A stretch of DNA of 64,000 bases from Aureimonas phyllosphaerae (lineage in GTDB: Bacteria; Pseudomonadota; Alphaproteobacteria; Rhizobiales; Rhizobiaceae): NCBI RefSeq assembly GCF_900113065.1, contig NZ_FOOA01000003.1, forward strand, positions 186,001 to 250,000, in the 5' to 3' direction. Each line of letters begins with the position of its first letter. Position 1 is the stretch's first letter. Position numbers and translations under genes: made by a program. Of this stretch, positions 1-64,000 are shown piece by piece. Below the pieces are notes generated by a model. The model worked only from the letters and a program-made list of their open reading frames with translations. It did no database searches and was not told the DNA's origin.

Positions 1-1
1 G

Positions 2-481
2 ACGCGCTACCTGAAGGACGTGCCGTCGGCGCAGGCCTACGGCCGCTCGATCTTCGCCGCGCTCCGACGTCACTTCGGCAACCAGATTCCGGAGACGATC
101 ATCGAGCCGGGCCGCGGCATGGTCGGCGACGCGGGCGTGATCAAGGCCGAGGTCGTGCTGGTCTCGAAGAAGTCGGCCGAGGACAAGAACCGCTGGGTCT
201 ATCTCGACATCGGCAAGTTCGGCGGCCTCGCCGAGACGATGGACGAGGCGATCCGCTACCCGATCGTGACCGCTCGCGACGACGACCGCATGGAGCCCTG
301 CGTCATCGCCGGCCCGACCTGCGACTCGGCCGACGTGCTCTACGAGAAGACCCCTTACCCGCTGCCGATCTCGCTGACGGTGGGTGACGAGGTCCTGATC
401 GAGGGCACCGGCGCCTACACGACGACCTACTCGGCCGTTGCGTTCAACGGGTTCGAGCCGCTCCGCTCCTACGTCATCTGA
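2..481 (+). CDS. Ornithine/lysine decarboxylase (PLP fold type III), 3' part only
   Basis: This is the C-terminal part of a type III PLP-dependent decarboxylase; the reading frame is open from the left edge, so the start lies outside the window. Visible hallmarks are the EPGRG phosphate-binding loop and the CDSADVLYEK segment, which carries the catalytic Cys-Asp pair of eukaryotic-type ornithine decarboxylases. It would make putrescine (or cadaverine) in the cytoplasm and feed polyamine synthesis. Whether ornithine or lysine is preferred cannot be decided from this half of the protein. The family call is firm. Confidence 0.9.
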   Translation, partial: TRYLKDVPSAQAYGRSIFAALRRHFGNQIPETIIEPGRGMVGDAGVIKAEVVLVSKKSAEDKNRWVYLDIGKFGGLAETMDEAIRYPIVTARDDDRMEPCVIAGPTCDSADVLYEKTPYPLPISLTVGDEVLIEGTGAYTTTYSAVAFNGFEPLRSYVI

Positions 482-547
482 CGGGCCGCCCGCCCGCCTT
501 CCCCTGAACATCCCTGCCGGCGCACGAGCGCCGGGAGGCTTCATCGC

Positions 548-572
548 CGACGCCCAAAAAGGCGTCGCGCTT
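548..572 (+). terminator. Possible intrinsic terminator after the decarboxylase gene
   Basis: A perfect 7-bp inverted repeat (CGACGCC / GGCGTCG) encloses a six-base A-rich loop in the gap between the decarboxylase and the acetyltransferase. The tail after the stem has only a short T run, so termination would be weak. Position supports it; composition does not strongly. Confidence 0.35.
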
Positions 573-605
573 TCGCTCGTCCCCTGCCCCGGAGGATGAA
601 CGCCG

Positions 606-1187
606 ATGTTCGCGCGCTCTGAACTTTTCGCCGACCTGCCCTTCCTGCCGCCTGCCTTCTCGCTGCGCGCGGAAACCGCCGCGGACGAATCCGCGCGCGA
701 GTCGCTGCTCGATGCCGCTATGGGCCCGAACCGCCGCCGCAAGTCGTCGGAGGCGATCCGTCGCGACCGCCTGCCCGCCGAGGGCCTTTCGCTCGTCGCC
801 GAGTCGGACGAGGGCGAACTGCTCGGCACCGTGCGTCTGTGGAACGTCTCGGCGGGTTCGCGCGAGGGTGCGGAGGTGCCGGCGCTGCTTCTCGGGCCGC
901 TGGCGGTCTCCACGCGCTGCGAGGGCCTCGGCATCGGCTCCGCGCTGATGCGTCGGGCGATCGCGGAAAGCCGCTGGCGCGGCCACGGGGCGATCGTGCT
1001 CGTAGGCGATGCGCCGTTCTACGAGCGGTTCGGCTTTGCGGCGGACCGGGCGGCCGACCTCGCCATGCCGGGCCCCTTCGAACGCCACCGCCTGCTCGGG
1101 CTGGAACTGCGCGACGGCGCCCTGTCCGGCGCGCGCGGCGCGATCGTGCCCACGGGACGCCTCGTCGAGACGCTGGCGGCCGCCTGA
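606..1187 (+). CDS. GNAT-family N-acetyltransferase (YhbS-like)
   Basis: A 193-residue acetyl-CoA-dependent N-acetyltransferase. The acetyl-CoA loop is seen in GLGIGSALM at about residues 117-125, preceded by the beta-strand GPLAV and followed by the FYERFGF segment typical of YhbS-like GNATs. The first 60 residues are an Ala/Glu/Arg-rich lead-in that is less conserved. An ATG with an AGGA-type ribosome site about 8 bases upstream supports the start. The substrate is unknown. It lies downstream of the polyamine decarboxylase, so a polyamine substrate is imaginable but unproven. Confidence 0.85.
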   Translation: MFARSELFADLPFLPPAFSLRAETAADESARESLLDAAMGPNRRRKSSEAIRRDRLPAEGLSLVAESDEGELLGTVRLWNVSAGSREGAEVPALLLGPLAVSTRCEGLGIGSALMRRAIAESRWRGHGAIVLVGDAPFYERFGFAADRAADLAMPGPFERHRLLGLELRDGALSGARGAIVPTGRLVETLAAA

Positions 1188-1342
1188 CAGCGGAGATCGT
1201 AAGGTTCCCGTTTAATATCCCCTGACCGACCTTTGCCTTTGATCCCGGCGCGCGAACATGCTTCACGTGATGCGGGGGACGATACCGCCGCCGAGCCGAT
1301 GTGCCCGGCGGCCTTCTACGATGGCATGGCTTGGAACTGGTA

Positions 1343-3739
1343 ATGACGGGGGACGCCGCGAGCCGACTGGCCGCTGCCGAAAACAGGATCGCGGACCTGA
1401 CGCGCGAGAACGAACGGCTCCGGTCCTGCGGGGCGCTCGACGGCGGCGTGGATGGTCACACGCCCCTATCCATAGCCGTCTATGAAACGCTGCTCGGCGG
1501 CGTATCCGACTCCGCTCTCATCGTAACCGACCCCGCCGGGCGGATCGTCGCCTGGAACGCGGCCGCGACCACGATCTTCGGCTGGGCGGCCGAGGAGGTC
1601 GTCGGCCAGTCCGCCAACCGCATCTTCCTGCCTGAGGACCGTGCGGCCGACCCGCTCGCGCGGGAGATGGCGACGGCCATCCGGGACGGTCGCGCCCGGG
1701 ACGACCGATGGCTGCAGCGCTCCGACGGGTCGCGCTTCTTCGCTCGCGGCGAACTCGTGCCGATGCGCGGCCGCGACGGCGCGACGACCGGTTTCCTCAA
1801 AATCCTGCGGGACCGGACCGAGGAGGAGCGCTCGCGCCTCGAGCTGGCCGCGAGCCGCGAGCGTCTGCAGTTCGCGCTTGACGCCTCCGCCCTGATCGGC
1901 ACCTGGGACTGGGTGATCCCCGAAGACATCATCTACGCCGATGCCCGCTTCGCCGCGCTATACGGGGTCGACGAGGCGGAGGCGGCATCGGGCCTTCCCC
2001 TCTCGGCCTATCTCCACGGCATTCACGCCGACGACCGCGCTCGTGTCGGAGAGCTGATCCGCGATACCGTCGCCGCGGGCGGCGTGTTCGAATCCGAATA
2101 CCGCACGGTCCGGCGCGATGGCGCGGTGCGCTGGGTCTACGCGCGCGGCCGCTGTTTCCTGAGCGACGCCGGCCGACCGGTGCGCTTTCCCGGTGCGGTC
2201 GTGGACATCACCCACGACAAGATGCGCGAGCGCCGCCAGGATGCGCTGCTGCGGCTCGGCGACGAGGGCGGCTTCGGCGAGGCGATCGACTACACGCTGA
2301 AGGCGCTCCATCTCCTCGGCGAGACGCTGGAGATCACGCGCGTCGGCTACGCCACGGTCGATCCGACCGAAACTTTCGCGACCGTCATCGGCGAGTGGAC
2401 GATGCCGGGTCTTGTCCCGCTGGCCGGCCGCAAGCGGATCGCCGACTTCGGCACCCGGCTCGCCGACGCTCTGCGGCAGGGCATGACAGTGGTCGAGGAC
2501 GTGCGCCTCGACCCGATCACCGCCGATGGCGCCGCGGCCTGGGAGGCGATCGGCTCGCTGTCGATGATCAATCTGACGGTGCGCGAGAACGACCGGCTGC
2601 AGGTCATCCTGTATCTCCACCATTCCGCACCGCGTCGCTGGACGGCCGACGAGATCGGCTTCATCCGCGAGGTGCTGAACCGGGCCTGGACCTATACGCG
2701 CCGCCGGCAGGCCGAGTGCTCGCTGATCGAGACCGAGGCGCGGCTCCGGCTGGCGCACGAAGCGGCCGAGATGGGCACCTTCGACTACGATCTCGAGACC
2801 GGAACGATGGTCTGCGACGCGCGGTGCCGCGTCGTGTTCGGGATCGGCCCGGACGAGCCGGTGGGCTATCCCGCCACCTTCCGCCCGCGCATCCATCCGG
2901 AGGACCGGGATCGGGTGGAGGCCACCGTCCGTCGGACCATGGCCTCGGACGGCGATCCGAACTTCGATCTTCTTCTGCGCACGATCGGTCACGAACACGG
3001 AGCAACGCGGATCGTCCATGCGAGCGGCCGATGCGTTCGTGAGGACGGCAAGGCCGTGCGCATCGTCTGCGCGGTGCGCGACGTCACCGAAGCCAAGGAG
3101 GCCGAGGAGCGGCAGACACTCCTGACGCGAGAGCTTCAGCACCGCGTGAAGAACACGCTCGCCATGGTTAACGCGCTCGCCAACCAGACGCTGCGGCGCG
3201 CGTCCAGCGCGCAGGAAGGGCTGACGGCCTTCTCCGCCCGCCTCCTCGCGCTCAGCCACGCGCACGACATCCTGACCCAGACGAGCTGGACCAGTGCGCC
3301 GATCGAGGCGATCGTCTCGCAGGCGCTGGCGACGCATGGCGGCGAGGACGAACGGATCACGTGGGACGGACCGGACATCCGGCTGACCGCTCGCCAGAGC
3401 CTCGCCCTCGCGCTCGCGCTCCACGAGCTCGCGACCAATGCCGCCAAATACGGCGCGCTTTCCGACGACGCGGGACGAGTGCGCATCGCCTGGCGCGTCG
3501 GTCCGGGCGAGGGCTGCCGGAGCCTGTGGCTCGAATGGCGGGAGGTCGACGGGCCGCCGGTCGTGGCGCCCGAGCGCAAGGGGTTCGGCTCGCGGCTCAT
3601 CGAGCAGTCGCTCGCGACGGAGTTCGCCGGCGAGGTCACGATGACCTATCACCCGGCTGGCCTCGTCTGCCTGATCGAGGCCGATCTCCAGAACGACCTC
3701 GACGACAGCGTGCTTCCCTCGACGCTCAGCGACGTCTGA
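1343..3739 (+). CDS. PAS-PAS-GAF-PAS sensor histidine kinase, HWE family
   Basis: A soluble sensor kinase of about 798 residues with no membrane segments. After a short coiled coil (residues 5-28) come a PAS domain (about 46-160), a second PAS (about 173-290), a GAF-like region (about 300-430) and a third PAS (about 460-575). The HWE/HisKA_2 phosphoacceptor box HRVKNTL puts the histidine near residue 600. The ATP-binding N-box is HELATNAAKYG, with the Asn near 699, and a WLEW-type HWE motif follows. No response regulator is adjacent, so it is an orphan; such kinases in this group often feed the PhyR general stress response. An in-frame GTG at 1301 is an alternative start; the ATG at 1343 precedes the coiled coil. 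Confidence 0.88.
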   Translation: MTGDAASRLAAAENRIADLTRENERLRSCGALDGGVDGHTPLSIAVYETLLGGVSDSALIVTDPAGRIVAWNAAATTIFGWAAEEVVGQSANRIFLPEDRAADPLAREMATAIRDGRARDDRWLQRSDGSRFFARGELVPMRGRDGATTGFLKILRDRTEEERSRLELAASRERLQFALDASALIGTWDWVIPEDIIYADARFAALYGVDEAEAASGLPLSAYLHGIHADDRARVGELIRDTVAAGGVFESEYRTVRRDGAVRWVYARGRCFLSDAGRPVRFPGAVVDITHDKMRERRQDALLRLGDEGGFGEAIDYTLKALHLLGETLEITRVGYATVDPTETFATVIGEWTMPGLVPLAGRKRIADFGTRLADALRQGMTVVEDVRLDPITADGAAAWEAIGSLSMINLTVRENDRLQVILYLHHSAPRRWTADEIGFIREVLNRAWTYTRRRQAECSLIETEARLRLAHEAAEMGTFDYDLETGTMVCDARCRVVFGIGPDEPVGYPATFRPRIHPEDRDRVEATVRRTMASDGDPNFDLLLRTIGHEHGATRIVHASGRCVREDGKAVRIVCAVRDVTEAKEAEERQTLLTRELQHRVKNTLAMVNALANQTLRRASSAQEGLTAFSARLLALSHAHDILTQTSWTSAPIEAIVSQALATHGGEDERITWDGPDIRLTARQSLALALALHELATNAAKYGALSDDAGRVRIAWRVGPGEGCRSLWLEWREVDGPPVVAPERKGFGSRLIEQSLATEFAGEVTMTYHPAGLVCLIEADLQNDLDDSVLPSTLSDV

Positions 3740-3745
3740 TCGGCC

Positions 3746-4723
3746 TCAGCCGGCGATGTCGATCACGCCAGCCTCGCCGTTCTCGGTCCCGAAGGCGAGG
3801 AAGCGACCCTTGGCGTCCCAGGCGAGCGTGCGCGCCGCACCCGAGCCGCCCCGGCGCAAGAGCGCCTCCTTGGCGTCGGAAAAGCGCACCGCGAGAATCA
3901 TGCCGTCGGCGTAGCCGATCGCGACGACGTCGTCGGACGGGTGGCAGGCGACCGCAACCACCGTGGTGTCGCCCCGCGTACCGAGTTCGAGCGGCGCCTT
4001 GCCCATCGGCCCGTCCTTGCCGGTGAACGGCCAGAGAATCGCGGCCGGCGCGCCGGAGGTCGCGAGGAACTTGCCCTTGGCCGACCAGGACAGGCTCTTC
4101 ACCTTGCCGGGATAACCGGTCATGCGCATGTGCTTGCCGTCGTCGAGGCGCCAGCCGTGCAGGGCGTTTTCCTGCATGATGGTGACGAGGAAGCGCCCGT
4201 CGGGCGAGAAGGTGACGCCGGTATGGGCGCCCTTCCAGTCGAGTTCCTGCGCCTTGGCGTCGGTGCCCGCGAAGAACAGCGACGCGCCGTCGTAGCGCGC
4301 CGTCGCAAGGCGCAGGCCCTTGGGCGCGAAGGCGACGTCCTCGACCGTGCGTGCGTGCGCGAACTCGCGCACATCCCCCTTGGCGCCCTTCACATAGGCC
4401 GTTCGCCCGACCGCATAGCCCACCACGCCGCCTGGGCCACCGGCCACAGACGAGATCCACTTCCGTCCGGCCGAAGCGATCTCGGCGGACTGGCGGTCGG
4501 GCGTCGTCTGGACGACGCGCCCATCCTCGCCGCCCGACAGGAGCCGCGGCGCGAACGAGTCGAGGCGGGCGGCGAGGAGCCCGCCCTCGTGCGCCTCGAT
4601 CGCGGTCTCGCCGCCGGCGGGGAAGCGGATCGTGCCGTCCGACAGGGCGAAGACGGGCTCGTCCTTCAGGAAGGCGGCCGCCTCGACGTGGCCGTCGAAC
4701 GCGTAAGGGGCAATCTGCGGCAT
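3746..4723 (-). CDS. WD40-repeat protein paired with CobW GTPase
   Basis: A 325-residue cytoplasmic protein made of irregular WD40 repeats; blades are recognisable around the phrases FSPDGRFL, WSAKGKFLATS and WDAKGRFLAFG. No signal peptide or catalytic motif is visible, so a scaffold or protein-contact role is inferred. Its ATG overlaps the stop of the CobW-like gene by one base (TGATG), a strong sign of translational coupling. The same WD40/CobW pairing is common in Rhizobiales. A longer frame runs upstream inside the CobW gene, but its N-terminal part is arginine-rich shadow sequence. It converges on the histidine kinase with a 6-base gap. Confidence 0.8.
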   Translation of the reverse strand: MPQIAPYAFDGHVEAAAFLKDEPVFALSDGTIRFPAGGETAIEAHEGGLLAARLDSFAPRLLSGGEDGRVVQTTPDRQSAEIASAGRKWISSVAGGPGGVVGYAVGRTAYVKGAKGDVREFAHARTVEDVAFAPKGLRLATARYDGASLFFAGTDAKAQELDWKGAHTGVTFSPDGRFLVTIMQENALHGWRLDDGKHMRMTGYPGKVKSLSWSAKGKFLATSGAPAAILWPFTGKDGPMGKAPLELGTRGDTTVVAVACHPSDDVVAIGYADGMILAVRFSDAKEALLRRGGSGAARTLAWDAKGRFLAFGTENGEAGVIDIAG

Positions 4724-5892
4724 CAGGCGGGCGTGGCCTCGCGGGTCTTGGCCGTGCAGGAGCGGAACTCCTCCTCCAGCCGCTTGGCGTCGAGCTCGCG
4801 TCCGATGAAGACGAGCCGGCTCTCGCGCGCCTCGCCCTCGCGCCACGGCCGCTGGTGGTCGCCCTCGATGATCATGTGAACGCCCTGAATGACGTAGCGG
4901 TCCGGGTCGCCCTTGAAGGCGATGATGCCCTTGAGGCGAAGGATGTTCGGCCCCTCGGTCTGCGTCAGGTTCTGGATCCAGGGGAAGAAGCGGTTTTGAT
5001 CGAGCTCGCCGCCGCGCAGCGAGACCGACGTCACCGTCACGTCGTGGATCGGCGCGACCTCGCCGTGGTGGTGATGCCCGTGGTCGTGGTCGTGGTCGTG
5101 GTGATCATGACCGTGATGGTCATGTCCATGGTGGTCGTGGCCATGGTCATGGGCGTGATGGTCGTGGCCATGGTGGTCATGGTCGCAGTCCGGGCCGCAG
5201 ACGTGGTCGTCGTGAGTGTGCGCGGCTTTCTCCAGGAAGTGCGGGTCCTGGTCGAGAACGCGGCTGAGGTCGAAGGCGCCCTGCCCGAGCACCCGGTCGA
5301 GCCGGATCGCGGAGCGCTCGGTCCGATGGATCACGGCCGACGGGTTGATCGCGCGCACCGTCGCCTCGACGCGGGCGAGTTCCTCGGCCGACACGAGGTC
5401 GGTCTTGTTGAGGAGAACGACGTCGGCAAACGCGATCTGGTCCTCCGCCTCGCGCGAATCCTTCAGCCGAAGGCCGATGTGCTTGGCGTCCACCAGCGCC
5501 ACCACGGCGTCGAGGCGCGTCTTCGAGCGCACGTCGTCGTCCATGAAGAAGGTCTGCGCGACCGGGACGGGATCGGCAAGGCCCGTCGTCTCGACGATGA
5601 TCGCGTCGAAGCGGCCGGTACGCTTCGTCAGGTTCTCGACCACGCGCACGAGATCGCCACGTACGGTGCAGCAGATGCAGCCGTTGTTCATTTCGTAGAT
5701 CTCTTCGTCGGTCTCGACGATGAGGTCGTTATCGATGCCGATCTCGCCGAACTCGTTGACGATCACGGCGTAGCGCTTGCCGTGGTCCTCGGTGAGGATG
5801 CGGTTCAAGAGCGTCGTCTTGCCGGAGCCGAGATAGCCGGTGAGCACGGTGACGGGAATCTGGCCCTCGCTCGGGCGGGACGTGTCGGACAT
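4723..5892 (-). CDS. CobW/COG0523 G3E GTPase with long histidine-rich loop (zinc metallochaperone type)
   Basis: A 389-residue G3E-family GTPase. The Walker A motif is GYLGSGKT (residues 19-26), the metal-binding CxCC motif GCICCTVR has cysteines at 72, 74 and 75, and an NKTD guanine-specificity motif follows. Residues about 224-282 are an extreme His/Asp run preceded by a Cys pair, suited to binding zinc or another divalent metal. The CobW C-terminal domain comes last. Family members move zinc or cobalt into client enzymes using GTP. The start is fixed by an AAGGAGG ribosome site 7 bases upstream. The gene lies between creatininase and WD40 genes on one transcript; creatininase enzymes are metal-dependent and so are a possible client. 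Confidence 0.9.
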
Positions 5893-5933
5893 CGGGATGC
5901 CTCCTTGTCTGGAGCGCCCGATATAGGCCCGTC

Positions 5934-6746
5934 CTATCCGTTTTGCACGGGGGCCATTGGCCAATCCACGGCGGCGACATCGGCCAGGAACTCGACGAAG
6001 CGCGCGGACTGGTGGTCGAGGATCGCCCGGCCCATCGCGGCCGTGCCGAGCGTGGCGTTCCCGACGGTGCCGACAGGGTTGAGGTCTTCGGCTGCCCAGG
6101 CGAAGCCGAGGCGCCCGTGGGCGCGAAGGTGCCGGCGTTCCGCGAGAAGACGGCTTTGCAGCGAAGGCTGGTCGGCGATCTCGGCGGTGCGAACGAGATC
6201 GGGGCGAATCGCCAGCATCAGGGCGGTCTCGACCGCCCCGCCATGAATGCCGATCGCGATCTCTCCATCGGGGAGAAGCCCCGTCGGCAAGCCGAAGCGG
6301 TTCCACGACGCGCTGGCGACGAGGAGCCCATGCCGCTGCCGGAGGTCGAGCGCGGCGGCCTCCACAGCCTGCGTGTTGCCGCCGTGGGAGGAAACGATGG
6401 CAAGGCGTCGGAAGCCCGCGCTCGCCACGCCCTCGCCGAGGCGGACGATGGTCTCGGTCGCCACGCGCCATCCGAGTGACAGGGTGCCGGGAAAGGCAAG
6501 GTGCTCGTCCGAGGCGCCGATCCGCAGCACCGGCAGAAACACGGCTTCGAGACCGTCCGGCAGCGTGGCGATGGCTTGCGCGACCATCGCGTCGGCGATG
6601 ATCGCATCGGTGCCGAGCGGCAGGTGCGCCCCATGCTGCTCGACGGCGGCCACCGGCAGGACGGCGACGGCCCGGTCGAGCCGATCCCTCGCCGCGCGAA
6701 GCTCGGCGCTCGTCAGCTCTTCGAATCGGTGCGCCAGCAGGGTCAT
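5934..6746 (-). CDS. Creatininase-family amidohydrolase
   Basis: A 270-residue member of the creatininase (creatinine amidohydrolase) family. Expected metal ligands are visible: Glu36 and His38 in VEQHG, Asp47 in LPLGTD, the His of SSHGGN and the Glu of HGGAVET. Family members act on cyclic or formyl amides with a two-metal centre; the group also includes archaeal ArfB, a deformylase of the riboflavin/F420 pathway, so creatinine need not be the substrate. It is the first gene of a likely three-gene operon with the CobW GTPase 41 bases downstream. Its ribosome site lies in the arm of an inverted repeat (see 6751-6773). It is divergent from the MarR gene. Confidence 0.85.
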
Positions 6747-6750
6747 TGCG

Positions 6751-6773
6751 GCCTCTCTCGGTGGGTGAGAGGC
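6751..6773 (-). promoter_or_regulatory. Inverted repeat masking the creatininase ribosome-binding site
   Basis: GCCTCTC and GAGAGGC form a perfect 7-bp inverted repeat separated by 9 bases. On the minus strand the second arm contains the AGAGG Shine-Dalgarno sequence, ending four bases before the creatininase ATG. RNA folding would hide the ribosome site. As DNA it could also be an operator for the divergently transcribed MarR regulator. Both roles are inferred. Confidence 0.45.
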
Positions 6774-6866
6774 TTTTAAAGTCCGAAGGGGAATGGTGAA
6801 AGGGAGCGGCGTGGACAAGTCGGGATCACCCGGTCATCCTCGCACCGGGATTCTCGACGGTGGGGC

Positions 6867-7343
6867 ATGGGCGAGAGCAAGAAGAACAGGCCGGCGGTGG
6901 TGAGCGTCCAGCTGACGCTGACGGCGCGCGCCGTGCGCAACGCCCTGTCCCACTCGTTAAGCGAGCGCGGGCTTTATCCCGGCCAAGACGCGGTGCTGAT
7001 CGCGATCGCCGAGGAGAAGGACGGCATCTCCTTGCGCGATCTCGCCGACCGGCTTCAGGTCCGCCCGCCGACCGTGACCAAGACGATGACGCGCCTGTCG
7101 GCGCAGGGGATCGTCGAGCGCCGCCCCTCGCGGCTCGATGCGCGGCAGAGCTTCGTCCACCTCACCGAGAAGGGGCTGGGGCTGGTCGCCGAGGTGAAGG
7201 CGGCCCGCGCCGCGGTCGAGAAGCGCGCGCTGAAGGGGGTGAAGGCGAAGGACGCACGGCGCCTGCGCAAGATGCTGAAGCGGATCGAGCGCAATTTCAC
7301 GGCGGACGGGGCTGCCAATCCTCTTGAAGAGGCCGAGGATTGA
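6867..7343 (+). CDS. MarR-family transcriptional regulator
   Basis: A 158-residue winged-helix regulator. The recognition region reads ISLRDLADRLQVRPPTVTKTMTRL (about residues 54-77), followed by the wing with the RLDARQ segment seen in MarR proteins and a C-terminal dimerisation helix rich in Lys/Arg. It is divergent from the creatininase operon, with about 120 bases between the starts, so it may regulate that operon and itself. The ligand is unknown. The start is supported by a GGTGGGG stretch just upstream. Confidence 0.88.
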   Translation: MGESKKNRPAVVSVQLTLTARAVRNALSHSLSERGLYPGQDAVLIAIAEEKDGISLRDLADRLQVRPPTVTKTMTRLSAQGIVERRPSRLDARQSFVHLTEKGLGLVAEVKAARAAVEKRALKGVKAKDARRLRKMLKRIERNFTADGAANPLEEAED

Positions 7344-7423
7344 TCGCCTCCGGTTGCGTCGGCGAAGGCCAGTCCTTACACCCGAACGATTGCTGTTCTC
7401 GCACGGACATGGAACGAGACTAG

Positions 7424-8458
7424 GTGGCGCAGAAGGTCAAACTGTCGACGATCGCGGAGCGGCTCGGCCTGTCGACGGCGACCGTCTCGCTAGCGCTGCG
7501 CGACAGTCCACTCGTCGCCGAGGTCACGCGCGAGCGCATCAAGGAAGAGGCGCGGACCTCGGGCTACATCTACAACCGCCGCGCCGCGAGCCTGCGCACG
7601 TCGAAATCCGGGATCGTCGGCGTCTGCGTCCACGACATCATGAACCCGTTCTACGGCGAGATCCTGAAAGCGGTCGAGGACGAACTCGACCGCCAGCGCC
7701 AAACCTTCGTGCTGTGCAACCATTACGACGACCTGTCGAAGCAGCGCTCGTTCCTCGACACGATGCTGCAGCTCGGCGCCGACGGTCTGATCATGTCACC
7801 GGCGATCGGCACACCCGCCTCCGACATCCGTCTCGCCGAGGACAACGACCTGCCGGTCGCGCTCATCGCGCGAACCGTCGAGGGGTCGGGCGTCGCCTCC
7901 TTCCGCGGCGACGACGCCTACGGCATGTCGCTCGTCGTGCGCCACCTGATCGAGGAAGGCCATCGCAGCATCGCGCTCGTCGGCGGCACCGACCAGACCT
8001 CGACCGGCCGCGACCGCGCGCAGGGCTATCGCGACGCCCTGGAAGAGGCCGGCATCGCATACAGGCCGGACTGGTGGATCAAGGGTCCCCGTTCCCGGCA
8101 CCAGGGCTTCGATGCCGCCGCGGAATTTCTGGCCCTGCCGGGCTCGCCCCGCGCCGTGGTCTGCTTTTCCGACCTCGTGGCGCTCGGCCTGATGTACGGC
8201 CTGTCGCGCGCCGGGGTGCGGCCGGGCATCGACATCGCCGTCTGCGGCTACGACGATATCGACGAGGCGGCGATCGCCATGCCGCCGCTGACCACGGTCG
8301 CCAACGGTCAGGCCGAGGTCGGACACCGGGCGGCGGGCGCGCTGCTCGCCCGCCTCAACGGCGCGCCGGCCGAGGAGCGCCTCGAACTCATCCGTCCCAT
8401 ATTACGCGTGCGCCGATCCAGCCTCGTGCGCTCCGACTCAACACTCCCCACCATCTGA
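7424..8458 (+). CDS. LacI-family transcriptional regulator
   Basis: A 344-residue LacI-type repressor with a GTG start. The N-terminal helix-turn-helix is STIAERLGLSTATVSLALRD, the hinge follows with the RRAASLRTS stretch, and then a periplasmic-binding-protein-like sugar-binding domain with the usual GIVGVCVHD opening strand. The 2-hydroxyacid dehydrogenase begins 17 bases after the stop, so the two are almost certainly co-transcribed and the regulator probably senses a sugar or sugar acid related to that enzyme. The effector cannot be named. Confidence 0.9.
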   Translation: MAQKVKLSTIAERLGLSTATVSLALRDSPLVAEVTRERIKEEARTSGYIYNRRAASLRTSKSGIVGVCVHDIMNPFYGEILKAVEDELDRQRQTFVLCNHYDDLSKQRSFLDTMLQLGADGLIMSPAIGTPASDIRLAEDNDLPVALIARTVEGSGVASFRGDDAYGMSLVVRHLIEEGHRSIALVGGTDQTSTGRDRAQGYRDALEEAGIAYRPDWWIKGPRSRHQGFDAAAEFLALPGSPRAVVCFSDLVALGLMYGLSRAGVRPGIDIAVCGYDDIDEAAIAMPPLTTVANGQAEVGHRAAGALLARLNGAPAEERLELIRPILRVRRSSLVRSDSTLPTI

Positions 8459-8475
8459 AAGAAGCGAGCGCCCGC

Positions 8476-9462
8476 GTGCCCCAGCCCAACGACGCCACCG
8501 TCCTCGTGTTCGGCCCCTTCAATGCCGACGGGATCGCCGAACTGGAGCGCCGTTTCACGGCTCGCAAGCTGCAGAAGCGCGACCTTGCCGAGTTGCCCGA
8601 GGCCGAGCGCGGCGCGATCCGGGCAGTGGCGGTCGCCGGGCACATCCCGAACGATGCAATCGACGCCCTTCCCCGTCTCGAGATCATCGCGCATTTCGGC
8701 GTCGGTTACGACGGCGTCGATGCGGCCTACGCGGCGTCCAAGGGCATCGCCGTCACCAACACGCCCGACGTTCTTACCGAGGAAGTCGCCGACACGACGC
8801 TCGGTCTCCTCCTGATGACGGTGCGCGAGCTCGGACAGGCCGAAGCCCATGCGCGGGCCGGGCACTGGGAGGCCAAGGGCCCCTACCCGCTGACGCGCTT
8901 CAGTCTTCGCGGCAAGACGGTCGGCATCATGGGCCTCGGTCGCATCGGCCTCGCCATTGCGCGCCGCCTCGAAGCCTTCGGCCTCACGATCGCCTATCAC
9001 AACCGCTCCCGGCGGAGCGACGTCTCCTACACCTACCATGACACGCTCGCGGGTCTGGCGAAGGCGGTCGACATCCTGATCGTCGCGGCGCCCGGCGGCG
9101 CCTCGACCGACAAGGCCGTCAACGCCGACGTGCTGAAGGCGCTCGGGTCCGACGGCATCTTCATCAACATCGGACGCGGTTCGACGGTCGACGAGCCGGC
9201 GCTCATCGCCGCGCTGAAGGACGGCACGATCGCGCGTGCCGGGCTCGACGTCTTCGCGGACGAGCCGCGCATCCCGGCCGAGCTTCTCGCCCTGCCCAAC
9301 GCCGTCGTCCTTCCGCACGTCGCTTCCGCCTCGCGCGATACCCGCCGCGCCATGGGCGATCTCGTGGCCGACAACCTGTCGGCCTGGTTCGCAGGCGAGC
9401 CGCTGCCGACACCGGTCCCCGAAAGCGTCAAGGCCGGGCTGACGCGCGCCAAGGTATCGTGA
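8476..9462 (+). CDS. D-isomer-specific 2-hydroxyacid dehydrogenase (glyoxylate/hydroxypyruvate reductase type)
   Basis: A 328-residue NAD(P)-dependent dehydrogenase. The Rossmann motif GLGRIG lies mid-protein. The catalytic triad is recognisable: Arg in INIGRGSTVDE, Glu in DVFADEP and His in LPHVASAS. Sequence style is closest to glyoxylate/hydroxypyruvate reductases. The start is a GTG at 8476 with an AAGAAGCGAG ribosome-site-like stretch; a longer open frame running back through the lacI gene is out-of-frame shadow. It is co-transcribed with the LacI regulator, so it may take part in sugar-acid use. A terminator-like hairpin follows. Confidence 0.88.
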   Translation: MPQPNDATVLVFGPFNADGIAELERRFTARKLQKRDLAELPEAERGAIRAVAVAGHIPNDAIDALPRLEIIAHFGVGYDGVDAAYAASKGIAVTNTPDVLTEEVADTTLGLLLMTVRELGQAEAHARAGHWEAKGPYPLTRFSLRGKTVGIMGLGRIGLAIARRLEAFGLTIAYHNRSRRSDVSYTYHDTLAGLAKAVDILIVAAPGGASTDKAVNADVLKALGSDGIFINIGRGSTVDEPALIAALKDGTIARAGLDVFADEPRIPAELLALPNAVVLPHVASASRDTRRAMGDLVADNLSAWFAGEPLPTPVPESVKAGLTRAKVS

Positions 9463-9466
9463 TCGC

Positions 9467-9487
9467 AAGGGAGACTTATCTCCCTTT
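9467..9487 (+). terminator. Intrinsic terminator-like hairpin after the dehydrogenase
   Basis: AAGGGAGA and TCTCCCTT form a perfect 8-bp stem with a four-base loop, beginning 4 bases after the stop codon and ending in TTT. Placement fits a terminator for the lacI-dehydrogenase transcript, though the U tract is short. Confidence 0.55.
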
Positions 9488-9558
9488 CGCATGATCCAGC
9501 CCCGGACTATGCTGCGCTGCGATCATTCGCATCAGCATCATTCTGGGGGATACGGTTC

Positions 9559-10644
9559 ATGCCCGTTCTCCGGCCACGAAAGCGTCGCAAGCTCACGCTC
9601 GCAGCGCTCGCCGCCCTTTTATCTGTCGCCGTACCCGAGGCTCGGGCCGCGACCCTCGAAGACAGCCTACGCAGCGCCAGCGACCTGGCCCTTGCCGCCG
9701 CTGCCCGCCTCAACGCGCGGGTCGAAGCCGTGCGCGATCCCGGCATCACGGCGATGTCGGGCCTCGATCTCGACCTTCGGATCGACCGGACTCAGGTCGA
9801 CCGCACGCTCGATCCGTTTCTCGACGCTCCGCAGCCGGACCTGCCGACGCTGTTCTGGGACAACGACTTCGAAGGCCGTCCCGCCCCCTCCAGCGAACTC
9901 GAGGTCAGCCGTCGGCTGACAAGCGACGGGAGCGGCGACGTCTGGGGCAGCGGCATCGTCGAGTTCGGTCGCGAAGCGGACGGCATGATCGCGGCGCGCC
10001 ACTCGAGGGCCGACATCGCGACGGGCCTCGACGTGTCGCTCTCCGTTCGCGCGACCGCCGGCGCGGCGCTCGGCCTCAACCGTGCCACCATCGACGGCGC
10101 CGGCAGTCTCGACCTGCCGACGCTTTCGACCTACGGCACCTTCGCGCCGACGCCGGACAGCTATCTCGACGTGACGGCGGGCGCCGGACCGCTTCGATCC
10201 GCGCCGGCGGGCGCCGGCCTTCCGATCGCATCGGGCGAGGCGGGGTTCGCAACCGCGACCTACGGCTCGCGCTTCGCCGTGGGTCCGCTCACCCTGTCAC
10301 CCTATGCCCGCTTGGAAAGCGCGGTCGTGCGAGCCCTGCCGAGGGACGGCGCCTGGTCGGGCGCGCTTCTGGCAAGCCGCACCTCGGCCGTCACGGGGGT
10401 CAAGACCAGCCGTGTCATCCGCCGCCAGGGCGCGACGATCGCACCGGCCCTGCGGCTGGAGATGCGCCAGGACATCGCCCGCGCGCGTCCGCTCGGTCGC
10501 CGCGTCAGCCAGGAGTTGACGATCGCGCCCGAGATCGAGGCGGAACTCGCGCCCCACTGGACCGCACGCCTCGAACATCGCTCCCGCTTCGGGGGCGATG
10601 GCGACACGCGCTCGCTGCAGATCCGGCTGGAGACGACGTTCTGA
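9559..10644 (+). CDS. Exported protein of unknown function, probably an outer-membrane beta-barrel
   Basis: A 361-residue protein I cannot assign to a named family. A Lys/Arg-rich N-terminus followed by an Ala/Leu segment ending PEARA-A (about residue 30) is a signal peptide. The rest has alternating short strands, few charges in runs and no cysteines, and it ends in a terminal phenylalanine (LQIRLETTF), the pattern used by BAM-inserted barrels. A barrel or autotransporter-like porin is the best inference. It stands alone between the dehydrogenase and an AprI/Inh-like gene. Function is open. Confidence 0.65.
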   Translation: MPVLRPRKRRKLTLAALAALLSVAVPEARAATLEDSLRSASDLALAAAARLNARVEAVRDPGITAMSGLDLDLRIDRTQVDRTLDPFLDAPQPDLPTLFWDNDFEGRPAPSSELEVSRRLTSDGSGDVWGSGIVEFGREADGMIAARHSRADIATGLDVSLSVRATAGAALGLNRATIDGAGSLDLPTLSTYGTFAPTPDSYLDVTAGAGPLRSAPAGAGLPIASGEAGFATATYGSRFAVGPLTLSPYARLESAVVRALPRDGAWSGALLASRTSAVTGVKTSRVIRRQGATIAPALRLEMRQDIARARPLGRRVSQELTIAPEIEAELAPHWTARLEHRSRFGGDGDTRSLQIRLETTF

Positions 10645-10803
10645 TCACAAACGATCGTTAACCTTCAGGTAAGGCTAACGATGCGATACTCGGCCTCTGT
10701 CAGCCTGCCCCTCTGCCCATTCGGAAGCCTTCGTTTTCCGGGAGCCGCAGGCCGTTCAAGGGTTCGGTGCCGCTCGGCAACGCGGCGCATTCGGAGATTG
10801 GTC

Positions 10804-11244
10804 ATGAGATTTGCAGCCGTGGCGCTTGGCGTCGGCTTCGTCGGTACGATCCTCGCCAACCTTCCCGCTCGCTCGGATGCGAACGCCGAGAGCCTGGTGT
10901 CGCTGATGCGACCTTCCGCCGAGATCACCGGCTCGATCGCACCGGCCGGCCCGCAGCCTGCGGCGGCCGTGCGTCTCATCGACCTGCGCAATGGTGCAAC
11001 CTGCAAGATCGCGGGGCCCGCCGACGCCGCCGCCGGTTTCCGCCGCGCGCCGATCGGCCCGGACTGCGCCGCCTCGCCGGAACTCGCGCGCGTCGCCTAC
11101 TGGAAGACGACCGGCGACGGCTCGCTGATCATGGCCGACGGTGGCGGCGAGACCGTGCTCGAATTCATTCCGGGCGACGGCGTGCTCTACGAGTCGATCT
11201 ATCCGTCCAACGCGCTGATCACGATCGTCCCGGCGCGGAGCTGA
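10804..11244 (+). CDS. AprI/Inh-like periplasmic protease-inhibitor family protein (tentative)
   Basis: A 146-residue protein with an N-terminal hydrophobic export segment (residues 2-20). The core resembles the small beta-barrel of AprI/Inh metalloprotease inhibitors: a strand ending in ATC, a spacer, GPDC, then VAYW and LIMADGGGETVLEF. The two cysteines are spaced as in that family's disulfide. Such proteins protect the periplasm from secreted alkaline proteases, but no protease gene is nearby. The ATG at 10804 is preferred; an upstream ATG at 10681 would add an Arg-rich, non-signal lead. The family call rests on pattern likeness only. Confidence 0.55.
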   Translation: MRFAAVALGVGFVGTILANLPARSDANAESLVSLMRPSAEITGSIAPAGPQPAAAVRLIDLRNGATCKIAGPADAAAGFRRAPIGPDCAASPELARVAYWKTTGDGSLIMADGGGETVLEFIPGDGVLYESIYPSNALITIVPARS

Positions 11245-11257
11245 CGCACGCCGCACC

Positions 11258-11929
11258 TCATGGGCGAAGCTGCGATAGGGACCGGCGCTGCCGGCCCTTC
11301 GCGTCGAAGTTCTCCGGCTGAAGCCAAGCCTCAAAGCCGGCCTTCACCTTCGGCCACTCGGCATCGACGATGGAGAACCATGCCGTATCCCGGTTGCGGC
11401 CTTTGACGACCATGTGCTGCCGGAAGACGCCCTCGAAGGTGAAGCCAAGCCGAGCCGCCGCGCGCTTCGACGGCATGTTCTGGTCGTTGCACTTCCATTC
11501 CAGCCGGCGATAGCCAAGCTTGTCGAAGACACGCGAGAAAAGAAGAGCGAAGGCCTCCGTCGCCGCGCGCGTCTGCTGCAGTCGGGGCGACAGGCAGATG
11601 TGGCCGATCTCGATCACCCCATTGGCGGGGTCGATGCGCATGAGCGCGGCGACCCCCTCCGCCCGGTTGGACGACGTCGGCACGATCGCGTGGAACATCG
11701 GGTCGGTGCCGAGATAGTTGGCGTTGGCAAAGCGCCCGAAGTCCTCGGCCGTCTCGAACGGTCCGTAGGCGAGGTAGTCCCACAGCCGGTCGTGCCCCTC
11801 GAACGCTTGGCAGAGCTCCGCGAAGCGGCGCGCGTCGTGCATCGGCTCGACGCGGACATGCTCGCCGGTCACCACGCCCTGACCGGGCAATTCGCGCGGC
11901 TCCCAGTGCGACAGGTCGTGCGTGCTCAT
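11258..11929 (-). CDS. RimJ/RimL-type GNAT acetyltransferase
   Basis: A 223-residue acetyltransferase of the Acetyltransf_3 group. Typical segments are GVAALMRIDPANGVIEIGHI, the acetyl-CoA-loop region around SPRLQQTRAATEA, and RLEWKCNDQNMPSKRAA with the asparagine contacts common in RimJ/RimL-like enzymes. Target could be a protein N-terminus or a small molecule. Its ATG overlaps the stop of the upstream lipoprotein esterase (ATGA), so the two are translated together on the minus strand. The partner gives no clear clue to substrate. Confidence 0.85.
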   Translation of the reverse strand: MSTHDLSHWEPRELPGQGVVTGEHVRVEPMHDARRFAELCQAFEGHDRLWDYLAYGPFETAEDFGRFANANYLGTDPMFHAIVPTSSNRAEGVAALMRIDPANGVIEIGHICLSPRLQQTRAATEAFALLFSRVFDKLGYRRLEWKCNDQNMPSKRAAARLGFTFEGVFRQHMVVKGRNRDTAWFSIVDAEWPKVKAGFEAWLQPENFDAKGRQRRSLSQLRP

Positions 11930-12795
11930 CGGGAATGGTCCTTCAGGAAGTCGAGGACATCGGCCCGCAATTGCCGGTTGCCGAGCGGCAGCGCCGTGGC
12001 GAACGAACTGACGGTGCCGATGTGGTCGAGGCCGGGGTAAAGGTTTTCCGACACCGGCACACCGGCCGCCCGCAGCCTGCGCGCAAGGGAGCGCATGTTC
12101 TCGGGATCGACCGTCGTGTCCTTGCCGCCGTGGGCGAGGAAGGTCGGCGGATCGCCTCGTCCGACGAAGTTCACCGGCTGGCTCGCCTCCCGCAGTGCCA
12201 GCGGGAAGATGCGCTTGTAGCGCTCCTCCTTCAGCGGCAGGAAATCGTAGGGGCCGGAGAGCCCGATGAAGCCCGCGACCGGTCCGCCTCCGGCGCGCGA
12301 GAGATAGCGCTTGTCGTAGGCGAGGAGCGCCGCGATCTGCGCGCCGGCGGAGTGCCCCATCAGGAATAGTGGGTGCGACCCGGCCGCCAAGCCCGCGCCG
12401 CCGGTCTCACCGAGCTTGCGGACCGCGGCCACGGCGCGCGCGCCGTCCTCTACGAAGCCGGGGAAGAGGACATCCGGATAGACGCGATAGTCGGGGATCG
12501 CGACGATATAGCCGGCGGATGCCAGCGACTGGCCGACGAATGGGTAGATCGACTTCGAGCCGGAGTCCCAGCTCCCACCGTAGATGAACACGACGATGGG
12601 CGTCGCCGGCCCCGCCCCGTTCGGAACGTAGAGGTCGAGCGTTCCGCGATCGCCCGGCATATAGCGAAGGTTGCGAACCGTCTCATAGCCGGCGCGGCTG
12701 GTGACGGAGTTGAGAAGCGCGGCGCCTGAGCAGGCCGACAGGAAGCCGGCCAGCGACAGGAGGAGAAGCAGTCTGGGAAGGGAGCGCAAGGGCAA
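11926..12795 (-). CDS. Alpha/beta-hydrolase lipoprotein (BD-FAE/carboxylesterase type)
   Basis: A 289-residue serine hydrolase. It has a lipoprotein signal peptide with lipobox LSAC at residues 19-22, so it is probably anchored in an envelope membrane. The oxyanion segment is IYGGSW, the nucleophile elbow GHSAG, an acid in the GGKDTTVD region and the histidine in LDHIG. This matches esterase/kynurenine-formamidase-like hydrolases that act on small acyl esters. It is followed with a 4-base overlap by the GNAT gene. The natural substrate is unknown. Confidence 0.85.
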   Translation of the reverse strand: MPLRSLPRLLLLLSLAGFLSACSGAALLNSVTSRAGYETVRNLRYMPGDRGTLDLYVPNGAGPATPIVVFIYGGSWDSGSKSIYPFVGQSLASAGYIVAIPDYRVYPDVLFPGFVEDGARAVAAVRKLGETGGAGLAAGSHPLFLMGHSAGAQIAALLAYDKRYLSRAGGGPVAGFIGLSGPYDFLPLKEERYKRIFPLALREASQPVNFVGRGDPPTFLAHGGKDTTVDPENMRSLARRLRAAGVPVSENLYPGLDHIGTVSSFATALPLGNRQLRADVLDFLKDHSR

Positions 12796-12877
12796 TCGCA
12801 GGACCAGGGGTCGAAGGTCCTGCAGAAGATGGAACAGGCGGACGCGGCGGCCAGACGCCGGCTCCGCGCCGATCGCC

Positions 12878-13519
12878 TCAGAGCCGGGCGAGACCCGCTG
12901 CCTCTCGCGCGAGCGCGGTGATCTCGTCGAAGCGACCAGCCGACACGAAGTCCTTCGGCGCCACCCACGAACCGCCGACGCAGACGACGTTCGGCAGCGC
13001 CAGATACTCGCCGACGTTCTTCGGGCTGACGCCGCCCGTCGGGCAGAATCGGATGCCCTGGAACACTGGCGCCAGCGCCTTGAGATAGGGGATGCCGCCG
13101 AGCTGTTCGGCCGGGAAGAATTTCAGGATCTCGTAGCCTTCCTCGATCATCGCCATCAGTTCGCTCGGCGTCGCGGCGCCGGGAAGGAGCGGCACGTCGG
13201 ACGTCTTGGCGGCATCCAGCACCTCGTGCGTCGTGCCCGGAGAAACGATGAAGCGGGCGCCCGCCTCCACCGCCTGATCGAACTGGCGCGGGGTCAGGAT
13301 CGTGCCGGCGCCGCAGAGCGCCTCAGGGACTTCGGCCGAGATCGCCTTGATCGCGTCGAGCGCCGCCGGGGTGCGCAAGGTCACCTCGATGCCGGGCAGG
13401 CCGCCCGCGGCCAGGGCGCGAGCGAGCTTCATGCCGTCGGCGGCGCTGTCGACCGCAACCACCGGCATCACTGGCTGGCGCGTCAGAATGTCCATCAGGG
13501 CATGGGTCTTCTGGGTCAT
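12878..13519 (-). CDS. eda: KDPG/KHG aldolase
   Basis: A 213-residue class I aldolase of the Entner-Doudoroff pathway, splitting 2-keto-3-deoxy-6-phosphogluconate into pyruvate and glyceraldehyde-3-phosphate (and 4-hydroxy-2-oxoglutarate). Visible are the PVVAVDS start of strand 1, GIEVTLRTPAAL with the general-base Glu, CGAGTILTP, SPGTT, the Schiff-base lysine in LKFFPAEQLGG, and CPTGGVSP. The ATG at 13519 gives the usual family length; the frame extends upstream as shadow of the otsA end. It lies 89 bases after otsA on the same strand and may be co-transcribed. Confidence 0.93.
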   Translation of the reverse strand: MTQKTHALMDILTRQPVMPVVAVDSAADGMKLARALAAGGLPGIEVTLRTPAALDAIKAISAEVPEALCGAGTILTPRQFDQAVEAGARFIVSPGTTHEVLDAAKTSDVPLLPGAATPSELMAMIEEGYEILKFFPAEQLGGIPYLKALAPVFQGIRFCPTGGVSPKNVGEYLALPNVVCVGGSWVAPKDFVSAGRFDEITALAREAAGLARL

Positions 13520-13608
13520 GAGCGGTCCGGTCCTTGCGTCGACGGGTGGAGCTGACGGTGGTTTAGCCGATGCGCCCGCCGCCCGAAACCCGGCATTCAA
13601 TCGATTTG

Positions 13609-15060
13609 CTAGCGGCCGACGCCCATGCCGGAGCGAAAGCGCTCCCACCAGGACGGCGGCTGGAGATCGCGCTCCGCCGGAGCGTCGAGAACCGCCAGAA
13701 ACGTCTCGCACCAGTTGTGGGCGGTGTTGGAGAAGACCCGCGCCCGCATCGCCTCGTGCCGGCGCTGACGCTCCTCAAGCGGCATCGTGAGCGCCTGCTT
13801 CAGCGCGCGCACGAGATCGTCGGGCGAATAGGGATTGACGATCAGCGCCTCGGGCAGTTCGGCACGGGCTCCGGCAAAGCGCGACAGGATCAGGACGCCG
13901 GGATTGGCGCGGTCCTGCGCCGCCACGAACTCCTTGGCGACGAGGTTCATGCCGTCGCGCAACGGCGTCACCATGCAGATCTGCGCGGCGCGATAGATGC
14001 CCGCGAGAGCCCGGCGCGTGAAGCCGTTGACCAGAATCTGGATCGGGTTCCAGTCGAGCGTCGCGAAGCGGCCGTTGATGTTGCCGGCGAGCCCCTCCAG
14101 CTCGACGCGCAGGTCGGCGTAGGCTTCGACCTCGCCGCGCGAGACCGGCGCGACCTGCAGGAACTGGGTCTGGCCGCGAAGGTCGGGGTTGTCCTCAAGA
14201 AGCAATTCGAAGCCGCGAAAGCGTTCCACGATGCCCTTGGAATAGTCCATCCGGTCGACGCCCACGATCTGGTGGCGGCCGTGTGAGATGTTCTCGACCA
14301 TCGTCTGATGCTCGCGCGCCTCGTCGGAAACCGCGAACTCGGCGAAGCCTTCGGCGTCGATGCCGATCGGAAAGGCGGATGCGCGAACGATGCGTCCGTC
14401 GGGGGTGCGCACGCGGTCGCCGTCGAGGTCCTCGGCCCCGAACTCCTGCACGCAGAAGTCCACGAAGTTGCGCCGGTCGTTGTCGGTCTGGAAGCCGATG
14501 ACGTCGTAGGCGAGCATGGCGCGCACGAGGTCCTGGCTGGCGGGAAGCGCCGTCATCATGTCCGGCGGACAGAAGGGGATGTGGAGGAAGAAGCCGAGGC
14601 GGCCGTCGTAGCCCGCCTTGCGCAGGTCCTGGCCGAGGAAGAAGAAGTGATAGTCGTGAACCCAGACGAGGTCGTCGGTCTGGAGGAGAGGCTTCAGCCG
14701 CTCGGCGAAGCGCTGATTGACCGCGCGATAGACTCGCTCGGATTCCCGTTCGAAGGCGGCGATGTCGAGCCGGTAGTGCAGCAGCGGCCAGAGCGAGCGG
14801 TTGGCATAGCCGAAGTAGAAGCCCTCGATCTCCTCCTCCGACAGGTCGATCGTCTTCAGCGCCGTGTGGCCGTGCTCCTCGACGCGAAGCTCGCTGTGCG
14901 AGCCCGCTTCCGTGATCTCGCCGCTCCAGCCGAACCAGAGGCCGCCGCGGCGCCGCAGCGCATCGGCCAGCCCCACCGCCAGCCCGCCCGCCTTGCCCTC
15001 GTCGCTGAGAGGGCCGACCCGGTTCGATACGACGACCAGGCGATGATTGTCCCCTGCCAT
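13609..15060 (-). CDS. otsA: Trehalose-6-phosphate synthase
   Basis: A 483-residue GT20 glycosyltransferase joining UDP-glucose and glucose-6-phosphate into trehalose-6-phosphate. Family landmarks are VVVSNRV and AGGLAVGL at the N-terminus, the acceptor-site WVHDYHFFFLG, FFLHIPFCP, GVDRMDYSKGI, and the donor-site PLRDGMNLVAKEFVA. It starts 2 bases after the otsB stop, so the pair is an operon making trehalose as osmo- and desiccation protectant. Confidence 0.96.
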   Translation of the reverse strand: MAGDNHRLVVVSNRVGPLSDEGKAGGLAVGLADALRRRGGLWFGWSGEITEAGSHSELRVEEHGHTALKTIDLSEEEIEGFYFGYANRSLWPLLHYRLDIAAFERESERVYRAVNQRFAERLKPLLQTDDLVWVHDYHFFFLGQDLRKAGYDGRLGFFLHIPFCPPDMMTALPASQDLVRAMLAYDVIGFQTDNDRRNFVDFCVQEFGAEDLDGDRVRTPDGRIVRASAFPIGIDAEGFAEFAVSDEAREHQTMVENISHGRHQIVGVDRMDYSKGIVERFRGFELLLEDNPDLRGQTQFLQVAPVSRGEVEAYADLRVELEGLAGNINGRFATLDWNPIQILVNGFTRRALAGIYRAAQICMVTPLRDGMNLVAKEFVAAQDRANPGVLILSRFAGARAELPEALIVNPYSPDDLVRALKQALTMPLEERQRRHEAMRARVFSNTAHNWCETFLAVLDAPAERDLQPPSWWERFRSGMGVGR

Positions 15061-15062
15061 GC

Positions 15063-15821
15063 CTACGATGCCTCTTTCATGCTGTCCTCGCCCGTCACCG
15101 GCTCCACCCCGAGCCAGCGATGGACGGAATCGACGCAGGCGAGCCGGAAATCCGCCTCGCTCAGGCCATCACCCACCTTGATCGAAACGCCGTTCAGCGC
15201 CTTCACGGCTGCAAAGCCGAACTCGTCCGTCGTATCGTCGCCGATGTAGATCGGAACGCGCCCGACGAACGGCTCGCGCGTCATGAACGCAGCGATCGCC
15301 TTGCCCTTGTCCATCCCGGCGAGATGGACCTCGACGATGTTGTCGCCCCGCATCACCGAGAATCCCGGCTCGTCCTGAACGGCGCGGGTGACGAGTTCGC
15401 GCGCCACTGGCTCAAGTTCGGGATAGCCGCGATAGTGGATCACGAGGCCGGTGCCCTTGTCCTCCAGCCGAAGCCGGGGCTCCTCTGTGACGCCGATCGA
15501 AAGCACGAGGCGGATCGCATCCAGGGCCGCCGGTCCGGCCAGCGGCATCACCTCGCCGTCCGGCACCTCGCGGCGCTCGAGACCATGTACGCCCGCTGCC
15601 GCAAAGCGGAGCGGTGCGAGGAGGTGGGCGAGGTCGGCGATGCGGCGGCCGCTGATGACGGCAAAGGCGCCGTCGCAGGCGGTCTGGATCGCAGCGAGCC
15701 GCGCCACCGCATGGGGTGCGATCTGCACGTCCTCCGGCCTGTCGACGAGTTCGACAAGCGTCCCATCGAAATCGAGGAACAAGGCGTGACGAACGGGATC
15801 GAGCGGAGGCGGCAGATTCAT
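15063..15821 (-). CDS. otsB: Trehalose-6-phosphate phosphatase
   Basis: A 252-residue HAD-superfamily phosphatase converting trehalose-6-phosphate to trehalose. The nucleophile motif is LDFDGTLVEL near residue 17, the second motif is AVISGRR, and the metal-binding motif IGDDTTDEFGF lies near residue 205. The ATG at 15821 is chosen because it precedes the HAD motif at the usual distance; the frame continues a further 16 codons upstream. It is the first gene of the otsB-otsA(-eda) transcript and is divergent from the lysin-like gene. Confidence 0.95.
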   Translation of the reverse strand: MNLPPPLDPVRHALFLDFDGTLVELVDRPEDVQIAPHAVARLAAIQTACDGAFAVISGRRIADLAHLLAPLRFAAAGVHGLERREVPDGEVMPLAGPAALDAIRLVLSIGVTEEPRLRLEDKGTGLVIHYRGYPELEPVARELVTRAVQDEPGFSVMRGDNIVEVHLAGMDKGKAIAAFMTREPFVGRVPIYIGDDTTDEFGFAAVKALNGVSIKVGDGLSEADFRLACVDSVHRWLGVEPVTGEDSMKEAS

Positions 15822-16000
15822 GGGCCCCAAGATAGGGGAAACGAGAGGCCTGCCTACCCGTGTTCTCACTCGCGCGCCACGCTTAGCCGCCCATCATTCT
15901 CCCCGACCTCATCCCACGCGCTAGGGTTGCGGCGAAGATGCCGGATGCAAGCGCGGAGCCGGCTACGGTCCGCTTGCGCCACAAAAATGGGGCGAATGGA

Positions 16001-16696
16001 ATGGACGACCTGACGAAGCGCATCCAGGCACGACTGATCGAGCGCGGCTACGATCCTGGTCCCGCGGACGGGATCTGGGGACGGCGCACCATTGCGGCCG
16101 TACGAGGCTTCCAGCGCGACCAGCTGCTCGCAGCGGACGGCGTCGTCGGGCCGCAGACCCGTGCCCGCTTGTTCGGCTCGGCTTCCCTGCCCTCCCCCGA
16201 TCATCTTCCCTGGATGGCGGAAGCCCGCCGCTTGATGGGCACGCGCGAAGTGCCTGGGCCCGGCAGCAACCCCATGATCGAGGACTGGGCAAAGGGACTC
16301 GGCATTCCTTATCGCGGCGACGACGTGCCGTGGTGCGGACTTTTCGTGGCCCACTGCGTCGGGGCCACCCTGCCGGACGAGGTGCTCCCGGCCCACCCCT
16401 TGGGCGCGCGCAACTGGTCGCGGTTCGGCACGGCCTGCGAGCCGGGGCTCGGAAGCATCCTCGTCTTCTGGCGGGAAAGCCGGGCGAGCGGCAAGGGCCA
16501 TGTCGGCTTCTACGCAGGCGAGGACGCCGCTGGCCTTTACGTGCTCGGCGGCAACCAGAGCGATGCGGTGAACATCAAGCGCCTGCCCCGCTCGCAATGT
16601 CTCGGCGCACGCTGGCCCGCCAGCGCTCCCGGCAGCAAACCACGGATCGTCCGGATGACGCTGCCCGGCGGCGGCTTCGAGACGGCTCTCGCGTAG
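16001..16696 (+). CDS. Peptidoglycan-binding plus TIGR02594 NlpC/CHAP-like hydrolase (endolysin-like)
   Basis: A 231-residue protein with two modules. Residues about 3-58 form a PG_binding_1 domain (GYDPGPADGIWGRRT and GVVGPQTRA). Residues about 75-200 form a TIGR02594-type cysteine-peptidase-like domain, with the putative nucleophile in PWCGLFVAHC and the histidine in GHVGFYAG. No signal peptide is visible, so it resembles phage lysins that depend on a holin or on cell lysis. No holin, spanin or other phage genes are near. The ATG at 16001 starts right before the binding domain; 21 extra codons upstream are in frame. Confidence 0.8.
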   Translation: MDDLTKRIQARLIERGYDPGPADGIWGRRTIAAVRGFQRDQLLAADGVVGPQTRARLFGSASLPSPDHLPWMAEARRLMGTREVPGPGSNPMIEDWAKGLGIPYRGDDVPWCGLFVAHCVGATLPDEVLPAHPLGARNWSRFGTACEPGLGSILVFWRESRASGKGHVGFYAGEDAAGLYVLGGNQSDAVNIKRLPRSQCLGARWPASAPGSKPRIVRMTLPGGGFETALA

Positions 16697-16704
16697 GATA
16701 TGGG

Positions 16705-16737
16705 AAAGCCGGCCCCTCGAGCGGAGGGACCGGCTTT
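16705..16737. terminator. Bidirectional terminator between lysin-like gene and dadA
   Basis: AAAGCCGG and CCGGCTTT form a perfect 8-bp outer stem, extended inward past one mismatch by five further pairs. It sits between two convergent genes. The outer AAA/TTT ends provide a short U run in both directions, as expected for a shared terminator. Confidence 0.75.
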
Positions 16738-16757
16738 CATGACGTTCTCTACGGTTT

Positions 16758-18071
16758 TCAGGCCGCTTCGGTCAGGCGCTCGGCTTCGGCGCGCACCTCG
16801 GGCACCGGCTTCAGCTCCGGCCGCACGAAGACACCGGGCGCCGCGTAGTCGCCCGCCACCTCGGCCGCGATCGTGTCGGCGGTGATCGCCGACAGCGTCC
16901 AGCCGAGATGGCCGTGGCCGGTGTTGTAGTAGACCCCCTTCGCCTTGCCGCGGCCGACGCGGGGCATCATGTCCGGCATCATCGGACGCAGGCCCGCCCA
17001 AGGCGCGACCGAGGCGGTCGAGACGCCGGGGAAGCGGTGGCGGCACCAGTCGACGAGCGGCTTGATGCGGTCCATGCGGATGTCGCGGTTCTCGCCCGCG
17101 AACTCCGCCGTGCCCGCGATGCGCAGCCGGTCCGCGCCGAGCCGGCTCGTCACGATCTTCGCCTTGTCGTCCAGCAGCGACACGTAAGGGGCACCCTCGC
17201 GGCTCGCCTCGTCCGTCAGGTTCACCGTGATCGAGTAGCCCTTCACCGGGTAGACGTTCACGCGGTCGCCCAGCTGGCTCGCGAAGCGGCGGCTGGCGAC
17301 ACCGGCGCACACCACCACGGCATCGAAGTCCTCGCGGACCGGCTCGCCTTCGCTGCCGACGGTGCGCGAGAAGACGGCGGCGCCGCCCTCGGTGCGCATC
17401 GAAAGCTGCGTCACATCGGCCTCGTAGCGGATCTTGCCGCCGCGGCGCACCACGGCGTCGGCAAGGCCCCGCGTGTACTTGTGGATGTCGCCGGTGAAAT
17501 CGGATTCGGTGAAGAAGCCGCCATGGAACGTGCCGGCGAGCGCCGGCTCGATCGCGTGGATCTCGGCATCGGTCAGGCTGCGGCGCTCGAGCCCGCCCTT
17601 GGCGTAGAGCTGGCTGACGCGCGAGGCATGCTCGAACTCGGATTTCGACTCGTAGACATGCAGGATGCCGCGCTTCACGAGGTCGAACTCGAACCCTTCG
17701 CGCTCGGCCATCTCGATGAGATGCCGGCGAGCCGCGATCGCGAGCTTCACGGTCGCGACGGTGTTCTCCTCGTAGGAGCGCGCGGCCAGCACGAACTCGG
17801 CCATCCAGGACAGCTTGTGCCAGGTCGGCGCGGGGTGGACGAGAAGCGGCGCGTCCTTCTTGAGCATCCACTTGATGCCCTTGATGAAGGTCGACGGCGA
17901 GTTCCAGACCTCGGCGTTGGAGGCCGACAGCTGGCCGCCGTTGGCGAACGAGGTCTCCATGGCCGAATAGGCGTTCCGGTCGAAGACCGTGACGTCGAGG
18001 CCCTGCGAGAGAAGCTTGTATGCGGTGGTGATGCCGGTGATGCCGGCGCCGATAACGGCCACTGAGGTCAC
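16758..18071 (-). CDS. dadA: D-amino-acid dehydrogenase (FAD oxidoreductase)
   Basis: A 437-residue DAO-fold flavoprotein with the FAD motif VIGAGITGITTAYKL at the N-terminus and the closing segment TGHGHLGWTLS near residue 380, as in DadA enzymes that oxidise D-amino acids to 2-oxo acids at the membrane. The start is a GTG at 18069-18071 with an AAAGGA ribosome site 7 bases upstream. The gene is led by a tandem glycine riboswitch, so its substrate range may include glycine or a glycine-linked amino acid; homologous flavoproteins include glycine oxidases. No alr racemase is next to it. Confidence 0.88.
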   Translation of the reverse strand: MTSVAVIGAGITGITTAYKLLSQGLDVTVFDRNAYSAMETSFANGGQLSASNAEVWNSPSTFIKGIKWMLKKDAPLLVHPAPTWHKLSWMAEFVLAARSYEENTVATVKLAIAARRHLIEMAEREGFEFDLVKRGILHVYESKSEFEHASRVSQLYAKGGLERRSLTDAEIHAIEPALAGTFHGGFFTESDFTGDIHKYTRGLADAVVRRGGKIRYEADVTQLSMRTEGGAAVFSRTVGSEGEPVREDFDAVVVCAGVASRRFASQLGDRVNVYPVKGYSITVNLTDEASREGAPYVSLLDDKAKIVTSRLGADRLRIAGTAEFAGENRDIRMDRIKPLVDWCRHRFPGVSTASVAPWAGLRPMMPDMMPRVGRGKAKGVYYNTGHGHLGWTLSAITADTIAAEVAGDYAAPGVFVRPELKPVPEVRAEAERLTEAA

Positions 18072-18084
18072 GACAGGTCCTTTC

Positions 18085-18100
18085 CCCGCACTATCGCGGG
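18085..18100 (-). promoter_or_regulatory. Hairpin beside the dadA ribosome site (riboswitch expression platform candidate)
   Basis: CCCGC and GCGGG form a 5-bp stem with a six-base loop on the minus strand, directly after the second glycine aptamer and one base before the AAAGGA ribosome site. Its position suits an expression platform controlling translation, but no alternative pairing partner was worked out. Confidence 0.45.
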
Positions 18101-18110
18101 TTGCCTTCGT

Positions 18111-18295
18111 GCCCCTCCGTCACTGGCCTGAGAGTTTCACGGCGGGGAAGCATTCCCTCGTCCGCTTTCTCCTTCGGCGGACGACCCGACGGGTCGTCAC
18201 TCTCCGGATATGGTTTGCGCCGCGCGGTCCTTTTGCCTGAGAGTTTCCGGGGCGGTTGCTCCTTCGGCGCCAGCCTTTCGGCTGGTCTCTCCCGC
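18111..18295 (-). ncRNA. Tandem glycine riboswitch
   Basis: Read on the minus strand, two glycine aptamers follow one another. Aptamer 1 (about 18226-18292) has GGAGAGACC, a GAAA-capped P2 stem, CGCCGAAGGAGCAACC and AACTCTCAGGCAAAAGGAC. Aptamer 2 (about 18114-18205) has GGAGAGTGAC, a GACGACCC stem, CCGCCGAAGGAGAAAG and AAACTCTCAGGCCAGTGAC. These are the consensus blocks of the class, linked by a short AU-containing joint. Tandem glycine riboswitches usually turn on glycine-cleavage genes; here the next gene is dadA. Confidence 0.93.
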
Positions 18296-18311
18296 AAGCG
18301 GCGATAGCTGT

Positions 18312-18340
18312 TACATATGGGAATAGGACGAATGCGGCAA
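18312..18340 (-). promoter_or_regulatory. Sigma-70-like promoter of the glycine riboswitch/dadA
   Basis: On the minus strand TTGCCG (-35) and TATGTA (-10) are separated by 17 bases, which would start transcription about 8 bases before the first aptamer. The fit of position to the RNA start makes this a credible promoter. Confidence 0.55.
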
Positions 18341-18371
18341 GATCAAAGAATCCGCAGCCTCTGCCCAGCTT

Positions 18372-19430
18372 CTAGGCAACCCGTCGTCCCGTATCGGCCG
18401 AGAAGCGGTGGAGAGCCGCCGGATCGAAGCCGATCCGCACGGTTTCGCCGAGATCCTTGCGCACGTGCCCGGCGGTGCGTAGCGCGATGTCGGGACCGCC
18501 GGACGGCAGGGCGCCGTAGAGATAGGTCTCCGCCCCCACCCGCTCGATCGCGCTGAGCGTCACGTCCGCGTACGGGCGACCGTCGCCCGGACCCTCGACG
18601 ATCGCGACATGCTCCGGCCGGATGCCGAGCACGTCGGCGCGGCCCGGTGTAAGCCCGAGCGCCCGATCCATGCCCTCGATCTTCAGCGCCTCGGCGAGCG
18701 GCACGAGGTTCATGGCCGGCGAGCCGATGAAGCTTGCGACGAACAGGGAGGCTGGCCGTTCGTAGACCTCGATCGGCGTGCCGACCTGCTCGACCTGTCC
18801 GCCGTTCAGCACCACCAGCCGATCCGCCAGCGTCATCGCCTCTAGCTGGTCGTGGGTGACGTAGAGGCTCGTGGTCTTCAGCCGCTTCTGCAGGCGGCGG
18901 ATCTCGGCGCGCATGGAGACGCGCAGCTTGGCGTCGAGGTTCGACAGCGGCTCGTCGAAGAGGAAGGCGGCCGGCTCGCGCACGATCGCGCGCCCCATGG
19001 CGACGCGCTGGCGCTGGCCGCCCGACAGCTGGCCCGGCTTGCGGTCGAGATAGGTCTCGATCTCCAGCGCGCGCGCCGCCTCGCTGATGCGCCGCTCGAT
19101 CTCGGAGGCCGGCATCTTTCGGTTCTTCAGCCCGTAGGCGAGGTTCTGGCGCACGCTCATGTGCGGGTAGAGCGCGTAGTTCTGGAAGACCATGGCGATG
19201 TCGCGGTCGGCGGGTTCGAGGTCATTGACCCACCGGTCGCCGATCCGGACCTCGCCGCCCGTGATCGTCTCGAGCCCCGCCACCATGCGCAGGAGCGTGG
19301 ACTTGCCGCAGCCGGACGGACCGACCAGCACCACGAACTCGCCGTCGGCGATATCGAGCGATATGCCCTTCACCGCCTCCTGTCCGTTCGGATAGGTCTT
19401 GCGGACGTCTTGGAGCGTGATCGAGGCCAT
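18372..19430 (-). CDS. ugpC: ABC transporter ATP-binding protein, sn-glycerol-3-phosphate type
   Basis: A 352-residue ATPase of the MalK/UgpC group. Walker A is GPSGCGKST, the Q-loop is [11 protein letters not shown], the signature is [14 protein letters not shown] and Walker B is [11 protein letters not shown], followed by THDQ; a C-terminal TOBE/regulatory domain starts near residue 240. It powers import by the UgpAE pore. Its ATG overlaps the ugpE stop by one base. A longer frame upstream is ugpE shadow. Last gene of ugpBAEC. Confidence 0.94.
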
Positions 19431-20278
19431 TACTTTTCCGATTCCACGAGACCTTTGACGAACCAGCGCTGCATCAGCACCACCACGAGGACGGGCGGCA
19501 CGATGGCGAGGATCGCTGTCACCATGACGAGGTTCCAGGGCGTGTCGGCGTCGGCGAAGGAGATCATCTTCCTCAGGCCGATGACGATCGTGTTCATGGA
19601 GTTGTCGTTGGTGACAAGGAGCGGCCAGAGATACTGGGTCCAGCCGTAGATGAAGAGGATGACGAAGAGCGCCGCGATGTTGGTCTTCGACAGGGGCAGG
19701 AGGATGTCCCGGAAGAAGCGCATCGGTCCCGCCGCGTCGACCCGCGCGGCCTCCACCAGCTCGCCAGGGATGGTCAGGAAGAACTGGCGGAAGAGAAGCG
19801 TCGCCGTTGCGGAGGCGACCAGCGGCAGGATCAGGCCGGCATAGGTGTCGATCAGGCCGAGATCGACCATCACCTTGTAGGTCGGCAGGATGCGCACCTC
19901 GACGGGCAGCATCAGCGTCATGAAGATCAGCCAGAAGAACGCTATGCGGAAGGGAAAGCGGAAGAACACGATCGCGAAGGCAGACAGGAGCGAGATGACG
20001 ATCTTGCCGAGCGCGATGCCCATCGCCATCACGAACGTGTTGAAGAGGAGCGTCCACACGCCGACACCGCCGATCCGGCCGACGCCGCCGAAGAGCGCCT
20101 GCCCGTAGTTTCCGGCAAACTGGTCGCCGGGCACGAGCGGCAGCGGCGGCCGCAGGATTTCCGGCGTCGAGAGGGTCGAGGCGACGAACGTGTAGTAGAT
20201 CGGGAAGGCGACGATCAGGACGCCAAGGATCAGGACGCAGTGCGCGAGCGCGGTGGCGAAGGGTCGGTTCTCGATCAT
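19430..20278 (-). CDS. ugpE: ABC transporter permease, sn-glycerol-3-phosphate type
   Basis: A 282-residue inner-membrane permease with about six hydrophobic segments and the cytoplasmic EAA loop ([11 protein letters not shown]) that docks to UgpC. The N-terminal helix begins after a short cytoplasmic stretch, and the [16 protein letters not shown] periplasmic region is typical of UgpE. It is four bases downstream of ugpA and overlaps ugpC. Confidence 0.93.
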
Positions 20279-20282
20279 CGCC

Positions 20283-21167
20283 TCACCCGTAATGCACGCG
20301 CCGCTCGACGAAGCGGAACTGGAAGGCCGTCAGCGCCACGACGATCGCCATCAGGATCACCGACTGGGCGGCCGAGCCACCAAGGTTCAGGTTCACAAAG
20401 CCGTCCGTGTAGACCTTATAGACCAGCGTTTCCGTCGCCTTGGCGGGGCCGCCTCCCGTCACCGAGTCGATGATGCCGAACGTGTCGAAGAAGGCGTAGA
20501 CGGTATTGACGACGAGGAGGAAGAAGGTCGTCGGCGCGATCAGCGGGAAGACGATGGTCCAGAAGCGCTTCGGTCCTCGCGCCCCGTCGATCGCCGCCGC
20601 CTCGATCAGGGAGCGCGGGATGGACTGGAGGGCGGCGACGAAGAACAGGAAGTTGTAGGAAATCTGCTTCCAGGCTGCCGCGACGATGACGAGCCCCATC
20701 GCCTGATCGCCCTTCAGCAGCGGATCCCAGCCATAGCCGGCCGCGCGCAGCATGTAGGCGAACGTGCCCATCGTCGGATTGAACATGAAGAGCCAGAGCA
20801 TGCCTGCGATGGCGGGTGCAACCGCGTAGGGCCAAATCAGGAGTGTGCGGTAGAACGCCTTGCCGCGCAGCACCTTTTCTGCCGATGTCGCGAGCAGCAG
20901 CGCGAGGCCCATCGCGAGCATGGCCGTCGACAGGCTGAAGACGATGGTGGTCTTTAGGGCGTGGAGATAGCCGGGATCGCTTAGCACCTGCCGGAAGTTG
21001 GCGAGGCCAACGAACTCGGTCTTCAGACCGAACGCGTCCTCGCGCAGGACGGACTGGTAGAGCGCCTGCGCCCCTGGCCAGTAGAAGAAGACGAGCGTCA
21101 CCAGCACCTGCGGCGCGAGCAGCAAGTACGGCAGAAGCTTGTTGGGAAAGGTGACGCGGGTGTTCAA
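20283..21167 (-). CDS. ugpA: ABC transporter permease, sn-glycerol-3-phosphate type
   Basis: A 294-residue permease with about six membrane helices and the EAA loop [16 protein letters not shown]. The opening [21 protein letters not shown] is the usual first helix of UgpA-type subunits. It forms the pore with UgpE. It is separated from ugpB by about 80 bases that contain a strong hairpin, as commonly seen where a binding-protein gene is made in excess. Confidence 0.94.
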
Positions 21168-21193
21168 ACGGCCGCCCCGAGCATGACATGGGC

Positions 21194-21219
21194 GCGCCCC
21201 GCCGCGAACGGCGGGGCGC
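21194..21219 (-). terminator. Attenuating hairpin between ugpB and ugpA
   Basis: A perfect 11-bp GC-rich stem with a four-base loop reading TTCG on the minus strand lies between the ugpB stop and the ugpA start. It lacks a U tract, so it more likely stabilises the ugpB message or partly terminates, raising binding-protein level over the membrane subunits. Confidence 0.65.
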
Positions 21220-21249
21220 CTTGAGGGTGAGGATCGCCTGTGCGGCCGC

Positions 21250-22548
21250 TTACTGGCCGGCGGCCTGCGCGATCGCCGCGTTGCCGCGCTCGACGATCTT
21301 GCCGAGCGCCATCTTGGCGTCCTGGCTGCCGTTGAGCATGGCCTCGAACTCCTCGTTCATGATGTCGCGGACCTGCGGCAGGTTCGGCAGGCGCACACCC
21401 TTGGAGTTCTCGGTCGGCGTCTTGCCCATCATCTGCTGGATCGGAATCTCGCGGGCCGGGTTCTTCTCGTAGAAGCCGCTGGCCTTGGTCGCCTCGTAGG
21501 CGGCGAGCGTCACCGGCAGGTAGCCGGAGACCTGGTGCAAGCGCGACTGGATGTCGGTCTGCGACAGGAACTCGAAGAAGGCGGCGACGCCCTTGTATTC
21601 TTCGTCCGACTTGCCGCCGAAGACCCAGAGGCTGGCGCCGCCCGGAATGGTGTTCTGCGGCGCGTTGTTCCCCTTCGGGTCGTAGGGCAGCTGTCCGGTG
21701 CCGTAGTTCATGCCGGACTTCACGACGTCGCCGAGGCCGCCCGACGATTCGGTCAGCATCGCGCACTCGCCCGACAGGAACAGCTGCTTGGCCTCCGACG
21801 TGCGGCCGCCGTAGCGGAACGTGCCGTCCTTGGCGAGGTCAGCGATCGCCTGGAAATGCTCGACGAAGATCGGGGCATCGAGCTCGAGCTTCACGTCGAG
21901 GGCGGCGAGACCGTTCTCGTTGGTGCCGTAGGGCACGTTGTTCCAGGCGGCGAAGTTCTCGGTCTGGATCCAGGTCAGCCAAGTCGAGGTGAAGCCGCAT
22001 GGGGCGGCGCCCGACGCCTTGATCTTCTTCGCGGCGTCGAACACCTCCGGCCAGGTCTTGGGCGGGTTGTCGACGTCGAGGCCCGCCTTCTGGAAGGCGT
22101 CCTTGTTGTAGTACATGATCGGCGAGGACGAGTTGTACGGGAAGCTTAGCATCGTCCCGTCGGGCTTGGAATAGTAGGATACGATGCCCGGCAGGTACTT
22201 CGACTTGTCGAAGCTCTGGCCGAGCACCTCGGCCACCGGCTTGATCGCGCCCTCGGCGCCCATCATGACGCCGGTGCCGGCGTCGAAGATCTGGATGATC
22301 GCGGGAGGCTGCTTGGCGCGGAAGGCGGCGATGCCGGCGTTCAGCGTCTCGGGGTACGTGCCCTTGAAGACCGGCGTGATCTTGTAGTCGGACTGCTTCT
22401 CGTTGAACTCCTTGGCGAGCGTGTCCACGACCTCGTTGTTGGCGCCGGTCATGGCATGCCACCACTGGATCTCGGTCTGCGCCACGGCGGCGGTCGAGGC
22501 GAAAAGGGCGGCCACGAGGGTCGCAGCGGCGGCGGTCGTCTTGGTCAT
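21250..22548 (-). CDS. ugpB: ABC transporter substrate-binding protein, sn-glycerol-3-phosphate type
   Basis: A 432-residue periplasmic binding protein of the extracellular solute-binding family 1. A signal peptide ends AAVAQ near residue 24, and the mature start [11 protein letters not shown] followed by [10 protein letters not shown] matches UgpB. It should capture sn-glycerol-3-phosphate or glycerophosphodiesters for UgpAEC. The ATG at 22548 is chosen because it directly precedes the signal peptide; a start 12 codons earlier is possible. First gene of the operon. Confidence 0.94.
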
Positions 22549-22707
22549 CGCAATAGGCTCCCAGCGCCGGGCCTTGATGGCCACGGTCCGTCACCGCCCT
22601 CCTAGCGGCGCGAACCAACAGTCGCGTGTCAAACCTACGATGGTTCCATGACAGCGCAAAGCCTTATCACGCCTTCGTTTTCAGCCTTCCACACGCACCT
22701 CGTGCGC

Positions 22708-24228
22708 TCACTCGCCCCGCGGAAAGCGCTGGGAGTCCTCCAGCACGTTGAGGTCCATGTGGTTGCGCATGTAGCGTTCCGACGCCTTCTGAAGCGGCTG
22801 GAAGTCCCATGGATAGTAGGCACCGTTGCGCAGCGCCTCGTAGGTGACGAGGCGGCGCGCCTGGCTCTGGCGCACGTCGCGGTCGAAGGCGCGCAGGTTC
22901 CACAGACGCGTCGCCTCGGCGTCGAAGGCGGCGAGCAGTTCGGCATGGTCCGGGTCTGCGGCGAGGTCGCGCAGTTCGGACGGATCGTCCGCCAGATCGA
23001 AGAGCTGGTCGGGATCGGCAAGGCAACGCGTGAACTTCCACCGCCCGCGCCGGACCGCGACCATCGGCGCGATCGAGCCCTCGGCGGCGTACTCCATCGG
23101 CACCGATCGAGCCCGCTCCCCCCGCCGCGCCGTGTCCATCAGCGAGATGCCGTCGAGCCATTCGGCGCCGTCCGACAGGTCGATCCCGGCGAGCTCCGCC
23201 AAGGTCGGCAGCACGTCGAGGGTCGAGACCGGCTGCATGTAGGGGCCGGGCGGCAGGCCGGGCGCCGAGACCATCAGCGGCACGCGGGCCGAGCCCTCGA
23301 AGAAGTTCATCTTGAACCAGAGGCCGCGCTCGCCGAGCATGTCGCCGTGGTCGGACACGAAGAGGATGATCGTGTCCTCCAGCATGCGCGTGCGCTCGAG
23401 GATGTCGACGAGCTCGCCGACCTTCTCGTCGATGTAGCTGATATTGGCGAAATAGGCCTGCCGCGAACGGGCGATCATCTCGTCCGTGATGCGGTATTCG
23501 TGGTCGTTGCAGGCCATCATCAGGCGCTGCGAATGCGGGTCCTGGTCGGCGAACTCGATCCGCTCGACCGCGGGCAGGAGCGCCGGCGAGTTGCGGTAGA
23601 GATCGAAGAAACGGCGACGCGCGACGTAGGGGTCGTGCGGATGGGTGAAGGAGACCGTGAGGCAGAAGGGCCGGTCGTCGTTGCGTCGCGACAGGTCGTA
23701 GAGCCGGGCGGCCGCGTGGTGGGCGACCTCGTCGTCGTATTCCAGCTGGTTGGTGATCTCGGCGACGCCCGCGTGCGTGACGGAGCCGAGGTTGTGATAC
23801 CACCAGTCGATGCGCTCGCCGGGTTTGCGGTAGTCGGGCGTCCAGCCGAAGTCGGCGGGATAGACGTCGGTCGTCAGCCGCTCCTCGAAGCCGTGGAGCT
23901 GGTCCGGCCCCACGAAGTGCATCTTGCCCGACAGCGTGGTGCGGTAGCCGGCGCGCCGCAGGTAATGCGCGAAGGTCGGAATGTCGGAGGCGAACTCGGC
24001 GGCGTTGTCGTAGACGCGCGTCTTCGAAGGCAGCTGCCCGCTCATGAACGAGGCGCGCGCCGGCGCGCAGAGCGGGCTTGCGGTGTAGGTGTTGACGAAG
24101 CGCGCGGAACGGGCTGCCAGCGCCTTGAGGTTGGGCGCGTGGAGGAAACGCGCCGGCCCATCGGGAAACAGCGTGCCGTTGAGCTGGTCCACCATGACGA
24201 TGAGGAAGTTGGGCCGGCTCTGAAGCAT
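22708..24228 (-). CDS. betC: Choline-sulfatase
   Basis: A 506-residue type I sulfatase releasing choline and sulfate from choline-O-sulfate. The formylglycine motif is SPLCAPARASF (Cys-x-x-x-Arg), the metal-binding start is NFLIVMVDQLNGTLFPDG, and the catalytic GKMHFVGPDQLHGFE and VSDHGDMLGERG segments match rhizobial BetC. The C-terminal region ending in DLNVLEDSQRFPRG is also BetC-like. The ATG at 24228 is preferred to one at 24267, which lies in the loop of an intergenic hairpin. It follows choX, so the pair takes up choline compounds and splits choline sulfate; betA/betB are not in the window. Confidence 0.92.
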   Translation of the reverse strand: MLQSRPNFLIVMVDQLNGTLFPDGPARFLHAPNLKALAARSARFVNTYTASPLCAPARASFMSGQLPSKTRVYDNAAEFASDIPTFAHYLRRAGYRTTLSGKMHFVGPDQLHGFEERLTTDVYPADFGWTPDYRKPGERIDWWYHNLGSVTHAGVAEITNQLEYDDEVAHHAAARLYDLSRRNDDRPFCLTVSFTHPHDPYVARRRFFDLYRNSPALLPAVERIEFADQDPHSQRLMMACNDHEYRITDEMIARSRQAYFANISYIDEKVGELVDILERTRMLEDTIILFVSDHGDMLGERGLWFKMNFFEGSARVPLMVSAPGLPPGPYMQPVSTLDVLPTLAELAGIDLSDGAEWLDGISLMDTARRGERARSVPMEYAAEGSIAPMVAVRRGRWKFTRCLADPDQLFDLADDPSELRDLAADPDHAELLAAFDAEATRLWNLRAFDRDVRQSQARRLVTYEALRNGAYYPWDFQPLQKASERYMRNHMDLNVLEDSQRFPRGE

Positions 24229-24251
24229 GTCGCGCTCGCCAGAAGGATGCA

Positions 24252-24283
24252 GGGGCTGCCGCGGCATTGACCGCGACAGCCCC
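24252..24283 (-). terminator. Intergenic hairpin between choX and betC
   Basis: GGGGCTG-CGCGG and CCGCG-CAGCCCC pair over 12 of 13 positions around a six-base loop, 24 bases after the choX stop. No U tract follows, so partial termination or message protection for the binding-protein gene is the likely role. The loop holds an ATG in the betC frame. Confidence 0.6.
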
Positions 24284-24306
24284 GTTCCGTCAAGCCGGAT
24301 GCGGCG

Positions 24307-25248
24307 TCAGCCCTCGACGCTCGCCTTCACGGCGGCAAGGCCCGGCTGGCCGTCGAGCGTCTCGACGCCCGCGAGCCATCCGTCGAGAACGCCGGGGTTC
24401 GCCTTCAGCCAGTCCTTGGCGGCCTTTGCCGGATCGGTGCCGTCGGCGAGCGCCGCCATGATCTGGTTCTCCTGCTCGACCGTGAAGACCATCTGGCTGA
24501 AAAGCTTGGCCGCGTTCGGGCATTCGGTCTTGTAGCCGGCGCGGGCCAGCGTGAAGACCTCGGCGCCGCCGAAGTTCGGGCCGAAGAACTCGTCGGCGCC
24601 CGACAGGTAGGTGATGCCCATGTTGTTCATCGGGTGCGGCGCCCAGCCGAGGAAGACGACCCAGTTCTTGGACCGTTCGGCGCGCTGCACCTGCGACAGC
24701 ATCCCCTGCTCGCTGGAGTCCACGAGCTTCCAGCCGGCGAGCCCGTAGTTCGGGGCATCGATCATCGACTGGATGTTGATGTTGGCAGGCGCGCCCGACT
24801 CGATGCCGTAGATCTCCTTGCCGAACTTGTCGGCATTGGTCGCAAGATCCTTCACGTCCTTGACGCCCGCCTCGGCGACGTAGTTGGGCACGGCTAGCGT
24901 AAACTTGGCGCCGGTCAGGTTGCGCGTTAGTTCCTCGGCGGTGCCGTCCACCTCGAGCTGCTGGCGAAACTTCGCCTGCGCGGGCATCCAGTTGCCGAGG
25001 AAGACGTCGGTCTGCTTGTTGGCGAGCGCCTGGTAGCCGACCGGAACGCCGAGCGTCTCGACCTTCTGATCGTAGCCGAGGCCCTTCAGGACGACGCCCA
25101 CCAGAGCGTTGGTCGAGGTGATGTCGCTCCAGCCGGGATCGGACATGCGTACGGTCTTGCAGGAGGCGGGATCGGCGGCCTCTGCCACCCCGACGGCGCC
25201 AAGGCCCAGCGAGAGGGCGGCGATGGCGATCGATGCGTTGCGGATCAT
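24307..25248 (-). CDS. choX: Choline ABC transporter substrate-binding protein
   Basis: A 313-residue periplasmic binding protein of the OpuAC/ProX-like family. A signal peptide ends VAEA-ADP (about residue 24). The mature protein opens SCKTVRMSDPGWSDI, as in rhizobial ChoX, and has Trp/Tyr-rich stretches (LGNWMPA, VVFLGWAPHPMN) expected to form the aromatic cage for the trimethylammonium group. It binds choline or acetylcholine. The permease and ATPase partners choW and choV are not beside it. It is followed by betC. Confidence 0.92.
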   Translation of the reverse strand: MIRNASIAIAALSLGLGAVGVAEAADPASCKTVRMSDPGWSDITSTNALVGVVLKGLGYDQKVETLGVPVGYQALANKQTDVFLGNWMPAQAKFRQQLEVDGTAEELTRNLTGAKFTLAVPNYVAEAGVKDVKDLATNADKFGKEIYGIESGAPANINIQSMIDAPNYGLAGWKLVDSSEQGMLSQVQRAERSKNWVVFLGWAPHPMNNMGITYLSGADEFFGPNFGGAEVFTLARAGYKTECPNAAKLFSQMVFTVEQENQIMAALADGTDPAKAAKDWLKANPGVLDGWLAGVETLDGQPGLAAVKASVEG

Positions 25249-25391
25249 GCGCGTCTCCTGTCGTCCGCCCCGGCGGACCGCGATGGGAGCGCCGCTCCCG
25301 GTCCCGCCATCTCAACGGCAGAGACCGAAAAGCACAAGGCCATTCCGTTGCGCCTCCGAGCCTTTGCACGGAACGTCCGGCCTCTCCTCGC

Positions 25392-28300
25392 CTATTCGGC
25401 AGGATGGGCGGCCTCCCCGGAATGGGCTTCGTCGGCCGAGCGCGGCAGGAAGGGTCGAAGGCGACGCGCCAGCCCATCGAGATAGGTCAGCGCCACCGGC
25501 ACGAAGATCAGCGTCAGGACGGTGGACGACAGGAGGCCGCCGATCACCGCATGGGCCATCGGCGCGCGCTGCTCGCCCCCCTCGCCGAGACCGAGCGCCA
25601 GCGGCAGCATGCCGAAGATCATCGCGAGCGTCGTCATCACGATCGGGCGCAGGCGCACCTGCCCCGCCTCGGCAAGGCTGTCGCGCAGCGACAGGCCGCG
25701 GGCGCGCGCCTGATTGGAATAGTCGACCAAGAGAATCGCGTTCTTGGTCACGAGCCCCATCAGCATGATGAAGCCGATGATCGAGAACATGTTGAGGGTC
25801 GATCCGGTCGCGAGCAGACCGAGTAGGACGCCGATCAGCGACAGGGGCAGCGAGGTCATGATCGCGAGCGGCTGGAGGAAGGAGCCGAACTGCGAGGCGA
25901 GGATCAGGTAGATGAAGATCACCGCGAGACCGAGCGCCTGGATCGCATAGCCGAAGCTCTCGGCCATGTCCTCCGCCTCGCCGCCGAACGAGACGCGGTA
26001 TCCCGGCGCCAGCGTCAGCCCGGCGATCTCGCGCTGGAGGTCGGCCACCACCTCGCCGAGCGCGCGTCCCTCGACATTGGCGGAGATGCGCACCTCGCGG
26101 GACAGGTCGCGCCGGTTGATCGACGACGGCGCAACGCTGTCGACGACGTCGGCCACCTGATCGAGCGAGACGAGGATCGGCCGACCGCTCGCGTCCTGCC
26201 GGCTGGACGCGACGCGCAACTCGCCGAGCTGCGCCGCGCGCTCGCGCCCCGCCTCCGGCAGGCGTACGAGGACGTCGTAGGTTTCGCCATCCGGCGCGTT
26301 CCAGACCGAGATCGCGTCGCCCGCCACGAGCGGGCGCAGCGTGTCGCCGATCGCCTGCAGCGACACGCCGAGATCGCTTGCCGCCTCCTGGCGCACCCGC
26401 ACGGCGAGCGTCGGCTGCTGGTCGTCCAGCGAGGACTCGACCTCGACGGCGCCGGGGATGGCCCGCAGCCGCGCCATGATCTCGTCCGACAGGCGCGTCA
26501 GTTCCGCCTCGCCCTCGCCGAGTACCGAGACCTGCAGCGGCTTGGCGCTCGCACCGCCGCCGCCCCCGCCGCCCAGCGAAGGCTGGTTGACCGAGACCGT
26601 CAGGCCCGCAATGCGCGACACGCGCTCGCGCAGAGGCTCCGCGAGATCCATCGTGGCGCGCGTGCGCTCGGTGATCGGCTTCAGCGTGACGGCGACCGTC
26701 GCGGAGTTGAAGCCGCGCGAGGCGGCGGCGTTCACCGTGGAATAGTAGGTCGCGATCTCCGGCACGCCGGCCAGGATGCGCTCGACCTGCGAAACCTTGC
26801 GCGCGGTGTAGTCGAGCGATGAGCCTTCCGGCGTCTCGATCGACACGGTGAACTCGCCGCGATCGCCGGCGGGCACGAATTCCGCGCCGATGCGCGGCAC
26901 GAGCGCGAGGCTGATGCCGAAGGTGAGAAGGATCGCACCGAGCGTCAGGATGCGGTGGCGGAACGTCCAGCGGATCACGGATGCATATCGCGCGGCTGTC
27001 CGCTCGAACCCGCGATCGAACCGGGCGACCAGCCGGCCGAGCGGCCCGCGCCTGGCATCGGGCTGCGAGGCGGGATCGTACCAGACGCTGGAGAGCATGG
27101 GGTCCAGCGTGAAGGAGACGAAGAGCGAGATCAGGACCGCCACCGCGACGGTGACACCGAACTCGAGGAAGAAGCGGCCGATGATGCCGCCCATGAAAGC
27201 GACAGGCAGGAACACGGCGACGATGGAGAGGGTTGTGGCGAGCACCGCGAGACCGATCTCCTCGGTGCCGTCGATCGCCGCCTGCCGGTGCGACTTGCCC
27301 ATGTGGAGATGCCGCGTGATGTTCTCGCGCACGACGATGGCATCGTCGATCAGGATGCCGATGGCGAGCGAGAGCGCCAGCAGCGTCATCGTGTTGAGCG
27401 TGAAGCCGAGGAGGTGGATCACGGCGAACGTGCCGATCACCGAGATCGGCAGCGTCAGGCCGGTGATGACGGTCGACCGCCAGGAATTCAGGAACAGGAA
27501 GACGATCGCGACGGTGAGCAGCGCGCCCTCGATCAGCGTGCGCTGCACGTCGGCGACCTGCGCGGCGATCGAGCGCGAGTTGTCGCGCGAGACGGCGAGC
27601 TCGACGCCCTGCCCCGCCAGCTCAACCTTCAGCTTCTCGATCTCGGCCCGCAGAGCGCGGGCGACCGCCACCGTGTTGGTGTCCTGCACCTTCACGACGT
27701 CGACGCCGAGCGCCGGCACGCCGCAAAAGGCCGCGCGGCTGGTGAGTTCCGCGCCCGCCTCGCGCACCGTCGCGACGTCGGCGAGCCGGATCGGCGCTCC
27801 CTCGTCGGACTTCACGATGATCCGCTCGAAACCGGCGGCATCCGTGATGCGTCCCTCCACGGTGACGTTGCGGCCGGTGATGCCGGCCGTCAGCGTACCG
27901 GCCGCGATGTCCTGGTTCTCGCGACGGATCGCGTCCATCACGGTGGCGGGCGCGACGCCGAAGGCCTCCATGCGCTCGGGGTTGAGCAGAACCTGGATCT
28001 GCCGCTCGGCGCCGCCGACGATCGCCGTCTGGCCGACGCCCGGCACGGTGTTGAGGCGGCGGGTGATGACCTGATCGGCCAGTGTCGTCAGTTCCGGCAG
28101 CGTCTTCGTCGCCGACGAGACGGCCAGCGACAGGATCGGCTGGTCGTCCGGGTTGAAGCGCGTCACCTGCGGCGTGTCGATGCCGTCGGCAAAGCCCGCC
28201 TCCAACCGCGAGACCCGGTCGCGCACCTCCTGCGCGGCCGTGCGCGAGTCGGTGTCGAGCGTGAACTCGACGATGACGAGCGAGCGCCCCTCGAAGCTCT

Positions 28301-28547
28301 GCGAGGTCACGCGATCGACGCCGCCGATCGTGTTCACCGCCTGCTCGACGGGCCTTGTGATCTCGGACTCGACCGTCTCGGGCGAGGCGCCGGAATAGGT
28401 CGTGGCCACCACGACGACCGGAAGATCGACGTCCGGAAACTGGTCGAGGCCGAGCCGGCCGTAGGAAAACAGGCCGATCACCACGATCGCCGCCATCATC
28501 ATCGTGGCGAAGACCGGGTGCGCGACGCTGATGCGGGTGAGGATCAT
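25392..28547 (-). CDS. RND efflux pump inner-membrane transporter (HAE1 family)
   Basis: A 1051-residue proton-driven multidrug-type pump. It shows the N-terminal helix and VAHPVFATM start, two repeats of one-plus-five helices, the periplasmic porter domains, a [10 protein letters not shown] motif, and the charged intramembrane segment [13 protein letters not shown] in helix 4. A glycine run (residues about 660) sits in the second porter loop. It overlaps the membrane-fusion-protein gene by four bases (ATGA), forming an AcrAB-like pair; no outer-membrane TolC-type gene is adjacent. Longer upstream frame is shadow of the partner. Confidence 0.93.
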
Positions 28548-29683
28548 GCGGGGCCGGGGCCCTCGATCGTCACGGCCGTATCCGCCTTCAGATCGGGCAG
28601 CGGCGCGACGACCACGGTGTCGCCGGGCGAAACGCCTGACATGACGACCACGAGCCCCTCGCGCGGCAGCGTGGCTCCGGCCTCCACGGGACGCCGCTCC
28701 AGCTTTCCGCCGGCGGCCGCCAGCACGAAGGCGCCCGCTTCGTCCTGCCGGATGGCGGCGGGCGGCACGGCGACGACCTTGTCCATCGCCTCGACCGCGA
28801 TCTCGCCGACCGCGAACATGCCGCCGCGGATGGCGTCGTCCGTGTTGGGGATCGTCACGAAGACGGTGATCGCGCGAGAGTTGGCCTCCGCTTCCGGCGC
28901 GATGCGCGACACGCGCCCATCGAACAGGCGGTCGCCCGCGCCCTCGAAGCGCAGACGCGCCGTCTGGCCGACCGCGATCTCGCCGATCCGGCTCGTCGGC
29001 ACGCTGGCCGCGACCTTGATCGTGGAGAGGTCGACCAGCTGGAGCAGTTCGGTGTTCACGGCGACCGTCTGGCCGGGCTCGACCGGCCGCGCGGCGACGA
29101 CGCCGTCGAACGGAGCGGTCACGACCGCATCGTCCAGCGCCTTTCGCGCGTCGGCGACCTCGGCCTCCAGAGCGCGGGCCTGCGCCTGAAGGTTGAGAAG
29201 CTGAGACTGCGCGCTGAGAAGATCGGCGTCCGACGTGATGCCGCGCGTGCCGAGCTGCTGGCGCCGCTCCAGCGTCCATTCCGCCAGCTTGATCTCCGAT
29301 CGCCGCGCCTCCAGCGTCGCTTCGCGCGCCGACAGGGCCGAGCGCAGGAGTGTCTCGTCGAACCGCGCCAGCACCTCGCCGGCCTTAACGGCCTGCCCCA
29401 CCTCGACCGTCACCTCGGATAGGCGACCCGAGACCTCGGCCGTCACCACGGCGCGGCGGATCGGCCGGGCGGGACCCGAGACCGCGACGGTGCGGGCATA
29501 GTCCCGCGCCGCCACCGTCTCGACCTCGAAGGCGGCAAGCTCGACCGGTCCCGTCGCGCGCGCGGCAGGCGCCAGCACGGCCGCATCCGAGCGCTCGGTG
29601 CCGCGGTCCAGCGCGACATAGGCGCCGGCGCCGAGCCCGACGATGAGGAGGCCCGTCAGAAGCCTGCGAAGCCTTGCGGCCAT
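28544..29683 (-). CDS. RND efflux periplasmic adaptor (membrane fusion protein, HlyD family)
   Basis: A 379-residue adaptor that links the RND pump to an outer-membrane channel. An N-terminal membrane anchor covers about residues 8-26. The lipoyl halves [19 protein letters not shown] and [17 protein letters not shown] flank an alpha-hairpin rich in Arg/Glu/Leu, and beta-barrel and membrane-proximal domains follow. No lipobox cysteine is present, so it is anchored by the helix. First gene of the pair; regulator not nearby. Confidence 0.9.
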
Positions 29684-29796
29684 GTCTTGATCCGGTATCC
29701 GTTCGAACAGGGGCCGAGAGAAGCGCGAAAGCTTGGCCTCAGCGTGACATCGTGTCGCCGACCATCCGCGTCAACCGCGGCGCGACGCCCCGCCGC

Positions 29797-30534
29797 TCAA
29801 GCGGCGAAGATCGCGGCGAGATCGTCGGCCGACAGGCGCCGGATCGCGCCGGGCGCGAGATCGGACGGGAGCGCAAGGCCGCCGATCGCCTCGCGGTGCA
29901 GGGCCTCCACGTGGTTGCCGGTCGCCGCGAACATGCGGCGCACCTGATGGTAGCGGCCCTCGTGCACGGTCAGGAGCGCTTCCCGCTCTCCCACGACCGC
30001 GAGTTCGGCCGGCTTCAGGGGCTTGTCCTCGCCCTCAAGCATCAGCGTGCCGGACGAAAACAGCGCCGCCTCGTCGCCCGTCAATGGCCGCGCGAGATGG
30101 GCGCGATAGACCTTGGGCACATGCCGGTTCGGGGAGATGATGCGATGAAGGAGCGCGCCGTCGTCCGTCATCAGGAGGAGGCCGGACGTCTCCTTGTCGA
30201 GGCGGCCGACCGTCGAGATCGCCGGATCGCGGCGGCGCCAGCGCGCGGGAAGGAGGTCGTAGACGAGCGGCCCCGCCTCTTTATGCGAGCAGGTGACGCC
30301 GAGCGGCTTGTGCACCATGAGCGCGAAGCCCGGCAGCGGGTCGAGCGGCTCGCCGTCGACCACGAGCCGCGCTTCGAGATCGGGCGTCACCGCGATGCGC
30401 TCGTCGGCCCGCGTGAGCGGCGCGCCGTCCAGCCGGATGCGGCCGTTCTTCGCCAGGAGCTGGATCTCGCGGCGCGAGGCGTAGCCGAGATTGGCCAAAA
30501 GCTTGTCGAGCCGGGCGGTCGGAGCCTTGGTCAT
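29797..30534 (-). CDS. rsuA: 16S rRNA pseudouridine synthase, RsuA family
   Basis: A 245-residue enzyme isomerising a uridine in rRNA. An N-terminal S4 RNA-binding domain (RLDKLLANLGYASRREI) precedes the catalytic domain with VGRLDKETSGLLL, whose Asp is the catalytic residue, and the closing GRYHQVRRMFAATGNHV. RsuA (U516) is the best fit; RluB/E-type activity is possible. The ATG overlaps the stop of the RsmC-like gene by four bases, pairing two rRNA modification enzymes. Confidence 0.88.
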   Translation of the reverse strand: MTKAPTARLDKLLANLGYASRREIQLLAKNGRIRLDGAPLTRADERIAVTPDLEARLVVDGEPLDPLPGFALMVHKPLGVTCSHKEAGPLVYDLLPARWRRRDPAISTVGRLDKETSGLLLMTDDGALLHRIISPNRHVPKVYRAHLARPLTGDEAALFSSGTLMLEGEDKPLKPAELAVVGEREALLTVHEGRYHQVRRMFAATGNHVEALHREAIGGLALPSDLAPGAIRRLSADDLAAIFAA

Positions 30535-31472
30535 TTGCGCGCTTCGATGATCTTGTAGCCCGCCTCGTCGGCGAGCACGGTCATGCTGCGGAAGGCCGCG
30601 CGAAGTCCGTCCTCGTAGGGCATGTGCCGGTTGGCGACGAGGACGAAGGTTCCCGAGCGCCGCAGCATGCGCGCGGCAGCAGCGACAAAGGCCTGGCCCA
30701 GCGCACGGTCTTCGATGCCTTCGGCATGGAACGGCGGATTGGACACGACGAAATCGAGATCGGACAGCGGCACCGAGCGCACGTCCGCCCAGAGGAACCG
30801 GGCGCGCGCATCTGAGACGTTCTTCCTCGACGCCTCGACCGCCCGCCGGTCGAGCTCGACGAGCGTCAGCTCCTCGACGGCGGGCGCCGACAGAACCGCG
30901 CGCGCCAGCACGCCGAGCCCGGCGCCGAGATCGGCGCCGCGCCCCGAGAAGGCCGGGAGATGGCGCGTGAGGAGGGCGCTGCCCGGATCGGTGCGGTTCC
31001 AGGAGAAGACGCCGGGCTGCGAGTGGAGGCCGGTCTCCTCCACCACCGTCGGCGCCCCTTCCGCGATCGCGGCGTCCAGACCGATCGGAGCGTCCGGCCG
31101 TTCCACCCGGCAGATGCGCTGGCGCGCCTTGGACCGCTCGGCCACCGCGCAGCCGAAGGCTTCGAGCTCCCCGCGCAGGCGCTGTCCGCCCTTGTCCTTG
31201 GGTGCCAGCACGTCCAGCGTTCCGCCCGGTCGCAGCGCCCGAAGGGCCTGCGCCAGCACGTGGCGGCGCTCGATCGAGCCGGGCGGCGCGGCGACGACGG
31301 CTTCCTCCAACGTCGCATCGGGAAGGCTGTCGAGCGCGACCGAGCCCGGCCGTAGCGGCGACACCTGAACGGCGTCGTCCGGCACGTCGAGAAGGTCGGA
31401 TGGCGGCGCGCCGTAGACGGCGCACCGAACGGAAACGGAAGGAATGTCGCTCACCCCCGTCCCATAGCGCAT
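30531..31472 (-). CDS. rsmC: Class I SAM methyltransferase, RsmC-like (16S rRNA guanine-N2)
   Basis: A 313-residue methyltransferase with the two-part structure of RsmC. The N-terminal half is a degenerate domain; the C-terminal half has the SAM loop ADLGAGLGVLARA, the acidic ribose-binding LVELDRRA, and the catalytic SNPPFH motif that binds the target guanine amino group. A GTG at 31454 with a better ribosome site could be the true start. It is coupled to rsuA. G1207 of 16S rRNA is the expected target. Confidence 0.85.
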   Translation of the reverse strand: MRYGTGVSDIPSVSVRCAVYGAPPSDLLDVPDDAVQVSPLRPGSVALDSLPDATLEEAVVAAPPGSIERRHVLAQALRALRPGGTLDVLAPKDKGGQRLRGELEAFGCAVAERSKARQRICRVERPDAPIGLDAAIAEGAPTVVEETGLHSQPGVFSWNRTDPGSALLTRHLPAFSGRGADLGAGLGVLARAVLSAPAVEELTLVELDRRAVEASRKNVSDARARFLWADVRSVPLSDLDFVVSNPPFHAEGIEDRALGQAFVAAAARMLRRSGTFVLVANRHMPYEDGLRAAFRSMTVLADEAGYKIIEARK

Positions 31473-31545
31473 TTGCGCGCCCTGTCGAAGGAGGCGCCGG
31501 CATCGTGTGGAGACGCTCTTCCACAGGCTTGCTGCACCTCGTCAG

Positions 31546-31575
31546 TTGGACTGACGTTTTTGGGGGCAACATACT
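31546..31575 (+). promoter_or_regulatory. Candidate promoter of the TonB receptor gene
   Basis: TTGGAC (31546-31551) and CATACT (31570-31575) are spaced 18 bases apart. Transcription would begin inside the iron-responsive operator that follows, which fits repression by blocking the start site. Match to consensus is moderate. Confidence 0.35.
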
Positions 31576-31590
31576 TGACTATTTCAGTCA
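31576..31590 (+). promoter_or_regulatory. Iron-responsive operator (IRO/RirA box) before the siderophore receptor
   Basis: TGACTATTTCAGTCA is a TGA-N9-TCA palindrome, the IRO consensus recognised by the rhizobial iron regulator RirA. It lies 49 bases upstream of the TonB-dependent receptor start, where a repressor would act. RirA represses uptake genes when iron is ample. Confidence 0.7.
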
Positions 31591-31638
31591 TGTTTGAGAG
31601 GGCATGCCACGAAATCGCCATGAAGTGAAAGCCGACCC

Positions 31639-33795
31639 ATGCCCCTCACCCGTCCTTCCATCCGTTCCGCACGACGCGTCGCCCTTCTGGCCGGCGCAGT
31701 GATGGCCGGTCCGGCACTCGCGCAGGACGTGGTGCTCGACACCGTCGTGGTGGATGGCGCGGGGAGCGGCGCGGCGTCGGGGGGCGTCGGCGTCGGCGGG
31801 GGGATCTCGACCGAGGGCTATGTCGGGCGCGAGGCGCGCGTCGGCACCAAAACCGATACCGACCTGCGCAAGGTGCCGCAGGCCGTCTCCGTCATTTCGC
31901 GCGAAGAGCTCGACGACCGCAACGTGCAGACGCTGGTCGAGGCAGCACGCTACACGGCGGGCGTGCGAGCGGGCACGTTCGGCTTCGACCCGGCGTTCGA
32001 CACGCTCTTCATCCGCGGCTTCAACGTCGCCAACACGGGCTATTATCGCGACGGGTTGCGCTCGCTCGGCGGCTCCTTCGCCTACTTCCGCAACGAGCCC
32101 TATGGCCTTGAAGGTGTGTCGATCCTGAAGGGACCGAGCTCGGTCCTGTACGGCGCCTCCGCGCCCGGCGGCATCGTCAACCTCGTGACCAAGCGCCCGA
32201 CCGACGCGCCGTTCCGCGAAGTCGTCGGCCAGATCGGCACGGACAGCCACTATCAGGCGAACTTCGACGCCTCCGGCCCGCTCGGCGGCAACGACAACGT
32301 GCTCTACCGGATCACCGGGATCGAGCGTTCCGCCGACACCGAGTTCGTCGCCGCCCGCGACGACCGCACCTATATCGCCCCGGCCTTTACGCTGCGCTCG
32401 GACGATCGGAACACGCAGTTCACGTTCCTTGGCGAGTACACCGACACCAAGTCAGGCGGCGGGCGCGGGTTCTTCACGACACCCGACGCCCGCATCACCG
32501 GCATCGAGCAGGGCGACCCGGCCTTCCGCGACCTCGATCAGACCCAAGGGCGCGTCGGCTACGAGTTCGAGCACCGCTTCAACGATACGCTGACCGTTCG
32601 CCAGAACCTGCGCTACCAGACGATCGCAACCGACATGCGCTTCGTCTCGGTACTCGGCATCAACCCGGACGGGCTGTCGGCGAGCCGCAGCGCGGGCGAA
32701 ATCCTGGACGACGCCAAGGGATTCGCGGTCGACAACCAGATCGAAGGCAAGTTCGAGACCGGCGCCGTCGGCCACACGCTGCTCGGCGGGCTCGACTACA
32801 CCTATTTCGACGGACAATACCGCTACGGCGGCTCGTCCGCGCCGGATCTCGACCTCGTCACCCGAAACTACGGGCAGCAGCCGATCTTCGCGCCCACCTC
32901 GCACAACCTCGTCAATACGACGACGCACCAGAGCCAGATCGGTCTCTACCTGCAGGATCAGGCCGAGTACGAGCGCCTCGTCCTGACGGTCGGCGGTCGC
33001 TACGACTGGCTCGACACGGATACGTTCAACAACAACGACCCCGATGCGACGGTTCGGGCCGAGGATCGGAACTTCTCCGGCCGGGTCGGTCTCTCCTACC
33101 TCTTCAACAACGGGATCACCCCTTACGCCAACTACTCGACCTCCTTCGCCCCGACGGTCGGCACCGCCTTCGACGGCAGTGCGTTCGATCCGACGGAGGG
33201 CGAGCAGGTCGAGGTGGGCGTGAAATACGCGCCAGAGTGGATCGCCCTGACGGTGGACGCCGCCCTGTTCCGCATCGAGCAGAACAACCTCCTCGTCACC
33301 GACCCGGTCAACACGTCGAGCTTCTTCCAGGTTCAGACGGGGGCGGTGCGCTCGCAGGGCTTCGAACTGCAGGCGAACGCCGCCCTCACCGACGGTCTCA
33401 GCCTCGTTGCGGCCTACTCCTACACCGACATCGCGTTCACCGAAGGCGAGAACGTCGGCAACCAGGTCGCCGGCATTCCCGAGCACCAGTTCTCGCTCTG
33501 GGGCAATTACGAGGTCAGTTCCGGCGTCGCCGAAGGTCTGGGCTTCGGGGTGGGCAGCCGGTTCCTCGGCGCCAACGCGGCCAACGACACGAATACGCGC
33601 GAGAACGACTCCCGCATCCTGATCGATGCGGCGATCAGCTACGACTTCGGCGCGGCGAACCCGAAGCTCGAAGGCGTGCGTGCCCAGATCAACGCCAACA
33701 ACCTCTTCGACAACCGGGCGGCCCTCTGCAACAACGCCTACTGCTACCGCGAGCAGGGTCGCGACGTGATCGGATCGCTGCGCTTCCGGTTCTAG
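31639..33795 (+). CDS. TonB-dependent siderophore receptor (FhuA/FoxA-like)
   Basis: A 718-residue outer-membrane receptor. A signal peptide ends ALAQ near residue 29. The plug contains KVPQAVSVISREEL, LFIRGFNV and GPSSVLYGASAPGGIVN, all typical of siderophore receptors of the FhuA/FoxA/FcuA group. The 22-strand barrel follows and ends RDVIGSLRFRF with a terminal Phe. A CNNAYC pair near the C-terminus is also usual in this group. Ligand is probably a hydroxamate ferric siderophore. An IRO box upstream points to iron regulation. DUF393 and DUF4166 genes follow on the same strand. Confidence 0.93.
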   Translation: MPLTRPSIRSARRVALLAGAVMAGPALAQDVVLDTVVVDGAGSGAASGGVGVGGGISTEGYVGREARVGTKTDTDLRKVPQAVSVISREELDDRNVQTLVEAARYTAGVRAGTFGFDPAFDTLFIRGFNVANTGYYRDGLRSLGGSFAYFRNEPYGLEGVSILKGPSSVLYGASAPGGIVNLVTKRPTDAPFREVVGQIGTDSHYQANFDASGPLGGNDNVLYRITGIERSADTEFVAARDDRTYIAPAFTLRSDDRNTQFTFLGEYTDTKSGGGRGFFTTPDARITGIEQGDPAFRDLDQTQGRVGYEFEHRFNDTLTVRQNLRYQTIATDMRFVSVLGINPDGLSASRSAGEILDDAKGFAVDNQIEGKFETGAVGHTLLGGLDYTYFDGQYRYGGSSAPDLDLVTRNYGQQPIFAPTSHNLVNTTTHQSQIGLYLQDQAEYERLVLTVGGRYDWLDTDTFNNNDPDATVRAEDRNFSGRVGLSYLFNNGITPYANYSTSFAPTVGTAFDGSAFDPTEGEQVEVGVKYAPEWIALTVDAALFRIEQNNLLVTDPVNTSSFFQVQTGAVRSQGFELQANAALTDGLSLVAAYSYTDIAFTEGENVGNQVAGIPEHQFSLWGNYEVSSGVAEGLGFGVGSRFLGANAANDTNTRENDSRILIDAAISYDFGAANPKLEGVRAQINANNLFDNRAALCNNAYCYREQGRDVIGSLRFRF

Positions 33796-33896
33796 TGCTC
33801 CACGACGTCGCACGGGCTTTCCCGGCGCCGCCGCGCGGTCTACCTCTCCCGCGGCGGCCTCGTCGAAGCGCGGCCTGCGCCGCAGAGGACGATCGG

Positions 33897-34322
33897 ATGC
33901 GAGAGGCCGCCCAGTTGAGACCCGAGACGGACGGCCCGATCATCCTGTTCGACGCGGAATGCGTCTTGTGTTCGGCCAACGCCCAGTTCGTGCTCGACCA
34001 CGACAAGGCGGGGCGGTTCCGTCTGGCCTCGATGCAGGGCGATGTCGGGCAGGCGCTCTACAGAAGGCATGGGATGGATCCGAACGATCCCTCCACCATG
34101 ATCGTCGTCGAGGGCGATCGGCTGCGCCGCGACAGCGATGCGGTCCTCAGCATCTACGAGCGGATCGGCTTCCCGTGGAAGCTGATGGGGGTGTTCCGGC
34201 TCGTGCCCCGCCCGATCCGCGACGCGGTCTACCGGTTGGTCGCCCGGAACCGCTACCGGCTGTTCGGAAAGCGCGAGACGTGCTGGGTGCCCGCCCCCGA
34301 GTATCGCGGCCGCATCCTTTGA
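33897..34322 (+). CDS. DCC-family thiol-disulfide oxidoreductase-like protein (DUF393)
   Basis: A 141-residue DUF393 protein. The family's DxxC-xx-C signature is seen as FDAECVLCSANAQFV near residue 19, followed by the LASMQGDVG segment and a YERIGFPWKLM region. A thioredoxin-like redox role is suggested by the CxxC, but no activity is established for the family. An AGAGGA ribosome site supports the ATG. It ends overlapping a DUF4166 gene. Confidence 0.88.
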   Translation: MREAAQLRPETDGPIILFDAECVLCSANAQFVLDHDKAGRFRLASMQGDVGQALYRRHGMDPNDPSTMIVVEGDRLRRDSDAVLSIYERIGFPWKLMGVFRLVPRPIRDAVYRLVARNRYRLFGKRETCWVPAPEYRGRIL

Positions 34323-34876
34323 ACGCAGACCCGTCGGCCTATCAGGTCGTGATGGGCGCAGCGTTCGCAGACCTGCCGGATCCCGTGCGCGCGTTCCATT
34401 CCGGCCGGGGTCCGCATCGCTGGGTCGGCACCGCCTCGATCCGCCGAGGCGGCGGCATTCTCGCTCGTATGGCCGCCGCGATCCTCCGTTTTCCCCTACC
34501 CGGCGAGGCGGTGCCCGTCACCGTGACGGTCGAGCCTCATGGGGCGGGCGAGATCTGGATCCGTGACTTCGGCGGGCACGTCCTCCGGTCCACGCAGTGG
34601 GCCGAGGTCGACCGCGGCGAGCCGCTCCTCTTCGAACGGTTCGGACCGGTCTGCGTCGCCACAGCGCTCGTCCTCGACGCCGGCCGCCTCGAACTCGTCC
34701 AGCGCCGCGCCTGGTGCCTTGGGTTGCTCATGCCGCGATGGCTGCCAACGTTCGGTGAGGCGTTCGAAACGCAGGGCGGCGGCAGCTTCTGCTTCGACGT
34801 CACGATCCGGGCGCCGGTGATCGGCCTCGTCGTCGCCTATCGCGGGCACCTGAACGAGGCTCCGGCTCCCGACTAG
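34319..34876 (+). CDS. DUF4166 domain protein
   Basis: About 185 residues matching the DUF4166 pattern: an opening YQVVMGAAFADLPDPVRAFH, a central GEIWIRDFGGHVLRS, and the closing FDVTIRAPVIGLVVAYRG. Function is unknown; the family is often found near DUF393 or saccharopine-dehydrogenase-like proteins. A TTG start overlapping the DUF393 stop (TTGA) is chosen because the family-conserved region begins before the first ATG at 34352. No signal peptide is visible. Confidence 0.75.
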   Translation: MNADPSAYQVVMGAAFADLPDPVRAFHSGRGPHRWVGTASIRRGGGILARMAAAILRFPLPGEAVPVTVTVEPHGAGEIWIRDFGGHVLRSTQWAEVDRGEPLLFERFGPVCVATALVLDAGRLELVQRRAWCLGLLMPRWLPTFGEAFETQGGGSFCFDVTIRAPVIGLVVAYRGHLNEAPAPD

Positions 34877-35048
34877 TTTCGCGCGAACGCGCGCCCGATG
34901 GGCGTGCCATGCGGTCGCGGGAGGGTGTGCACCCCTGACGAATCGTTTGCCTGCCCCATAATCTCTGGGTGACGCGGGGCGACCCGCACGCAGACCATGG
35001 CCTGCCCGCGAGGCGCCGATCCCGCGACGAGCACCGGAGACAGAAGCC

Positions 35049-36299
35049 ATGTCCGCCCTTCTCCTTCCGACACCGCCGGCGGAGGCGAACGAGCCGATGC
35101 TGCGTTCGGATACCGACATGGTGCAAAGTCGGAAGACGGCATTGCGGCTCGATAAGATTGGCCTCCCCTCCGCGCTTCTCCTGTTCGGCGCCCTGGCCTT
35201 CCTGCCCTTTGCGACCGCGAAGGCCAACCGGATCGTACCGGGCGTCGCGAACAGCTTCACGGCGTCGCTGCCATCCGGCACCGGCGCCGTTCTCCTTGCG
35301 ATCCTCGTCGCCCTCGCCGCGCTCGGCGCCGTTCGCCTCGGGCCGACGCTGCGTGTCGGCGTCGCGCTCGCGGGCCTCGTGACCCTGCTTCTTGCGATCG
35401 GCATCGCGCCCGGCGTCCTCGCCGCACCCGAAAATCCCTATGCGCGCGTGTCGCCGGCATCGGGTTTCTGGACGGCGCTTTGCGCCTTCGCGCTTCTCTT
35501 CACCGACGCGCTGACGCGGCTGCGGCCGGGACCCGTGCTGCGGCTGGTACTTCTGGCCGCCATCCTCTTCGTCATCGGTGCCCTCCTGGCCACCGGCCAT
35601 TTCGACGGCCTGTCGGTGATGCGCGAATACGCCGTGCGCGCTGGCACCTTCTGGTCGGAGGGCGCCCGGCACCTCGCACTGGCGTTCGGCTCCATGGCCG
35701 TCTCGGTCGCGCTCGGCGTTCCCTTTGCGGTGCTGGCCTGGCGCATGGAGGCGCTACGCGCGCCGGCGCTCGCCGTCCTCAACGTCGTCCAGACCGTGCC
35801 CTCGATCGCGCTCTTCGGACTTCTGATCGTGCCTCTCGGCTGGGTGGCGCTGCATGTGCCGGGCGCCTCGGCGCTCGGCATTCGCGGCATCGGCGCCGCG
35901 CCGGCGCTGGTCGCGCTCGTCTTCTATTCGCTGCTGCCCGTGGTCGCCAACACGCTGGCCGGCCTTGCCGCGGTGCCCGATGCCGCGCGCGACGCTGCGA
36001 CGGGCCTCGGCATGACACGGCGCCAGCGCCTCCTCGGCGTCGAACTGCCGCTCGCCCTTCCCGTCATTCTCGCCGGTATCCGCATCGTTCTCGTCCAGAA
36101 CATCGGGCTCGCGACCGTCGCCGCGCTGATCGGCGGCGGCGGGTTCGGCGTCTTCGTCTTCCAGGGCCTCGGTCAGAACGCGACAGACCTCGTGCTCCTC
36201 GGCGCGCTCCCGACCGTCGCCCTCGCCTTCGCCTCGGCCACGGTGCTCGATGCGGCCATCGACTTCGCCTCCATTTCGCCCAAGGGGACCGCGCCATGA
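35049..36299 (+). CDS. Osmoprotectant-type ABC transporter permease (YehY-like), with N-terminal membrane extension
   Basis: A 416-residue permease with about nine or ten hydrophobic segments. The C-terminal half is a standard OpuB/YehY-type permease with QTVPSIALFGLLIVPL and the ATPase-docking region DAARDAATGLGMTRRQRL. The first 170 residues form extra helices, as in E. coli YehY. It should import glycine betaine, choline or a related solute. Its stop overlaps the ATPase gene (ATGA). No binding-protein gene is in the cluster. Confidence 0.87.
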   Translation: MSALLLPTPPAEANEPMLRSDTDMVQSRKTALRLDKIGLPSALLLFGALAFLPFATAKANRIVPGVANSFTASLPSGTGAVLLAILVALAALGAVRLGPTLRVGVALAGLVTLLLAIGIAPGVLAAPENPYARVSPASGFWTALCAFALLFTDALTRLRPGPVLRLVLLAAILFVIGALLATGHFDGLSVMREYAVRAGTFWSEGARHLALAFGSMAVSVALGVPFAVLAWRMEALRAPALAVLNVVQTVPSIALFGLLIVPLGWVALHVPGASALGIRGIGAAPALVALVFYSLLPVVANTLAGLAAVPDAARDAATGLGMTRRQRLLGVELPLALPVILAGIRIVLVQNIGLATVAALIGGGGFGVFVFQGLGQNATDLVLLGALPTVALAFASATVLDAAIDFASISPKGTAP

Positions 36300-37234
36300 T
36301 CGAGATCCGCCGCGTCACCAAGCGCTACGACGCCGGCCCCGTGGTGGACGACGTCTCGCTGACGATCGAGCCGCGCACGGTGATGGCGATCGTCGGGACC
36401 AGCGGCTCGGGCAAGACGACCCTGATGCGCATGATCAATCGGATGATCGAGCCGACATCGGGCGAGATCTGCATCGACGGCACCGACATTCGCTCGGTGC
36501 CCGGTCCGCTGCTTCGCCGCCGTATCGGCTACGTCATCCAGAACCACGGCCTCTTCCCGCACCGCACGGTGGCGCAGAACATCGCGACCGTGCCGCGCCT
36601 TCTCGGCTGGAGCGAGCGTGAGATCGGGGCGCGGGTGGAGGAGCTTCTCGAACTCTTCCAGATGCCCGCGCGCGACTTCGCCGACCGCCTGCCGCAGGAA
36701 CTGTCGGGCGGCCAGCAGCAGCGCGTCGGTGTCGCCCGCGCGCTCGCCGCCCGGCCCAACATCCTCCTGATGGACGAACCGTTCGGCGCGCTCGACCCGA
36801 TCATCCGCGCCAAGGCCCAGAGCGACCTCGAGGCGCTGCAGAAGGCGACCGCGACGACGATCGTGCTCGTCACCCACGACATGGAAGAGGCGATCCGCCT
36901 CGGGCATCGCATCGCCGTCATGCGCGCCGGGCGCGTCGTCCAGTGCGCGACGCCTTCCGAAATCCTCGCGCGTCCCGCCGACGGCTTCGTCGAGGAGATG
37001 GTCGGCAGCGGCGACCGGGCGCTGCGACTCCTCGCGGTGGAGGACATCGACGGGCTTCTGGAACCCGGCGAGGCGTTCGGCGCGCCGCTTGCCCGCGGAC
37101 TCAACCGGCGCGATGCCTTGGCCGAACTCCTCTGGTCGGGCCGTGAGTCGGCTCCGGTGCTCGACGAACGGGGCATTCCGGCCGGCATCATCCGCCGCGA
37201 TGCGCTGATTCAGAGCGCGGCGCGCCCGGCGTGA
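36296..37234 (+). CDS. Osmoprotectant-type ABC transporter ATP-binding protein (YehX/OpuCA-like)
   Basis: A 313-residue ATPase of the QAT family. Walker A is GTSGSGKTT, the Q-loop is IQNHGLFPHRT, the signature is LSGGQQQRVGVARA and Walker B is LLMDEPFGALD. After residue 240 comes a single degenerate CBS-like stretch (VLDERGIPAGIIRRDAL) instead of a full pair. It overlaps both permease genes by four bases, so all three are translated together. Confidence 0.9.
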   Translation: MIEIRRVTKRYDAGPVVDDVSLTIEPRTVMAIVGTSGSGKTTLMRMINRMIEPTSGEICIDGTDIRSVPGPLLRRRIGYVIQNHGLFPHRTVAQNIATVPRLLGWSEREIGARVEELLELFQMPARDFADRLPQELSGGQQQRVGVARALAARPNILLMDEPFGALDPIIRAKAQSDLEALQKATATTIVLVTHDMEEAIRLGHRIAVMRAGRVVQCATPSEILARPADGFVEEMVGSGDRALRLLAVEDIDGLLEPGEAFGAPLARGLNRRDALAELLWSGRESAPVLDERGIPAGIIRRDALIQSAARPA

Positions 37235-37968
37235 GCCTCGCCGCTCCCATCGCACGCACGCTGGCGCTGGCCCTCCTGGCGGCGGTCGTGCTGACGCCGC
37301 AAGCCTTCGCGCCGCTGCTGCAGCCGTTGGTGACGAACGGCGCCCCGGCGATCTACACGCAGACCAGCCTTCTGGCGCTCACTGTCAGCCATCTCGAACT
37401 CGTTCTGGCGTCGATCCTTGCCGCCTTCGTGGTGGCGACCGGGCTCGCGATCCTGGTGACGCGGCGCTTCGGCGCCGACTTCCTCCCCCTGTCGCGCAGC
37501 ATCGTCAATGTCGGCCAGACCTTCCCGCCGGTCGCCGTTCTCGCGCTCGCCGTGCCGGCTGTCGGCTTCGGTCTCGCGCCGACGCTCTTCGCGCTCTTCC
37601 TCTACGGGCTCCTGCCGATCTTCGAGAACGCGGTGGCCGGCCTCAACGCGGCGGGCCCCCCGGTGATGGAGGCCGCACGCGGTGTCGGGCTGACGCCGTG
37701 GCAGCGGCTCTGGCGGGTCGAGCTGCCGCTGGCGCTGCCGCTCATCGTCTCCGGGCTCCGCCTCTCCGTCGTCGTCGGCCTCGGCACGGCGACGATCGGC
37801 TCGACCGTGGGCGCGCCGACGCTCGGCGAGGTCATCATCGCAGGGCTCCTGTCCGGCAACACCGCTTTCGTGGTGCAGGGCGCCGTGATCGTCGGGCTCC
37901 TCGCCGTGCTCGTCTTCGACGCCCTCTCCCTTTTGGAACGCCGTCTCGCTCTGCCGCGTCGCGGCTGA
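37231..37968 (+). CDS. Osmoprotectant-type ABC transporter permease (YehW-like)
   Basis: A 245-residue permease with about six helices and the docking segment EAARGVGLTPWQRLWRVELP. The start is GTG, overlapping the ATPase stop (GTGA). It pairs with the larger permease to make the pore. It is followed after 30 bases by the photolyase gene on the same strand; no terminator is visible between them. Confidence 0.88.
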   Translation: MSLAAPIARTLALALLAAVVLTPQAFAPLLQPLVTNGAPAIYTQTSLLALTVSHLELVLASILAAFVVATGLAILVTRRFGADFLPLSRSIVNVGQTFPPVAVLALAVPAVGFGLAPTLFALFLYGLLPIFENAVAGLNAAGPPVMEAARGVGLTPWQRLWRVELPLALPLIVSGLRLSVVVGLGTATIGSTVGAPTLGEVIIAGLLSGNTAFVVQGAVIVGLLAVLVFDALSLLERRLALPRRG

Positions 37969-37998
37969 CCCCTTTTCCCCGTATCGAGGACCCGTGGC

Positions 37999-39381
37999 AT
38001 GACCATCCAGCCGCAACGCATCCGCATGCTGAAAGAGGGCGAGCCGCGCGAGGACGGCGCCTATGTCCTCTACTGGATGCAGGCGGCCAAGCGCGCGCAC
38101 GGCAACCATGCGCTGGAGTATGCGATCGACCGGGCCAACGAGCTCGATCTGCCGCTGGTCTGCGTCTTCGGGATGACAGACGCCTTTCCCGACGGCAACG
38201 CGCGGCACTACCACTTCATGGTCGAGGGACTGGCCGAGGTGGAGGCCGATCTCGCCAAGCGGCATGTGACCTTCCACGGCGCGCTCGGCGACCCCGACGA
38301 GATCGCCCTCCGGCTGTCGAAGAAGGCCGCGCTCACCGTGTGTGACCGCGGCTATCTCCGGATCGAGAAGGAGTGGCGGCGCAAGCTTGCGAAAGCCATC
38401 GACTGCCCGCTGCACCAGATCGAGACCGAGACGGTGGTCCCTGTCGAGACCGCCTCGCCCAAGCACGAATACGCCGCGCGCACGCTGCGTCCGAAGATCC
38501 ACAAGCTCTGGGACGAGTTCCTACAGCCCCTGTCTGAGCGGCGGGTGAAGCACAAGCAGGCCGCCGACGTTCCGAAGTCGAAGCTCGACCTCTCGGACCC
38601 TGCCAAGCTCGTCGCCTCGATGAAGCTCGACCACAAGATCGGCGCGGTCACGCGTTTCCGCGGTGGCCAGGGCGAGGCGCGCAAGCGCCTCAAGGCGTTC
38701 CTTGGAAAGTCCTTCGCGACCTACGGCACCGATCGCAACCGGCCGGAAGCGGCCGCCGCCTCGCACATGAGCCCCTACCTTCATTTTGGACAGATTGGGC
38801 CGCTGGAGATCGCGCTGGCCGTCCGCGAGGCCAAGACAGGCGGCGACGAGGACAAGGCGTCCTACCTCGAGGAGCTCATCGTGCGGCGCGAGCTGGCGGT
38901 GAACCACGTCTTCTACGAGGAAAAGTACGACGACTACGCCTGCCTGCCGGACTGGTGCCGCAAGACGCTAGGCGAGCACGCCAAGGACAAGCGCGAGCAC
39001 ATCTATTCCGAGAAGGAGCTCGCCGCCGGCGAGACGCACGATCCCTACTGGAACGCCTCGATGCGCGAGATGCGCGAGACCGGCTACATGCACAACCAGC
39101 TGCGCATGTACTGGGGCAAGAAGATCCTGGAATGGTCGGCTTCGCCGGAGGACGCCTTCCGCACGACGCTGCGGCTCAACAACCGCTACTTCCTCGATGG
39201 GCGCGACGCCAACTCCTTCACCAACGTCGCCTGGCTTTTCGGCCTGCACGACCGGCCGTGGGGCAAGCGGCCGGTGTTCGGCAGCATCCGCTATCTCGGA
39301 CCGGCGACACTGAAGAAGTTCGATGCCGACGCCTATGTCGAGACGGTCGACAAGCTGGCGAAGGCCGAAGCCGACCGCTGA
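37999..39381 (+). CDS. phr: Class II CPD photolyase
   Basis: A 460-residue flavoprotein that repairs cyclobutane pyrimidine dimers with blue/near-UV light. Class II landmarks are HMSPYLHFGQI, LVRRELAVN-like IVRRELAVNHVFYE, YMHNQLRMYWGKKILEW, and the NNRYFLDGRDANSFTNV stretch with FGSIRYL at the end. This is the plant/animal-type class, less common in bacteria than class I. The N-terminal half is the antenna domain. The gene may be read through from the ABC operon. An SDR gene follows in the opposite direction. Confidence 0.92.
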   Translation: MTIQPQRIRMLKEGEPREDGAYVLYWMQAAKRAHGNHALEYAIDRANELDLPLVCVFGMTDAFPDGNARHYHFMVEGLAEVEADLAKRHVTFHGALGDPDEIALRLSKKAALTVCDRGYLRIEKEWRRKLAKAIDCPLHQIETETVVPVETASPKHEYAARTLRPKIHKLWDEFLQPLSERRVKHKQAADVPKSKLDLSDPAKLVASMKLDHKIGAVTRFRGGQGEARKRLKAFLGKSFATYGTDRNRPEAAAASHMSPYLHFGQIGPLEIALAVREAKTGGDEDKASYLEELIVRRELAVNHVFYEEKYDDYACLPDWCRKTLGEHAKDKREHIYSEKELAAGETHDPYWNASMREMRETGYMHNQLRMYWGKKILEWSASPEDAFRTTLRLNNRYFLDGRDANSFTNVAWLFGLHDRPWGKRPVFGSIRYLGPATLKKFDADAYVETVDKLAKAEADR

Positions 39382-39385
39382 CGCC

Positions 39386-40078
39386 TCACCACTCGATGGG
39401 CTTTCCGTCATAGGCGACGAAGCACCCGCTGCGCTCGGCCGGCAGGGCGTCGAGCGCGGAGAGGAGCGCGGCGGCGGAATCGTCGGGGCTGAGGCGGTCA
39501 TGATGGGCCGCGAAGGGTTCCGACAGGCGCGTGGCAACGGTGCCGGGATGAAGCGCCGCCAGCACTGCCTCGGGGCGCTGGCGCGCCACCTCGATTGCCG
39601 CCGTGCGCACGATCTGGTTCAGCGCCGCCTTGGCCGCGCGATAGGAGATCCAGCCGCCGAGGTGGTTGTCGCCGATCGATCCGACGCGCGCGCTCAAGGT
39701 GCCGAAGAGCGAGCGGCGGCCGCGCGGCAGGCGCGAAACGAAATGCTTCAGGATCAGCGCCGGGCCGATCGCGTTGACGGCGAACTGGCGCGCCATGCCG
39801 GCCGGCTCGATGGCGCGCAGGGCCTTTTCCGGCCCGTAGCCGTCGAGTTGAAGGCCGCCGGTCGCGTCGAACAGGAGATCGAATTCGCCGCTGCCGAGAC
39901 GCTCGGCCGCCGCTGCGATCGAGGTCTCGTCCTCGAGGTCGAAGCCGTCGCGCCGCGACAGGCCGACGGCCTCACCGCAGCGCTCGTCTGCCTGCAGGGC
40001 TTGCAGAACTGCGCTGCCGATGCCCCCTGTCGCGCCGAACACCAAGGCCCGATAGCCCGTCTGCAGCGATGGCAGCAT
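39386..40078 (-). CDS. Short-chain dehydrogenase/reductase (C-factor-like SDR)
   Basis: A 230-residue NAD(P)-dependent oxidoreductase. The cofactor loop is FGATGGIGSAV, and the active site has Ser in TLSARVGS and YRAAK as the YxxxK pair. Proteins of this subgroup (CsgA/C-factor-like) are often found beside cryptochrome/photolyase genes. It converges on phr with only a few bases between the stops and is divergent from DUF2256. Substrate unknown. Confidence 0.87.
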   Translation of the reverse strand: MLPSLQTGYRALVFGATGGIGSAVLQALQADERCGEAVGLSRRDGFDLEDETSIAAAAERLGSGEFDLLFDATGGLQLDGYGPEKALRAIEPAGMARQFAVNAIGPALILKHFVSRLPRGRRSLFGTLSARVGSIGDNHLGGWISYRAAKAALNQIVRTAAIEVARQRPEAVLAALHPGTVATRLSEPFAAHHDRLSPDDSAAALLSALDALPAERSGCFVAYDGKPIEW

Positions 40079-40172
40079 CCTGATCCTCCTCCTCCGTCAC
40101 ATGCCGATGGATGGCGCTGGAACCACGCGCCGCTTGGTTCGGTTCCTGCGACCAGACCGCGCGAGGACACCC

Positions 40173-40358
40173 ATGGCCAAGATGCGCCGCAAGGCCGACC
40201 TGCCGCAGAAGACCTGCCTCAACTGCGGTCGCCCTATGGTCTGGCGCAAGGCTTGGGCGAAGACCTGGGACGAGGTGCTCTACTGCTCCGACCGCTGCCG
40301 CGCCGAGGCGAAGCGCCGCCGCGCCGGCGACCTCAGAGAAACGACGTCGAATCCTTGA
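40173..40358 (+). CDS. DUF2256 zinc-ribbon-like small protein
   Basis: A 61-residue basic protein. It has the family's two cysteine pairs, CLNCGRPMVWRK and YCSDRCRAEAKRRR, which form a likely zinc-binding knuckle. DUF2256 genes often lie near photolyase/cryptochrome genes, and here one is less than 1 kb from class II phr. The ATG at 40173 precedes the conserved KADLPQKTC start; an upstream ATG in frame is unlikely. Its end overlaps the convergent dgkA gene by 26 bases. Confidence 0.85.
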   Translation: MAKMRRKADLPQKTCLNCGRPMVWRKAWAKTWDEVLYCSDRCRAEAKRRRAGDLRETTSNP

Positions 40359-40737
40359 GGAGCACCGCCGCGCAGAAGGCCGCGTTGGCGACGAGCAGGC
40401 AGAAGACCGCAAACGAGCCGAGATCCTTGGCGTGCTTGGCAAACGCCGAGAATTCCGGCGACACGCGATCGACGATGAGTTCGATCGCCGTGTTGACGGC
40501 CTCGATTGCGCCGAGGATCGCCAGAAGAACGAGCTGGATGAGAAAGGCGGCCGTGGAGGCGCCATGGAGCGCCAGAAGCACGACGAGCACCAATCCGAAC
40601 AGGATCTCGTGCCGGAAGGCCGGCTCGCGCAGGAGCCGCCGCCCGCCGTTGATCGAATAGCCGGCCGCCGCCAGAATGTGCTCGATGCCCTTCAACTTGG
40701 GGGGCGGGAGGCCGGCGGACGTTTCGGGATCGGACAT
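40333..40737 (-). CDS. dgkA: Diacylglycerol kinase (prokaryotic, DgkA)
   Basis: A 134-residue integral membrane kinase that phosphorylates diacylglycerol to phosphatidic acid. Three membrane helices are visible, and the family signature is EAVNTAIELIVDRVSPE, with the catalytic Glu/Asn residues. The ATG at 40737 gives the usual family length. It ends inside the DUF2256 gene in a convergent 26-base overlap. Confidence 0.9.
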   Translation of the reverse strand: MSDPETSAGLPPPKLKGIEHILAAAGYSINGGRRLLREPAFRHEILFGLVLVVLLALHGASTAAFLIQLVLLAILGAIEAVNTAIELIVDRVSPEFSAFAKHAKDLGSFAVFCLLVANAAFCAAVLLKDSTSFL

Positions 40738-40989
40738 GGGCCAAGCGCTCGAGGGGTTGAGTCGGCAACTCGCGCGACGCACAAGCCGCGCTACGGCAGG
40801 CGAATGGCGAGAGAATGGCTTTCGACCGACCTTCGACCCGTTTCGCATTCCCATCTCTAGTCGATGCATCGCCCCTTGCCGCACAACTCGTCGTGTTCGG
40901 GCTGCATGGATGACAGCCTCCCTCCCCCTGCCGAGTTGAAGCCTTCGCTCCGATCTGCTAGGCCTGCGCCAGCATCAAGAGTTGGACCG

Positions 40990-41406
40990 ATGTCCAACGC
41001 CAACCTGCCGTCCGGGCAAGGTGGCGCTCCGCAAGGAGGATGTGGCCGCACCGGCAACCAAACGGAGCCTCGCCATATCTTGCATATCGGTCCCGCGACG
41101 ACTGGCGGAGACACGAGTTTGCCCGACGCGACGACCGCATCCCACCCTCTCGCCGACGCTGGCCGCGAAAGCCGTTTCCTCGGCCTGTCGCGGCATCCCG
41201 GCACCGGCCATGCCAAGCGGCCGGGCGAAATCTGGATGGTATTCCACGATGACTGGACGGGCATCTATCGTCTCGATCCGCGCGACCGCCGCACTGTGTT
41301 CCTCGAGCGTGCGCTCAACGGCGACCGGCGGAACGAAGGGATCGACTGGGCTCTCGAAACCTTCGCGATCGATCGCGTCGAAGAGCGCGTGCGGTTCGCG
41401 GCCTGA
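40990..41406 (+). CDS. Hypothetical protein
   Basis: A frame of up to 139 residues from the ATG at 40990 (181 from 40864). The N-terminal part is Gly/Thr-rich and looks unstructured. The last 80 residues are more protein-like, with a EIWMVFHDDWTGIYRL stretch and a regular Arg/Glu pattern, so the true start may be later. I do not recognise a family. It sits between dgkA and the DMT exporter, converging with the latter. Existence as a gene is likely for the C-terminal part only. Confidence 0.45.
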   Translation: MSNANLPSGQGGAPQGGCGRTGNQTEPRHILHIGPATTGGDTSLPDATTASHPLADAGRESRFLGLSRHPGTGHAKRPGEIWMVFHDDWTGIYRLDPRDRRTVFLERALNGDRRNEGIDWALETFAIDRVEERVRFAA

Positions 41407-41415
41407 CCGCCCGGT

Positions 41416-42273
41416 TCAGGCAAAGCGCCGCGCCCCGGCGACGCAGGCGACGACGCCGAGCGTGACGGCGACCATCGATGCCGGCACCGGCTCGCCCAGC
41501 ACGAGCGCGGCCAGCGAAAGGCCGAAGAACGGCTGGAGAAGCTGCAATTGGCCGACGCCCGCGATGCCGCCCCTTGCCAGTCCCCGGTACCAGAACACGA
41601 AGCCGATCAGCATCGAGAACACCGAGACATAGGCAAGGCCGGCCCAGGCCGGCGCCCCGACCGTGGAGAAGCTGGCAGGCGTGGTCCAGGCGAGCAGCCC
41701 GAGCATCACCGGCAGCGACAGGACCAGCGCCCAGGAGATCACCTGCCAGCCGCCGATCCGGCGCGACAGTCGCGCGCCCTCGGCATAGCCGAGGCCGCAC
41801 ACGGCGATGGCAGCCACCATGAAGCCGTCGCCCTGCCAGGAGCCGCGCCCGCCCTGGGCAACCGCGAAGCCCGACACAAGGAGGGCACCGAGGCTGGAGA
41901 AGAGCCAGAAGGCCGGCCGTGGCCGCTCGCCCGCCCGCAGGACGCCGAACAGGGCGGTCGCCATCGGCAGAAGGCCGATGAACACGACCGAATGGGATGC
42001 GGTCACCGTCTGCAGGGCGAGCGCGGTGAGTAGCGGGAAGCCGACGACGACGCCGAGGGCGACGATCCCGAGACTCGGCAGATCACGGCGTTCCGGCGGC
42101 CGCTGGCGAAGCAGACCGAGGAGACCGGCGGCCAGAACGGCCGCGATCGAGGCCCGCGCCGATGTCAGGAACAAGGGCGGTAGATTCGTGACCGCGAGAC
42201 GCGTCGCCGGAAGTGAACCACTGAAGATGACCACTCCGAGAAGTCCGCTTCCCCAGCCCGCCACCGATCTCAT
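41416..42273 (-). CDS. DMT-family (EamA) transporter
   Basis: A 285-residue membrane protein with ten helices in two EamA repeats, the second ending GEPVPASMVAVTLGVVACVAG. Such carriers export amino acids or metabolites. The start at 42273 (MRSVAGWG) is chosen over 42351 because the longer version would run into the operator and promoter region of the divergent MocR gene. The MocR regulator next to it is the probable controller. Confidence 0.87.
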   Translation of the reverse strand: MRSVAGWGSGLLGVVIFSGSLPATRLAVTNLPPLFLTSARASIAAVLAAGLLGLLRQRPPERRDLPSLGIVALGVVVGFPLLTALALQTVTASHSVVFIGLLPMATALFGVLRAGERPRPAFWLFSSLGALLVSGFAVAQGGRGSWQGDGFMVAAIAVCGLGYAEGARLSRRIGGWQVISWALVLSLPVMLGLLAWTTPASFSTVGAPAWAGLAYVSVFSMLIGFVFWYRGLARGGIAGVGQLQLLQPFFGLSLAALVLGEPVPASMVAVTLGVVACVAGARRFA

Positions 42274-42346
42274 CGCAACGCCCCACCGACTATTCAGGCC
42301 TTTGGCGTAACCCGTCGCCGCTTCGCTGGAGGAGATACAGAAGGCA

Positions 42347-42389
42347 TACAATTTCTTCGAACCGTATGGTTTATCGGAACAGTACGGTT
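42347..42389 (+). promoter_or_regulatory. Promoter/operator region between MocR and DMT genes
   Basis: A -10-like TACAAT is at 42347-42352. Just after it, GTATGGTT (42364-42371) and GTACGGTT (42382-42389) form a direct repeat with an 18-base period; read otherwise, AACCGTA and TACGGTT are an inverted repeat spaced 16 bases. Direct repeats of this kind are typical MocR binding sites. The role is inferred from placement between divergent genes. Confidence 0.5.
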
Positions 42390-42407
42390 GGTGTCAGGAG
42401 GGCGGCG

Positions 42408-43796
42408 ATGGGTCGACGCACGGACGAGGTGATGGATGCGGTGCGCGATCGCATCGCCGCTCGCGGGCTTGCCGCGGGCGACCGGTTGCCGTCCATTCGC
42501 GCGCTCGCCACCAGCCTCTCGGTTTCGCCGTCCACCGTCGTGGAGGCTTACGAGCGCTTGGCGGCGGAAGGCATGGTGCGGGCGCGGCTGGGCTCCGGCA
42601 TGTTCGTCGCACGCAGCCCCGCGCCGCGACCTCTCACGACCACCCGCGGCGATGCGGAGCGAGCCATCGATCCGTTCTGGGTCTCGCGCCAGTCGCTCGA
42701 CGCCGAACCGGATGCAGCAAAGCCCGGATGCGGCTGGCTGCCGGCCGACTGGATGCCGACCGAGGCGCTGCGCCGGGCCCTGCGACGAGCCGCGCGCGCC
42801 GGGGACGCGGTCCTGACGGACTACGGTTCCGCACGAGGCCATGCACCGCTTCGCCAGTTGCTCGCCCGGCAGTTCGCGGCGGAAGGCCTCGACGTCGGGC
42901 CTGATGCGGTGCTGCTGACAGGTTCTGGCACACAGGCGCTTGATCTGATCTGCCGTCTCCTTCTGCGGACCGGCGACACCGTGCTGGTGGACGATCCCTG
43001 CTACTTCAACTTCCGCGCGCTCCTGTCCGCCCACCGCGTCACGGTCGTCGGAGTGCCGATGACACCCATAGGCCCGGACCCAGCCTCGTTCGCAGAACTC
43101 GCGGAACGTCACCGGCCGCGCCTTTACGTGACCAACTCGGCGATCCACAACCCGACCGGCGCCAGCCTGTCGCCTGCGGTGGCCCATCGCGTGCTGGCCG
43201 CGGCAGCCGCCTACGACATCGCCATCGTCGAGGACGAAATCCTGGCCGACTTCGAGCCGGAGCCGACACCGCGCCTTGCCGATCTCGACGGCTTGGAGCG
43301 CGTCCTTCGCATCGGGTCGTTCTCTAAGACCCTGTCCGCATCGGTTCGCTGCGGATACATCGCGGCGCGGCTGGACTGGATCGAAGCCCTCACCGACCTC
43401 CAGATCGCGACGCAGTTCGGGGCGGCAAGTCCCGTCTCGGCCGGCGTCGTCCACGACGCGCTCGCCGATGGCGGCTATCGCCGGCACATGGAGGGCGTGC
43501 GCCGACGGCTCGGCCGGGCGCGCGGGGAAGTCGCCCGGCGTCTCGCGACGATCGGCTTGCGCCTGTGGACGGTTCCGCGCGGCGGCTTCAGCCTCTGGTG
43601 CGAGTTGCCGGAGGGCGGAAGCGCGGCCGACCTCGCCCGGTTTGCGGCCGGGCGCGGGGTGGTGCTGGCGCCTGGCGACGTGTTTAGCCCTTCAGGCAGG
43701 GCAGGATCGATGATGCGCTTCAACGTGGCGCAGATGTCCGACCCGCGCGTGTGGGAGACCGTTGAGAGCGGGTTGGCGCATGGAGGCGAGCGTTAA
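42408..43796 (+). CDS. MocR/PdxR-type regulator (GntR HTH fused to aminotransferase fold)
   Basis: A 462-residue regulator. The N-terminal winged helix (DRLPSIRALATSLSVSPSTVVEAYERL) is of GntR type; the rest is a class I aminotransferase-like domain with the PLP lysine in GSFSKTLS and the NPTGASLSP substrate loop. An AGGAGG ribosome site 7 bases before the ATG fixes the start. It is divergent from the DMT exporter and probably regulates it. It ends in a 4-base convergent overlap with the GGDEF-EAL gene. Confidence 0.92.
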   Translation: MGRRTDEVMDAVRDRIAARGLAAGDRLPSIRALATSLSVSPSTVVEAYERLAAEGMVRARLGSGMFVARSPAPRPLTTTRGDAERAIDPFWVSRQSLDAEPDAAKPGCGWLPADWMPTEALRRALRRAARAGDAVLTDYGSARGHAPLRQLLARQFAAEGLDVGPDAVLLTGSGTQALDLICRLLLRTGDTVLVDDPCYFNFRALLSAHRVTVVGVPMTPIGPDPASFAELAERHRPRLYVTNSAIHNPTGASLSPAVAHRVLAAAAAYDIAIVEDEILADFEPEPTPRLADLDGLERVLRIGSFSKTLSASVRCGYIAARLDWIEALTDLQIATQFGAASPVSAGVVHDALADGGYRRHMEGVRRRLGRARGEVARRLATIGLRLWTVPRGGFSLWCELPEGGSAADLARFAAGRGVVLAPGDVFSPSGRAGSMMRFNVAQMSDPRVWETVESGLAHGGER

Positions 43797-45946
43797 CCGG
43801 CCGAGCGAAGCCTTGCGTCCGTCTGACTGAGCGCGAGGAAGGTCCGGGCGTTGACCGGGCGGCTGTAGAGATAGCCCTGCCCCATGTCGCAGCCCTGTCC
43901 CAGCATCAGCGCATGCTGATCGACCGTCTCGATACCTTCGGCAATGACCTCGATCCCCAGCCCGTGCGCCATCGAAACCAGCGCCTGCGTGATGGCGCGG
44001 TCGCGCTCGCAGACGTCGGCACCGCTGACGAAGGCGCGGTCGATCTTGATCTTCGTCACCGGATAATCCCGCAGCATGGAGAGCGAGGCGAAGCCGGTGC
44101 CGAAATCGTCGAAGGCGAGCCCGACGCCGAGATCGCGCAGGCGATTGAGCTGCTTCAGGATGCGCTCGTCGGATTTGAGGATCGTGTTCTCGGTGATCTC
44201 GAGTTCCAGCGCCTCCGGCGGCAGGTCGTGACGCTCCAGGGCACGGGTCACCTCGCCGACGATATCACCGGACTTGAACTGCAATGCGAAGAGGTTGACC
44301 GCGATGCGGAAGCCGGGGAACGGCCCGGCTCGCCATGCGGCGGCCTGCCGGCACGCTTCGTCGACGATCCAGCCGCCGACGGAAATGGCGAGCGCATCCG
44401 CCTCGATCATCGGAAGGAACGCGCCGGGCGCCAGCACGCCACGCCGGGGATGGATCCATCGCAGGAGGGCTTCGGCGCCGCAAAGACGGCTGTCCCGTAG
44501 TGAGACTTGCGGTTGGTAGTAGAGCTCGAACTGGTTGTCGGCCCAGGCGGCGGCGAGTTCGGTCCTCGCCAGACCCTTCTCGACGATCTTCAGCCGCAGG
44601 TCGGGCGTAAAAAGCTCCGTCCGCCCTCGCCCGCTCCTCTTGGCCTTGTAGAGCGCAAGGTCGGCGTCGCCGAGCAGGCTGTCAGGCGTATCGTCGTGAC
44701 CGGAACAGGCGACGCCGATGCTCGCGCTGATGCTCACCATCGCGTCCTCGATGGTGATCGCCTGCTCGATCACGTCGATCAGCGTTTCACCGAGCCAGGC
44801 GCCCTCCAGCGGATTCGCGTCATCTTCGATCAGCACGACGAACTCGTCGCCGCCCATCCGCGCGACGAACTGCCCGTTCCGCGCCTCGGATCGCAGGCGG
44901 GCCGCGACCTCGGCAAGGACCTGGTCCCCGGCAAGGTGCCCGAGCGTGTCGTTCACCTCCTTGAACCCGTCGAGATCAACGAGGAGAAGCGTGATCTTGC
45001 GTCCTGCCTCGACAAGGGCGGCCAGACGCCGGTCGAGACTCGACCGGTTCGCCAGACCCGTCAGATGATCGAGCATCGTCGCGCCGCGCAGGCTCTCGGC
45101 AAGGCGCTGCCGTTCGCTGTCGTCGCGGATGATCGCACCGAACCGGCGCTCACCGCCCTCCATCCACTGCGACAGGGAAAGTTCGATGGGAATGTGCGTG
45201 CCGTTCTTGTGCAGGCCATGAAGCGTGACCGAGCGTCCGATAAGGCTCGTCGGCCCGTTACCGGCCACACGCTCGACGCCTGCCCGGTGCGCAGCGCGGT
45301 TGCCCATGGGGACGATGATATCGAGGGGCTGGCCGATCGCCTCCTCGGCGGTGAAGCCGAAAAGCTGCTCGGCGCCCGCATTCCAGGCCACGATCCTGTT
45401 GCTGGCGTCCGCGGCGACGATGCCGTCGGGCGATGTGGTGGCGATACCCTCGAAGACCGATGGACGGTCGACCTCCACCGTGCGACGCGCCCAGTCGAAC
45501 TGCCGCCCGAGGAAGCTCGCGAGTTCGCGCATCACGCGCGTCTCGACCGCACCGAACTCTTCGACCCCCAGCGAAAGTACGACGGACAGACAGCCTGCCA
45601 GTGTGTTGTCGGAGAGACGGACCGGCGCGTGCACGACGCACTGCCGGAACCGGCCCCTCCCCCTCGAAGCCTGGACGTCGCGAAACAGGAGGTCCTGGGT
45701 GTCCTTGAGCTCGCGTGGCATCACTCGCAGGGCACACCCGGAGAGGTCGGAGGTGCCCGAACGATGGACGCGCTTCAGTTGCTCGCCGTCCAGCACGCAG
45801 ATCTCGACAAGGGAGGCGCAGAGCACCGTCCTGGCGAAATCCGCGCATTGCAAGAGCTGGCTTCGGTTGAAGGTCGCGATGCGGCCAGCCAAGGCTCGTG
45901 ACGTGTCGGTCTGGTGTTCCATCGTTTCCCGTGCGGTGCGTGGCAC
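43793..45946 (-). CDS. GAF/PAS-GGDEF-EAL cyclic-di-GMP enzyme
   Basis: A 717-residue cytoplasmic protein. An N-terminal GAF-like region (about 1-155) is followed by a PAS domain (about 165-285), GGDEF (about 290-450) and EAL (about 460-710). The GGDEF motif is intact (RMGGDEFVV) and so is the EAL catalytic set (GAEALLRW, ENTILKS, DDFGTGFAS, KIDRAFV, AEGIE, QGYLYS). It may therefore make and degrade c-di-GMP, with the PAS/GAF part choosing. A start at 45922 is also possible. No membrane segments. Confidence 0.9.
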   Translation of the reverse strand: MPRTARETMEHQTDTSRALAGRIATFNRSQLLQCADFARTVLCASLVEICVLDGEQLKRVHRSGTSDLSGCALRVMPRELKDTQDLLFRDVQASRGRGRFRQCVVHAPVRLSDNTLAGCLSVVLSLGVEEFGAVETRVMRELASFLGRQFDWARRTVEVDRPSVFEGIATTSPDGIVAADASNRIVAWNAGAEQLFGFTAEEAIGQPLDIIVPMGNRAAHRAGVERVAGNGPTSLIGRSVTLHGLHKNGTHIPIELSLSQWMEGGERRFGAIIRDDSERQRLAESLRGATMLDHLTGLANRSSLDRRLAALVEAGRKITLLLVDLDGFKEVNDTLGHLAGDQVLAEVAARLRSEARNGQFVARMGGDEFVVLIEDDANPLEGAWLGETLIDVIEQAITIEDAMVSISASIGVACSGHDDTPDSLLGDADLALYKAKRSGRGRTELFTPDLRLKIVEKGLARTELAAAWADNQFELYYQPQVSLRDSRLCGAEALLRWIHPRRGVLAPGAFLPMIEADALAISVGGWIVDEACRQAAAWRAGPFPGFRIAVNLFALQFKSGDIVGEVTRALERHDLPPEALELEITENTILKSDERILKQLNRLRDLGVGLAFDDFGTGFASLSMLRDYPVTKIKIDRAFVSGADVCERDRAITQALVSMAHGLGIEVIAEGIETVDQHALMLGQGCDMGQGYLYSRPVNARTFLALSQTDARLRSAG

Positions 45947-46054
45947 AGATCGACGGTCACGTTAGCCGTGAAAGGTAAAAAGGAATCGAAAGGTCGAAAC
46001 CGGAGGTTATCTTCCACGCGGTGCAGAGGCGCCAAGCCGATGCCGGAAACGACA

Positions 46055-46081
46055 GGGGCAGGCCCATCCGGCGCCCGCCCC
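46055..46081 (-). terminator. Possible terminator after pntB
   Basis: A GC-rich inverted repeat with eight pairs and one mismatch around a nine-base loop lies 35 bases beyond the pntB stop. The following minus-strand tail has only scattered Ts, so strength is doubtful. Confidence 0.4.
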
Positions 46082-46115
46082 TTCGTATTTTCGCACAGCT
46101 GTCGCCCGCAGGCGA

Positions 46116-47552
46116 TCAGCCGATCTGCTTGAGCAGTTCGTCGAGCGACTTCTTGGCGTCGCCGTAGAACATGCGGGTGTTCTCCTTGTAGAAGAGCGGG
46201 TTCTCGATGCCGGAATATCCGGTGCCCTGCCCGCGCTTCGACACGATGACGCGCCGCGCCTTCCAGACCTCGATCACCGGCATGCCGGCGATCGGCGAGT
46301 TCGGATCTTCCTCCGCCGCCGGATTGACGATGTCGTTGGCGCCGATGACGATCGCGACATCCGTCGAGGGGAAGTCCTCGTTGATCTCGTCCATTTCGAG
46401 GACGATGTCGTAGGGAACCTTGGCCTCGGCGAGGAGCACGTTCATGTGGCCCGGCAGGCGGCCGGCGACCGGGTGGATCGCGAAGCGCACCGTCTTGCCC
46501 TTGGCGCGCAGACGGCGCGTGAGTTCCGAAATCGACCCTTGCGCCTGCGCGACGGCGAGGCCGTAGCCCGGCACGATGACGACCGTGTCCGCTTCGTCCA
46601 GCGCCTGCGCGACGCCGTCCGTGTCGATCGCGACCTGTTCGCCGGTGATCTCCTGCGCCGGACCGCTCGTGCCGCCCCAGCCGCCGAGGATGACGGAGAC
46701 GAAGTTCCGGTTCATCGCGCGGCACATGATATAGGACAGGATCGCGCCGGACGAGCCCACCAGCGCGCCGGTGACGATCAGGAGATCGTTGCCAAGCGTG
46801 AAACCGATCGCGGCTGCCGCCCAGCCCGAATACGAGTTCAGCATCGAGACGACGACGGGCATGTCCGCGCCGCCGATCGCCATGATGAGATGCCAGCCGA
46901 GCGCGCCCGCGAGGATCGCGACGAGGATCAGCGTCCAGATGCCGGCGCCGTTGAAGTAGACGATGCCGAGAATGAGGGCGACGGCGACGCCGGCGAGATT
47001 GATCGCGTGGCGGTTCGGCAGGACGAGAGCCTTGGAGTCGAGGCGGCCCGACAGCTTGCCGTAGGCGACCACCGAGCCGGTGAAGGTGACGGCGCCGATG
47101 AAGACGCCGAGGAAGACCTCGACCCGCATGATCGCGAGTTCGACCGGCGTCTTGGTGGCGAGCGTCGCGGCAAAGCCCGTCAGGAGGTGGTCCGTTCCGG
47201 TGGCGATCGCATGGGCGACGTGCGCGGCCTCGAGATCGGCGTTGAAGCCGATGAACACGGCGGCAAGGCCGACGAAGGAGTGCAGCGCCGCGACGAGTTC
47301 GGGCATCTGCGTCATCTGCACGCGGCCGGCGAGCCAGCCGCCGACAAGGCCGCCGACGACGATCAGCGGCACGACTAGCCAGAGCGCGCCGACCGCCGGC
47401 CCGGTGATGGTGGCGAAGACGGCCAGCGCCATGCCGACGATGCCGTACCAGACGGCGCGCTTGGCGCTTTCCTGGTTCGACAGGCCGCCGAGCGAGAGGA
47501 TGAAGAGGATGGAGGCGACGATATAGGACGCGCCGACGAGACCTGGGCTCAT
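46116..47552 (-). CDS. pntB: NAD(P) transhydrogenase beta subunit
   Basis: A 478-residue membrane protein carrying domain II helices (about nine) and the NADP-binding domain III. Landmarks include [13 protein letters not shown] and [18 protein letters not shown], and the closing [20 protein letters not shown]. With PntA it uses the proton gradient to reduce NADP with NADH. It starts 13 bases after the pntA stop. Confidence 0.96.
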
Positions 47553-47565
47553 GGTTTCGACCTCC

Positions 47566-49134
47566 TCAGCTCTTCTGGAACATCTTGAGCATCCGGCGCG
47601 TCACCATGAACCCGCCGAAGATGTTGACCGACGCCATCAGGATAGCGAGCCCGGCAAGGAACGAGACGAACCAGCCCGACGTGCCGACCTGCAGCAGCGC
47701 GCCGAGGATGATGATCGACGACACGGCGTTGGTGACGGCCATCAGGGGCGTATGCAGCGAATGCGAGACGTTCCAGATGACGTGGTAGCCGACGAAGCAG
47801 GACAGCGCGAAGACCACGAAATGCTGGAGGAAGCTCGGCGGCGCCGTCAGCCCGATCAGCATCAGGAGGATCGCGCCACCGGCGAGCAGCATGACCTGGC
47901 GCTGGCCGGACTTCCGGGCGGTGAGCGCCTCGCGCGCCGCCTTCTCTGCCGCCGTTTCCTCGACCACCTTCTTGGGGGCCTGCTTGGCGATCGCCGCAAT
48001 CTTGGGCGGCGGCGGCGGATAGGTGATCGCACCCTCGTGCGTCACGGTCGCGCCGCGGATGACGTCGTCCTCCATGTCGACCACCGGCACGCCGTCCTTC
48101 TTCGGCGTCAGGTCGTCCATCATGTGGCGGATGTTGGTGGCAAACAGCGTCGAGGCCTGGGTCGCCATGCGGCTGGGATAGTCGGTGTACCCGACGATGC
48201 GCACGCCGTTCGGCGTCTCGACCACCTCATCCGGCACGGTGAGGTCGCAGTTGCCGCCACGCTCGGCAGCCAGATCCACCACGACCGAGCCGGGCTTCAT
48301 CAGGGCGACCATGTCTTCCAGCCAGAGCTTGGGCGCATCGCGGCCGGGAATCAGCGCCGTGGTGATGACGATGTCGACTTCGGGCGCTTGGGCCCGGAAA
48401 AGCTCGAGCTGCTTGGCGCGGAACTCAGGAGACGATGGGGCCGCATAGCCGCCCGTCGCCGCACCATCCGCCGCGCCGGCGAAGTCGAGGAACAGGAACT
48501 CGGCGCCCATCGACTGGATCTGCTCGGCGACCTCGGGGCGCACGTCGAAGGCCCGCACCTGCGCGCCCAGCGACTGCGCCGTGCCGATCGCGGCAAGACC
48601 CGCGACGCCGGCGCCCAGCACCAGCACCTTGGCGGGCGGGACCTTGCCGGCCGCCGTGATCTGGCCGGTGAAGAAGCGGCCGAACTGGTTGCCCGCCTCG
48701 ATCACCGCGCGGTAGCCCGCGATGTTGGCCATGGAGGACAGGGCGTCCATCTTCTGCGCGCGGCTGATGCGCGGCACCATGTCCATCGCGAGCACCGTCG
48801 CGCCCTTGGCGCGCAGCGCTTCCAGAAGCGCCGCGTTCTGCGCGGGGTAGAGGAACGAGATCAGGATCTGTCCGGAGCGGACGAGCTCGACCTCGGCGTC
48901 CTCCGGCGGGCGGACCTTGGCGACGATGTCGGCCTCGGCCCAGAGCGACGCAGCGTCGTGCACGACCCGCGCGCCGGCTGCCGCATAGGCCTCGTCCGAG
49001 AACCGCGCCGCATCGCCGGCGCCGGTTTCTACCAGGCATTCGTAGCCGAGCTTCTGCAACCGACCGACGCTTTCCGGCGTCAGCGCGACGCGCCGCTCGC
49101 CGGCAAAGCGCTCCTTCGGAACTCCGAACTTCAT
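47566..49134 (-). CDS. pntA: NAD(P) transhydrogenase alpha subunit
   Basis: A 522-residue protein with the NAD-binding domain I ([69 protein letters not shown]) followed by a C-terminal membrane part of about four helices. Domain I and the membrane region are in one chain, as in E. coli PntA; many alphaproteobacteria split them in two. A Glu/Pro/Lys-rich linker connects the parts. Confidence 0.96.
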
Positions 49135-49236
49135 TCCGTTCCTCCCCTGTCGGCCGGACTATTGCCCGTCCTGCAACAGTCCACCAGTGATTCGCTGCGG
49201 CTGAATTGCATCAGCCGCGCGATCGTCTTGCGCTGC

Positions 49237-49271
49237 AAGAAAACCCGCCGGGTGGCTCGACACCCGACGGG
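49237..49271 (-). terminator. Intrinsic terminator after the IolG-like gene
   Basis: On the minus strand a 10-bp stem (CCCGTCGGGT with ACCCGGCGGG, one G-T pair) and 8-base loop is followed by TTTTCTT. It begins 43 bases past the stop of the IolG-like gene and separates it from pntAB. A textbook rho-independent terminator. Confidence 0.85.
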
Positions 49272-49313
49272 AAAGGCCATGCCAGTGCCGCCCGCAGCAG
49301 GCGGGTACCGACC

Positions 49314-50309
49314 TCAGCGAGCCGAGAGCTCGATGACCCGCCGCTCGGCGATCGAGCGGTTGCCGGCCTCGGCCAGTTCCAGCGCGCGCAGGCCGTCGCG
49401 GAAGGTGACGGCCGGCGGCTTGCCCGCCTTCAGGTTGGCGAAGAAGCTGTTCCACTGCGCCGCGTAGGCGTCGGCGTAGCGGTCGAGGAAGAAGGTCGAG
49501 AGCTCCGAGCGCGCGTCGGTTGTGTCGGCGAGATTGACGCGAAGCTCGTCCCTCAAGGGGTTCTCGGCGCGCAGCGAGCCCTTCTCGCCGAAGGCCTCGA
49601 TCCGCTGGTCGTAGCCGTAGGCGCAGCGGCGCGAGTTGAGGATCTGGCACTGGACGCCGGACGCGGTGCGCATGACGACGCTGACGCTGTCGTGGTCGCC
49701 CACCTCGCCGATCGCCGGGTCGACCAGCACCGAGCCCGTCGCGAACACCTCGACCGGCTCCTCGCCCAGAATGAAGCGCGCCATGTCGAAGTCGTGGATC
49801 GCCATGTCCTTCAGGATGCCGCCCGAGCTGGCGAGATAGCCGATCGGGGCCGGCGCCGGATCGCGGCTGATGATGGTGAGGTTCTCGATCTTGCCGATCG
49901 CGCCCTCGGCGAGGCGCTCGCGAAGCCGGGCGAAGGTCTTGTCGAAGCGGCGGTTGAAGCCGATCTGGACGCGATCCGCGGCCGGCCCGATCTTGTCGAG
50001 GCACTCCAGCGCACGAGCGACCGACAGGTCGATCGGCTTTTCGCAGAACACCTCCTTGCCGGCCGCAACGGCCTGGACGAGATAATCCACATGGGTGTCG
50101 GTCGGCGTGGCGATCGCCACGGCCTCGACGCTCGGATCGGCCAGCGCCTCCGCGACGTCGCCGTAGACGCGCCCGCCGAAGCGCCCGGCAACGACCTCGG
50201 CCGACTCGCGGCGCAGATCGTAGACGCCGGCAAGCTCCGCGCCCGCTCCCTTGATGCCACGGGCATGGACTTCCGCGATGCGACCGGCACCGAGCAAGGC
50301 AACACGCAT
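49314..50309 (-). CDS. iolG: Inositol 2-dehydrogenase-like oxidoreductase (Gfo/Idh/MocA)
   Basis: A 331-residue NAD-dependent dehydrogenase. The Rossmann motif is LLGAGRIAEVHA, the EKP motif is in FCEKPIDLS, and the catalytic stretch GGILKDMAIHDFDMARF holds the Lys/Asp/His residues. The sequence style matches inositol dehydrogenases that oxidise myo-inositol to 2-keto-inositol. It is a single-gene unit here; the rest of the inositol pathway is not in the window, so a different polyol or sugar substrate cannot be excluded. Confidence 0.85.
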   Translation of the reverse strand: MRVALLGAGRIAEVHARGIKGAGAELAGVYDLRRESAEVVAGRFGGRVYGDVAEALADPSVEAVAIATPTDTHVDYLVQAVAAGKEVFCEKPIDLSVARALECLDKIGPAADRVQIGFNRRFDKTFARLRERLAEGAIGKIENLTIISRDPAPAPIGYLASSGGILKDMAIHDFDMARFILGEEPVEVFATGSVLVDPAIGEVGDHDSVSVVMRTASGVQCQILNSRRCAYGYDQRIEAFGEKGSLRAENPLRDELRVNLADTTDARSELSTFFLDRYADAYAAQWNSFFANLKAGKPPAVTFRDGLRALELAEAGNRSIAERRVIELSAR

Positions 50310-50557
50310 GATGTGATTCTCTCGACTGGCCGACGCGTCGGCACGTTTCCACCCACACGCCTCCCGGCGTGCCCGGCAAACGGTCTAGTGTCGAGCCGTT
50401 GGGCGCGCAATGGCCTGCGACCGCGTCCCGCAACGAAGGCGACACGAGGACGGAGCGCGGCCGCAGGCCTCGACCGCTTCGGCGGCCGAACGGTCCGCAA
50501 CGCGATCGGCAAGGCAAGACCGGTGGGAGCACGCTGATGTTATCAGACATCGATCGT

Positions 50558-50632
50558 TGGCTGGGGCGCCTGGATTCGAACCAGGGGATGGCGGTACCAA
50601 AAACCGCTGCCTTACCGCTTGGCTACGCCCCA
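50558..50632 (-). tRNA. tRNA-Gln (TTG)
   Basis: The minus strand folds as a cloverleaf: acceptor TGGGGCG with CGCCCCA, anticodon stem GCGGT/ACCGC around loop TTTTGGT (anticodon TTG), and a TTCGAAT T-loop. The discriminator is G and the 3' CCA is encoded. Confidence 0.96.
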
Positions 50633-50772
50633 AAACCGGCCGTCGGCGAGCGCTTCTATAATCGCTCGGGGCGATGCGTGCAAGGAAGCCGGCGCCATTC
50701 GAGCGAGGTGGGAAAAGCGTCGCGAATCCTGTTGCGCAGCGCCGCGCGTCCCGCTATAGACCCGCTCGGCCA

Positions 50773-50849
50773 CGGAGTGTAGCGCAGTCTGGTAGCGCAC
50801 CTCGTTCGGGACGAGGGGGTCGCAGGTTCAAATCCTGCCACTCCGACCA
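50773..50849 (+). tRNA. tRNA-Pro (CGG)
   Basis: Acceptor CGGAGTG pairs with CACTCCG, the anticodon stem CCTCG/CGAGG encloses TTCGGGA (anticodon CGG), and the T-loop reads TTCAAAT. The discriminator is A and CCA is encoded at the 3' end. Confidence 0.96.
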
Positions 50850-51105
50850 GCCAACCGTGAGCGTCTTCGGCTTTCCCGACCAGCCATTCGAAGACCCTCC
50901 CGCCTCGTCACAACGATATTCGTTTGCGCCGCCTCGCATGCCCTTTGCGTGTTCGCTGGCATCCTGACAGCCCGCCGCGCGGCGGAATCGGATACAATCC
51001 GATCGCCTTGCGAGCGTCGCGAAGCGGGACCATGATGCTGCCCTCCGCTCCCGACATTCTTCCTCCCGCATCGAAGGCCCTTTCAATACCGCCCACGGCT
51101 CACTC

Positions 51106-52797
51106 ATGACGCCAATGCACTCGGCTCTTTCGATCGTCGACGGACCGGCGCGCGGACCCGTGGTCGCGCTGTCGGAGGGGCTCAGCTTCTGGGGCGGCGT
51201 CGATCCCGCCACGGGTCGCATCATCGACGCGCATCATCCGCAGTGCGGCGCGAATCTCGCAGGCGCCGTGGTGCTGATGCCGACCAGCCGGGGGTCGTGC
51301 TCGGGATCGGGCGTGGTGCTGGAGCTGACGCTTGCCGGGCGGGCGCCCGCGGCGCTGGTGTTCGCGGAGGCGGAGGACGTCGCGACACTGGGCGCCCTCG
51401 TCGCCGGGGAAATGTTCGGGCACGCGCTGCCGGTCCTCAGACTGTCGCCGGATGCCCATGCGGCGCTCGCACGCGAGACCTTTGCCACGATCGATCGCGA
51501 TGCGATCCGGGCCGGCGCGTGTTTCCTTCCCATCGCCCGCCTTCCCGTCACGGCGTTCGAACTCGGCCCTGCCGACCGCGCAATGCTGGACGGTGCCGAG
51601 GGCGAGGCCACCGCGCAGGCGATGCGCATCCTCGTGGCGATGGCACGCCAGCAGGGCGCCGAGCGTCTCGTCGATGTCACTTGCGCCCACATCGACGGCT
51701 GCATCTATGCCGGGCCAGCCAATCTCGTCTTCGCCGAGGCGATGGCGGCGAAAGGCGCACGGGTTCGCGTGCCGACCACGATGAACGCCATCTCGGTCGA
51801 CGCCGAAAATTGGCGGAAGCAGAGCGTGGCCCCCGTCTTCGGCGAGCCGGCCGCCCGCCTGGCCGATGCCTATGTCGGCATGGGCTGCCGGCCCACCTTC
51901 ACCTGCGCGCCCTATCTTCTCGACGATGCGCCCGGCTGCGGCGATATCATCGGCTGGTCGGAATCGAACGCCGTGATCTTCGCCAACAGCGTGCTGGGCG
52001 CGCGGACCGCCAAGCATCCGGACTTTCTCGACCTGTGCATCGCTCTGACGGGCCGCGCCCCGTTGGCCGGCCCCTATCTCGACGCGGGGCGCCGCGCGGC
52101 CCTCGTCGTCGACGTCGATCTGCCGGAACGCATCGGGTCCGAGGCTTGGCCGCTCCTTGGCTATCTCGCCGGCCGTCTGGCGCCCGAGCGAGTGCCGCTC
52201 CTGCGCGGTCTCGCCGATCTCGCGCCCCGCCACGACGACCTCAAGGCCCTCTGCGCCGCCTTCGGCACCACCTCGGCCGCCCCGATGCTGCATGTCGAGG
52301 GCGTCACGCCGGAGGCCGAGGGCTGCGCGATGCCGGGCGCCGACCTCGCCACCATCTCTCGCGCCGACCTCGCCGCCGCATGGCGCCGTTTGAACGAGGG
52401 GGCGGCGGAGATCGACCTCGTGGCGATCGGCAGTCCGCATGCTTCCCTGAACGAATGTCAGATGCTCGCCGACGCGCTGGCCGGACGAGCGCGCGATCCC
52501 CGGGTCCGGGGAATGATCACGGCCGGGCGGCAGGTGCTCGCCGCAGCCAAGGCGGACGGGACGCGGTCCCGCCTGTCCGCCAGCGGCATCGAGATGATCC
52601 CCGACCTTTGCTGGTGCTCGATCTCGCGCCCCGTGTTCCCGCGACAAGCGCGGACCGTCCTCACCACGTCCGGCAAGTACGCCCATTACGGTCCCGGCCT
52701 CTCCGGGTGTGCGGTACGGCTCGGCACGCTCGCAGACTGCGCGGACGCTCTTGCGACCGGCTTCGCGCCCCCTCGCCTCCCCGACTGGCTCGTCTGA
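51106..52797 (+). CDS. Aconitase X, fused small and large subunits (cis-3-hydroxyproline dehydratase type)
   Basis: A 563-residue hydro-lyase of the AcnX class. Residues about 15-130 are the small swivel domain ([16 protein letters not shown]), and the remainder is the DUF521 large domain with conserved cysteines in [26 protein letters not shown] and PDLCWCS. Characterised bacterial relatives dehydrate cis-3-hydroxy-L-proline, some act on mevalonate-5-phosphate in archaea. It stands alone and converges on adenine deaminase; no proline reductase gene is adjacent, so substrate is inferred. Confidence 0.88.
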
Positions 52798-52813
52798 CGC
52801 GAGACCGGACCGC

Positions 52814-54520
52814 TCAACCCTCCACGAAGGCGAAGCGGTCGACGTCGAAGAGCCCCCGATCGGTCAGCTTCAGGTGCGGGATCACCGGGAGGGCCAGAAA
52901 CGCGAGCTGCAAGAAGGGTTCGAGCAGCGAACACCCGAGCCCTCTCGCCGCCGCCACCAGCGCCTCCAAATCGTGGATCACAGTGTCGACCGGCTCGACG
53001 CTCATCAGTCCTGCCATCGGCAGCGCCAGCGCCGCGACGACGTGGCCCTCGTCGGCCACGGCGAAACCACCGCCGCGTGCGATCACGCCATTGACGGCCG
53101 CAGCCATGTCCTGCGCGTTGGTGCCGACTACGGTTATGTTGTGGCTGTCGTGCGCGACCGAGGAGGCGATCGCGCCGCGCTGGAGACCGAAGCCGTTGAC
53201 GAAGCCGAGGCCGACATTGCCGTTGCGGCCGTGGCGCTCGACCACCGCGAGCTTGAGGACATCCTGGCCCAGGTCCGGCTGCGCCTCGCCCTCGACGACG
53301 GCAAGCGTCGCGCCGAGCCTTGCGGTCAGAAGGAGACCCGCCTTCACGCCGATGACCGCCGCGTCGCACGTCGGACCGACCGCAGGCTGGCGGAAATGCT
53401 CCGGCGTCACGGGTTCCGCCTTCATCGAAGCGAGGCCGACGGGGGCGACTGCGGGCCGCGCGTCGAACAGCGCCCGCTCGACCAGGCGCCCGCCCGCGAC
53501 GACGTCGGAAACGCGGCAGGCCTCCAGGTCGTCGAGCAGGACGAGGTCGGCCCGCCAGCCCGGCGCGACCATGCCGCGATCGCGAAGACCGAAGATGCGG
53601 GCAGCCGAGAGCGAAGCGGCGCGGTAGACGTGGTGCACCGGGCATCCGCGCCCGATCAGCCGCCGGATCATCGCGTCGAGGTGGCCCTCTTCCGCGATGT
53701 CGAGCGGGCTGCGATCGTCGGTGCAGAGCGCCACGAAAGCCGACGTGTCTGCGGTCAGGATCTCGGCCAGCGCTTCGAGGTCCTTCGAGGCCGACCCCTC
53801 GCGGATCAGGATCGCCATGCCCTTGCGCAGCTTCTCCATCGCCTCGTCGGCGCCGGTCGCCTCGTGGTCGGTGCGGATGCCGGCCGCAAGATAGCCGGTC
53901 AGCGCAGAGCCGCGCAGGAGCGGCGCATGGCCGTCGACATGGCGGTCCTGAAAGGCTTCGAGCTTGGCGAGAATGCCGGGGTCGAGCGACAGGACGCCCG
54001 GGTAGTTCATCATCTCGGCAAGGCCGTGGACCTTCGGATGGTCGAGGAACGGCAGGAGGTCGTCGATCTCGAGCCGGGCCGCCGCGGTCTCGAAGGAGGT
54101 CGCAGGCACGCAGGACGAGAGGTTGATGCGGATGTCCATGACGCTCGCTTCGGCGCAGGCGACGAAGTAGGCGATCCCCTCCGCCCCGAGGACGTTGGCG
54201 ATCTCGTGCGGATCGCAGAACACCGTGGTCACGCCGCGCGGCAGCACGAAGCGGTCGAATTCGAGCGGCGTGACGAGCGAGGACTCGATGTGCAGATGTG
54301 TGTCGATGAAGCCCGGCACCACGAAACGTCCCGCGGCGTCGACGACCCGCTCGCCGTCGAAGCGGCCGTGGGTTCCGACGATACGCTCGCCGACGATCGC
54401 AATGTCGGTATCGTCGATCGAGCCGGTCACGAGGTCGAGGAGGCGCGCGTTGCGGATCACGAGATCGGCGGGCCGCAGGCTCTGGCCGGCAAGAATGCGG
54501 TGCGACAGATCGGATGCCAT
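52814..54520 (-). CDS. ade: Adenine deaminase
   Basis: A 568-residue amidohydrolase converting adenine to hypoxanthine in purine salvage. Metal-binding DTHLHIESSLVTP is at about residue 80, followed by FCDPHEIANVLG, HAPLLRG, CTDDRSP and, near the C-terminus, GFVNGFGLQRGAIASSVAHDSHN, all as in bacterial Ade. The ATG at 54520 starts the mature-looking sequence; the frame continues 14 codons upstream. Confidence 0.95.
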   Translation of the reverse strand: MASDLSHRILAGQSLRPADLVIRNARLLDLVTGSIDDTDIAIVGERIVGTHGRFDGERVVDAAGRFVVPGFIDTHLHIESSLVTPLEFDRFVLPRGVTTVFCDPHEIANVLGAEGIAYFVACAEASVMDIRINLSSCVPATSFETAAARLEIDDLLPFLDHPKVHGLAEMMNYPGVLSLDPGILAKLEAFQDRHVDGHAPLLRGSALTGYLAAGIRTDHEATGADEAMEKLRKGMAILIREGSASKDLEALAEILTADTSAFVALCTDDRSPLDIAEEGHLDAMIRRLIGRGCPVHHVYRAASLSAARIFGLRDRGMVAPGWRADLVLLDDLEACRVSDVVAGGRLVERALFDARPAVAPVGLASMKAEPVTPEHFRQPAVGPTCDAAVIGVKAGLLLTARLGATLAVVEGEAQPDLGQDVLKLAVVERHGRNGNVGLGFVNGFGLQRGAIASSVAHDSHNITVVGTNAQDMAAAVNGVIARGGGFAVADEGHVVAALALPMAGLMSVEPVDTVIHDLEALVAAARGLGCSLLEPFLQLAFLALPVIPHLKLTDRGLFDVDRFAFVEG

Positions 54521-54661
54521 GGGTCTTCCTCGTCCGAGGCCGGACATTCCGGCTGGACACAACCTCTAGCGATCCGGGGCGGCCGGCGAAATCCCTTGCG
54601 GTGGCGCCCGTGGCCGACTTGAGAAGCCAACGCCTTTGCGATAGGCCTTCGGCTCCGGGTC

Positions 54662-54734
54662 GGGCCTGTAGCTCAATGGTTAGAGCCGGCGGCTCATAAC
54701 CGCTTGGTTGCAGGTTCGAGTCCTGCCGGGCCCA
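54662..54734 (+). tRNA. tRNA with CAT anticodon, probably tRNA-Ile2 (lysidine-modified)
   Basis: Acceptor GGGCCTG pairs with CGGGCCC, the anticodon loop is CTCATAA (CAT), and the T-arm is TTCGAGT. The stem and variable region (CCGCTTGGTTG) resemble tRNA-Ile2, which is modified by TilS to read AUA, more than elongator tRNA-Met. Unlike its two neighbours it has no encoded CCA (ACCC follows). Assignment between Ile2 and Met is a judgement. Confidence 0.85.
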
Positions 54735-54740
54735 CCCGTC

Positions 54741-56492
54741 TCAGCGCGAGATGCGCAGTGCGGAGATCTCGTCCGTGATGGCCGAGAAGGCCAGAAGCAG
54801 GTCGTTCGAGTTCTTCGCGTCGTAGTAGAGCTTGCTGCCCTTTCCATCGATGCCGTTCGACGCGCAGTTGCGCAGGCGATCCTTGATCGGGCTGCCGTCC
54901 TTCAGGTCGAAGGCGATCGAGAAGATGACGATCCCGTCGCCGCCTTCGTCGTTCTTGCCGTCCTTCTTGATGTTCTCGCAGGTGATGCTCATCGTTTCGT
55001 TCATCGCCGCGGTGATGCTGGTGATGTTGGCCTTGGAGGTCGTCGTCTTGGTCGCATCGAACATGCGGCCTGCGTGGATCTTGCCGTCGGTGCCGAGATA
55101 CTGGCCGAAGCCGAACGTTCCGAACTGGGACTTGTTGGCGTTCGTGAGCTCGATCTGTGCGCCGGACGTATAGGCAGCGTTGTACGTATTCTCACCGTCG
55201 GTCATCAGAACGATGACCTTCAGGTTTTCCTTCGTGTTGCGAGCGCGGCCCTCAGGGAAGGGCTGACCGCTGGTCAGGGTGCGCCAGCCCCATGCCAGTC
55301 CCTCGCCAATGTTCGTGCCGCCTTCGGCAATCATCCCTTTCACTGCGTTGAGTGCGGTCGTTTGCGTTGCCGTCAGCGGCGTGATCGCAGCCGTCGTGCA
55401 GCCGTTGTTTGGCCCCTTCTTATCTTTATTGGTCAGGGGCTGAAGAAGATACCGTGACGGTTCGCGCTGTGCTTTGAGCGCCGCGATCTCATTTGTGTAT
55501 GACCCGGTGATGGAGATGTAGTCGTTCCTGACGCTTTCCAGTTGCCAGTCGCTCCAGTTGTATTCCGAGGGCGACAAGAACGGAACGAAAAGCGTATCGG
55601 GCTTCGAGACCGATGGCTCGTCATCGGTTACGGCATAGCCAAGAGGGCGAGACTGGACGCAACCTCCCCATTTCCAGGCTGCTTTGCGAAGTGCGAGCTT
55701 CTCGAAGAGAAGATATTTCGATGTGATAACACCACCGAAATCGAAATCGTCCTTGTTGGAGATACTAAGACCTAGGGTGTCAATCCAACCGGGTGCAGGA
55801 GTCTTGGCCCCGACGTTCACAGAGGCTGCGAACGGCACGACGGAAATGCGCACGGGATCGGTCGAGTTCGCCTGCGGATAGGCCGCGAGCATCTGCTTGA
55901 CGAGCTTCTCGGACGCATCGCGGAGGGTGGTGATCTTGGGCGTCGTGCCGCCGACGGGCGGGCTCTGCATTGATCCGGAATTGTCGAGCACCAGCGCCAG
56001 TTCGACCGTCCGGTTGGCGACGATGACCTCGCTGGCGACCGACAGATGCCAAGTCTCCAGATCGACCTTGCCTCCCGTGACCGCTTTCACGGCCGAACCG
56101 AAATAGGTCGGAACGTCACGGGTCGCCGTGACGCGCAGGACGTTGTTGCCGGCCACGCGCGTCACGCCCTCGTAGGTGAAGCGTGTATCCGTGTCGTCGC
56201 GGCCTTCATTGGCGAAGAAGATCGATTTGGCCCATTTTTCCAGTTCGACCGGGTTTTGGGTCTTGCCGAACTGCTTGGCGGCGCCGAGCGCGGCTGCGTC
56301 CGCAGAACTCTGAAGGCTCCATTTCGCCTCCTCAACCTGCGACGTATCCACGGCCATGCCCGTGACCACCACGATCACCGGCAGTGTCAACGCGAAGATC
56401 ATCGCGACATTGCCCGATGTGGCGCGTCGGAAGGAGCGGATGATGCTCACGGCATGTCCTCGGTTCGCGGAGCGGGGCGGTGGAGCGGTCAT
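54741..56492 (-). CDS. TadG-like pilus-assembly protein with von Willebrand A domain
   Basis: A roughly 583-residue protein. One membrane helix (about residues 33-52, SGNVAMIFALTLPVIVVV) starts with the Flp/TadG-type N-terminus. A vWA domain follows with the MIDAS motif DNSGSM near residue 170 and an insert of about 190 residues before VIVLMTDGENT. It overlaps the upstream TadE-like gene (ATGA at 56489-56492); a GTG at 56450 with a better ribosome site is an alternative start. Presumed to act on the cell surface in Tad-type adhesion or as a divalent-metal-dependent binding protein. Confidence 0.85.
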   Translation of the reverse strand: MTAPPPRSANRGHAVSIIRSFRRATSGNVAMIFALTLPVIVVVTGMAVDTSQVEEAKWSLQSSADAAALGAAKQFGKTQNPVELEKWAKSIFFANEGRDDTDTRFTYEGVTRVAGNNVLRVTATRDVPTYFGSAVKAVTGGKVDLETWHLSVASEVIVANRTVELALVLDNSGSMQSPPVGGTTPKITTLRDASEKLVKQMLAAYPQANSTDPVRISVVPFAASVNVGAKTPAPGWIDTLGLSISNKDDFDFGGVITSKYLLFEKLALRKAAWKWGGCVQSRPLGYAVTDDEPSVSKPDTLFVPFLSPSEYNWSDWQLESVRNDYISITGSYTNEIAALKAQREPSRYLLQPLTNKDKKGPNNGCTTAAITPLTATQTTALNAVKGMIAEGGTNIGEGLAWGWRTLTSGQPFPEGRARNTKENLKVIVLMTDGENTYNAAYTSGAQIELTNANKSQFGTFGFGQYLGTDGKIHAGRMFDATKTTTSKANITSITAAMNETMSITCENIKKDGKNDEGGDGIVIFSIAFDLKDGSPIKDRLRNCASNGIDGKGSKLYYDAKNSNDLLLAFSAITDEISALRISR

Positions 56493-57028
56493 TTCCAAGG
56501 GATCTCCGAACCTTTTCTCGGCCGGAAGGTGAAGCTGCGATCAAATTCGAGCGTGCCGAACAAGCCGCCCACATCGAAGTTCGGCGCGTAGCTGTATTCG
56601 ACGCGCGCGACGACGAAGTAGGCGTCGGCGAGCCCGGCCAGTTCGCCGGAGAGTGTGTAGGGCGTGCCCTTTGCTGCCCCTGCGACCGTGCCGATGCGCT
56701 GCCAATCGACCGTCGCCTTGCCGTTCGCATCCGTCCTGACCGTCGTGATCGTGATCTTCGGCTCAGCGCCGGAAACGCCGTCGGCGATGGCGTCGGAGAC
56801 CAGCAGCACGTTGCGCAGGCGCGTCAGATCCATTTCGGGCGAGCGGGCCACGATGCCCGCGACCGCCTCGGCGGCGCTCTCGACCTTCCGCTTGGTCGTG
56901 ATCGCATGCGAGGCCTCGAAGGTGCCGAGGTAGAGGATCAACATCACCGGCAGGATGATGGCGAACTCGACCGCCGCGGTCGCGGATCGGTCGTGGAGCA
57001 GGCGCGTGAGGCGAGAGCGACCTATCAT
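56489..57028 (-). CDS. TadE-family protein
   Basis: A 179-residue protein with a basic N-terminus and one membrane helix in SATAAVEFAIILPVMLILYLG, the TadE signature, followed by a periplasmic domain. Minor pilin-like or assembly role in the Tad system. It is 8 bases downstream of a second TadE-like gene and overlaps tadG. Confidence 0.85.
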   Translation of the reverse strand: MIGRSRLTRLLHDRSATAAVEFAIILPVMLILYLGTFEASHAITTKRKVESAAEAVAGIVARSPEMDLTRLRNVLLVSDAIADGVSGAEPKITITTVRTDANGKATVDWQRIGTVAGAAKGTPYTLSGELAGLADAYFVVARVEYSYAPNFDVGGLFGTLEFDRSFTFRPRKGSEIPWK

Positions 57029-57036
57029 CGCCGGCC

Positions 57037-57609
57037 TCAGCAGGTGGTCTTGGACGAGGCGACCCCGCCGAACGGCTCGTTCATGAACGCCGCCATCGCT
57101 CCGAGGATCAGGTTCCCGTTCGTGTCCTCTTCCATCTGGTTAAGCATCGATGTCGCCCAGGGCCACTCGTAATAGGCGCGGATCACGGTGATCGTGTCCT
57201 GACGGCCGGGATCGAAGCAGAACCTCGCGTCGTCGACGGAGCCGTCCTTGAGGCCAACCGAATTCGGGATGGGCGTGCCGGCCGGGTAGGTCCGCATATC
57301 CAGGGACAGTCGTTCGCAGGACATCAACATGCTGATGTCGTCGCAGATCATCGTCCGGAAGCCGGCCGCGTCCATGTCGGACTTCTGAACGGCGCCGATG
57401 AACACCTGGCGGGCTGCCGAGCCCACCGCATTGTTCAGCATCACGCCGGCCGTTGTCGCCAGCGCGGTTTCGATCATCGCCATGAGAAGGAAGAAGAACG
57501 GGAGCGCGATCAGCGCGAACTCGACGGCCGCGGCTCCGCCCGGGTCGCGGCGAAACCGGCCGAACACGCCGCGAGTGCGTTCTGAAGATGTGTTCATCCG
57601 CCCGATCAT
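57037..57609 (-). CDS. TadE/TadF-family protein
   Basis: A 190-residue protein with the TadE helix AAAVEFALIALPFFFLLMAM at residues 25-44 and a periplasmic part with two Cys pairs (CDD, SCERL, FCFDP, KTTC) likely to form disulfides. First gene of the TadE-TadE-TadG set. No tadA/B/C or flp pilin is in the window. Confidence 0.85.
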   Translation of the reverse strand: MIGRMNTSSERTRGVFGRFRRDPGGAAAVEFALIALPFFFLLMAMIETALATTAGVMLNNAVGSAARQVFIGAVQKSDMDAAGFRTMICDDISMLMSCERLSLDMRTYPAGTPIPNSVGLKDGSVDDARFCFDPGRQDTITVIRAYYEWPWATSMLNQMEEDTNGNLILGAMAAFMNEPFGGVASSKTTC

Positions 57610-57703
57610 GCGGACGAGTCTTGGGCCAACAGGTTCTAACGGGCGCTTAAACCTTCAGGTCAGAATCGCTGTGTCGGCGAATGTTCCGGCCGCTCGGGAC
57701 GCG

Positions 57704-58462
57704 TCATCTTCGCTCGAACGCGCAGTCGAAGAGCACGTCGCTGCCAAGGGCGACCGTGCGGGTCTTCGGGCGCAGGGCCTCGGTCAGCCGCGAGATCGGT
57801 GCGAGCGACAGGCCTGGGGCTCCCGAACCGATGATGAGCGGCGCCACGCAGATGTGAAGCCGATCCACGACCTCGGCTTCCAGGAAGTTCCGGATGGTGG
57901 CGGCACCGCCTTCCACGAGGACATGATGCAGACCGCGCTCACTCAAGGCCGCGAGAAGCGCGATCGCACACAGGCGTCCGTCGCCAGCGGGCGGCAGATG
58001 GATCGTCTCGACAGCGGTCGGCGCCATGGAGCCTTCGGCCCGCACCAGAATCGTGCGTCCCGCCTCCGACAGGCAGCGCGCGTCCAAAGGCACACGCCCG
58101 TTCGGATCGATCACGACCCGCACCGGCGATGGTCCCTTCACCTCCCGCACCGTCAGGCGCGGATCGTCCGCCACGACGCAGCCGGCGCCGACCACCACGG
58201 CATCCGCCAGCGCGCGCAGGCGGTGGAGATGGACGAAGCCGTCCGGGCCCGAGATGGGGGCGGCATCGCCGTCCACCGTCGCGACCCGTCCGTCCAGGCT
58301 CTGCCCGACCTGCGCCAGGACGAAACGTCCGCCACGCCGGCGCGCAAGCGGCTCGTAGATCGCCCACGCCGGATCGTCGCCGGGATCGAAGGCCGTCGCT
58401 TCGCCCGAGCGCAGTGCCAGAAGCGCCGCCCAAGCCTCGTCCGAGAGACGCGCGACGATCAT
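57704..58462 (-). CDS. RibD C-terminal/dihydrofolate-reductase-like reductase
   Basis: A 252-residue protein made of the RibD_C reductase fold alone, without the N-terminal deaminase of full RibD. Landmarks are LAQVGQSLDGRVAT, DAVVVGAGCVVADDPRLTVR, the DP-x-G-R-V-P segment and LVEGGAATIRNFLEAEVVDRL. Such enzymes use NADPH to reduce a ribosylamino-pyrimidine side chain. It is the last gene of a five-gene operon that starts with ribA; its ATG overlaps the sulfatase stop by four bases. A distinct substrate from normal riboflavin synthesis is likely. Confidence 0.82.
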   Translation of the reverse strand: MIVARLSDEAWAALLALRSGEATAFDPGDDPAWAIYEPLARRRGGRFVLAQVGQSLDGRVATVDGDAAPISGPDGFVHLHRLRALADAVVVGAGCVVADDPRLTVREVKGPSPVRVVIDPNGRVPLDARCLSEAGRTILVRAEGSMAPTAVETIHLPPAGDGRLCAIALLAALSERGLHHVLVEGGAATIRNFLEAEVVDRLHICVAPLIIGSGAPGLSLAPISRLTEALRPKTRTVALGSDVLFDCAFERR

Positions 58463-60099
58463 GTCCCATGCCCTCCGCCACTCATGGAGCGAACGAACCG
58501 CTCTCGGAACGCCTGCATCGGAAGGCTCGGCGCATCGGACGACGGGACCATGCCGGGCGTCAGTCCCCAGTCGTCGAGGCGGGCGAGGATCTGCGGGTCG
58601 GACGACAGGACATGGAGCGGCACGTCGCGCGAAGCGTCGGGACCGGTGACGAGTTCGGCGGGCTGATGGTCGCCGACCACGACGATTACGGACTCCCTTG
58701 CAAATCTCTGCACGAAGGAGCCGACCGCCTCCATCGCGTAGTCGATCGACAGGCCGTAGTTCTCGCGCACCCGCTCCGGATCGCGCCAGAGGACTTCGGG
58801 CGCCACACCGCTGCGGGCCTGCGCATCGAAGACCTGGCCGTCGCCGACATCCTCCCACGGAATCATGTGCGGGATGGGTGTCCACGGCGCATGGCTCGAG
58901 ATCAGCGCCGTCTGCACCATCACCGGTTGGGACGTGCTTTGGAGAATCTGTCCGATCCGCAGGAGGGTGAACTGGTCGGGCATGGTGACCCAGTTGAAGG
59001 CCAAGCCACGATAGTCGAGATCCTTGGCCGCCAGAACCTCGTCGTAGCCGAACCAGCCCGCCTCCGGCCAAGGCATGATGATTGCCGGCATCACCGCAAC
59101 CGTGCGCCAGCCGGCGCCGCGAAAGAGAGCGTTCAGGCTCCGATGGTCGCTGCGCAGGAGACTTTCGTAGCGGGTCTGGTTGTCGATCAGCAGACCCGAA
59201 AGCATCGTGCCGTGCGCAAGCCAGCTCTGCCCGCCCGCGATCGGCGAACGCAGCCAGCCGCTGCGGGCGCCGACTCCGGCAGCCGTGAGCTCGTTCTGGA
59301 CCACCTCAAGCCTTGCCAGCGTGCGCGGCGCGAACAACGGGTTCTCCAGCGCGCTGCGGCCGTAGGACTCGACGAAAACAAGAACGACGTCATGCCCCTC
59401 GAGCGCCGCAAGGAGCCCTTCCGGCGGGCGGTCCCGCAGCGGATCGACGGCGACCTCGCGCGCGAAGGCTGCCTGGGCCTCCCAGGATTGGCGGGCAGCC
59501 GCCAGCTTTCCGCCGGCATAGGCGGAAAATTCGGCGGAAACCGGCAGCATGCCGGGCCGCATTAACGCCAGGACCGCCGTTGCGAGAACCGCACCGCCAA
59601 GGGCACCGGCGCCGAGGCTCCGTCTCGCGCGCGCGGGCAGGCGCCGCATCCCCGAAAGGCCGTAGGCGAGAAGCCCAACGAAGCAGAAGAACAGGACGAA
59701 GGCCGTGCCGAGCGCGCCGAGCGCTGCCGCGTTGCCGACCGTCCCCGATAGGAGATGCCAGCCGGCGACGAGGATCGACCGGTCGACCATCGGATCGAAC
59801 GGACGCGAGAACGCTGCCAGCGTTCCCCAGTCGGCGAGTTTGAGAACGGTCCCCGCCGCCGCAAGCGCCAGAACGACTGCGGCGAGAAGCCCAAATGCGC
59901 GGCCGCGCGCCAGCGCGAGCAGGGCGACCGCCCAGAACCATTCCACCGGAAACCGAAGGTCGGCCAATGGTCCGGGCCGCAGCGGAAGCGCAAGGGCTGC
60001 GAGAAGCAGCGCAAGACCGAGACCGACGCGCAACCAGGGCCGCCAGCCTCGGGCTGCCGGTAAAGCACCCTCGCCTTTCCCGCCGACGTCGTGGCTCAA
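58459..60099 (-). CDS. Membrane-bound sulfatase/phosphoglycerol-transferase-like protein
   Basis: A 546-residue protein with about five N-terminal helices (residues 20-190) and a periplasmic alkaline-phosphatase-fold domain. The nucleophile region is FVESYGRSAL and the metal-binding close is VVVGDHQPAELV. This layout resembles LtaS/EptA-type enzymes that move phospho-groups on lipid head groups or glycans at the outer face. It is coupled by four-base overlaps to fkbM above and the RibD-C reductase below. Confidence 0.82.
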   Translation of the reverse strand: MSHDVGGKGEGALPAARGWRPWLRVGLGLALLLAALALPLRPGPLADLRFPVEWFWAVALLALARGRAFGLLAAVVLALAAAGTVLKLADWGTLAAFSRPFDPMVDRSILVAGWHLLSGTVGNAAALGALGTAFVLFFCFVGLLAYGLSGMRRLPARARRSLGAGALGGAVLATAVLALMRPGMLPVSAEFSAYAGGKLAAARQSWEAQAAFAREVAVDPLRDRPPEGLLAALEGHDVVLVFVESYGRSALENPLFAPRTLARLEVVQNELTAAGVGARSGWLRSPIAGGQSWLAHGTMLSGLLIDNQTRYESLLRSDHRSLNALFRGAGWRTVAVMPAIIMPWPEAGWFGYDEVLAAKDLDYRGLAFNWVTMPDQFTLLRIGQILQSTSQPVMVQTALISSHAPWTPIPHMIPWEDVGDGQVFDAQARSGVAPEVLWRDPERVRENYGLSIDYAMEAVGSFVQRFARESVIVVVGDHQPAELVTGPDASRDVPLHVLSSDPQILARLDDWGLTPGMVPSSDAPSLPMQAFRERFVRSMSGGGHGT

Positions 60100-60872
60100 G
60101 CCGGACGCTCCACGAGGCGGGCGTAGACATCGCCGGAGCGTCGATTGCGATCCGCCTCTTCCGCCAGCCGCTCCCGGAACGCTTCAAGCGGCAAGAAGGA
60201 CGGAATCCGGAACGCCGCCTCCTCGCCGATCACGAAGTTGAACTCGTAAGGGCCCAAGGAGGCCAGTCGATCGAGGCACTCGCCCGCAAGATCGAGCGTT
60301 GCGGGCGTGTATTCGAAGGCGACGCAGCGAAGCGGGCGCGACAGCCCGGCCAGCACCTCGCCTTCATGCCCCTCCACATCGATCTTGCAGAAGGCCGGTT
60401 CGCCATACTCTTCGATCAGGGCATCGAGCGTCGTGACCTCGACCGATACGCGAGCGTCCCATTCGACACGCCGGAAGCCCTCGTCCGCCGCCACCCGGTT
60501 TCGCCAGTCGTTCGACAAGGTCGAAACCGTCGGATGGCGGGCGGAGATCGCAAGGGTCGCCTCGCCGGGTTCGCGACCGACCGCGCGTCGATCAAGGCGG
60601 ATCCGCGAGGGGTCGAGACGGCGGGCGAGATAGTCCGCAAAAAGCGGCTGCGGCTCGAAGGCGACGACCCGCGCTCCGATGCGTGCCAGCGCGCGGCTGC
60701 GGCTGCCGACATGAGCGCCGATGTCGAAGGCGAGATCTCCGGGACCGATCAGGGCGGCCAGGAACCGGTCGAGCCCGCGGCGGCGCCAGGGCTGGCCGTT
60801 GTAGACGACGATCGAGCGCCACAGCCCGAGCGTCGCGGCATCGACGCCGACGCGTTCCAGAAGGCTAGTCAT
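60096..60872 (-). CDS. FkbM-family methyltransferase
   Basis: A 258-residue SAM-dependent methyltransferase. The SAM motif is FDIGAHVGSRSRALARIGA, motif II VVAFEPQP, and the FkbM hallmark is FCKIDVEGHEGEVLAG. The family usually O-methylates sugars or polyketides. Overlaps with both neighbours place it third in the ribA-led operon, where it might methylate the product made there. Confidence 0.85.
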   Translation of the reverse strand: MTSLLERVGVDAATLGLWRSIVVYNGQPWRRRGLDRFLAALIGPGDLAFDIGAHVGSRSRALARIGARVVAFEPQPLFADYLARRLDPSRIRLDRRAVGREPGEATLAISARHPTVSTLSNDWRNRVAADEGFRRVEWDARVSVEVTTLDALIEEYGEPAFCKIDVEGHEGEVLAGLSRPLRCVAFEYTPATLDLAGECLDRLASLGPYEFNFVIGEEAAFRIPSFLPLEAFRERLAEEADRNRRSGDVYARLVERPA

Positions 60873-61654
60873 GCCGGGCGTCTCAGAAGCGAGCGGATAT
60901 CGACGGCGAAGGACCACGTGAGAAGGCCGAGCGCGAGAAGCACAAGCCCGTCCGACCACGGAGACGACACAGGCGGCAGGAGGGCGACGCAAAGGAGGGC
61001 GATCTGCAGCACGCAAACCGTCTTGCGGCGCATCGAGGGTGCGAGCGGCCGGGTCAGGCGCGCGTCGATCGCCGCCCAGGCGAGGAAGGCGTAGCGCATG
61101 AGCCCGATCGCAAGGACATGGACGCCGGCCTTGCCGCAGATGAGCGCCAGAACGCAGAGGATCAGGATCAGGAAGGCGTCGACTTCCATGTCGAAGCGCT
61201 CGCCGAAACGGGACGCGAGGCCCGAGCGGCGCGCGAGAAAGCCATCGACCCCGTCGAGCGCCAGCGCGAAGAGCGCCGAGGCGACCAGCAGCCATTGCAG
61301 CGCGCTGTCCGTCGCCGCGATCCGCCCGTACTCCCACGCGCAGGCACCGATCACCGCCGCCATGCCGCCACGGGCCGTGGTGATGATGTTGGCCGGGCCG
61401 AAGCGCTCGTGCGGGTGATCGTCGAGGCGCCACACCACGAAGGCGGCCGTCGGCAGGAACAGGACAAGCGAGAGCGGCAGCACATGCCATCCGAGCCCTC
61501 CGTGCGACACGAGAAGGCTGGCGGCCACGGTCAGGAGCAGGGCCGTCCCGGCGAGCGTCGTGCAGGCGCCGGGCAGGCTCGGCGCATGCGCCGCCACCGT
61601 CTGAGGGATACGCGCTCCGGCCCGTGCCGGAAGTGGGATCGGGTCGAAGCGCAT
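60869..61654 (-). CDS. CDP-alcohol phosphatidyltransferase
   Basis: A 261-residue membrane enzyme with the catalytic pattern DGVDGFLAR then G-x3-D-x3-D (FGERFDMEVD). About seven helices are seen. It should couple a CDP-activated diacylglycerol or alcohol to a hydroxylated acceptor. The acceptor is unknown. The gene lies between ribA (5 bases) and fkbM (four-base overlap). Confidence 0.87.
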   Translation of the reverse strand: MRFDPIPLPARAGARIPQTVAAHAPSLPGACTTLAGTALLLTVAASLLVSHGGLGWHVLPLSLVLFLPTAAFVVWRLDDHPHERFGPANIITTARGGMAAVIGACAWEYGRIAATDSALQWLLVASALFALALDGVDGFLARRSGLASRFGERFDMEVDAFLILILCVLALICGKAGVHVLAIGLMRYAFLAWAAIDARLTRPLAPSMRRKTVCVLQIALLCVALLPPVSSPWSDGLVLLALGLLTWSFAVDIRSLLRRPA

Positions 61655-61659
61655 GCGCT

Positions 61660-62781
61660 TCAGCCGAGCTTTGCCGCGATCGCCGGCCAGTCGAGGAGAT
61701 GGCCGGCGCGCCGCGCCTTGGTGACGAGGTAGCCCTGGTTCTCGGCGGTCACGGTGCCGAGCACGGCGGTGCGCGCCTGCACCTCGATACCGGCCGACTG
61801 GAGCGCCGCGATCTTGGTCGGGTTGTTCGTCATCAACTCGACCGATCCGATGCCGAGCGAGCGGAGCATGGCGACCGCCGCGCCGTAGCGCCGACCGTCC
61901 GGCTCGAAGCCGATCTGCGCATCCGAATCGATCGTGTCGTAGCCTTCGTGTTGCAGCCCGTAGGCACGCATCTTCGCGGCGAGGCCGGTACCCCGACCCT
62001 CCTGGTCGAGATAGAGCAGCACGCCGCCACCACGCTGCGCGATCAGCTGCAGACCGTTACGGAGCTGGTCGCCGCAGTCGCACTTCAGCGAGCCGAAGAG
62101 GTCGCCCGTAATGCAGGAGGAGTGGATGCGCACGGGAACCGGTTTCGACCTGTCCGGCTCGCCCACCATGATGGCCAGCTGGTCGCGCTGCGCGAGGCCG
62201 CCGCGGAAGACGATGAACCGGCAATCCGAGATGTCGCGCAGCGGAACCGCCGTGCGCACGATCTCGGTGAAGTGTGTCTCCTCGACCAGCGCCGCCCGAA
62301 CCTCGGCTTCGTCGACCGACAGGAAGCGCCCGCCGATCCGGTCGTCGGTGCGAACCGGGCGAACGAGGAAGGCCGGCAGGAGAAGCGCGAGCCGGGCAAG
62401 ATCGTTAAGGCAGGTGAGTTCGGATGCCGGTCGCCATTCGTCGGCGAAGCGCAGATCGGCAGCGAAGGCGATCCGCGAGAGATCATCGAGCGACGCCGTG
62501 CCGGTCTTCAGGCAGACGGGCCCGATGGTGGAGATCCCGAGGGCGCGGGCCCGGTGCGCGCTGAGAAAGAGACCGACGTCGTCCGGCGTATCGCCAAAGA
62601 AGCGTTCAATGTCGCCGGGCGCGGCCGCATCGAGCGCCAGCACAGCGTGGTCCGCCCCACTTGAATGAAGGAGAACCGGCCGGCCATAGCGCAGTTCGGA
62701 AACCGCACGTTCCGTGTTCACCTTGGCGAACTCTGAGAAGGTGTCATCCCGGAAGAGGATGTCGGAACTGCCCTCGCTCAT
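61660..62781 (-). CDS. ribA: GTP cyclohydrolase II
   Basis: A 373-residue enzyme with the RibA domain in the C-terminal half. The zinc cysteines are in SSCITGDLFGSLKCDCGDQL, and YLDQEGRGTGL and TNNPTKIAAL follow; it opens GTP to 2,5-diamino-6-ribosylamino-pyrimidinone phosphate. The first 180 residues are not the usual RibB domain: the RibB Glu/Asp metal site is absent, leaving a degenerate, possibly structural domain. As the first gene of a lipid-modification-like operon it may be dedicated to a special product. Confidence 0.88.
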   Translation of the reverse strand: MSEGSSDILFRDDTFSEFAKVNTERAVSELRYGRPVLLHSSGADHAVLALDAAAPGDIERFFGDTPDDVGLFLSAHRARALGISTIGPVCLKTGTASLDDLSRIAFAADLRFADEWRPASELTCLNDLARLALLLPAFLVRPVRTDDRIGGRFLSVDEAEVRAALVEETHFTEIVRTAVPLRDISDCRFIVFRGGLAQRDQLAIMVGEPDRSKPVPVRIHSSCITGDLFGSLKCDCGDQLRNGLQLIAQRGGGVLLYLDQEGRGTGLAAKMRAYGLQHEGYDTIDSDAQIGFEPDGRRYGAAVAMLRSLGIGSVELMTNNPTKIAALQSAGIEVQARTAVLGTVTAENQGYLVTKARRAGHLLDWPAIAAKLG

Positions 62782-62957
62782 CGCCTGCTACTCCTCGAAA
62801 CCCATGCGATACGGGCGATCGCGCGGCGTCTTCGTACCGGCTCGCTCGTATGTGACAGCTAGACGACGCGCTGTTTTTATCCAGATTAGGTCGCGAACAA
62901 CCACGTGATGAGTTCCGCTCGGAGGGTAACCCCGGCGACTGGTTCCCAAGCGAAGAC

Positions 62958-63977
62958 ATGATCATCGTTGCCCGGCAAACCATTGACCCAGCGGACGTTC
63001 GCGCCGCCGACGTTTCGCTCGCACTCTGGATCGAGGAACCCGGCAAGGCTGCGCTGCGTCGAAGCGTCGCCCCGGCTCCTAGCGCAGACGAGTGGCGCGT
63101 TCGCAGCCTCTTCGGCGCGATCAGCCGAGGCACCGAGCGACTGGTCTTCGAGGGACGGGTTCCGAAGGAGGAACACGAGCGAATGCGCGCGCCGCTCCAG
63201 GAGGGCGCGTTCCCGTTCCCGGTAAAGTATGGCTACAGCGTCATCGGCCTCGTGGAGGGCGGGCGCGACGCTCCGGTCGGGCAGACGGTCTTCTGCCTCC
63301 ATCCTCATCAGGACCGGTTCGCCGCTCCGATGATGGCGTTCCGGCCGGTTCCGAAGGGCGTACCGCCAGCCCGGGCGGTGCTCGCGCCCTTCATGGAAAC
63401 CGCGCTCAATATCGTCTGGGACGCGGCGATCGCGCCCGGCGACCGGGTTGCGGTCGTTGGGGCCGGACTGATCGGCTGCCTCGTCGCCTACCTCTGTGCG
63501 CGCATCCCCGGAGCTGACGTGACGTTGGCCGACCCGAACCCCGCGCGCCGAGACGTGCTCGCCGGATGGGGCTGCGATCTCGTCGCCCCGGACGCCCTTC
63601 CCGGAGACCAGGACGTCGTGATCCACGCCTCCGGCCGGCCGGAGGGCCTCGCGCGGGCGCTGGACTGCGCCGGCCTCGAAGCGCGGGTCGTCGAGGCGAG
63701 CTGGTTCGGGCGACAGGACGTCGCAGTCCCGCTCGGCGGCGCCTTCCATTCGCGGCGGCTACGTCTTGTCTCGTCGCAGGTCGGGCGGATTCCGGCGAAC
63801 CGACAGGCCCGCTGGACCACGGCCCGGCGGCTCGACATGGCGCTGCGCCTCCTCGCCGATCCGCTTCTCGACCGCATGTTCTCCGGCGAGAGCGCCTTCG
63901 AGCGCCTCGACCGGGACTACGGAACCATCCTTTCCGATCCCGATACGCTCTGCCATCGCATTCGCTACGCGCCCTGA
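62958..63977 (+). CDS. BchC-like zinc-type alcohol dehydrogenase (MDR family)
   Basis: A 339-residue medium-chain dehydrogenase-like protein. The ISRGTERLVFEG segment replaces the usual catalytic-cysteine site, as in BchC-type enzymes, and the cofactor loop is VVGAGLIGCLVAYL. It therefore may not use catalytic zinc in the classic way. Its start is divergent from ribA with a 177-base gap, so it may share control with that operon. A 19-residue N-terminal extension before the conserved ALWIEEPGK is unusual, but no later start codon fits. It ends near the right edge of the window. Confidence 0.8.
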   Translation: MIIVARQTIDPADVRAADVSLALWIEEPGKAALRRSVAPAPSADEWRVRSLFGAISRGTERLVFEGRVPKEEHERMRAPLQEGAFPFPVKYGYSVIGLVEGGRDAPVGQTVFCLHPHQDRFAAPMMAFRPVPKGVPPARAVLAPFMETALNIVWDAAIAPGDRVAVVGAGLIGCLVAYLCARIPGADVTLADPNPARRDVLAGWGCDLVAPDALPGDQDVVIHASGRPEGLARALDCAGLEARVVEASWFGRQDVAVPLGGAFHSRRLRLVSSQVGRIPANRQARWTTARRLDMALRLLADPLLDRMFSGESAFERLDRDYGTILSDPDTLCHRIRYAP

Positions 63978-64000
63978 GGCACTTTCCCTCCGATCCCGTT

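Follow-up and report, generated by a model that had tools for sequence, protein, structure and literature searches.

What does a RibA-type GTP cyclohydrolase do at the head of a tightly packed run of lipid, methyl and phosphotransferase genes? The question is raised by one end of the 64,000-nucleotide stretch of the Aureimonas phyllosphaerae genome analysed here (the window), where five minus-strand genes (57704–62781) overlap or almost touch. All six genes of the original prediction, these five and a divergent dehydrogenase, were present on their predicted strands, as judged by Pfam matches and direct reading of the junctions. The RibA stop codon and the ATG of the CDP-alcohol phosphatidyltransferase gene are separated by 5 bases; the latter gene overlaps the FkbM gene by ATGA (FkbM start, 60872), the FkbM and phosphatase-fold genes overlap by TTGA (TTG start at 60099) and a further ATGA overlap leads into the RibD_C gene (start 58462, end 57704). 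The RibA and dehydrogenase genes point away from each other across a gap of 176 bases, in which an Rfam search returned no family. The dehydrogenase had been called BchC-like; its divergent orientation stands, but the likeness is remote (NCBIfam bchC, 40.4 bits vs a cut-off of 291.25). The cluster extends ~3.4 kb beyond the window (L003 10024–13354), where both the PTPS-type gene and the glycosyltransferase sought just past position 64000 were located (Table 1). The resulting cluster of about ten genes is common to many soil and plant bacteria and looks like an undescribed pathway from GTP to a pterin-like compound.

Table 1. Features of the cluster and of one gene outside it. L003 is a stretch that runs on past the window; window position = L003 position + 53999.
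Feature	Position	Strand	Evidence or remark
Creatininase-family protein, candidate BrbF, outside the cluster	5934..6818	-	PF02633, 208.3 bits
Stand-alone RibD_C-type reductase, 252 aa	57704..58462	-	Pfam RibD_C, 134.9 bits
Alkaline-phosphatase (AP)-fold membrane enzyme, 546 aa, TTG start	58459..60099	-	Pfam Sulfatase, 37.7 bits
FkbM-type methyltransferase, 258 aa	60096..60872	-	TIGR01444, 87.3 bits (cut-off 37.7); Pfam domain, 60.9 bits
CDP-alcohol phosphatidyltransferase, 261 aa	60869..61654	-	Pfam CDP-OH_P_transf (PF01066), 48.9 bits
GTP cyclohydrolase II (RibA), RibB-fold N-terminal half, 373 aa	61660..62781	-	PF00925, 178 bits
Divergent intergenic region, presumed promoters for both arms	62782..62957	.	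Read directly
BchC-like medium-chain dehydrogenase, 339 aa, leads the plus arm	62958..63977	+	
PTPS-IV	L003 10024-10422	+	Plus arm, past window
GT4 glycosyltransferase	L003 10419-11477	+	Plus arm, past window
SAM methyltransferase	L003 11474-12256	+	Plus arm, past window
LPG_synthase_TM flippase-like protein	L003 12269-13354	-	Past window

Other genera, both close and remote, share the gene order and content, as the original prediction required, indicating that the grouping is not due to chance. A core of dehydrogenase, PTPS, glycosyltransferase (GT) and methyltransferase genes was found in Rhizobiales, Gammaproteobacteria and Actinomycetota, the last on plasmid records (6 of 20 opened), with RibA, RibD_C, the phosphatidyltransferase, the LtaS/Ept-fold enzyme, the flippase and cytochrome b561 as frequent but inconstant partners. 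Locus contents were counted by six-frame HMM search in 80 named loci, the best 80 of at least 575 confirmed, which were picked by PTPS-IV similarity and lean towards near relatives: dehydrogenase 80, GT 80 and methyltransferase 79 for the core; phosphatidyltransferase 62, AP-fold enzyme 60 and flippase 55 for the lipid genes; and RibD_C 61, RibA 54, b561 53, FkbM 38 and MdoH-like 12 for the remainder. A tblastn count of this cluster's ten genes gave the same result. Among 20 loci from further genomes, those of the phylum sample (20 of the 26 with a match), the dehydrogenase was present in 20/20, GT in 19, methyltransferase and RibD_C in 16 each and RibA in 9. The same core occurs on plasmids of Streptomyces fungicidicus, Microbacterium, Thiodictyon, Methylosinus and Agrobacterium; one carrier is a mobilizable 59-kb plasmid, so transfer of the trait from one phylum to another is conceivable. 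On one Streptomyces plasmid, PTPS-IV has no partner within 12 kb.

Within the family, PTPS-IV is encoded by 32 of 151 genomes, and its partners follow it closely. Orthologues of the phosphatidyltransferase occur in 27 genomes (27/27 with PTPS-IV), cluster-type RibD_C in 22 (22/22) and a full-length match to the cluster RibA in 15 (14/15). One genome has kept both halves of the cluster on separate contigs (dehydrogenase-PTPS-GT-methyltransferase and b561-phosphatidyltransferase-AP-RibD_C). Conversely, among the 32 PTPS-IV genomes, cluster-type RibD_C (E≤1e-30) is missing from 10, the phosphatidyltransferase from 5 and the cluster RibA from 18; the steps of GTP opening, reduction and lipid attachment are therefore not shared by all. 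P values for this co-inheritance, and for the PTPS motif counts given below, assume independent genomes and are too small on account of shared ancestry.

The cluster RibA carries both CxTGDxxxSxxCDC and KMRAY and scored slightly below the PRK08815 cut-off (448.6 vs 464 bits). It had been described as lacking a RibB partner domain. This holds for the sequence, as Pfam detected no DHBP_synthase (PF00926) in it and the DRENEGD-type motif is absent, but not for the predicted model, in which the first half adopts the RibB (DHBP synthase) fold; lacking that motif, the protein does not match a bifunctional RibBA. Across 78 cluster RibA sequences, the zinc-cysteine pattern is kept in 77 and the Tyr of KxRAY in all 78, with some loci counted twice (at least eight family-sample loci duplicate named loci, which also touches the 114 PTPS copies below). 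A full-length RibD (255.1 bits vs a cut-off of 156.35) and a RibBA possessing the DRENEGD-type motif are both encoded elsewhere in the genome, confirming the separate copies that had been anticipated. The RibA half of this RibBA (PF00925, 80.2 bits) is without the zinc cysteines, so that the genome may have no classical GTP cyclohydrolase II other than the cluster RibA. The original prediction would have regarded the cluster as ordinary if the genome had no other GTP cyclohydrolase II and RibD; RibD exists, while the second RibA domain, without its zinc cysteines, leaves that argument half standing.

The reductase consists of a RibD_C domain only and does lack the deaminase, as claimed. It therefore differs from bacterial RibD, in which the deaminase is fused (eubact_ribD, 108.6 bits vs a cut-off of 156.35), and it also scored below the cut-off for the archaeal-type stand-alone reductase TIGR01508 (116 vs 186.45 bits). 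TIGR01508 outscored TIGR00326 in three of six cluster RibD_C members and was outscored in the other three, and the NCBIfam scores do not separate a 2-amino from a 2-oxo pyrimidine substrate. No lumazine synthase or riboflavin synthase was recognised among the assigned genes of L003, and ribD lies at a separate locus. The presence of RibD, RibBA and a BrbF-like gene elsewhere argues for a pathway separate from riboflavin synthesis, and the recurrence of the gene order in other genera lends further support to this distinction.

In the PTPS protein, FGPAQ is present in 113 of 114 copies, including that of the window organism, and HGH in none, whereas PTPS-I, PTPS-II and PTPS-III are defined by CxxxHGH, CxxxxxHGH and ExxHGH, respectively (PMC5041015); QueD/PTPS-I and the other two types are thus not represented. 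PF00925 and PF01872, both encoded in the cluster, were printed in 2017 as neighbours of PTPS-IV (PMC5445326). By its motifs, we assign the cluster protein to the published 'PTPS-IV' type, a subfamily of COG0720, which casts doubt on the queuosine label that it usually receives. A homologue of solved structure, SCO6650 of Streptomyces coelicolor (PDB 3d7j, 'Uncharacterized protein SCO6650'), matches over its whole length (profile positions 1–131, 156.5 bits, E value 3.5e-45) and aligns with FGPAQ and HGA, although it is a single protein rather than a cluster. It reportedly has no zinc and no PTPS activity but a pterin-like binding site.

The lipid genes travel as one block. In a module table of 93 loci (7 of 100 were left out on account of short flanks), the phosphatidyltransferase occurs together with the AP-fold enzyme in 59 and with the flippase in 57, while the phosphatidyltransferase (63 loci) and an MdoH-like glycosyltransferase (21 loci) share just one; in six loci only MdoH accompanies the core. 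The phosphatidyltransferase carries DxxDGxxARx8Gx3Dx3D, the motif of the CDP-alcohol phosphatidyltransferase superfamily, and, with its PF01066 match, belongs there. D134, D137, G138, A141, R142, G151, D155 and D159 are invariant in 23 sequences, the second G of the motif being the exception. Its nearest curated model is pgsA in 23/23 members scanned, yet the window protein falls far below the PgsA cut-off (26.8 vs 109.1 bits), and pssA is also matched in 21/23, which makes it less sure that the acceptor is phosphorylated. In the AP-fold enzyme, E244, S292, H403, D477 and H478 are invariant in sets of 19 and of 31 sequences. No NCBIfam model matched it; its predicted model (pLDDT 89.2) combines an alkaline-phosphatase fold with membrane helices and, by Foldseek, is nearest to the phospho-alcohol transferases LtaS/LtaP and Ept/MCR. 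These matches are moderate (TM 0.24–0.39 on the query) and include sulfatases, so the fold does not settle the chemistry.

From the gene set, its conservation and co-inheritance and the separate riboflavin genes, we infer a dedicated cluster, apart from riboflavin synthesis, that would convert GTP into a pterin-like compound and, in its commonest form, build this into a membrane lipid; we put the probability of this reading at about one half. That the final compound may be attached to a lipid or glycan, as originally suggested, fits the genes. Judging from its intact motifs, RibA would open GTP to 2,5-diamino-6-ribosylamino-4(3H)-pyrimidinone 5′-phosphate, and the RibD_C protein, by family, would reduce ribosyl to ribityl. 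The dehydrogenase, whose relatives of solved structure include polyol dehydrogenases, could then oxidise a side-chain hydroxyl, and PTPS-IV, without the zinc and cysteine motif found in QueD/PTPS, might assist in closing or rearranging the pteridine ring; this is the weakest step of the scheme. By family, a sugar would come from the GT4 enzyme, and methyl groups from the SAM and FkbM enzymes. The phosphatidyltransferase, closest to PgsA-type enzymes, would transfer a phosphatidyl group to a phosphorylated polyol tail, the LPG_synthase_TM protein would flip the lipid and the LtaS/Ept-fold enzyme would act on the head group outside, although the acceptor and the order of steps are guesses. In a second version of the cluster, the MdoH-like glycosyltransferase takes the place of the lipid module. 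More speculatively, cytochrome b561, which often lies beside the cluster in other species, hints that the compound may swap electrons with the quinone pool. Extended to all carriers, the proposal becomes more tentative and, in our estimate, falls short of even odds: Proteobacteria and actinobacteria would share unrecognised phospholipids (glucans in the MdoH variant) with a glycosylated, methylated pteridine head group derived from GTP via cyclohydrolase II rather than FolE, with PTPS-IV as a ring-forming or ring-binding protein, the lipid being flipped across the inner membrane and serving there, together with cytochrome b561, as a redox cofactor.

The core might instead make a soluble, secreted pterin glycoside acting as a screen, signal or redox shuttle, the phosphatidyltransferase, flippase and AP-fold genes serving, in some lineages only, the glycan or lipid of the surface by which it is carried or exported. 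In favour of this, the dehydrogenase, PTPS-IV, GT4 and methyltransferase are the near-constant part, the MdoH-like variant is without the lipid module in 20/21 loci and both cyanobacteria and Chlorobium have known pterin glycosides (PMC13259868 and PMC5683033). We nevertheless consider it rather unlikely, as every family genome with the phosphatidyltransferase has inherited PTPS-IV along with it, even where the two are unlinked, and the phosphatidyltransferase is also present in Actinomycetota and Gammaproteobacteria clusters. Less probable again is an additional source of riboflavin or secreted flavins, with RibA and RibD_C feeding flavin synthesis among unrelated neighbours. The RibA half of the RibBA, without zinc cysteines, is compatible with such a role, as is the description of flavin secretion as a separate branch in S. 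meliloti (PMC9478397). Against it, RibD is intact elsewhere, a BrbF-like creatininase is present for a route shown in Rhizobiales (PMC9478397), the great majority of family genomes lack the cluster RibA, and the occurrence of RibD_C and the phosphatidyltransferase follows PTPS-IV rather than riboflavin. Furthermore, an Rfam search of seven loci returned only tRNAs and one group II intron, with no riboswitch, FMN type included.

Public annotation would have the PTPS gene serve queuosine, folate or tetrahydrobiopterin synthesis, and 14 of the 20 matching plasmid records name PTPS-IV a 6-carboxytetrahydropterin synthase. We rejected these roles on the missing HGH motif, which PTPS-I, -II and -III require; with FGPAQ in its stead and no queC, queE or folE recognised among the cluster partners, they are very improbable. 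That the genes are merely tightly spaced chance neighbours is contradicted by their conservation and co-inheritance across genomes and is scarcely credible.

A literature search limited to open-licence PMC papers, and hence weak, found no described pathway for this gene set. The closest likeness to the proposed pterin-lipid cluster is AGeNNT cluster-node 62 (PMC5445326), which shares the FGPAQ signature and the PF00925 and PF01872 neighbours; in its passages on PTPS-IV, that paper names no lipid, sugar or methyl genes, pathway or product, and takes PF00925, in Pfam GTP cyclohydrolase II, as FolE2. A 2016 review describes PTPS-IV merely as 'involved in F420, unpublished'. The pterin glycosides of cyanobacteria and Chlorobium are alike in idea, pairing a PTPS-family protein with a glycosyltransferase acting on a pteridine, whereas the cluster starts from RibA rather than FolE and has an HGH-less PTPS and a lipid module. 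The cluster offers a concrete, testable setting for PTPS-IV, at present annotated as queuosine synthesis. Should the product prove to be a pteridine lipid, this would mean a new membrane-lipid class and a second way of making pteridines from GTP, with a bearing on flavin and pterin physiology in Rhizobiales.

A creatininase gene had also been sought just past position 64000. It lies outside this cluster, as the only PF02633 match of the genome (Table 1), and creatininase genes lie within related clusters at 4 of the 121 loci searched. Its family supports it as a BrbF candidate with a putative deformylase role. In PMC9478397, BrbF is a creatininase-family formamidase of the Rhizobiales riboflavin route (SMc02977) that deformylates AFRPP, the GTP-opening enzyme of that route still being unknown; the pathway resembles the cluster in its GTP cyclohydrolase II and RibD_C chemistry and in a creatininase found beside some of the clusters, and differs in its lumazine and riboflavin synthases. 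The window copy bears on the source of riboflavin precursors. RibA with Met in place of Tyr reportedly makes the formyl intermediate, and a Streptomyces RibA with KLRAM does have a creatininase neighbour. A general pairing of this substitution with creatininase was rejected, since two creatininase clusters of the gammaproteobacterial sample have KLRAY.

The original prediction had asked for partner genes just beyond position 64000, and a PTPS-type gene and a GT4 glycosyltransferase gene were found there, on the stretch running past the window end (L003). The window corresponds to G000:C22:186001-250000 in a 4.71-Mb genome of 60 contigs. The plus-arm genes for PTPS, GT4 and SAM methyltransferase are joined by 4-base overlaps, as in the minus arm, and the convergent LPG_synthase_TM gene (putative flippase) is followed by an ABC transporter set. 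On the opposite flank, beyond the minus arm, lie a TadE-type gene and then more genes. The flank genes AdeD and TadE1 were each present in 1/80 named loci (the best 80 of at least 575 confirmed), only in Aureimonas flava; hence, this side was left out of the cluster. Among the loci compared, that of A. flava (L078) is nearest to the window cluster and its flanking genes, which suggests an Aureimonas-like member of the Rhizobiales.

Coordinates of the cluster genes and of riboflavin-related genes elsewhere in the genome (L004 and L132 are other stretches of the same genome)
Feature	Location	Strand	Remark
RibA	window 62781-61660	minus	first in transcription order of minus arm
CDP-alcohol phosphatidyltransferase	window 61654-60869	minus	second of minus arm
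FkbM methyltransferase	window 60872-60096	minus	third of minus arm
AP-fold membrane enzyme	window 60099-58459	minus	fourth of minus arm
RibD_C protein	window 58462-57704	minus	last of minus arm
BchC-like dehydrogenase	window 62958-63977	plus	first of plus arm
PTPS	L003 10024-10422	plus	past window end
GT4 glycosyltransferase	L003 10419-11477	plus	past window end
SAM methyltransferase	L003 11474-12256	plus	past window end
LPG_synthase_TM protein	L003 12269-13354	convergent to plus arm	after SAM methyltransferase
Housekeeping RibBA	L004 5239-6354, contig C35	minus	second PF00925 match
Full-length RibD	L132 1411-2580		255.1 bits against cut-off of 156.35
Creatininase-family gene, BrbF-like	window 5934-6818	minus	single copy

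The genome holds two PF00925 matches, the cluster RibA and a RibBA whose DHBP synthase half is full (275.9 bits) and whose RibA half is weak (80.2 bits) and reads without the zinc cysteines. Three PF01872 matches were obtained: the cluster RibD_C, a full-length RibD whose neighbouring ORF looks by eye like riboflavin synthase, and a remoter reductase that scores 58.3 bits against TIGR01508. The separate ribBA and ribD for which the original prediction proposed a search are thus both present. In the accessible part of PMC9478397, the creatininase-family protein BrbF deformylates AFRPP in riboflavin synthesis of S. meliloti and Brucella, and the enzyme feeding it is described as unknown. Judged by sequence, RibBA, full-length RibD and the BrbF-like creatininase would provide a riboflavin route independent of the cluster; as a caution, the cluster RibA may be the sole classical cyclohydrolase II in the genome. 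The two RibBA-type proteins mirror each other: the housekeeping copy has the RibB motif and lacks the RibA cysteines, while the cluster RibA keeps the RibA motif and has RibB as a fold only. The claim that this RibA lacks a RibB partner domain therefore held for the motif but not for the fold. Family genomes without the cluster RibA returned only weak matches, resembling the housekeeping RibBA half without zinc cysteines. The BrbF-like gene is overlapped by the next ORF (5501-6471, minus), a COG0523/CobW-type GTPase by eye and a possible metal chaperone partner.

Full-length orthologues of the cluster RibA (E value 1e-97 or better) were detected in 15/151 family genomes, own included, 14 of which encode the dehydrogenase, PTPS, glycosyltransferase and methyltransferase around it; in the exception (L048), RibA stands by itself. 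Scanning named genomes with the PTPS alignment returned at least 594 stretches, at least 575 of them confirmed. The best 80 of these loci, some of which stop early at contig ends, contain the core (dehydrogenase 80, PTPS 80, glycosyltransferase 80, methyltransferase 79) with phosphatidyltransferase (62), RibD_C (61), AP-fold enzyme (60), flippase (55), RibA (54), cytochrome b561 (53), FkbM (38) and an MdoH-like gene (12). In the phylum sample, PTPS was present in 27/398 genomes, own included (E value 1e-20 or better). Loci from 20 of the 26 other genomes encode dehydrogenase (20), PTPS (20), glycosyltransferase (19), methyltransferase (16), RibD_C (16), MdoH-like protein (9), RibA (9), b561 (7), flippase (6), phosphatidyltransferase (6), FkbM (6) and AP-fold enzyme (3).

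Co-inheritance extends beyond gene order. PTPS-IV occurs in 32/151 family genomes, and these include all 22 carriers of cluster-type RibD_C (E value 1e-30 or better), all 27 carriers of the phosphatidyltransferase (E value 1e-40 or better) and 14/15 carriers of the cluster RibA. G074 has the dehydrogenase-PTPS-GT-methyltransferase core on one contig and a b561-phosphatidyltransferase-AP-RibD_C set on another, both well inside the contig ends, so their association goes beyond neighbourhood. Against one fixed pathway, 10 of the 32 PTPS-IV genomes are without RibD_C, 5 without the phosphatidyltransferase and 18 without the cluster RibA; two housekeeping proteins, RibD and BrbF, could fill these gaps. 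Of 100 loci, 93 had sufficient flank for a module table (7 were dropped). The phosphatidyltransferase was present in 63/93, accompanied by the AP-fold enzyme in 59 and the flippase in 57, and the MdoH-like gene in 21/93, together with the phosphatidyltransferase in only one; ten loci had neither. Around a single core, the MdoH-like gene and the lipid module thus seem to stand in for each other. Four named loci (L100, L107, L110 and L130) carry HlyD-like, GAF-like and peptidase-M50-like genes (f50-f52, by eye) ahead of the core and its MdoH-like gene.

All PTPS subfamily motifs in the accessible part of PMC5041015 include HGH. Among 114 cluster PTPS copies, which include some genomes twice, none has HGH and 113 have FGPAQ, the PTPS-IV signature. 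The FGPAQ alanine lies four residues ahead of H28, at the position of the QueD cysteine, and the second HGH histidine is replaced by A30. Among solved structures, 3d7j (SCO6650) is closest, with a match covering positions 1-131. The accessible part of PMC5445326 gives 561 PTPS-IV sequences with PF00925 and PF01872 as neighbours and takes PF00925 for FolE2; as the Pfam name of PF00925 is GTP cyclohydrolase II, the PTPS-IV reading there is built on the wrong enzyme. PMC5041015, as far as accessible, gives a PTPS-IV role in archaeal F420 as unpublished; the clusters here are bacterial.

Pattern searching detected the zinc cysteines in 77/78 cluster RibA copies and the KxRAY Tyr in 78/78 (two of them read by eye). 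The Streptomyces fungicidicus cluster differs, with Met at the Tyr position and a creatininase gene adjoining RibA; in the phylum sample, three loci also have creatininase genes, two of them with Tyr-type RibA. All 14 aligned dehydrogenase members have GAISRGTE and KYGY, and the GHE motif, a mark of zinc alcohol dehydrogenases, was not found in them. Among the relatives of known structure, matched at weak E values (2.6e-10 and worse), are sorbitol, xylitol, L-arabinitol and galactitol-phosphate dehydrogenases. The phosphatidyltransferase carries the full superfamily motif, with pgsA as best curated relative (23/23 members) and archaetidylinositol phosphate synthase (22), pssA (21) and PIPSynth (17) as further relatives. 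PgsA and inositol-phosphate synthases accept phosphorylated polyols and PssA accepts serine; with pgsA-like and pssA-like matches together, any acceptor is a guess only. The predicted model of the AP-fold enzyme (pLDDT 89.2) matched LtaP, MCR-1 and LtaS best in Foldseek, with sulfatases from rank 9. PDB 3c48 is among the best solved relatives of GT4, as are inositol- and phosphatidylinositol-glycosyltransferases; solved-structure comparison of the SAM methyltransferase gave no confident relative.

Going by protein family, RibA and RibD_C would yield a ribityl-diaminopyrimidine phosphate, and the dehydrogenase/PTPS pair might oxidise the side chain and make or rearrange a pteridine ring, as suggested by the zinc-less PTPS-fold protein always adjoining a dehydrogenase of the polyol-dehydrogenase kind. 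The glycosyltransferase and methyltransferases would decorate the pteridine, and the joint occurrence of a PgsA-like enzyme, flippase and outer-face transferase suggests that the product may be placed on a lipid. No account of this pathway was found in the open-licence PMC literature, and RibA, PTPS and 'gene cluster' are absent from the accessible part of a 2026 review of bacterial pterins. A PTPS-IV neighbourhood with two of the cluster's families is already known; within that literature, no report was found of the complete cluster, its modular make-up, its co-inheritance or its extension to Actinomycetota.

PTPS was also present in 20 plasmid records, of which six were examined. Core and partners occur in five (S. 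fungicidicus, Microbacterium, Thiodictyon, Methylosinus and Agrobacterium). The sixth, from S. anthocyanicus, has PTPS alone; this clusterless PTPS-IV (L183 12001-12426) adjoins a MEKHLA-domain gene. The 59-kb plasmid pSGAir0570_2 of Microbacterium sp. SGAir0570 (L185), typed as mobilizable, carries the core with phosphatidyltransferase, flippase and RibD_C.
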